IMG/VR virus record: IMGVR_UViG_3300032242_003433
Coordinates: 1 to 21,473 of that record
Length of the DNA stretch: 21,473 nucleotides
Strand: one strand, 5' to 3'
DNA from: a virus
In this document: piece after piece, positions 1 through 21,473 of the stretch
How the letters are laid out: each line of letters opens with the position of its first letter
Numbering within the stretch: the first letter of the stretch is position 1
Program-made: the position numbers and the translations under genes
The notes under the pieces: model-generated
Database searches by the model: none
The model's input: the letters and a program-made list of their open reading frames with translations, nothing else
Told to the model about the DNA's origin: nothing

Positions 1-1
1 G

Positions 2-82
2 TAGGGAAGAGGGGACTCGAACCCCTACGCTTTGCAGCACGGAGTTCTAAGCTCCGCGTGTCTACCATTCCACCACCTCCCC
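2..82 (-). tRNA. tRNA-Leu(UAG)
   Basis: The minus strand folds as a class II tRNA. The 7-bp acceptor GGGGAGG pairs with CTTCCCT (G1 wobbles with U72). The anticodon stem CGGAG/CTCCG encloses loop CTTAGAA, giving anticodon UAG, which reads CUA and probably other CUN codons. A long variable arm follows and then a T arm with loop TTCGAGT. The long variable arm and the D-arm GGTAGAC fit leucine. The 3' end is not encoded as CCA. It is the last tRNA in the minus-strand array visible here; more could lie beyond the window edge. Confidence 0.9.
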
Positions 83-206
83 AAGTTCCTACACTATCGT
101 GGTAGGGAATGAAAATCTACAATGGCCATTATAAATTTTCAGACGGTCAAGGTTTACTGAAGCTTCTACTGCGCAACCCTTCCATAAACACAGCTTGTTG
201 GTCTAG
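83..206 (-). other. structured tRNA spacer
   Basis: No gene was found here. The stretch can form two hairpins. One at about 85-109 has TTCCTAC pairing with GTAGGGAA through a one-base bulge. The other, at about 145-182, pairs AAGGGTT with AACCTT around a GAAGCTTC palindrome. GTAGGGAA also occurs at 1-8, at the 3' end of tRNA-Leu(UAG). These may be processing structures of a polycistronic tRNA transcript; their role is unknown. Confidence 0.3.
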
Positions 207-289
207 TGGGATAGTGGGACTCGAACCCACACGTCTGTGAAGACAGCGGTTTTTGAGACCTCCCTGTATACCATTTCCAGCATATCCCC
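207..289 (-). tRNA. tRNA-Leu(CAA), copy 1
   Basis: The minus strand shows acceptor GGGGATA against TATCCCA (the terminal pair is a G/A mismatch), D arm CTGGAAATGGTATACAG, anticodon loop CTCAAAA (anticodon CAA, codon UUG), a long variable arm of TGTCT/AGACG type, and T arm GTGGG/CCCAC with loop TTCGAGT. The anticodon stem GAGGT/ACCGC has one mismatch. The imperfect acceptor and anticodon stems suggest a slightly degenerate gene, but T and D arms are sound. CCA is not encoded. Confidence 0.82.
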
Positions 290-417
290 ATTTAAGACCC
301 GAACTGTGCAGTCTTATGCTAACGTTTACGCGTTAGGCTTTTGGTACTCTGCACTCTTGACATAACGAGTGATTTCCTAGAACACTAGACACCTGTCTAA
401 GGTGGTTTGCAAAGTTG
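290..417 (-). other. structured tRNA spacer
   Basis: No ORF or tRNA was found. Three possible stems overlap: AAGAC (294-298) with GTCTT (311-315); CTAACG (319-324) with CGTTAG (331-336) around a 6-nt loop; and GTGCAG (306-311) with CTGCAC (350-355) enclosing the second. A small structured RNA or processing element is possible but unproven. Confidence 0.3.
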
Positions 418-501
418 TGACCAAGGTGGGAGTCGAACCCACAAGCTATTACGAGCGTCAGATTTTGAGTCTGATGCGTCTACCAGTTTCGCCACTCGGC
501 C
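418..501 (-). tRNA. tRNA-Leu(CAA), copy 2
   Basis: The acceptor GGCCGAG pairs with CTTGGTC using two G-U wobbles. The D arm is GCGAAACTGGTAGACGC. A perfect anticodon stem TCAGA/TCTGA encloses loop CTCAAAA (anticodon CAA). The variable arm is long and the T arm is GTGGG/CCCAC. Its D arm and anticodon stem nearly match those of the intron-containing tRNA-Leu(UAA) next to it, so the two probably arose by duplication with a changed anticodon. CCA is not encoded. Confidence 0.9.
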
Positions 502-643
502 ATAAATGATGGTGGTAAACCCGTTACATACCACTCTATAGTGCTTTTTTTAAGTTTTACGATGCCATCGGCACAGGGTCTTATTTCCTATAACCCAGAA
601 ACGTTAGTCGACAACAATTTCTGGAGAAAATCATCATTTATTG
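502..643 (-). other. structured tRNA spacer
   Basis: No credible gene was found. Stems visible in the DNA are GTGGTA with TACCAC (about 511-533), TGCC with GGCA (about 563-573), and a 7-bp stem CCAGAAA (595-601) with TTTCTGG (618-624). The stretch separates tRNA-Leu(UAA) from tRNA-Leu(CAA) copy 2. Confidence 0.3.
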
Positions 644-694
644 TGGGGATAACGGGAGTCGAACCCGTACAGATTTTCAGGTCTACCAGATTTT

Positions 695-1393
695 CTTACT
701 ACTATAGTTTTCACTACCAGATTATTGCTGTTTGTAGTCTGGACTATACCTTAACCATATCATTACTGACTTAGGTTTTCCGTGTCTAGTCTCTACACCT
801 TCTTCATTAGAGAAGCTTGGCTCGGTATTCCCAGTTTAAAGGGTTCACCGAATTTACGGAATTCTACTCAGAAGCTTTAGCTTCTGGCACTCATATTTTT
901 TGCTCGATAGTTATCAGTTAAAGCATGACAATTCGGACACAATAATTCTAGGTTTTCAATCCTATTATCAAATTTATCACCATTAACATGATGTAGCTCC
1001 AACGGTGTCTTAACTCCAAGCCATTCAGTATTATTACATTTTTCGCATTTGTGCTCTTTATATCCAAGTTTCAATAATTGATTTTTTAATACATAACTTG
1101 ATAATGGAGCACCACTACTATACGATGAATCTTTAATTAGCTTCCAAGAGATGTCTTTTTCTTTAGACCAAGTTTTACCTTTATTCCAAACTTGTCCATG
1201 AAAATGAGAAGTATCAATCTCAAAGTTTTTAATCTTAACCTTAATGTTTTGGTAATTTCCACCAGCTTCTTTAAGACCAAGTTTTTTTAACACTTGTCTT
1301 ATTGAATTTGATTCTTTTACTATCTTTTCTAAATTTTCTTTTGTGTATTTATGATTCATATTAATAAATATGAGCAGAACACAAAAAAGATTT
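695..1393 (-). ncRNA. group I intron in the anticodon of tRNA-Leu(UAA)
   Basis: A 699-nt intron. Core helices traced by eye on the minus strand: P3 TTCCGT (861-856) with ACGGAA (783-778); P4 TTCGGT (852-847) with ACCGAG (826-821); P5 CCC/GGG; P6 around GCTTC...GAAG; P7 GACTA (791-787) with TAGTC (746-742); P8 AACC (777-774) with GGTT (756-753); P9 CCAGACTAC with a later TCTGG-TAGT. Signature strings ATACCGAGCCAAGC and GTGTAGAGACTAGAC resemble the P4-P6 and P7 regions of trnL introns. The 3' end is G (omega-G). A P1 can form between exon ACUU and GAGU at 869-866, with the required U-G at the splice site. The HNH ORF therefore lies in the P1/P2 region, leaving the core intact. Confidence 0.88.
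877..1359 (-). CDS. intron-encoded HNH homing endonuclease
   Basis: A 160-residue protein starting at the ATG at 1359. Reading further upstream only translates the tRNA exon, so that longer start is rejected. The C-terminal half has a zinc-knuckle HNH domain: Cys105-x2-Cys108, His123-His124 with following NGD, an N-rich loop, then Cys141-x2-Cys144-His145. The N-terminal 60 residues hold a helix-turn-helix-like region (IRQVLKKLGLK) likely to bind DNA. It would cut intronless tRNA-Leu alleles and spread the intron. The ORF lies wholly inside the intron, ending 7 nt before the putative IGS pairing. A perfect hairpin, CATATT/AATATG with loop TATT (1372-1357), contains the start codon and may silence translation from the tRNA precursor. 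Confidence 0.9.
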   Translation of the reverse strand: MNHKYTKENLEKIVKESNSIRQVLKKLGLKEAGGNYQNIKVKIKNFEIDTSHFHGQVWNKGKTWSKEKDISWKLIKDSSYSSGAPLSSYVLKNQLLKLGYKEHKCEKCNNTEWLGVKTPLELHHVNGDKFDNRIENLELLCPNCHALTDNYRAKNMSARS

Positions 1394-1446
1394 AAGTCTG
1401 ACGCGTCTACCAGTTTCGCCATATCCCCATAATTCAAAGAACAATA

Positions 1447-1478
1447 CAAAGGTACTAGTATTTTTTCAAATTTACAAG
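1447..1478 (-). promoter_or_regulatory. promoter for tRNA-Leu(UAA)
   Basis: The minus strand has -7 box TACCTTTG (1454-1447) and -33 box CTTG (1478-1475), with 20 nt between them. This matches the Bacteroidota TAnnTTTG/TTTG promoter and the other promoters in the window. The tRNA 5' end is 18 nt below the -7 box. Confidence 0.75.
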
Positions 1479-1499
1479 TATCTGTTTATTTTTTTTTTG

Positions 1500-1570
1500 T
1501 GCTCCTACGTGGAATCGAACCACGTCAACTTGGATGTAAACCAAGCGTACCACCATTATACGCTAGGAGC
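1500..1570 (-). tRNA. tRNA-Val(UAC), copy 1
   Basis: The acceptor GCTCCTA pairs perfectly with TAGGAGC. The anticodon stem CTTGG/CCAAG encloses loop TTTACAT (anticodon UAC, codons GUN). The T arm is CGTGG/CCACG with loop TTCGATT. The discriminator is A and CCA is not encoded. It differs clearly in sequence from copy 2, so it is not a recent tandem duplicate. Confidence 0.88.
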
Positions 1571-1575
1571 AGTTG

Positions 1576-1673
1576 TGATAGCAATAGGAGTCGAACCTAT
1601 CATCAAACCCCTAAGTGGGGCTGCTTTCTCCCCTTCAAGTTCCGAAGGAGCTTTACCGCTAAGCTATGCTATC
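1576..1673 (-). tRNA. tRNA-like gene of uncertain identity
   Basis: The acceptor GATAGCA pairs with TGCTATC, D arm GCTTAGCGGTAAAGC is nearly the same as in the neighbouring tRNA-Val, and T arm ATAGG/CCTAT has loop TTCGACT, so a tRNA fold is clear. The anticodon stem CCTTC/GAAGG is at the right distance, but its 7-nt loop is GGAACTT, with no U33 and no normal anticodon. Between it and the T arm are 31 nt containing a CCCC-ACTTA-GGGG hairpin, far longer than a normal class I variable loop. It could be a decayed tRNA, a tRNA with an insertion, or a tRNA mimic. I do not assign an amino acid. Confidence 0.6.
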
Positions 1674-1675
1674 TG

Positions 1676-1748
1676 TTGAAGCGGTGGGACTCGAACCCAC
1701 GATAGCTGCCTTGTAAGGACAGTGCTTTTGCCGCTAAGCTACGCTTCA
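1676..1748 (-). tRNA. tRNA-Val(UAC), copy 2
   Basis: The acceptor TGAAGCG pairs with CGCTTCA. The D arm is GCTTAGCGGCAAAAGC. The anticodon stem CTGTC/GGCAG encloses loop CTTACAA (anticodon UAC). The T arm is GTGGG/CCCAC with loop TTCGAGT. It lies 2 nt from the tRNA-like gene and 7 nt from tRNA-Cys, so all were probably cut from one transcript. CCA is not encoded. Confidence 0.88.
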
Positions 1749-1755
1749 ATTTTTG

Positions 1756-1826
1756 AGTCCCCAATCAGACTTGAACTGATGTTTAAGGTGTTGCAGACCT
1801 TCGCCTAACCACTCGGCCACAGGGAC
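1756..1826 (-). tRNA. tRNA-Cys(GCA)
   Basis: The acceptor GTCCCTG pairs with TGGGGAC (two wobbles). The D arm is GCCGAGTGGTTAGGC. The anticodon stem AAGGT/ACCTT encloses loop CTGCAAC (anticodon GCA). The T arm is ATCAG/CTGAT. The discriminator is U, as expected for tRNA-Cys. It is the first gene of the array after the putative attenuator. Confidence 0.92.
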
Positions 1827-1840
1827 GTTTATAAATAAAA

Positions 1841-1868
1841 AAGCCCATCTTTTTTATTAGATGGGCTT
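1841..1868 (-). terminator. rho-independent terminator (attenuator) ahead of the tRNA array
   Basis: On the minus strand AAGCCCATCT and AGATGGGCTT form a perfect 10-bp stem with an 8-nt loop, followed by a T-rich tract TTTTTTATTTAT (counting the last stem bases). It lies between the promoter at 2030-2061 and tRNA-Cys, so it would stop transcription before the tRNAs unless bypassed. Confidence 0.85.
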
Positions 1869-1891
1869 ACGTTTCAGCTTAGATACCTTTA

Positions 1892-1966
1892 TCAACTGAC
1901 ATAGCCCATCCTATTCACTAGGAGCAAACATAACACAAGGACCAATTGTAAAGATAGAGTTTTCAT
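1892..1966 (-). CDS. 24-residue Leu/Val-rich leader peptide
   Basis: ATG at 1966 and TGA at 1894-1892 give 24 codons: 8 Leu, 4 Val and 1 Cys in all, with 12 of these 13 packed into residues 4-17. Leu codons are CTA, TTA, TTG, CTT, TTA, TTG, CTC, CTA; Val codons GTC, GTG, GTG, GTC; Cys TGT. These are the same three amino acids as the identified tRNAs of the array (four Leu, two Val, one Cys). It lies about 64 nt below a strong promoter and directly before the terminator. The peptide is hydrophobic and could also be a small membrane peptide, but position and overlap with the antiterminator favour a regulatory leader. No Shine-Dalgarno is present, as usual in Bacteroidota. Confidence 0.65.
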   Translation of the reverse strand: MKTLSLQLVLVLCLLLVNRMGYVS

Positions 1967-2029
1967 TTTTTTTTATTTTGTGGGTTACCCCGTTTTTAAT
2001 TAAATATCTCGTTGTTTATAAATATACTG

Positions 2030-2061
2030 CAAAGGTACTAATTATTTTTTTATTTGTCAAG
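2030..2061 (-). promoter_or_regulatory. promoter of leader ORF and tRNA array
   Basis: The minus strand has -7 box TACCTTTG (2037-2030) and -33 box CTTG (2061-2058), 20 nt apart. Transcription would start near 2025. A GGG-GTAA-CCC mini-hairpin lies in the leader before the ATG at 1966. Confidence 0.8.
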
Positions 2062-2101
2062 CTTTTTTGCGTTTATTTTTAATATTTATAGTAAAATAAT
2101 T

Positions 2102-2839
2102 ATGCTCATACTTGAAGTTTATAAATCGCTAATAACAGAAGCTCATATTGATTCATGTGTAAAAGACTTTGGATACCAACTATTTGGTCATGAATTAGGT
2201 GGTGATGAAAAGAATACACCTATAGAAAATGCTTATGTTAAAAGCATCGAAGACTTCAGTAAAACCATGTACGGTAAAAATATAAACCCTAAGTTTGTTT
2301 CTGCTATGGAAAAATTGAAGGGTTGTATGAAAGAATACCCAGAAGTTCTTATCCCAGAAAAAACAAAGGTTTATAGAGGATTAACCATACCTGTAAAATA
2401 CTTCATAGATAATAAACAACCTATAAGTCTAAATAAGACATTCCCTTTTACCTATACACCAATGACCAAGATTGAGAGTTGGTCCCCAGACTATGAAGCC
2501 GCTTCTTTGTTTGGAAAACACGATGAATTTAATGAATTGGCCAAGAGTATTGATGTCAAGAATTATGCTACACCAGAACAAAGAAAAGAACTATTAAATC
2601 GTATCATATCTGAAGGTATCAAGGTTGCTATTGTTATAGAATATGAAACAAACCCTCAAGAATTTATGTTTAAGTCAAAATACTTTAGACTAATCTCCAA
2701 TGTTTATTATGAAGATGAAATTCTTAGGATAAGCGATAAAACCATTAAGGTTATTGCTAAGTTTAATGATTCACCAGATATATTTAGCTTTAAGGGTATG
2801 CAACTTTTGAAATTGATAAACCAAGCAATTCTTGACTAA
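2102..2839 (+). CDS. mono-ADP-ribosyltransferase (R-S-E type)
   Basis: A 245-residue protein. The ATG at 2102 is preferred over a TTG at 2054, which would lie in promoter sequence of the opposite strand. It shows the signature of arginine-type ADP-ribosyltransferases in order: Arg92 in KVYRGL, an STS-like motif Ser126-Trp-Ser128 in IESWSPDYEAASLF, and the ExE motif Glu204-Asp-Glu206 in YYEDEILR. Such enzymes move ADP-ribose from NAD to target proteins; the phage T4 enzymes Alt, ModA and ModB modify host RNA polymerase and translation proteins. The N-terminal 85 residues have no recognised domain. Upstream is an ATATTTATAG string (2082-2091) also seen before other plus-strand genes. It shares an island with the nuclease gene that follows. 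Confidence 0.8.
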   Translation: MLILEVYKSLITEAHIDSCVKDFGYQLFGHELGGDEKNTPIENAYVKSIEDFSKTMYGKNINPKFVSAMEKLKGCMKEYPEVLIPEKTKVYRGLTIPVKYFIDNKQPISLNKTFPFTYTPMTKIESWSPDYEAASLFGKHDEFNELAKSIDVKNYATPEQRKELLNRIISEGIKVAIVIEYETNPQEFMFKSKYFRLISNVYYEDEILRISDKTIKVIAKFNDSPDIFSFKGMQLLKLINQAILD

Positions 2840-2843
2840 TATA

Positions 2844-2865
2844 AATTAATTCGTTAGAATTAATT
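2844..2865 (+). promoter_or_regulatory. hairpin abutting the nuclease start codon
   Basis: AATTAATTC and GAATTAATT form a perfect 9-bp stem around loop GTTA, ending 1 nt before the ATG at 2867. It could block ribosome entry from transcripts coming through the ADP-ribosyltransferase gene, like the stem-loops that control T4 homing endonucleases. Confidence 0.55.
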
Positions 2866-2866
2866 T

Positions 2867-3193
2867 ATGGGTTATGTATATCTCTTATTGGAAACGGATA
2901 AAGACGGAAATGAACGTCATAAGATTGGTTTTACCAAGAATCATCCTGAAAAACGCGTGAAGCAACTTAAAACAGGTAATTCAAATATAATCAGCTTACT
3001 TAACTTCTACCAAAGTACGAACTATAAACGCATAGAACACTGGCTTCACGGTGACTTCGCAAATCAAAAAACCCAAGCCGACAACGAATGGTTTATGTTA
3101 ACCAACGAAGACGTAATTGGGTTTATTGATAAGTGTAAAAAGATTGATGAAACAATTACTTTGTTGCTCGAACACAATCCTTTTTATCGATAA
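2867..3193 (+). CDS. T5orf172 / GIY-YIG-superfamily nuclease
   Basis: A 108-residue protein matching the T5orf172 domain in outline: an N-terminal GYVYLL strand (the GIY-like motif), HKIGFTK (the YIG-like strand), Arg30 in EKRVKQLKTGN, Glu57 and His61 in RIEHWLHGDF, and an EWF motif near residue 75. The family is related to GIY-YIG nucleases and common in phages, often as free-standing mobile genes. The 3' end overlaps the convergent HD gene by 38 nt, so insertion or convergence has been very tight. The start is set by the hairpin-ATG arrangement and by homology starting at residue 2. Confidence 0.75.
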   Translation: MGYVYLLLETDKDGNERHKIGFTKNHPEKRVKQLKTGNSNIISLLNFYQSTNYKRIEHWLHGDFANQKTQADNEWFMLTNEDVIGFIDKCKKIDETITLLLEHNPFYR

Positions 3194-3695
3194 AGAGTTC
3201 TTTATAGGTCTTCAAGAATTCTCTTTTGGCTTTTGCACGACTCCAGACTTCAAATTCCTTATTGTTTGTTTCAACTAGGTTCTTCCATTCAAGGTCAAGC
3301 ATTCTACGGTCAATTCTTTTTACCTTATCAGACATCGGCCATTCAAAACCAAACTTGGTTGCTATCACAGTCATTAGCTTGTCTTCAAGCAATCTGTATT
3401 CTGGTAGGATATGCTTGATTGGTGTTGGAACATCCCATAGATATCCTTCGCTACCATCATGCATCAATGCGGCTTTCTTGTCTTTTTTTGTTTTGGCCAT
3501 ACGAGATGCCAATACCGAGTGTTGAGCTACGGTATAGTGTCTGTTTAGGTGCCCACCAAATCTTGGGATACTTGAAAGCGCATGAGCGATGTCTTGTATT
3601 AGTAGTGTGTTAGGGTCAGTGTCTGTCACACTAACAAGGTTGCCAGAATTAGTGCGAATCGTGCCTTTGGCATCGTAGTTGATTTTTTGTTTCAT
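3156..3695 (-). CDS. HD-domain phosphohydrolase
   Basis: A 179-residue protein of the HD superfamily: His53 and His59 in RHYTVAQHSVLAS, His79-Asp80 in ALMHDGSE with Glu83, then WDVPTPIKH with Asp88 and His95. These residues would bind a divalent metal. The layout resembles phage and bacterial HD hydrolases related to YfbR-type 5'-nucleotidases, which act on deoxynucleoside monophosphates. The substrate cannot be read from the sequence; nucleotide turnover during infection is a reasonable guess. Its ATG overlaps the TGA of the gene before it (ATGA, 4 nt), so the two are probably translationally coupled. It is the last gene of the minus-strand unit that starts near 5552. Confidence 0.8.
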   Translation of the reverse strand: MKQKINYDAKGTIRTNSGNLVSVTDTDPNTLLIQDIAHALSSIPRFGGHLNRHYTVAQHSVLASRMAKTKKDKKAALMHDGSEGYLWDVPTPIKHILPEYRLLEDKLMTVIATKFGFEWPMSDKVKRIDRRMLDLEWKNLVETNNKEFEVWSRAKAKREFLKTYKELFIDKKDCVRATK

Positions 3696-4342
3696 ATTTG
3701 TATAAGATTTGTAGGTGTCATGTAGATGTCAAAATCGCTGTAGATGTGTTCTACGGTATTATTGATTATATAGTCTTCATAGGTTTCATTAGGAAACAAG
3801 CTCCCTATGATGTTTTTGAAGCCAGTCATAGCGTCTCCCAATTCCTTGCCTTGAATACCATACCTTCGCATTACATCACCACCATTGAACTTTGAATTGA
3901 TATACTTCTTCTTATAATGTTCATATTCTAATCTTCTTATTTCTAAAGTTAATTTTGCTTCTGGAAAAAATTGGTCTATATATTTGAAATCATATTTGGT
4001 TAAATCAATATTTTTTTCTTGATTTTCATCAAACGCTTTTTTAGAAATCCAATCAAGAAAACTCATATAAGATTTACGTTTGACGTTACGGTCACGATTA
4101 ATTTTATTAAGCTGGTCGAGTTGGAACATTTTATGGTTAAAAAATTTTGATTCTGAAATATATTCAAATATGTCCTCCAATTCATCAAAACCTTCAAGAT
4201 ATTTATCATAAGATAAACCCAAAAAATTATAAATCTTCTCATAATTTTTCGATAAAATAACCCTACCAAGTTTACTATCATTATAGAATAAGTCTAAGAA
4301 TAATCCTTCTTGACCATATCTCATTTTGTATTTAATAACCAT
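3692..4342 (-). CDS. nucleotidyltransferase, C-terminal half (split gene)
   Basis: A 216-residue product that looks like the continuation of the protein at 5121-5531. It starts with KMRYGQEGL, then KLGRVILSKNYEKIYNFLGL, GFDELEDIFEYISESKFFN and LNKINRDRNVKRKSYMSFL, the order expected of the helical C-terminal half of a large phage/virus nucleotidyltransferase-like family whose N-terminal half carries the GD-x-D site. Its start lies 4 nt after the stop of the GIY-YIG gene. Both halves could be translated separately and assemble, as described for split NrdA in Aeromonas phage Aeh1. No intron core is present, so splicing is unlikely. The start could be the ATG at 4342 or the internal one seven codons on. 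Confidence 0.7.
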   Translation of the reverse strand: MVIKYKMRYGQEGLFLDLFYNDSKLGRVILSKNYEKIYNFLGLSYDKYLEGFDELEDIFEYISESKFFNHKMFQLDQLNKINRDRNVKRKSYMSFLDWISKKAFDENQEKNIDLTKYDFKYIDQFFPEAKLTLEIRRLEYEHYKKKYINSKFNGGDVMRRYGIQGKELGDAMTGFKNIIGSLFPNETYEDYIINNTVEHIYSDFDIYMTPTNLIQI

Positions 4343-4346
4343 ATTT

Positions 4347-5066
4347 TTATTCTTTATATCTCCAAATAAAACCGCAAGCTGTTTTAGTTAATCCACGGCA
4401 ACAATTTCGACAGTTAATACCCAATTCACGATAAACCATCATTGTTGAATCCCATTCTTTTAAAATTTTACCACTTAAATCACATTGTAACACTATTTTT
4501 TTCTTAGCCTTAACTGATAGTTTTTTTTTAGTTTCTTCACTATGTTTTTTATCAAAAAAAGGATTGTCTTTTCCAACTCTCGAAACACCATACATACCAT
4601 TATTTTCACCTTTAGATAATTCTGAACGTTTAAGTAGCCATTCATTCTTCTTTTTTTCTATTTCTTTTTTAGTTAGTCCTTGGTCTTCCCAAGCATTTTC
4701 AAATGTTTTACCAAACATTGGATTTTTATCACCATTAACGTCCACATGGTTTATAGACATTTTAATTTTTGTTTCATTAGTATGTCTATTATTTTCCATA
4801 GGACTTATTTCACCACCAACTAAAATATTGTAACCAATATTTGTTTCTCTTGATTTTAATTTTTCAATCCAATATTTTTCCTGTTCATTTAATTCATCTA
4901 TAGTTTTACAAATATCTAAAGTTTCCTTAATGAAGTTTTTTTTACCATATTTTTTTATTGCTAGTTTTAATAGCTTACCCCCACCTAGATATTTTTTGTT
5001 GTCCTTAGAATCCTTACCAACATATATTTTACCGTTAATTAGGTTTGTTGTTTTATATACAATCAT
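4347..5066 (-). CDS. GIY-YIG homing endonuclease with NUMOD motifs
   Basis: A 239-residue protein. Residues 1-90 form the GIY-YIG nuclease domain (VYKTTNLINGKIYVGK, a KYGKKNF segment, Glu62 in EQEKYWIE, NIGYNILVGG). Residues about 105-185 contain NUMOD3-like repeats (GDKNPMFGKTF, GENNGMYG, GKDNPFFDKKHSEETKKKLS). Residues about 190-239 form a NUMOD1-like DNA-binding tail ending GFIWRYKE. It resembles T4 Seg proteins. It sits between the two halves of a nucleotidyltransferase gene and seems to have inserted there. An ACATAT/ATATGT hairpin lies just ahead of the start. No promoter of the TAnnTTTG type was found for it. Confidence 0.92.
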   Translation of the reverse strand: MIVYKTTNLINGKIYVGKDSKDNKKYLGGGKLLKLAIKKYGKKNFIKETLDICKTIDELNEQEKYWIEKLKSRETNIGYNILVGGEISPMENNRHTNETKIKMSINHVDVNGDKNPMFGKTFENAWEDQGLTKKEIEKKKNEWLLKRSELSKGENNGMYGVSRVGKDNPFFDKKHSEETKKKLSVKAKKKIVLQCDLSGKILKEWDSTMMVYRELGINCRNCCRGLTKTACGFIWRYKE

Positions 5067-5074
5067 TGCTTTTT

Positions 5075-5088
5075 ACATATAAATATGT
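5075..5088 (-). promoter_or_regulatory. hairpin ahead of the GIY-YIG start
   Basis: ACATAT and ATATGT form a perfect 6-bp palindromic stem, 8 nt before the start codon at 5066. On the minus strand it contains ATATTTATA, a string also found ahead of other mobile genes here (2082, 8061 and, with one change, 1371). It may be a translational silencer, a phage-specific promoter, or both. Confidence 0.4.
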
Positions 5089-5120
5089 GGTTTGGTCAAG
5101 AAGAACTATGTTATGTAAAA

Positions 5121-5531
5121 TTAAATTTCATTTGTATCGACCTCACCTGAGAAGCCTTGTGCTATTCTACCCACAAAATTTCCGAGGTCATTGTATGAAA
5201 GATACATTTCATTGGTGTCGAAGTCTTCAGGGGCTACCGTTATAAGGTCAACTTGAAGTTCCTTATAATCAAAGGACCAGCAGTTATCATTATGAAATAT
5301 TTCATTTGGGTTAAACTTTTTGAGTATATAGTCACGCATATTGCCATTGAAGTCCTCCATCGATACGATGATGTCGGCATCACCAAATGACTTCTTGTTC
5401 TTATAAAACAAAGGCATTGCAACACGCTTAAAGTCTGACTTTAGCATATCCATAAGTTCAACGCTTATTTCATCAAACTCAGTTCTTTCATAGCGTCTTG
5501 TTTGTACCGATTTTAGTGCTCTTCCTCCCAT
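5121..5531 (-). CDS. nucleotidyltransferase, N-terminal half (split gene)
   Basis: A 136-residue product with a polymerase-beta-type nucleotidyltransferase core: KSFGDADIIV supplies the G-x-D-x-D pair (Asp51, Asp53) and ELQVDLITV the third acid (Asp95). The chain then reads LSYNDLGNFVGRIAQGFS, where relatives run on into a helical domain, but here it stops after about eight unrelated residues. The missing domain is found at 3692-4342, beyond a GIY-YIG gene. The active-site half is intact, so activity after assembly with the second half is possible. The natural substrate is unknown. The promoter at 5552-5583 fits the start at 5531. Confidence 0.72.
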   Translation of the reverse strand: MGGRALKSVQTRRYERTEFDEISVELMDMLKSDFKRVAMPLFYKNKKSFGDADIIVSMEDFNGNMRDYILKKFNPNEIFHNDNCWSFDYKELQVDLITVAPEDFDTNEMYLSYNDLGNFVGRIAQGFSGEVDTNEI

Positions 5532-5551
5532 TTCTTTTATGATTTATAAAG

Positions 5552-5583
5552 CAAAGGTACGTAAATAATTTGACATATACAAA
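5552..5583 (-). promoter_or_regulatory. promoter of the nucleotidyltransferase unit
   Basis: The -7 box TACCTTTG (5559-5552) and -33 box TTTG (5583-5580) are 20 nt apart. The start codon is 20 nt below the -7 box. The -33 box almost touches the stop codon of the AAA gene upstream. Confidence 0.8.
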
Positions 5584-5584
5584 C

Positions 5585-6646
5585 TTAAAACGTTAATTTT
5601 GCTTTATCTATGATTTCATTATTTGAATACTTGCCTTTCAAAGACTCCACAAAATATATCTTATCGATTGTCATACCTTCGGTCTTTAAGGCTAGGTCTT
5701 CATCTTTAAGTATGTTTAATCTGCTTTGATAGCTTGGAGATGTTATCTCCCTTACAAACTTGAATCTTGATGAACGATGTTTTATAGAGTCATCAATCTT
5801 ATCGATATCATTTGCTGTCATGATAAAAACTACTTGTTTATAGTCATTATAGATACCATCTAATACATTTATTATTACATCAAAGGTGAACTTAACGTTT
5901 TCATTTTTTAAGGTACAGTCTCTTTTGTTAAAATAATTATCAAAGTCTTCGAATAACACAATACATTTTTCTGGTATTGAATTAAACATCATAAGGATAT
6001 CTATATTGTTAAATTCTGGGTTTAAGTATATCGTATATATCGGTAACAAAAATTTTTGAGACAAATACTTAACTAGCCTTGTCTTTCCTGTACCTGGTTT
6101 ACCATATAATAAACACCCAGTCTTTGACTTATTATTATCAAGCATATCTTTAATGTCTGCTTCGATATCTTCATATAAGTGTTTATCTATAGAAATACTT
6201 GGTTTATCGATACTAAGTTCTCCCAATTTATCAGAACCGTTTGGTTGCAAAACCATAACATTTATATGTTCATTTACAAGAGATATTTCTTTTAGATACG
6301 AATAAATCTTATTTTTTTGCCATCTAAAAAAGTGTAGTTCAGAAACGATATCTTTGCTTTGCCAGCCAGCTCTTAGTAGTCTTTCATTTCGTGTAAAGAA
6401 AATGAAACAGCCGTCTAAATAACAAAATGCTTCGTAAACAATTGGATACCTCTTATTTATTGAAAACTCGTTTTGTATTTCAAACTTAGTAGTTTCTGAT
6501 TCTTTTATTTTGTTAATTAAAATCTTACTCAAGTTGTCATCAAGCCTACAACTTTGTGAGATTATATATTTGAATACAGCCCATACTGAAAGTATCGTTG
6601 AGCCAACAATACCAATAATTGATAAAATAGTAGTCGTCATGTGCAA
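5585..6646 (-). CDS. BCS1-like membrane AAA ATPase
   Basis: A 353-residue protein: one N-terminal membrane segment (residues about 6-30), a BCS1-type middle region (about 60-150), then an AAA module with Walker A GKPGTGKT (182-189), Walker B CIVLFEDFD (228-236), sensor-1 Asn in FIMTAND (273-280) and arginine-finger-like HRSSRF (290-295). Mitochondrial BCS1 moves folded proteins across a membrane. Bacterial and phage relatives are poorly known and some lie in defence or conflict loci. The start overlaps the preceding 2H gene by 10 nt, so they form an operon; MTTTIL two codons on is an alternative start. Its job in the phage is unknown. Confidence 0.8.
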   Translation of the reverse strand: MHMTTTILSIIGIVGSTILSVWAVFKYIISQSCRLDDNLSKILINKIKESETTKFEIQNEFSINKRYPIVYEAFCYLDGCFIFFTRNERLLRAGWQSKDIVSELHFFRWQKNKIYSYLKEISLVNEHINVMVLQPNGSDKLGELSIDKPSISIDKHLYEDIEADIKDMLDNNKSKTGCLLYGKPGTGKTRLVKYLSQKFLLPIYTIYLNPEFNNIDILMMFNSIPEKCIVLFEDFDNYFNKRDCTLKNENVKFTFDVIINVLDGIYNDYKQVVFIMTANDIDKIDDSIKHRSSRFKFVREITSPSYQSRLNILKDEDLALKTEGMTIDKIYFVESLKGKYSNNEIIDKAKLTF

Positions 6647-7158
6647 AAACCTTTTTGAATAAGTCCGTGAATATACTTTGAATGAAATAAATTCTTATCG
6701 TTAACAGCACCTATGGTCATGTGAAGTCCCCAGAAAGGCTTTTCAAGACCCAATTCAGCCCTTATCCCTAATAAGTCTTTTCGACTTTCTTCGGCCACCC
6801 TAAGCCACCAGTACTTCGAATCTGTCATTGGGCTTATTTCAAGCGTTATAGGGACAACCTTATTATCCCACTTAGCCTTGACCTTATCCCATGTAGTATT
6901 TGCCTCAGATAGGCTTAATTTTCCATTTTGGGTGATGTCTCTTAGGCTATCGTTAATGAATGAAATATGCGCACCTCTTATTGGGCGTACAAGTTCTAGG
7001 TTATAGCGTTTTTTGATGAACCAAGCATAGTATTCTGAAACATCGCCATCGAAGTATACCATAGCGATTTTTTTCCATGAAGCTTGTTCACGGTGCTTCT
7101 TGGTCTTATCCTCTGGTTCAAAACCAATCTTACCATATAGTGTTATTCTATCAGTCAT
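6637..7158 (-). CDS. 2H-family phosphoesterase
   Basis: A 173-residue protein starting at the ATG at 7158. The longer frame upstream reads through promoter sequence. It has two HxS/T motifs typical of 2H phosphoesterases: His64-Ile-Ser66 (GAHISF) and His146-Met-Thr148 (GLHMTIG), 82 residues apart. Such enzymes open 2',3'-cyclic phosphates, or cut 2'-5' oligoadenylates and other cyclic nucleotides, so RNA repair or removal of a defence signal are both possible. A -7 box ends only 4 nt before the ATG, which predicts a leaderless mRNA. It is the first gene of an operon with the AAA ATPase. Confidence 0.78.
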   Translation of the reverse strand: MTDRITLYGKIGFEPEDKTKKHREQASWKKIAMVYFDGDVSEYYAWFIKKRYNLELVRPIRGAHISFINDSLRDITQNGKLSLSEANTTWDKVKAKWDNKVVPITLEISPMTDSKYWWLRVAEESRKDLLGIRAELGLEKPFWGLHMTIGAVNDKNLFHSKYIHGLIQKGFCT

Positions 7159-7162
7159 TACG

Positions 7163-7170
7163 CAAAGGTA
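7163..7170 (-). promoter_or_regulatory. -7 box for the 2H gene (leaderless start)
   Basis: TACCTTTG followed by CGTA and ATG. The expected -33 position (7194-7191) reads CTAG, a poor match, and coincides with the stop of the gene remnant. The box is clear; the -33 element is weak. Confidence 0.6.
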
Positions 7171-7190
7171 CAAAAAGTTTTTTAAAAAAC

Positions 7191-7385
7191 CTAGGCTAGT
7201 CTTAAAGGTTTTAAAAATTCTCTTAGAAAGGCATTTTTTTCGCCGCCTATCTTCTCCAGCCAATTCTTGTAGTTTTCGGCATTCCTAGCTTCTAGTTCGT
7301 CCAGCATTTTTTGACTTGGTTTTTTAACCTGCCAAGAAATAGACTCTGGTAGAAAGTCTGGATATAGTGTTCTATTGAATACCCT
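7191..7385 (-). pseudogene. remnant: C-terminal 64 codons of a PTH2-like protein
   Basis: An open stretch of 64 codons plus stop TAG, with no ATG near its beginning. By eye, 38 of 64 residues match without gaps the last 64 residues of the protein at 8957-9700 (shared RNAFLR-type end, KIGGE, NKPS/KKPS, DFxPE, RVxNR). It begins exactly where the deoxyribosyltransferase-like gene ends: the TAA of that gene shares its last base with the first matching codon. This looks like a paralogue whose N-terminal 180 or so residues were lost or replaced. An internal ATG (codon 27) could give a 38-residue product, but nothing supports its use. Confidence 0.75.
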
Positions 7386-7786
7386 TAAAGGTTTTTATCA
7401 AAATTTAAAAAATCAGATATTTCACCCAATGATTTAAACCACTTTCCACCATTTTCCTCAACCATATTACCAACCATGTCAAGGGATTTTATTTGATGTT
7501 TACCAAATTCTTTACCATCATCCTCTAATAAATAAGCAAATATTGTCTTTTCTGGTCTTTTATTTGAATCATCCACAACTTCAGCTATTGAATAAACACC
7601 TTCCATTTTTGGTGTTATAACATATAACACGTAATCACAATTCTTACGTTGTTTAATCTCTTCTTTTTGAGCCGCATCATCCCAATCTTTAACAACTGGA
7701 TTAAAATAGTCTATTTTTAATTTTAAAATCAATGTATCACGCCAATCTGAATTGTTGGTTGTACCACCTAAAAACACTTTTTTCAT
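7385..7786 (-). CDS. nucleoside 2-deoxyribosyltransferase-like protein
   Basis: A 133-residue protein starting KKVFLGGTTNNSDWR, the usual opening of the Nuc_deoxyri_tr2 group (FLGGT...WR). FNPVVKDWD, then KNCDYVLYVITP and MEGVYSIAEVVDDS follow. The last carries the Glu expected to act as catalytic nucleophile in this family (Glu69 in SIAEVV). These enzymes exchange bases on deoxyribonucleosides; distant relatives are nucleotide or NAD-derivative hydrolases. The exact substrate is not readable. The promoter lies 20 nt upstream, and it is adjacent to the remnant at 7191-7385. Confidence 0.72.
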   Translation of the reverse strand: MKKVFLGGTTNNSDWRDTLILKLKIDYFNPVVKDWDDAAQKEEIKQRKNCDYVLYVITPKMEGVYSIAEVVDDSNKRPEKTIFAYLLEDDGKEFGKHQIKSLDMVGNMVEENGGKWFKSLGEISDFLNFDKNL

Positions 7787-7806
7787 ATTTTCTATATTTT
7801 ATATTG

Positions 7807-7838
7807 CAAAGGTACTAACTCTTTTTTGATTACGCAAA
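7807..7838 (-). promoter_or_regulatory. promoter of the deoxyribosyltransferase-like gene
   Basis: The -7 box TACCTTTG (7814-7807) and -33 box TTTG (7838-7835) are 20 nt apart. The start codon is 20 nt below the -7 box. Confidence 0.82.
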
Positions 7839-7891
7839 CATTTAATCATTTATTTTTTTATTTATTTTCACTATATTTAAAATAAAACATC

Positions 7892-8026
7892 ATGAAAGAA
7901 GACACAACAAAGATAAACATTACACTACCAAATGACTTGGTAACAAAAATAAAAGAAAATAACTACAATCGTAACCAATTAATAGTTAGTCTTTTAAAGA
8001 AACATATTGAAAATAAACAAAAATAA
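7892..8026 (+). CDS. small ribbon-helix-helix protein 1
   Basis: A 44-codon ORF. Residues 7-18 (KINITLPNDLVT) match the beta strand and first turn of a CopG/Arc-type ribbon-helix-helix, and two helices follow (KIKENNYNR, QLIVSLLKKHIE). It is probably a DNA-binding dimer. An ACTATATTTAAAATA string precedes it, similar to the ATATTTATA string of other plus-strand genes. A terminator at 8030-8053 separates it from the next gene. It may regulate the neighbouring mobile-gene island. Confidence 0.65.
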   Translation: MKEDTTKINITLPNDLVTKIKENNYNRNQLIVSLLKKHIENKQK

Positions 8027-8029
8027 TTC

Positions 8030-8053
8030 ACGGTTTTATGACCGTTTTTATTA
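8030..8053 (+). terminator. terminator after RHH protein 1
   Basis: ACGGT and ACCGT form a 5-bp stem around TTTATG, followed on the plus strand by TTTTATTATTT. It begins 3 nt after the stop codon. Confidence 0.6.
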
Positions 8054-8086
8054 TTTCTACATATTTATAGATATAACAAATAAATT

Positions 8087-8245
8087 ATGGGAAGAAAAAA
8101 ACTAAAACCAGAAGAAAAGAAACAAACAGTTAGTGTTAGAATACCTAACGAACTAATATCACAATTGGCTGATATCGGTAATAAGAGCAAGTTCTTCGAA
8201 TGGCTGCTTACAGAACATTTTAATACACTTAATAATGGAAAGTAA
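8087..8245 (+). CDS. small ribbon-helix-helix protein 2
   Basis: A 52-codon ORF. After a Lys-rich start, residues 13-25 (QTVSVRIPNELIS) form the typical RHH strand and turn, followed by helices (QLADIGNKS, FFEWLLTEHF). It is likely a DNA-binding dimer and similar in plan, not in sequence, to the protein at 7892-8026. Its end overlaps the HNH gene start by 11 nt, so it may be the autoregulator of that nuclease gene. ATATTTATAG occurs at 8061-8070, 16 nt before the ATG. Confidence 0.68.
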   Translation: MGRKKLKPEEKKQTVSVRIPNELISQLADIGNKSKFFEWLLTEHFNTLNNGK

Positions 8246-8942
8246 GATTTGTACCAAGTGTGGTGAAGAAAAAGTGTTGTGTGAGTTTAATAAAGATAAA
8301 ACACATAAAGATGGTTATAGAAGTGTATGTAAAAATTGTGTATACAACTATCAAAGAGAACGAAATTCTTTAAATAAAAAAATTAAACCAAATAAAGAGG
8401 CAATATCAATAGAAGAATATCGTAAACAATATTATCAAAACAATAAAGAAAAACTAAAAGAAAAAAGTAAACTTTACTACAAAAATAACTTAGATAAGGT
8501 TAAAAAAACTAAAGATAATTATAAACCTAAGAAAAGACTGTTAGATAAAGCTTATAGAGAAAAAAATAAAGAAATTAGGAATTTAAAAGAAAAAATAAAA
8601 CGTGAGAATGACCCGTTATATAGGTTAACAACTAATACTAGACGTTTAATATTAAAAACTTTTACCAGTGGTAACTACACTAAAAAATCTAAAACATATG
8701 AAATACTTGGATGCTCTTATGATGATTTCAAAACATACCTAGAATCATTATTTGAACCATGGATGAATTGGGAAAACTATGGTTTATACAACGGTGAATT
8801 AAATCATGGTTGGGATATCGACCACATTATACCATTATCAACTATTATAACTGAAAACGATGTTATTAGATTAAATCATTACACTAACCTTCAACCATTA
8901 TGTAGTTACACAAATAGGTATATAAAAAAAGACAACTATTAA
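8235..8942 (+). CDS. HNH endonuclease with N-terminal zinc knuckle
   Basis: A 235-residue protein. The N-terminus has a four-Cys zinc finger (CTKCGEEK...VCKNC, residues 6-36). A very Lys-rich, helical middle follows (about 40-140). The C-terminal HNH motif includes DIDHIIPLS (about 196-204) and HYTNLQPLCSYTNRYIKK (about 216-233). Phages often carry such free-standing HNH genes as mobile elements. The nucleotide composition is even more A-rich than its neighbours. It is transcribed against the surrounding minus-strand genes together with the RHH gene it overlaps. The stop codon lies inside the terminator stem. Confidence 0.88.
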   Translation: MESKICTKCGEEKVLCEFNKDKTHKDGYRSVCKNCVYNYQRERNSLNKKIKPNKEAISIEEYRKQYYQNNKEKLKEKSKLYYKNNLDKVKKTKDNYKPKKRLLDKAYREKNKEIRNLKEKIKRENDPLYRLTTNTRRLILKTFTSGNYTKKSKTYEILGCSYDDFKTYLESLFEPWMNWENYGLYNGELNHGWDIDHIIPLSTIITENDVIRLNHYTNLQPLCSYTNRYIKKDNY

Positions 8943-8955
8943 ACTTGTCTTTTTT
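8924..8955. terminator. bidirectional terminator between convergent genes
   Basis: AAAAAAAGACAA and TTGTCTTTTTT form a stem of about 11 bp with loop CTATTAAAC. A-tract and T-tract flank it symmetrically, so it can serve the plus-strand HNH gene and the minus-strand unit ending at 8957. Confidence 0.85.
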
Positions 8956-8956
8956 A

Positions 8957-9700
8957 TTATGCTAATTTAAGATTTCTTAAATATTTACGTAAGAAAGCGT
9001 TTCTCTCACCACCTATTTTGGTTACCCAATGTCCATAATTAACATTATTTCTATCTTCTAACTCTAATAGTTTCTTTTCTGAAGGTTTATTTTTAGACCA
9101 TGGTAATACCTCTGGGACGAAATCTTCATATAAATCACGGTTCCACACACGCTCATCTACCAGAAAAACTACTGCCGTAAGCTGGTCACCCAAGTCTGGT
9201 TCGGAAAAAAAATCAGTCAAAATACCAGCATTTATTAGGTCTTCATGATACTTGTTAAGAGTCCCAAGTCTATCTGGTGATGAATTTGTAGTACCACCAT
9301 TTAGTATGATAAATGTCTTATCAAACCTAGCCCATTTATTATATCTTTTTTCGTCTTCTTCGTGACCTCTTATCTTCTGAGCATACTCAACAACGGCATG
9401 TCCAAATTGAATACCTTGTTGAATAGGACTTATATTATAAGGGACCAAGCCATACATACGATATTCAAGATAATCTGGTGTTTTGCGTGGTTGTGAATTA
9501 GGCTTAACCTTACACTTAGATAGCGCGGACAAAAAATCCTCTTTATTTATCTTTTCTCTGAAGTAATTCTTCTCCCATGTATTTGGGTCTTGTCCATCTC
9601 CAAAAGGCCAGCTATTTAAAGGCCATTCTTCAAGATTAAGAATTCTTACGTTAGCTTCGAGACACCATTCATAAGGTGTCTTCTTTATTTGTGTTTCCAT
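8957..9700 (-). CDS. phage protein resembling peptidyl-tRNA hydrolase 2
   Basis: A 247-residue protein. Residues about 80-185 recall the PTH2 fold: SPIQQGIQFGHAVVEYA in the place of the PTH2 K-x-A-AQ-xHA helix, and EPDLGDQLTAVVFLV in the place of the second conserved segment. PTH2 enzymes release peptides from peptidyl-tRNA, which would suit a tRNA-rich region, but the match is weak and catalytic residues cannot be confirmed. The N-terminal 75 residues (Trp-rich) and the C-terminal 64 are unassigned. The C-terminal 64 recur as a remnant at 7191-7385. Its ATG directly abuts the stop of the PARP gene, so the two are co-transcribed. Confidence 0.45.
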   Translation of the reverse strand: METQIKKTPYEWCLEANVRILNLEEWPLNSWPFGDGQDPNTWEKNYFREKINKEDFLSALSKCKVKPNSQPRKTPDYLEYRMYGLVPYNISPIQQGIQFGHAVVEYAQKIRGHEEDEKRYNKWARFDKTFIILNGGTTNSSPDRLGTLNKYHEDLINAGILTDFFSEPDLGDQLTAVVFLVDERVWNRDLYEDFVPEVLPWSKNKPSEKKLLELEDRNNVNYGHWVTKIGGERNAFLRKYLRNLKLA

Positions 9701-10999
9701 TTAGTCTCCTATTTCTATCAAATGAGTAATTGTACACTGAGCCGAATTATAAACGATATACTCGTTATTTCTTAGGTCAGCACCTCCTTTTGCGAATACG
9801 CTATCGTATCCGTCTTTTTTAAGAACCTTTTCAGATAAGCTATAACAGCTTGAATCATGATGGAGGATTTCTTTTTGTTTTCCAAGATGAACTTCAAACA
9901 AAGCCAAGTATGCTTTGTTGTCACCGCCACGTGCCCAATAAGAACCCCTAAGCGATGTATAACCAATAGACTTCTGCGCCTTATCAGCGAAGTAGATACC
10001 ATCACCAAACATACTACCTGTATGTACGGCTCCAGATGGACGTATGAGCAAACCAGTCTGCAAGATGTTAAACCAGTTCTCGTTTCGAGAACCATGCCAA
10101 TACATACGTTTCTTTTTGGTTTCTACCTTATCCATATGAGCATCATACCTTTTTTGTGTCTTATGGTTTTTAACCTTAAACACCTTCTTGCATTGTTTAG
10201 AATTAGGACCCAGAAGCTTAGTTATCAAAGCTAGGGTATCCTTGTCGTTTTCTATCTCAATACTTATACCCATTTCATCAAGTATGGTGATGCTAGTTTT
10301 GGTACCGCTGGCCTTATCTTCAGAAGCCTTTTTAAGGGCTTCTTTTTGTTGCTTAATGAGTTGTACTTGACCAGACATGGTATCGAGCATAGACTGTTCA
10401 TTATTAATAAACCTCTGAGCAGTTAACAGGTCATCTTTGGTATCTATTTGTGATAATAGATAATTCTTAACATTATCCATCTTACGAGGAATGATGGTAT
10501 ATAGCTTTAATAGGAGGTCATTGACCTCTTTTATATCAACGCTAACCCTTATCATTCCGCTTATCTTATCAATGATTTCCTGTGCGGCGTTTACTTGTTG
10601 TTCAGAAACCGCATCTTGAGAAACCTTGTAGTTTTGTTTGATGGTTTTGTTAGCATATGACATCAAATCTTCCATTAGCTTGCGAACAAGCATATCGGTA
10701 ATCAAAGACACCCTATCATCGGTTGAAACGGCTTGGTCAACTACTGGTTCTGCTAAGAGTTCGGTAACATCCGTATAGCCCTTGCTCTTTCCAGTTTTTT
10801 GGTTATAAACACTCTGCCACTTTGAACTTGGCTTGTATTCGGTAACCAGTGACTTACCAACACGACCATACTCACATTTGATGCGACCATCGGATAGTTC
10901 TTCCATGATATAGACCTTGTTGCTATTGTCGGTCTTTCCGTTATCAACGGAAACATGAATAAGCTTTGCATATCTGAGTCCGTTATCTTTGATTATCAT
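9701..10999 (-). CDS. WGR-domain poly(ADP-ribose) polymerase (PARP)
   Basis: A 432-residue protein with the order of DNA-damage PARPs. Residues 8-82 are a WGR-type domain (GRIKCEYGRVGKS, Tyr replacing Trp). Residues about 95-225 are a helical regulatory-like region. Residues 299-431 are the ART catalytic domain with the H-Y-E triad: His302 in YWHGSR, Tyr336 in FGDGIYFADKAQKSIGY and Glu413 in NNEYIVYNSAQC. All three are present, so it should be active and able to extend chains. It would use NAD to modify proteins or nucleic acids, probably on binding DNA ends. It lies in a unit with a thioesterase-like and a PTH2-like gene, 9 nt below the former. Confidence 0.92.
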   Translation of the reverse strand: MIIKDNGLRYAKLIHVSVDNGKTDNSNKVYIMEELSDGRIKCEYGRVGKSLVTEYKPSSKWQSVYNQKTGKSKGYTDVTELLAEPVVDQAVSTDDRVSLITDMLVRKLMEDLMSYANKTIKQNYKVSQDAVSEQQVNAAQEIIDKISGMIRVSVDIKEVNDLLLKLYTIIPRKMDNVKNYLLSQIDTKDDLLTAQRFINNEQSMLDTMSGQVQLIKQQKEALKKASEDKASGTKTSITILDEMGISIEIENDKDTLALITKLLGPNSKQCKKVFKVKNHKTQKRYDAHMDKVETKKKRMYWHGSRNENWFNILQTGLLIRPSGAVHTGSMFGDGIYFADKAQKSIGYTSLRGSYWARGGDNKAYLALFEVHLGKQKEILHHDSSCYSLSEKVLKKDGYDSVFAKGGADLRNNEYIVYNSAQCTITHLIEIGD

Positions 11000-11008
11000 A
11001 TATAGATT

Positions 11009-11479
11009 TTAAGATTTTTTTTCTAGTTCTCTCTCGTCTCCATTTAGGAGACCCTTTCCGTACTTGGCTATTCTGTCCGTATAGCGTTTTTTAACATGTT
11101 CAAGAATAGGTATTGGTTTTCCTTCGCTATCAATCCTAACAAACTTAATATTTGTGTGAAGAACAACTTCTTGTTCACCAGTATGAACGCTATGTCTACG
11201 AACTTCTATGTATAGGGTAACAGACGTTCTTCCAAATTCTTTAACCCTTGCATAAGACTTAAGTATGTTGCCTACCTTTACTGGGTTTTTAAACACCAGT
11301 TCATCAATCTTTATGGTAACCATTCTTGGACTATCGCAAATTTGAGCTGCATATGAAGCAGCCGCATCATCAACAATGGAAACCATTGTTCCTCCGAACA
11401 TATTCGAATGGACACCTATATCAGATGCTTTGCAAATATATGTCGATACGAGTTCCATATTACCAATTTCTGGTGTCAT
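11009..11479 (-). CDS. hotdog-fold acyl-CoA thioesterase-like protein (YciA type)
   Basis: A 156-residue protein. HSNMFGGTMVSIVDDAAASYAA (about 25-46) is the hotdog helix with the Gly-Gly and Asp typical of YciA/BACH acyl-CoA thioesterases. MVTIKIDELVFKNPVKVGNI and SYARVKEFGRTSVTLYIEV are the next strands of that fold. Such enzymes hydrolyse acyl-CoA to free acid and CoA. In a phage this would be a metabolic helper gene, perhaps altering membrane lipids or CoA pools. The start (ATG 11479) overlaps the previous gene by 20 nt; an in-frame Met at codon 8 is an alternative. Confidence 0.82.
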   Translation of the reverse strand: MTPEIGNMELVSTYICKASDIGVHSNMFGGTMVSIVDDAAASYAAQICDSPRMVTIKIDELVFKNPVKVGNILKSYARVKEFGRTSVTLYIEVRRHSVHTGEQEVVLHTNIKFVRIDSEGKPIPILEHVKKRYTDRIAKYGKGLLNGDERELEKKS

Positions 11480-11663
11480 CCGTAAAAAGATTTGGGTTAT
11501 TTTTTATGAAGGTTAAGAATGCTAGTTGGTATTGCTGTGGTAACGGATATCCGTTCATATAAACCACATCCATCACAACTTCTAATTCTTGTTCAGCTTC
11601 TAATGGCATACCTTTAATAAATTCGGTAGCTCTTTTCAATTTGTATACTCTGTTTGTTATCAT
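11460..11663 (-). CDS. 67-residue protein of unknown function
   Basis: No family is recognised. The protein is mildly acidic, mostly helical by composition, with no membrane segment. It is the first gene of the unit that continues into the thioesterase-like, PARP and PTH2-like genes. The -7 box TATATTTG ends 4 nt before the ATG, predicting a leaderless mRNA. The promoter support and the 20-nt overlap with the next gene make it a credible gene. Confidence 0.7.
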   Translation of the reverse strand: MITNRVYKLKRATEFIKGMPLEAEQELEVVMDVVYMNGYPLPQQYQLAFLTFIKNNPNLFTDDTRNW

Positions 11664-11667
11664 GATG

Positions 11668-11699
11668 CAAATATACTAAAAGCTACCGAATAAATCAAG
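11668..11699 (-). promoter_or_regulatory. promoter of the PARP unit (leaderless start)
   Basis: The -7 box TATATTTG (11675-11668) and -33 box CTTG (11699-11696) are 20 nt apart. CATC and ATG follow directly. The -33 box touches the stop codon of the gene at 11700. Confidence 0.78.
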
Positions 11700-11927
11700 T
11701 TAAATGTGCTTATTAAATGCATTTAAAACATCTTCCCAGAGTTTTTTATCTTCATATTGGTATAATACCGAGTGACCTAGGCACCAAACTTCAATCGAAT
11801 AAAGCTTGGTGTAGTCTTCTATCCAACTATGAATCTTTATATTTTTATCTCTAGGTATACGTATATGTAAGGTATCATCCACATATATACGTATATTTTC
11901 AGAATCGCTTTTTGCTGTTACTATCAT
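11700..11927 (-). CDS. 75-residue protein of unknown function
   Basis: No family is recognised. Beta-rich by composition (IRIYVDDTLHIRIPRDKNI), with no signal peptide or membrane segment. Its start shares a base with the stop of the Rnl2-type ligase gene, so it is probably the last gene of that operon. Confidence 0.65.
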   Translation of the reverse strand: MIVTAKSDSENIRIYVDDTLHIRIPRDKNIKIHSWIEDYTKLYSIEVWCLGHSVLYQYEDKKLWEDVLNAFNKHI

Positions 11928-12967
11928 TATACGCTAAGCTTAAAAAACATTTCCCTTACCTTCGCTGAGATATACTTACCGACATCCTTTGGTTCAAGGT
12001 TATTCTTAACCATCGTATCTGATTCTTCTTTGATGATATCATCAACAATCCATTTCATGAGCGCACCCATCTTTTTTACATCTATGGGTTCTCCGTTAAG
12101 AAATGTTTTTTCAAGCCCTTGATTGAAACGACTTTCGGTTACAGCGTATTCAACAAATTCATTTATTGAATTCAGCTTTTCAACATCTACCGCTGCAAGT
12201 GTTTTAACCTTGCTGGCAGAATGCTTTTCGCCCTTCACCTTAAACCTGTGAACAACACCCTTATATTCACAAGACCATACGATACCTTCCCCGATTCCAG
12301 AGAAACCAAAGGCCTTAGCTACTGGACACTCTTCTTCAACTGCGATTGTTAGTTCGGACAATTTGTTTTGAACCAATTGAGGCATGTTAAAATCGATATC
12401 CATTGAGTATGTTGGATAGTCTTCTATGTTGTAGATACGAGACTCTGGTGCTCTCAAATCGCTGAAGTCAACCCAGTATGCTGGACGTGGCTTGTCTTCA
12501 CCTTCAATGGCAAACGGGGATATCTTTACGCCAAAGATAAAGAAAGACTTCGGAAGGTTAGTAATCGCAACACCCTTTTGGATATTGCCACCACACCATT
12601 CACCGTAGATAGAAATGGTATTATCTTCTAGGTTCAAATTAAGCCTTTCAGCAACCTTTAGCATGAAGCTAATGAACGTGTCTTTATTGTTTTCAACAAA
12701 AAATGCAAATCCAGCGTTTTCTTGTTCAGGTGTAATGATATTCTCCCTAGATTGTGCCCATAGACCACTTAGTTTGTTATAACAAACACCAGCATTTGTA
12801 CCGTGAAGCTTTACCGTACCCTTGAATGTCAGTACTGGCTTTGGTAAGCTAGCATCGTAGATTGGTTCTTTGTTTTCATCTAGGCCTACAAAGTTAAATT
12901 GTCTATTGATATTAGCAATTACATTTCTGAATTGCTCTATGCTTGGGAAACTGATGTGTTTTTTCAT
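11927..12967 (-). CDS. RNA ligase, T4 Rnl2 family
   Basis: A 346-residue protein with the nucleotidyltransferase motifs of Rnl2 ligases. Motif I is KLHGTN, with Lys53 as the AMP-accepting lysine and the Rnl2-type His after it. The motif III area is IYGEWCGGNIQKG (120-132), motif IV is GEGIVW (226-231) and motif V is RFKVKG (Lys244, Lys246). About 90 residues of C-terminal domain follow. It seals 3'-OH/5'-phosphate breaks in RNA, typically nicks in duplex or structured RNA, using ATP. The start overlaps the upstream beta-barrel gene (ATGA). It is one of two RNA ligases in the window and may act with the kinase-CPDase at the right edge to mend cut tRNA. Confidence 0.93.
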   Translation of the reverse strand: MKKHISFPSIEQFRNVIANINRQFNFVGLDENKEPIYDASLPKPVLTFKGTVKLHGTNAGVCYNKLSGLWAQSRENIITPEQENAGFAFFVENNKDTFISFMLKVAERLNLNLEDNTISIYGEWCGGNIQKGVAITNLPKSFFIFGVKISPFAIEGEDKPRPAYWVDFSDLRAPESRIYNIEDYPTYSMDIDFNMPQLVQNKLSELTIAVEEECPVAKAFGFSGIGEGIVWSCEYKGVVHRFKVKGEKHSASKVKTLAAVDVEKLNSINEFVEYAVTESRFNQGLEKTFLNGEPIDVKKMGALMKWIVDDIIKEESDTMVKNNLEPKDVGKYISAKVREMFFKLSV

Positions 12968-13461
12968 TTTTTAGTCTTGATTTTTAGTGGAGGGATGTTA
13001 TATGTCACACAAGGAGTAATATATGTAGTTCCATCCCAATTACTACATGTTAAGCCGAAAGAAAAATCCTTGTAGTTATACCCTATACCAGCACCATATT
13101 CGATGAAGTGATGACTAGTGTTAAAGTAACCACCATATCCAAATAAAACGCTACCTGTAATGCATCCGAATTCTTTGGTGCCAGTTGCTTTTACCTCGTA
13201 GAAGTATTGTTTTATATTATCGCCTTCTGACCACATACCTCTTAGGCTTCCACGACCAAATATCGCGCCTACCGATAGGTTTTTATAACAAATACCGCCT
13301 TCAAGTCCTGTATAAGAACTACTAACGAAGTCACTTGAATTGGTCATCGATAGTCCGAGCGAAACATAGCCTGTGATGGGTGAGTATTTCACTGAGTCTT
13401 TTGTCTGGGCGAAAGCCGTTGATGCGAATAATACGCAAGCTAAGAATAGGATTTTTTTCAT
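12964..13461 (-). CDS. exported small beta-barrel-like protein
   Basis: A 165-residue protein starting at ATG 13461. A longer frame to 13524 runs into the promoter. Residues 1-19 are a clear signal peptide (KKILFLACVLFASTAFAQ, cut likely before or after Gln19). The mature part alternates Gly/aromatic beta segments (GYVSLGLSMT, GAIFGRG, GSVLFGYGGYF, GAGIGYNYKDFSFGL), as in small outer-membrane barrels. No specific family is recognised. It is unusual cargo for a phage operon with RNA ligase downstream. It may change the host surface or block superinfection; this is a guess. Confidence 0.75.
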   Translation of the reverse strand: MKKILFLACVLFASTAFAQTKDSVKYSPITGYVSLGLSMTNSSDFVSSSYTGLEGGICYKNLSVGAIFGRGSLRGMWSEGDNIKQYFYEVKATGTKEFGCITGSVLFGYGGYFNTSHHFIEYGAGIGYNYKDFSFGLTCSNWDGTTYITPCVTYNIPPLKIKTKK

Positions 13462-13481
13462 TGTTATTTTTTTGTTTACTG

Positions 13482-13513
13482 CAAAGGTAATAAATAATAT
13501 TGAGACTTCCAAA
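13482..13513 (-). promoter_or_regulatory. promoter of the beta-barrel/Rnl2 operon
   Basis: The -7 box TACCTTTG (13489-13482) and -33 box TTTG (13513-13510) are 20 nt apart. The start codon is 20 nt below the -7 box. The -33 box abuts the porin stop codon. Confidence 0.83.
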
Positions 13514-14920
13514 TTAAATTTCAAAATGTACTCTTAATCCAAGAGCATGTACTGGCCCCCTAGCTGAATTATAAGCTGGATTAACGATGAATTGATAGTC
13601 TGGTGATAGAGTTAAAAACTTATATTTGAAATTGTATTGCGCTTCAAATATGATTTCTGGGCTTATACCATTTGGATAATTACCTAATCCATCTCCTACT
13701 ATAAAGCCATATCCACCAGCCTTCAGATAATTTGCATGGTCTTTTGATATGCCGTTTATAGCAAACCCAAGTCTTATTATATCATCTGGTCTCTTGAACC
13801 TAGAACCAGAAATAAATCCACCGAAGGCTAGTGATTCATCTATTTCAGTATACATCCAAGACTCTCGTTTACCATCATTCCATGAGGCTCTAGCAAATAT
13901 CATTTCATCTTTCTTACCCAACTTCATCTCCCAACTTATGATAAATCCAAACTTACCATAGTATGGTCCACCCCTGCCCCTTTGTTTATCCAAAGCAGGT
14001 GAAACCAAATGCGATGTTGTATCATTAAGGGAAGTAGGAGTACCTACAACTTCTCTATTAGCTAAGCTAGTATCGGTTAATAGCGATTTAGTTGCGCTTG
14101 CGTATGCTGCCATTCTACCATGATTAGCAAACCCAGTTAGCTTTATTGAATTGCTGAAGTCTTTTTTAATAGGAATGGTTAGTTCAAGCAACTCACCATG
14201 TGCATTTGCCCAATCACTAGGGCTAGGTATAAATCCTTCTGTTACCAACCCATTTGACCATAATGCATTTACTGCGCTACATAAGCGTAGTATAAATTGT
14301 TTCTTTACGGTCTTAATCGATAAGGCATATGTATAGCCACGTGTATTTGATGGATAGTCCCAAGCTCCAGCATCCATAAGTGACCAATTTAATAAGCTGG
14401 TTGTAGGGTCATGACTTGTAACATTCTGGTCGAATATATCGCTTAGGCTAAACTTACCGAACGTAATTACGATTCTTTCGGTAGGTATCATCATCGAAAT
14501 CTTATTGAAGTCTCCACCCCTTTGTTTCTTTTCTTTACCTAAAGCTATGGTTTGTCTAAAGAAAAATCTACCTATATAAACACTTGGTGCTGGACTACCA
14601 ACCCTAAACGTTGTACCATTTGGAAAACCAGCTACGCCACAGGCTCCAGAAAAACCAGAACCGCCAGCAACTTCTGGGTTAACATATACTTCAGCGTATT
14701 TCCAAAGCCTGACACCGAAGTATAGAGTTGTTACCGATGATAGGGTGTTTTCACTAGTATTATATAGCGACTTATCACCAATACCAACGCTAGACCTGAA
14801 GCTTGGGTGATACTGCTCTACGAAGGTTTGTTGGGCATGAATGCTTAGTCTCTGTAGCGTATCTTGACCATATAAGTGTGTTGTTGCCAACACCATAAGT
14901 GCTATAAGTAATTTTCTCAT
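13514..14920 (-). CDS. OprB-like carbohydrate porin (outer membrane)
   Basis: A 468-residue protein with a signal peptide (residues 1-19, ending LYGQ). The C-terminal part is diagnostic: LTLSPDYQFIVNPAYNSARG followed by PVHALGLRVHFEI matches the closing strands of OprB-family carbohydrate porins, ending in an amphipathic strand with a near-terminal Phe. Internal segments (EVYVNPEVAGGSGFSG near 78-93, FGKFSLSDIFDQN near 156-168) also fit the family. It would sit in the host outer membrane and let sugars or other solutes pass. It is full length and undamaged, so it seems kept under selection. No TAnnTTTG box with proper spacing was found at 14921-14998, so its regulation may differ from its neighbours. 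It was probably captured from a host. Confidence 0.8.
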   Translation of the reverse strand: MRKLLIALMVLATTHLYGQDTLQRLSIHAQQTFVEQYHPSFRSSVGIGDKSLYNTSENTLSSVTTLYFGVRLWKYAEVYVNPEVAGGSGFSGACGVAGFPNGTTFRVGSPAPSVYIGRFFFRQTIALGKEKKQRGGDFNKISMMIPTERIVITFGKFSLSDIFDQNVTSHDPTTSLLNWSLMDAGAWDYPSNTRGYTYALSIKTVKKQFILRLCSAVNALWSNGLVTEGFIPSPSDWANAHGELLELTIPIKKDFSNSIKLTGFANHGRMAAYASATKSLLTDTSLANREVVGTPTSLNDTTSHLVSPALDKQRGRGGPYYGKFGFIISWEMKLGKKDEMIFARASWNDGKRESWMYTEIDESLAFGGFISGSRFKRPDDIIRLGFAINGISKDHANYLKAGGYGFIVGDGLGNYPNGISPEIIFEAQYNFKYKFLTLSPDYQFIVNPAYNSARGPVHALGLRVHFEI

Positions 14921-14998
14921 TTCGTTGTTAGTGATTTAACCATGTTTTCTATATTTTTTATCTTGTGTTATACAAAGATTACATTAAGTGGTATGCTA

Positions 14999-16408
14999 TT
15001 AAACAACCCCTTTAATCATGTTTTCATTAGCAATAATATCTTCCAACGTATCAGCTACATTCTTATCATCTCTAAAGCTTTTAAAAGCTGGATAGAGCAA
15101 CGAATAATTACCATTAGAGTCTTTGGACAGTCCAGAGCATTTAACTTCTATAATAGTCCCTAATAGTTTATCTTGATTCTCTGTGATAAATTTCATATTG
15201 GTTTCTGTTAACCCTTGAGGCCTAGTTACTACTTTTCCATCTGAGGATTCAACGTTCAACGATGAAATTACATTCTCGTTTTTAGTACCCTTGGTACCAA
15301 AATTGAAACCAGTGATTTTCAAATCAACATTCATTTCGATTTTTAGTTTTATTTGCCAATTAGGTTTACCATCTTTCCATTCACCATCATAGGCCTTAAG
15401 AATAGTTCCCTCCTGTGGTACACCATCAACCTCTGTTGCTAGTACCTCTTGGAAGTGTTCCATGGCTTCTGCGTATGTCTTACACACCTTTGTTTGTATG
15501 AGCGAAACCATTGTTGATTTTGCTGAAACGATTAGTTCGCCAGCCTTTATCAGACGAAGATTGTATTTTCTTTTAGATGCCTTTGCGAAGTACTCGTCAA
15601 TACTTATGGTATCCCATACCGTATATCTAATCTTATCAAGAGCTTCTTCAAAGCTTCCGTTCTTTTCCTCAAAAGCTTCCAGCTTCTTAAGGTTTTCTTT
15701 TGGGGTTCTTTCTTCTCTTTTTCCGCAAATATCTATGATAGATGCTATGATGCCGTTTGAAGCATAACGAGGAACACCATCCATGGTTAGTTCTCCGTTC
15801 AAAACGCAGTCTTCAAACTTCGTTAGTTCGGACAAAAACTTAGCACCAGTAACGATTGTTGGCTCTCCGCTGCGACTCTCCAATTCTACTTCACCATTAC
15901 GTATGATAGCGTTACAGTAACGACCATCCATCTTTATTTGTGATAGACCCCATTTATTTTTTTCGAAGATTGCACGTGCTTTCTTTTCGTCAAAAGAGAT
16001 AGCACCCATATATGGAGTGTCTTCGATAAGGTCTTTAAAAACCTTATTCATCTGAGTGGTACCCATACCAATCTTGAGGTCTTTTTCAATGATACGCTCT
16101 AAGACATAAGCGTTATCTCTTGTTGAACCGCAAAGAATTTCTTTCAAGAAAGAAATTGCATCATAACCTGTATACTCACGATTTGAAATCTTTTGAACCA
16201 TATTAAGTGATTCATCTAAGGTATACGTTGAATTACCATCACAAGTATATTCTGGTATTTGTTTTAGATAGAACTTAACCCTCTTTGAGTTGGCTAGATA
16301 TAGAACATTTTTTAGTAGTTCGTTATCCTTATACTTCTTAAGTATTTCTATTTTTTGATTGGTGCTTGATTCAGCTGAGATTTCGTCAAGTATTTGTTTG
16401 ATGCTCAT
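14999..16408 (-). CDS. ATP-dependent DNA ligase, T4 gp30-like
   Basis: A 469-residue protein. The adenylation motifs are motif I KMDGR (Lys159 the AMP acceptor), motif III LNGELTMDG (Glu206), motif IV EGTILKAYDG (333-342) and motif V WQIKLKIEMNVDLKITGF (Lys354, Lys356). An N-terminal helical domain (1-130, with IGMGTTQMNKVF) precedes, and an OB-fold with GTIIEVKCSGL follows. The length is close to T4 DNA ligase. It seals nicks during phage DNA replication and repair. It has its own promoter; the gene before it ends inside that promoter. Confidence 0.95.
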   Translation of the reverse strand: MSIKQILDEISAESSTNQKIEILKKYKDNELLKNVLYLANSKRVKFYLKQIPEYTCDGNSTYTLDESLNMVQKISNREYTGYDAISFLKEILCGSTRDNAYVLERIIEKDLKIGMGTTQMNKVFKDLIEDTPYMGAISFDEKKARAIFEKNKWGLSQIKMDGRYCNAIIRNGEVELESRSGEPTIVTGAKFLSELTKFEDCVLNGELTMDGVPRYASNGIIASIIDICGKREERTPKENLKKLEAFEEKNGSFEEALDKIRYTVWDTISIDEYFAKASKRKYNLRLIKAGELIVSAKSTMVSLIQTKVCKTYAEAMEHFQEVLATEVDGVPQEGTILKAYDGEWKDGKPNWQIKLKIEMNVDLKITGFNFGTKGTKNENVISSLNVESSDGKVVTRPQGLTETNMKFITENQDKLLGTIIEVKCSGLSKDSNGNYSLLYPAFKSFRDDKNVADTLEDIIANENMIKGVV

Positions 16409-16425
16409 ATTTGTATTTATAAGTG

Positions 16426-16457
16426 TAAAGGTATGAATTTATTTTGTTATTACCAAA
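16426..16457 (-). promoter_or_regulatory. promoter of the DNA ligase gene
   Basis: The -7 box TACCTTTA (16433-16426, last base off consensus) and -33 box TTTG (16457-16454) are 20 nt apart. It lies partly within the 3' end of the HD gene. The start codon is 17 nt below. Confidence 0.75.
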
Positions 16458-17053
16458 TTTAAAGCAGTATATAATTGAATTTGGTTTGTCATGATGAACT
16501 TAGCATTTTCGTAAGCACCCTCTTGAAAAGGAAAGTTTCTTTTTGCTTTCTTCAACATAGGTATCGTGAAATCTAGCGTCTCTTGAATGTAAGTTACTCT
16601 TTTTTCTGGCTTAAATCCGTTCAACATGGTCATAAGGTTATGAACCCTATCAAAGCACTTGCAAATACTAGCAATTTCGCATTCACTAATTGCTTCGTAG
16701 TATTGTTCGTTTGGTATCTTAACCCCTTGATACTCTTTGGTCATAAGCTTAACAGCCTTTGCCGAAGTAATACCGAAACGTCTTTCTATTTCCTCGTAAG
16801 AAATACCCTTGTCTTCACATATGTCATGTAAGAGAACTACGATGAAGACCTCTTCTTTTAAATTGAAATGATTTACTAGGGTCCTTGCAAGACTAGCTTG
16901 AGATACTTGATGTGAAAACTCATGCTCACCATCTTTGCGTTTTCCGTTATGAAACTTTTCAGCAAAAGCCATGGCTTCTACTGCCTTGTGGTAGCCTTTA
17001 CCTAATAACCAATAGCGTAAAGCAATCTTTTGTTTTTCGTAATTTTCTTTCAT
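16439..17053 (-). CDS. SpoT/MESH1-like HD hydrolase
   Basis: A 204-residue protein resembling the hydrolase domain of RelA/SpoT proteins. RKDGEHEFSHQ gives metal ligand His48, VVLLHDICED gives His76-Asp77 with Glu80-Asp81, and KCFDRVHNLMTML gives Asp135 with the family's D-x3-N. A long helix with KRVTYIQET follows. Family members remove the 3' pyrophosphate of (p)ppGpp, and small stand-alone versions exist. No synthetase domain is present. A phage may use it to damp the host stringent response or to clear a nucleotide signal. A -7 box lies 4 nt before the ATG, predicting a leaderless mRNA. Confidence 0.8.
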   Translation of the reverse strand: MKENYEKQKIALRYWLLGKGYHKAVEAMAFAEKFHNGKRKDGEHEFSHQVSQASLARTLVNHFNLKEEVFIVVLLHDICEDKGISYEEIERRFGITSAKAVKLMTKEYQGVKIPNEQYYEAISECEIASICKCFDRVHNLMTMLNGFKPEKRVTYIQETLDFTIPMLKKAKRNFPFQEGAYENAKFIMTNQIQLYTALNLVITK

Positions 17054-17057
17054 GTAA

Positions 17058-17089
17058 CAAAGGTACTAAATGTTTTTTTAAATTCCAAG
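17058..17089 (-). promoter_or_regulatory. promoter of the SpoT-like HD gene (leaderless start)
   Basis: The -7 box TACCTTTG (17065-17058) and -33 box CTTG (17089-17086) are 20 nt apart. TTAC and then ATG follow. Confidence 0.8.
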
Positions 17090-17097
17090 ATATCGGC

Positions 17098-17391
17098 TTA
17101 TAATTTATTCTTTTTGTCTCTTTTTATCGCCCAATATGTGCCTATGCTACCACCCAATAAGAATGCTATGATTGGTTGCCACTGTCCGCTTAGCATAGAA
17201 TTCAAACCAATGGTCATAGATAACAACCAAGTTATTGACACGCCATTGTTTGACCATATAGCACCAAATATGTTATCTTTTGTAGTATAAATGATGTTTA
17301 TCGTTCTAAGGTATAACATCAAGACTTGTGTTATGAAGATTACAACCGAAGCATACCAAGGATTAGCTAGTATTTGTTTGAATATTTCCAT
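17098..17391 (-). CDS. small membrane protein, three predicted helices
   Basis: A 97-residue protein with hydrophobic segments at about 12-30, 47-66 and 70-88 and a basic tail (KRDKKNKL). No family is recognised. Size and topology would suit a holin or other phage membrane effector, but no lysis partner is nearby. The start shares a base with the stop of the preceding gene (TAATG), indicating translational coupling within a four-gene cluster. Confidence 0.7.
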   Translation of the reverse strand: MEIFKQILANPWYASVVIFITQVLMLYLRTINIIYTTKDNIFGAIWSNNGVSITWLLSMTIGLNSMLSGQWQPIIAFLLGGSIGTYWAIKRDKKNKL

Positions 17392-17654
17392 TACCAGCTA
17401 ATAGTATAATAACCAACTTCTCTAGGGTCTCTAGGGTCAGCGGTTACGTAATCCACCTTAAAGCCTCTTTTAAGCAAGTCTTGTTTTGTTAGTTCTTCAA
17501 GAGGACCTAAATACGCTGTTGACATTTCATTTTTTTCAACACCAATCTTAATACTTTCCAGACAATCAGCTATTTGTTTTTTAACCTTAACACCAATTAC
17601 TTCAGTGGCTTGTTTTCTTGCCCACTCTGCCGTTACTTTTGAATCTTCCATCAT
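17391..17654 (-). CDS. 87-residue phage protein of unknown function
   Basis: No named family. The N-terminal half is helical (TAEWARKQATEVIGVKVKKQ). The C-terminal part is a mixed fold ending DPRDPREVGYYTISW, a form of ending common among small phage proteins that carry a helix and a small sheet. Start MM at 17654; the ATG overlaps the TGA of the tiny ORF before it by 4 nt. Confidence 0.72.
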   Translation of the reverse strand: MMEDSKVTAEWARKQATEVIGVKVKKQIADCLESIKIGVEKNEMSTAYLGPLEELTKQDLLKRGFKVDYVTADPRDPREVGYYTISW

Positions 17655-17731
17655 TTCATTCTTTTAGATGTTACTCCATTCCAACTATCTTTTTCAGCTA
17701 GATGTGGAAATAGTTTATAAAATTTTTCCAT
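17651..17731 (-). CDS. 26-codon coupled small ORF
   Basis: ATG at 17731 overlaps the end of the 113-residue gene by 17 nt, and its TGA overlaps the start of the 87-residue gene (ATGA). The peptide (FYKLFPHLAEKDSW in its middle) has no known relative. It fills exactly the gap between two coupled genes, so it is probably translated, if only to pass ribosomes on. Confidence 0.5.
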   Translation of the reverse strand: MEKFYKLFPHLAEKDSWNGVTSKRMK

Positions 17732-18056
17732 TTAACACAAAATAATCTAAACCAAATCTATCATGGATATCGGCAATTTCTTCGCTTACCTCCCATCCAG
17801 CTTCTTCATATCGTTTCTTAAGTTCCTCATACATAAGCAAGCGTCTTTTTTCTGAATTTGGTAATTCATAAGTCTTATTGAAAATCTTTTGCTTGAAGCT
17901 AGCCAAGCCTAAGTCAATACGATAAGCATAACCATTATAATTGGATACGATTTCTTTATCGATATGCTTCTCAACCGATTCAATAGTTTTTAACTCTTTT
18001 TCACTTAAAGGTGAATTACGAAGCTTTTCATCTATCTCTTTAAAATTTACAGCCAT
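17715..18056 (-). CDS. 113-residue protein of unknown function
   Basis: No family is recognised. Charged and largely helical (KEIDEKLRNSPLSEKELKTI; KRRLLMYEELKKRYEEAGW), with no signal or membrane segment. It is first in the cluster of small genes running to 17098. The promoter lies 10 nt upstream of the start. Confidence 0.72.
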   Translation of the reverse strand: MAVNFKEIDEKLRNSPLSEKELKTIESVEKHIDKEIVSNYNGYAYRIDLGLASFKQKIFNKTYELPNSEKRRLLMYEELKKRYEEAGWEVSEEIADIHDRFGLDYFVLNGKIL

Positions 18057-18066
18057 AATTTTTTTA

Positions 18067-18098
18067 CAAAGTTACAAATTTATTTTGATATAAACAAG
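18067..18098 (-). promoter_or_regulatory. promoter of the small-gene cluster
   Basis: The -7 box TAACTTTG (18074-18067) and -33 box CTTG (18098-18095) are 20 nt apart. Confidence 0.75.
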
Positions 18099-18102
18099 AA
18101 AT

Positions 18103-18124
18103 CCTATAAGGATTATCTTATAGG
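18103..18124 (-). terminator. hairpin at the end of the Rnl1-type gene
   Basis: CCTATAAG and CTTATAGG form a perfect 8-bp stem with a 6-nt loop, overlapping the stop codon of the RNA ligase gene. On the minus strand ATTTCTTGTTTATAT follows, T-rich but broken. It is a weak terminator or a 3'-end stabiliser. Confidence 0.5.
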
Positions 18125-19242
18125 AGCTTGTATAACGCTTTATCGTCATAATTAAAGATGAAGTCTTCTACACTAGAAACCTTTCCATCAGCTAAGCCGA
18201 AGTATAAGCCAGTAAAGGTCTTTAGTTCATGCTTACCGCATACTTCAAACACCGCTTGAGCGAATTTTTTCTTTTCTTTTGGTGTGATGTTTTTTGGCAA
18301 GTTGGTTTTTAATTCATCCCAAACACCATTTAGCTTAGCCACCAACGCATCATAGTTAGCCTTCAACTTATATAATTCATCCTTACGGTCTGGGAACGTA
18401 GCACCGAACTCTTCTATTTCATTGGTCTTTACTATCGTTATTATATTATGTTCAGCTGTCTTACCCTTCAAGTGATGAACCGCCACATATGCTGGGTTCT
18501 TTATCTTAACACGGTTGAAGTTAGCGTCCACCACAACATAGCCCTCATCATGCCATACCATACCTTCGAAGGTCTTCAATAATGCGCCGATATTCTTTGC
18601 ATTCAAATCGTATGACTTAACACGTGGTACACCTAAGTCTTCAGCAATAGAAGTCAGTTCTTCGAATGAGACTTCTTGTAGGGTCTCAAGATTACGAACC
18701 GTCAACAAAGACGCTGATGACTCGCCATGTGGCTTTACAACTATGTTGTATGGTGTTGTTAATTCAAACACATATGTAAAGCCCTTGTTAAGCTTAGATG
18801 TATCTAGCTTGTACTTATCGGAAACAACATTCCAAAACAATTGGTTGAAGGTTGTACCCATCTTGTTGTTTACTTCACCTTCACCTTCTGCGGTACCAGT
18901 TGTTCCAGCATACCATGTATTTGCAACCCAGTCATAGTATACTTGTATACATGAGCCATCAAGCTTTTCAAGTACGTGAGCTGTGTTCCAGTCTATCTTA
19001 TGAGCGTTACCTTCCTCTGAATTAAAGAACTTGGTAAAAGCCAAAGACATAAGTTTCCAAGTATCTTTTTCAAGGATGATACCACGGCATTCTTGAACCT
19101 CTGGCTTAGCCATCATAGATGGACCACAGAGTTGGTCGTACTTCAACAATATCTTATGGTTATAAACCCTTATCTTAAGGTTGAACTCTTGTATTGCTTT
19201 AGCTAGACCATTTGCCTTTAAGTATTTTTGTATTGCTAACAT
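18118..19242 (-). CDS. RNA ligase, T4 Rnl1 family
   Basis: A 374-residue protein, close to T4 Rnl1 in length. ATG 19242 is preferred to a TTG at 19263 that lies in the -7 box. Motifs: ECRGIILE and KFFNSEE upstream of the site, motif I EKLDGS (Lys93), motif III TYVFEL (Glu160), motif IV EGYVVV (233-238), motif V VKIKNPAYV (Lys246, Lys248), then a helical C-terminal domain (about 265-374). Rnl1 rejoins single-stranded RNA ends and in T4 repairs tRNA-Lys cut in its anticodon loop by host PrrC. Here it may partner with the kinase-CPDase at 20664. It has its own promoter. Confidence 0.93.
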   Translation of the reverse strand: MLAIQKYLKANGLAKAIQEFNLKIRVYNHKILLKYDQLCGPSMMAKPEVQECRGIILEKDTWKLMSLAFTKFFNSEEGNAHKIDWNTAHVLEKLDGSCIQVYYDWVANTWYAGTTGTAEGEGEVNNKMGTTFNQLFWNVVSDKYKLDTSKLNKGFTYVFELTTPYNIVVKPHGESSASLLTVRNLETLQEVSFEELTSIAEDLGVPRVKSYDLNAKNIGALLKTFEGMVWHDEGYVVVDANFNRVKIKNPAYVAVHHLKGKTAEHNIITIVKTNEIEEFGATFPDRKDELYKLKANYDALVAKLNGVWDELKTNLPKNITPKEKKKFAQAVFEVCGKHELKTFTGLYFGLADGKVSSVEDFIFNYDDKALYKLL

Positions 19243-19260
19243 GTCTTTTGTTTTAGACAA

Positions 19261-19292
19261 CAAAGGTAAGAAAATTTTTTTGAACTTGCAAG
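19261..19292 (-). promoter_or_regulatory. promoter of the Rnl1-type ligase gene
   Basis: The -7 box TACCTTTG (19268-19261) and -33 box CTTG (19292-19289) are 20 nt apart. The start codon is 18 nt below. Confidence 0.82.
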
Positions 19293-19306
19293 TTTTTAGC
19301 GAACTT

Positions 19307-19546
19307 TTATCGTTCTAATACTACCAATACTTCAGAACTAGAAGTTGTCTCGCCAGATATAGAACATATCGATACAACCCTATATCCTTCGGCGTATTTT
19401 TTACTTACGAAGCTCTTAGCCTCATCCAATGAATAAAGGCCTTCAAACTTACTTACCAATTGGTCGGTGCTTCTGGTTCTAAGACTTGAGATAGTCGTGG
19501 CCGACATTAAAAATAAGATAGCCGCTACTGCAAATAAATTTTTCAT
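19307..19546 (-). CDS. 79-residue exported protein of unknown function
   Basis: Residues 1-20 look like a signal peptide (KNLFAVAAILFLMSATTISS). The mature part of about 58 residues is a small alpha/beta domain (DEAKSFVSKKYAEGYRVVSI...EVLVVLER). No family is recognised. It is 1 nt from the upstream gene, hence the last gene of a three-gene operon. Confidence 0.68.
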   Translation of the reverse strand: MKNLFAVAAILFLMSATTISSLRTRSTDQLVSKFEGLYSLDEAKSFVSKKYAEGYRVVSICSISGETTSSSEVLVVLER

Positions 19547-19547
19547 A

Positions 19548-19799
19548 TTAGTTAATTAAGGTGAAGTCACCAGTTTTCTTTAGTAATTTTATGTCTTGAC
19601 ACTTATTTTGGACAACAAATATACAAGTATCTTTTTTGTCATCAGATACATATGTATATGGACCTTCTGGTACGCTAAGCGTGAAGTAGCAAAAGTCATA
19701 GTCTTTGCAAACCAGCTTATATGCTTTATTTGTTTCAGTGTTTGTAAGTTTACCGCTTGGGCAGTAGAACGAAATTAAAATTAATACTAGCGTTTTCAT
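19548..19799 (-). CDS. 83-residue exported protein of unknown function
   Basis: A short hydrophobic start (KTLVLILISFY) suggests export. Cys residues at 13, 31, 37, 59 and 67 could make disulphides or, for the first, a lipid anchor, though the sequence before it is not a good lipobox. The rest is beta-rich. No family is recognised. It is 2 nt from the upstream gene and in the same operon. Confidence 0.62.
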   Translation of the reverse strand: MKTLVLILISFYCPSGKLTNTETNKAYKLVCKDYDFCYFTLSVPEGPYTYVSDDKKDTCIFVVQNKCQDIKLLKKTGDFTLIN

Positions 19800-19801
19800 A
19801 A

Positions 19802-20224
19802 TTACTTAGATGAATCATCATCTTTCTTCTTCTTGGTGTTTTTTAAGCTTGGTTTTTTAGTAGCGATTTTTTTTGGTGTTAGCTTTTTTTTCTTAGGAGG
19901 AATTGGCTTAGCACCTGAATCATCCATTAGGCTAAGAAGGTCTTGATAGGCCTTATCTTTCAATAGGTTTTCTTCTGAGAGAGGTTTTTTTGAATTCATT
20001 TCATCCAAGTATTTTTTGGCTGAAAACATGGAACACAATTGTGAAAAAGTGAATATGTCTTCTTCATCCAAAACAATACCAGAAATCAATACGAAAAAAT
20101 TGCCAGCTTGTATGATATTATAATCGTTGCTTTCTTTCCCTTCAGAGATAAGAGCTTGACCCATTTGCATAAACTTTGTGCTTAATTCAATGTGCCTTTT
20201 TAAGTTGTTTTTATTTTCATTCAT
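19802..20224 (-). CDS. 140-residue protein with Lys-rich tail
   Basis: No family is recognised. Residues 1-100 are helical and acidic. Residues about 105-140 are a Pro/Lys-rich tail (PPKKKKLTPKKIATKKPSLK), probably disordered and able to bind nucleic acid, ending in an acidic DDDSSK. The -7 box TATATTTG ends 4 nt before the ATG, so the mRNA is probably leaderless. It is the first gene of the operon with the two exported proteins. Confidence 0.7.
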   Translation of the reverse strand: MNENKNNLKRHIELSTKFMQMGQALISEGKESNDYNIIQAGNFFVLISGIVLDEEDIFTFSQLCSMFSAKKYLDEMNSKKPLSEENLLKDKAYQDLLSLMDDSGAKPIPPKKKKLTPKKIATKKPSLKNTKKKKDDDSSK

Positions 20225-20228
20225 AAAG

Positions 20229-20260
20229 CAAATATACTCCTATTTTTTCAAAAATGCAAG
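20229..20260 (-). promoter_or_regulatory. promoter of the Lys-tail operon (leaderless start)
   Basis: The -7 box TATATTTG (20236-20229) and -33 box CTTG (20260-20257) are 20 nt apart. CTTT and ATG follow. Confidence 0.78.
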
Positions 20261-20284
20261 TTATTTTGAAAAACAATATAATTT

Positions 20285-20662
20285 TTAAACAAAGTTAATA
20301 CCCATATCGGTTAACGATTCTAAAACTAATTCGTTATATCGACCAAAGCTACCTTTTGTTAGAACTTCTGATTTACACCAAATTACCACATGTGGTTCAT
20401 TATGGTTTATTTCTCCTTCATAGTCAGCTAGATAAGTGTAACCCATAAAGCCATTTTTATGAATGACAAAAACAAGTCTCAAGTTGGATATCTTGAGACC
20501 TGTTTCTTCTAGCGTTTCACGTATGGCTGTGTCTTCTGGAGACTTATCATGTTCTTCCATCTTACCACCTATTAAGCCGAAGTCATTATGGTTATCTTTT
20601 CTTGATACACCAAGTATCAGACCTTCTGGGTTAATAAGTACAACTTGTGCAGATACTTTCAT
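20285..20662 (-). CDS. Nudix hydrolase
   Basis: A 125-residue protein, the usual size of a single Nudix domain. The Nudix box starts at GGKMEEHDKSPED (32-44) and ends AIRETLEETGL (46-56), so Arg48-Glu49 and the metal-binding Glu52-Glu53 are present. One extra residue seems inserted between the Gly and the Arg compared with the standard spacing. It hydrolyses a nucleoside diphosphate linked to another group; ADP-ribose, an oxidised dNTP or an RNA cap are options that the sequence cannot separate. It lies 1 nt after the kinase-CPDase gene, so it is co-transcribed with it. Confidence 0.88.
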   Translation of the reverse strand: MKVSAQVVLINPEGLILGVSRKDNHNDFGLIGGKMEEHDKSPEDTAIRETLEETGLKISNLRLVFVIHKNGFMGYTYLADYEGEINHNEPHVVIWCKSEVLTKGSFGRYNELVLESLTDMGINFV

Positions 20663-20663
20663 G

Positions 20664-21473
20664 TTACTTTTTTATTTCGGTTACAACACCGTTTATGAAA
20701 AATGGTTTTATCTCTTCCCAATCTCTTATGTCATTAGACATCACAGGCTTACCACTTGGACTAACAGCTATCGTAACGTGTGGGATATCGTTCTTAGATG
20801 GATAACCATCCACCCTTACAGCTAATGCCATATCTGATTTACCCAAATGAGTCACCTTCAGAACAACCTCCTTGCCCAATTCGTTCTTGTCTTCCAAGCC
20901 TTTTCCGAATACGATTGTCATGTGGTGAGCAAGCGGCTTCCAGCCCTCTGGTATGTCGTCAGAGAATCTAGTTAAAAGCTTTTCATGAGAAGCTTCGTCC
21001 ATAACAACAGCTGAATATAAAACAAACGAAGGCTTATACATATCCTTAGACTCCAATACCTTATTAAGTGTCATTTCGCCTTGAGACTTGTGTGAAGCCA
21101 TCATTTTCTTGATTTTATCAAGCGGAACACCATGAGCATTTCTGCTTGCTAATTCTTCAGCTGAAAGCCCAGAAGTACCAACGTCCACAAATCTTATGTT
21201 GTGGTCAGCATAACCCAATTTTAATGCTTCGATAACATAGGCTTTTGGTTCGTTCATCTTTATGTTTGTGTTATCCACAACCACAGGTGAAACACCAGCC
21301 TTCATTGAAGCTACCGATTCATTTAGGTTTTGTAAGTGAGCCTTGCTAAGCGGAGCAAAGTTATTTTCCTTGAGCATCTTTTCAAAAAAACCACGATAGT
21401 CGCCTGTCTTTTCGATTACTTCATCTGTAGAGTGGATAACACCTTCACCAACAATAGACTTAGCTTTTGTTGA
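20664..21473 (-). CDS. polynucleotide kinase-2H cyclic phosphodiesterase fusion (5' end outside window)
   Basis: The frame stays open to the window edge, so an ATG at 21377 is internal. The visible 269 residues start STKAKSIVGEG, which looks like the residues just after a P-loop GxGK. STDEVI, YRGFFEKML and AHLQN follow, then VVVDNTNIKMNEPKAYVIEAL, as in AAA_33-type polynucleotide kinases. The C-terminal half has two 2H motifs, HHMTIVFG and IPHVTIAV, the signature of a cyclic phosphodiesterase. Kinase plus CPDase heals RNA ends left by endonucleases. Fungal Trl1 has these two domains after an Rnl1-like ligase domain; here the ligase is a separate gene at 18118-19242. It is followed by the Nudix gene. 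Confidence 0.82.
   Translation of the reverse strand, partial: STKAKSIVGEGVIHSTDEVIEKTGDYRGFFEKMLKENNFAPLSKAHLQNLNESVASMKAGVSPVVVDNTNIKMNEPKAYVIEALKLGYADHNIRFVDVGTSGLSAEELASRNAHGVPLDKIKKMMASHKSQGEMTLNKVLESKDMYKPSFVLYSAVVMDEASHEKLLTRFSDDIPEGWKPLAHHMTIVFGKGLEDKNELGKEVVLKVTHLGKSDMALAVRVDGYPSKNDIPHVTIAVSPSGKPVMSNDIRDWEEIKPFFINGVVTEIKK

Follow-up and report, generated by a model that had tools for sequence, protein, structure and literature searches.

The window analysed here, which is the complete IMG/VR virus record IMGVR_UViG_3300032242_003433 of 21,473 bases and itself a fragment, contains an array of tRNA genes on the minus strand that runs leftward from position 1826. The first gene of the block is a tRNA-Cys(GCA) (1755–1826), followed by a tRNA-Val(UAC) (1675–1748), an atypical tRNA-like gene of 99 nt (1575–1673), a second tRNA-Val(UAC) (1499–1570), a tRNA-Leu(UAA) (643–1428), two tRNA-Leu(CAA) genes (417–501 and 206–289) and, at the record end, a tRNA-Leu(UAG) (1–82). 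The Cys and Val genes and those for Leu(CAA) and Leu(UAG) were identified both by ARAGORN and by the Rfam scan. The gene between the two Val tRNAs is of uncertain identity; it scores 41.7 bits with RF00005, its anticodon region is odd, and ARAGORN reads it as Phe-GAA only if a 5-nt intron is allowed. The tRNA-Leu(UAA) is split by a 699-nt group I-like intron, which reaches 43.7 bits with the Intron_gpI model, slightly below the gathering score, and which contains an HNH endonuclease ORF (877–1389, minus strand); the tRNA-Leu(UAA) of cyanobacteria and plastids carries a group I intron too. ARAGORN reports three Leu, two Val and one Cys tRNA and in its intron mode supplies the fourth Leu gene, and for this reason the count of four Leu, two Val and one Cys tRNA in the original prediction is right. 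The near-identical contig L011 extends the array by genes for Leu, Phe, Phe, Glu, Asp, Asp and Met. In the diverged relative L008, a tRNA-like sequence with a Cys-type anticodon loop (2192–2720, minus strand) is apparently cut by an insert with an HNH-like endonuclease ORF.

The array is preceded on the same strand by a promoter of the form TTGACA...TACCTTTG (2030–2060), a motif that is also found 5' of the leaders in relatives of the same clade and 5' of two protein genes within the window. It is of the TAnnTTTG type characteristic of Bacteroidota, and on the basis of this promoter type the hosts of these phages are probably Bacteroidota. Between promoter and array, as had been proposed, lies a leader ORF of 24 codons (1892–1966), MKTLSLQLVLVLCLLLVNRMGYVS, with 8 Leu, 4 Val and 1 Cys codons; the Leu codons are CTA, TTA, TTG, CTT, TTA, TTG, CTC and CTA, so that the composition and the sampling of five of the six Leu codon types agree with what had been stated. 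The interval originally assigned to the leader, 1860–1966, includes this ORF and also extends into a terminator. This intrinsic terminator, AAGCCCATCT-loop-AGATGGGCTT-TTTTATTT (1841–1868), is seen in the sequence and in aligned relatives. The putative sensing codons 4–17 (1916–1957) are mostly Leu, Val and Cys codons, and the switch predicted by folding falls just 3' of them. From the end of codon 19 to codon 22 the ORF contains GATGGGCT (1903–1910), a copy of the terminator 3' arm; the leader is therefore able to pair with the terminator 5' arm (1859–1868), which would double as the 3' arm of an antiterminator, as indicated by duplex prediction and aligned relatives. Terminator and antiterminator were absent from the original prediction and make its mechanism concrete. 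Leader ORF, terminator and arm copy together show the anatomy of a ribosome-mediated attenuator.

Relatives were retrieved with a pattern of the three arms (L011 and L008) and with a 17-mer from the leader (L018). The Leu/Val/Cys content is retained in their leaders MKNLSLNLVLVLCLLVVDVMGYAF and MKNLSLQIVLVLCLLVADWVGYAC, which again lie 5' of Cys, Val and Leu tRNAs. In both L011 and L018, the Phe, Glu and Asp genes into which the array continues have a separate promoter, leader and terminator of their own, and this second leader, MRTFANIFDFAFEFAAEADKSLG, is rich in Phe, Asp, Glu and Ala. The 5'UTRs of leaders 1 and 2 have in common a small hairpin, ACGGGGTAACCCAC or a close variant (L011 10660–10673, L018 9543–9556, window 1980–1993). 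A scan with the second leader reached the 136-kb contig G003. Units made up of a promoter, a small ORF and a terminator were sought there automatically and without selection on composition, and four emerged, each with a leader matching its own tRNA block. Leader 1 (MKTSLTNLVLVLCLLVADWVGFAC) precedes Cys, Val and three Leu tRNAs, leader 2 (MRTFANIFDFAFEFAAEADKSLGGQLLSKK) Phe, Glu, Asp and Ala, leader 3 (MKTTTTYTGKQYPQGKQGRVGLGVCMSLHKSWS) Pro, Gln, Tyr, Thr, two Gly and three Lys, and leader 4 (MRNINIHINSISMWRRNSNPFESAMSVSFLCDF) Trp, His, Ile, Asn and Arg. As the fourth block in relatives contains Ser and Met in addition, each of the 20 amino acids is represented once across the four classes. 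The tRNA block usually begins no more than tens of bases 3' of its unit, an arrangement that recurs block after block, and diverged forms of all four leaders are present in a further contig, G013. The claim that the tRNAs are exclusively Leu, Val and Cys thus holds for the seven identified genes and fails for the tRNA region as a whole, since several leader-controlled blocks exist.

More distant phages divide the amino acids in other ways. A PARP-like protein is common to the window's phage and to LR756500, a 462-kb uncultured phage (44% identity), and when used as bait it led to 70 further loci, many of which carry diverged leaders 1 and 2 5' of the same tRNAs; contigs with a PARP identity of 38–45% partition the amino acids differently. 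The 482-kb G017 has seven leaders: LSLSLSLSLSLS is followed by Leu/Ser tRNAs, NNNNQQQYQQNNY by Asn/Gln/Tyr, TRIIRIRRR by Ile/Arg, HIHKHQIWH by Trp/His, a leader with P, F and V by Pro/Phe/Val, ADCADE by Asp/Cys/Glu/Ala, and a Thr/Lys/Gly-rich leader by Met/Thr/Lys/Gly tRNAs. These blocks cover the 20 amino acids, the last with one extra Asn. Seven leaders are likewise found in G016 (374 kb), where the partition is nearly that of G017 and the leader sequences are different; the leaders of both contigs have a common GATATATA..ATATAA in place of the hairpin ACGGGGTAACCCAC. The groupings are different again for the three leaders of LR756500, among them MKTLSTYPLGQAQTLGTPPITG, followed by Ala, Leu, Pro, Tyr, Gln, Gly and Thr tRNAs. 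The PARP-domain protein itself (window 9701–10999, minus strand) is conserved across these huge phages and also occurs in Cellulophaga, Klebsiella, Stenotrophomonas and Xanthomonas phages; in the first 45 kb of Cellulophaga phage phi17:2, which has a related PARP, no tRNAs were found. Among the collected loci, five (L166, L174, L087, L090 and L056) contain tRNAs with a CUA anticodon, assigned to Pyl by ARAGORN, which are possible amber suppressors, and phage-encoded tmRNA genes lie in L045 (8347–8704) and L050 (11797–12154).

The match between leaders and blocks was evaluated by counting the leader residues that are in-block and shuffling the amino-acid labels of the blocks. For the window leader alone P is 0.009. 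In G003, 60 of 116 residues are in-block against 26.8 expected, with a coverage of 18/18, and none of 200,000 permutations was as good; the values are 39/66 for LR756500 (P = 5e-6), where each block offered two or three candidate ORFs from which the leader was picked, a choice whose bias is too slight to alter the conclusion, and 69/166 for G016 and 77/188 for G017, neither equalled in 100,000 permutations. Label permutation hence puts P at or below about 1e-5 for every one of these four phages. As a control, 288–694 other small ORFs per phage were taken from the same regions. None of these equals 14 of the 21 leaders, while the remaining seven, all from G016 and G017 and of the Trp/His, Ile/Arg, Pro/Phe/Val and Asp/Cys/Glu/Ala types, are each equalled in score by 2–12 control ORFs. 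In most leaders examined, wobble rules allow nearly every in-block codon to be read by a tRNA that the block itself encodes. The expectation that, in related phages, the leaders vary in composition along with the tRNA set is borne out by all four blocks of one phage and by the other partitions of the distant ones.

The window antiterminator duplex has a predicted energy of -18.3 kcal/mol compared with -9.3 kcal/mol for shuffled sequences (p=0.001). An antiterminator is predicted in nearly all units, starting from about codon 15–25, past the sensing codons, and in most units the ORF end pairs better with the terminator 5' arm than shuffled sequences do, with weak p values of 0.15–0.35 in two class-2 units and 0.12 in the LR756500 N unit. 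For leader class 4 the antiterminator helix is paired in 96% of cells, two of its pairs show compensatory changes, and the helix is lost when the partner is slid along the alignment. In a folding model that represents the ribosome as a mask at successive ORF positions, a ribosome early in the ORF leaves the terminator 5' arm sequestered (P about 0.5–0.96), whereas past the sensing codons sequestration is generally below about 0.4 and rises again near the stop codon in a few units. At equilibrium the terminator beats the antiterminator in most units, so that the switch would have to be kinetic. The pN/pS ratios are 0.57 for class 1, 0.43 for class 2, and 0.22 for class 4, in which the set includes nested starts of the same ORFs; these values support a coding constraint on the leaders and thereby favour their translation.

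The units hence combine a short leader ORF whose codons correspond to the regulated tRNAs, an intrinsic terminator between leader and first gene, a mutually exclusive antiterminator that uses the end of the leader ORF and is weak in a few units, and, in silico, a structure that switches with ribosome position. We conclude, with a probability of roughly 0.92, that the ORF encodes the leader peptide through which a ribosome-mediated transcription attenuator controls the following tRNA block; the charging-dependent control of tRNAs proposed at the outset is supported by the composition match in relatives and by the terminator/antiterminator switch in the RNA. Transcription would begin at the TACCTTTG promoter, and a ribosome would trail the RNA polymerase through the leader. 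With ample charged Leu, Val and Cys tRNAs, the ribosome would reach the ORF end and cover codons 19–22, the terminator hairpin would fold and the tRNA genes would stay untranscribed. If any of the Leu, Val or Cys tRNAs became scarce, the ribosome would stall on the sensing codons, GATGGGCT would pair with the terminator 5' arm and the polymerase would enter the tRNA genes. The new tRNAs would relieve the stall, which would amount to a negative-feedback homeostat supplying charged tRNA on demand, and the sister leaders would work in the same way for other tRNA groups. Both the translation of the leader and the regulatory sign of this control are what we infer from these features.

Other readings of the locus account for parts of these data. 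The presence of a terminator/antiterminator switch 5' of tRNA genes would also fit an untranslated, T-box-like RNA leader that binds uncharged tRNA directly. This reading was rejected, as cmscan with Rfam at the gathering score detected no T-box and no other curated leader family in the window; the match in composition lies in the translated frame and pN/pS is below 1, which makes such a leader very improbable. Taken by itself, leader 1 resembles a signal peptide and its P is only 0.009, so that one could regard the ORF as an ordinary hydrophobic small membrane or signal-like peptide with incidental Leu/Val content. The sister leaders MKTTTTYTGKQYPQGKQ, MRNINIHINSISMWRRNS and NNNNQQQYQQNNY contradict this, being hydrophilic and each following its own block, and the antiterminator is located within the ORF; this proposal was rejected and is the most improbable of those considered. 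Hardly more credible, and a little less remote than the T-box-like leader, is that the hairpin merely terminates a short upstream transcript while the tRNAs are expressed from other promoters. Intrinsic terminators are common and many promoter-like matches arise by chance; against this stands an arrangement that is repeated before successive blocks, usually no more than tens of bases from the first tRNA, with an antiterminator copy in the ORF, and on these grounds it was rejected.

A more substantial alternative retains the attenuator and concerns its natural trigger, which might be host amino-acid starvation or the codon demand of the phage instead of tRNA loss or cleavage. A leader of this kind reports charged tRNA regardless of the cause, and classical attenuators, for which ribosome-mediated attenuation has been modelled, sense amino-acid supply (PMC1183508). 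The output here is tRNA and not amino acids, which would be useful only where tRNA itself is limiting; the blocks cover all 20 amino acids, beyond what codon compensation needs; and the phage encodes two RNA ligases, at 11927–12967 (PF09414) and 18118–19263 (T4 Rnl1-type, PF09511), both on the minus strand. We regard a trigger of starvation or codon demand as possible, with the odds against it. With tRNA as the output, a loss of tRNA, for example to defence nucleases, would make the most sense as trigger, and we infer that the attenuator would naturally respond to the loss of host tRNAs in infection, whether through decay or through such nucleases. The ligases are plausible tRNA repair enzymes, in keeping with a phage that meets tRNA damage. 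An HD_4 domain protein (window 16439–17053, minus strand) is possibly a ppGpp hydrolase; if so, it would act on the same charged-tRNA signal.

The system has exceptions and is not general to tRNA-rich phages, given that the records LR756511, G019, G020 and L160 are rich in tRNAs and showed no matching leader. No tRNA was found within about 8–9 kb downstream of leader 4 in G010 and of leader 3 in G013, and some blocks contain off-set tRNAs, namely Phe in block 1 of G001, Ser in block 2 of G013, and Pro, Thr or Gln in some fourth blocks. The FDFAFEF pattern gave 26 matches in bacterial genomes, none with a leader peptide context and none 5' of a tRNA block, and is thus usable as a negative control. 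Searches with GTCCTTGTGTTATGTTT and with a degenerate leader-1 pattern returned chance matches without tRNAs, a near-DNA search of phage records gave a single weak match, and leader peptides 2 and 4 had no useful tblastn match in phage records.

The phage leaders resemble those of the trp, his, leu and ilv operons in having a short ORF rich in regulatory codons, an intrinsic terminator, a mutually exclusive antiterminator overlapping the ORF end and a predicted dependence on ribosome position. They differ from amino-acid biosynthesis leaders such as those of the leu and his operons in that the regulated genes are tRNAs and not genes for making amino acids, in that several amino acids are sensed per leader, and in that each leader of a given phage has a share of the amino acids that overlaps little with those of the others. 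T-box riboswitches also sense tRNA charging by a terminator/antiterminator switch, but bind uncharged tRNA without a leader peptide. Huge phages encode up to 67 tRNAs (Al-Shayeb et al., 2020; PMC7162821), and LR756500.1, which at 462 kb carries the leader system, is of the same size class; the text of that study contains neither "leader" nor "attenuat". Phage tRNAs are reported to evade tRNA-cleaving defence systems (PMC10264068; PMC11555353), and the tRNAs described here could similarly replace tRNAs lost to host defences; neither report mentions a leader peptide or an attenuator. The mechanism is of a known kind, and tRNA genes as its regulated output appear new: in agreement with the original prediction, which knew of no such phage tRNA operon, no precedent for a leader-attenuated tRNA operon, phage or otherwise, was found in the open-access literature searched.

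We consider it somewhat better than an even chance that these units form a viral system of tRNA surveillance and replacement, in which a few multi-amino-acid attenuated operons let any host tRNA loss induce just the block that replaces it. One attenuator would read a whole amino-acid group, and evolution can change the membership of this group, the leader changing with it. If the attenuators read the charging of just the tRNAs they encode, these phages would treat tRNA supply as a sensed and regulated quantity, in line with host tRNA depletion. This would make the tRNA counter-defence hypothesis directly testable, each leader being a ready reporter for its own tRNA group.
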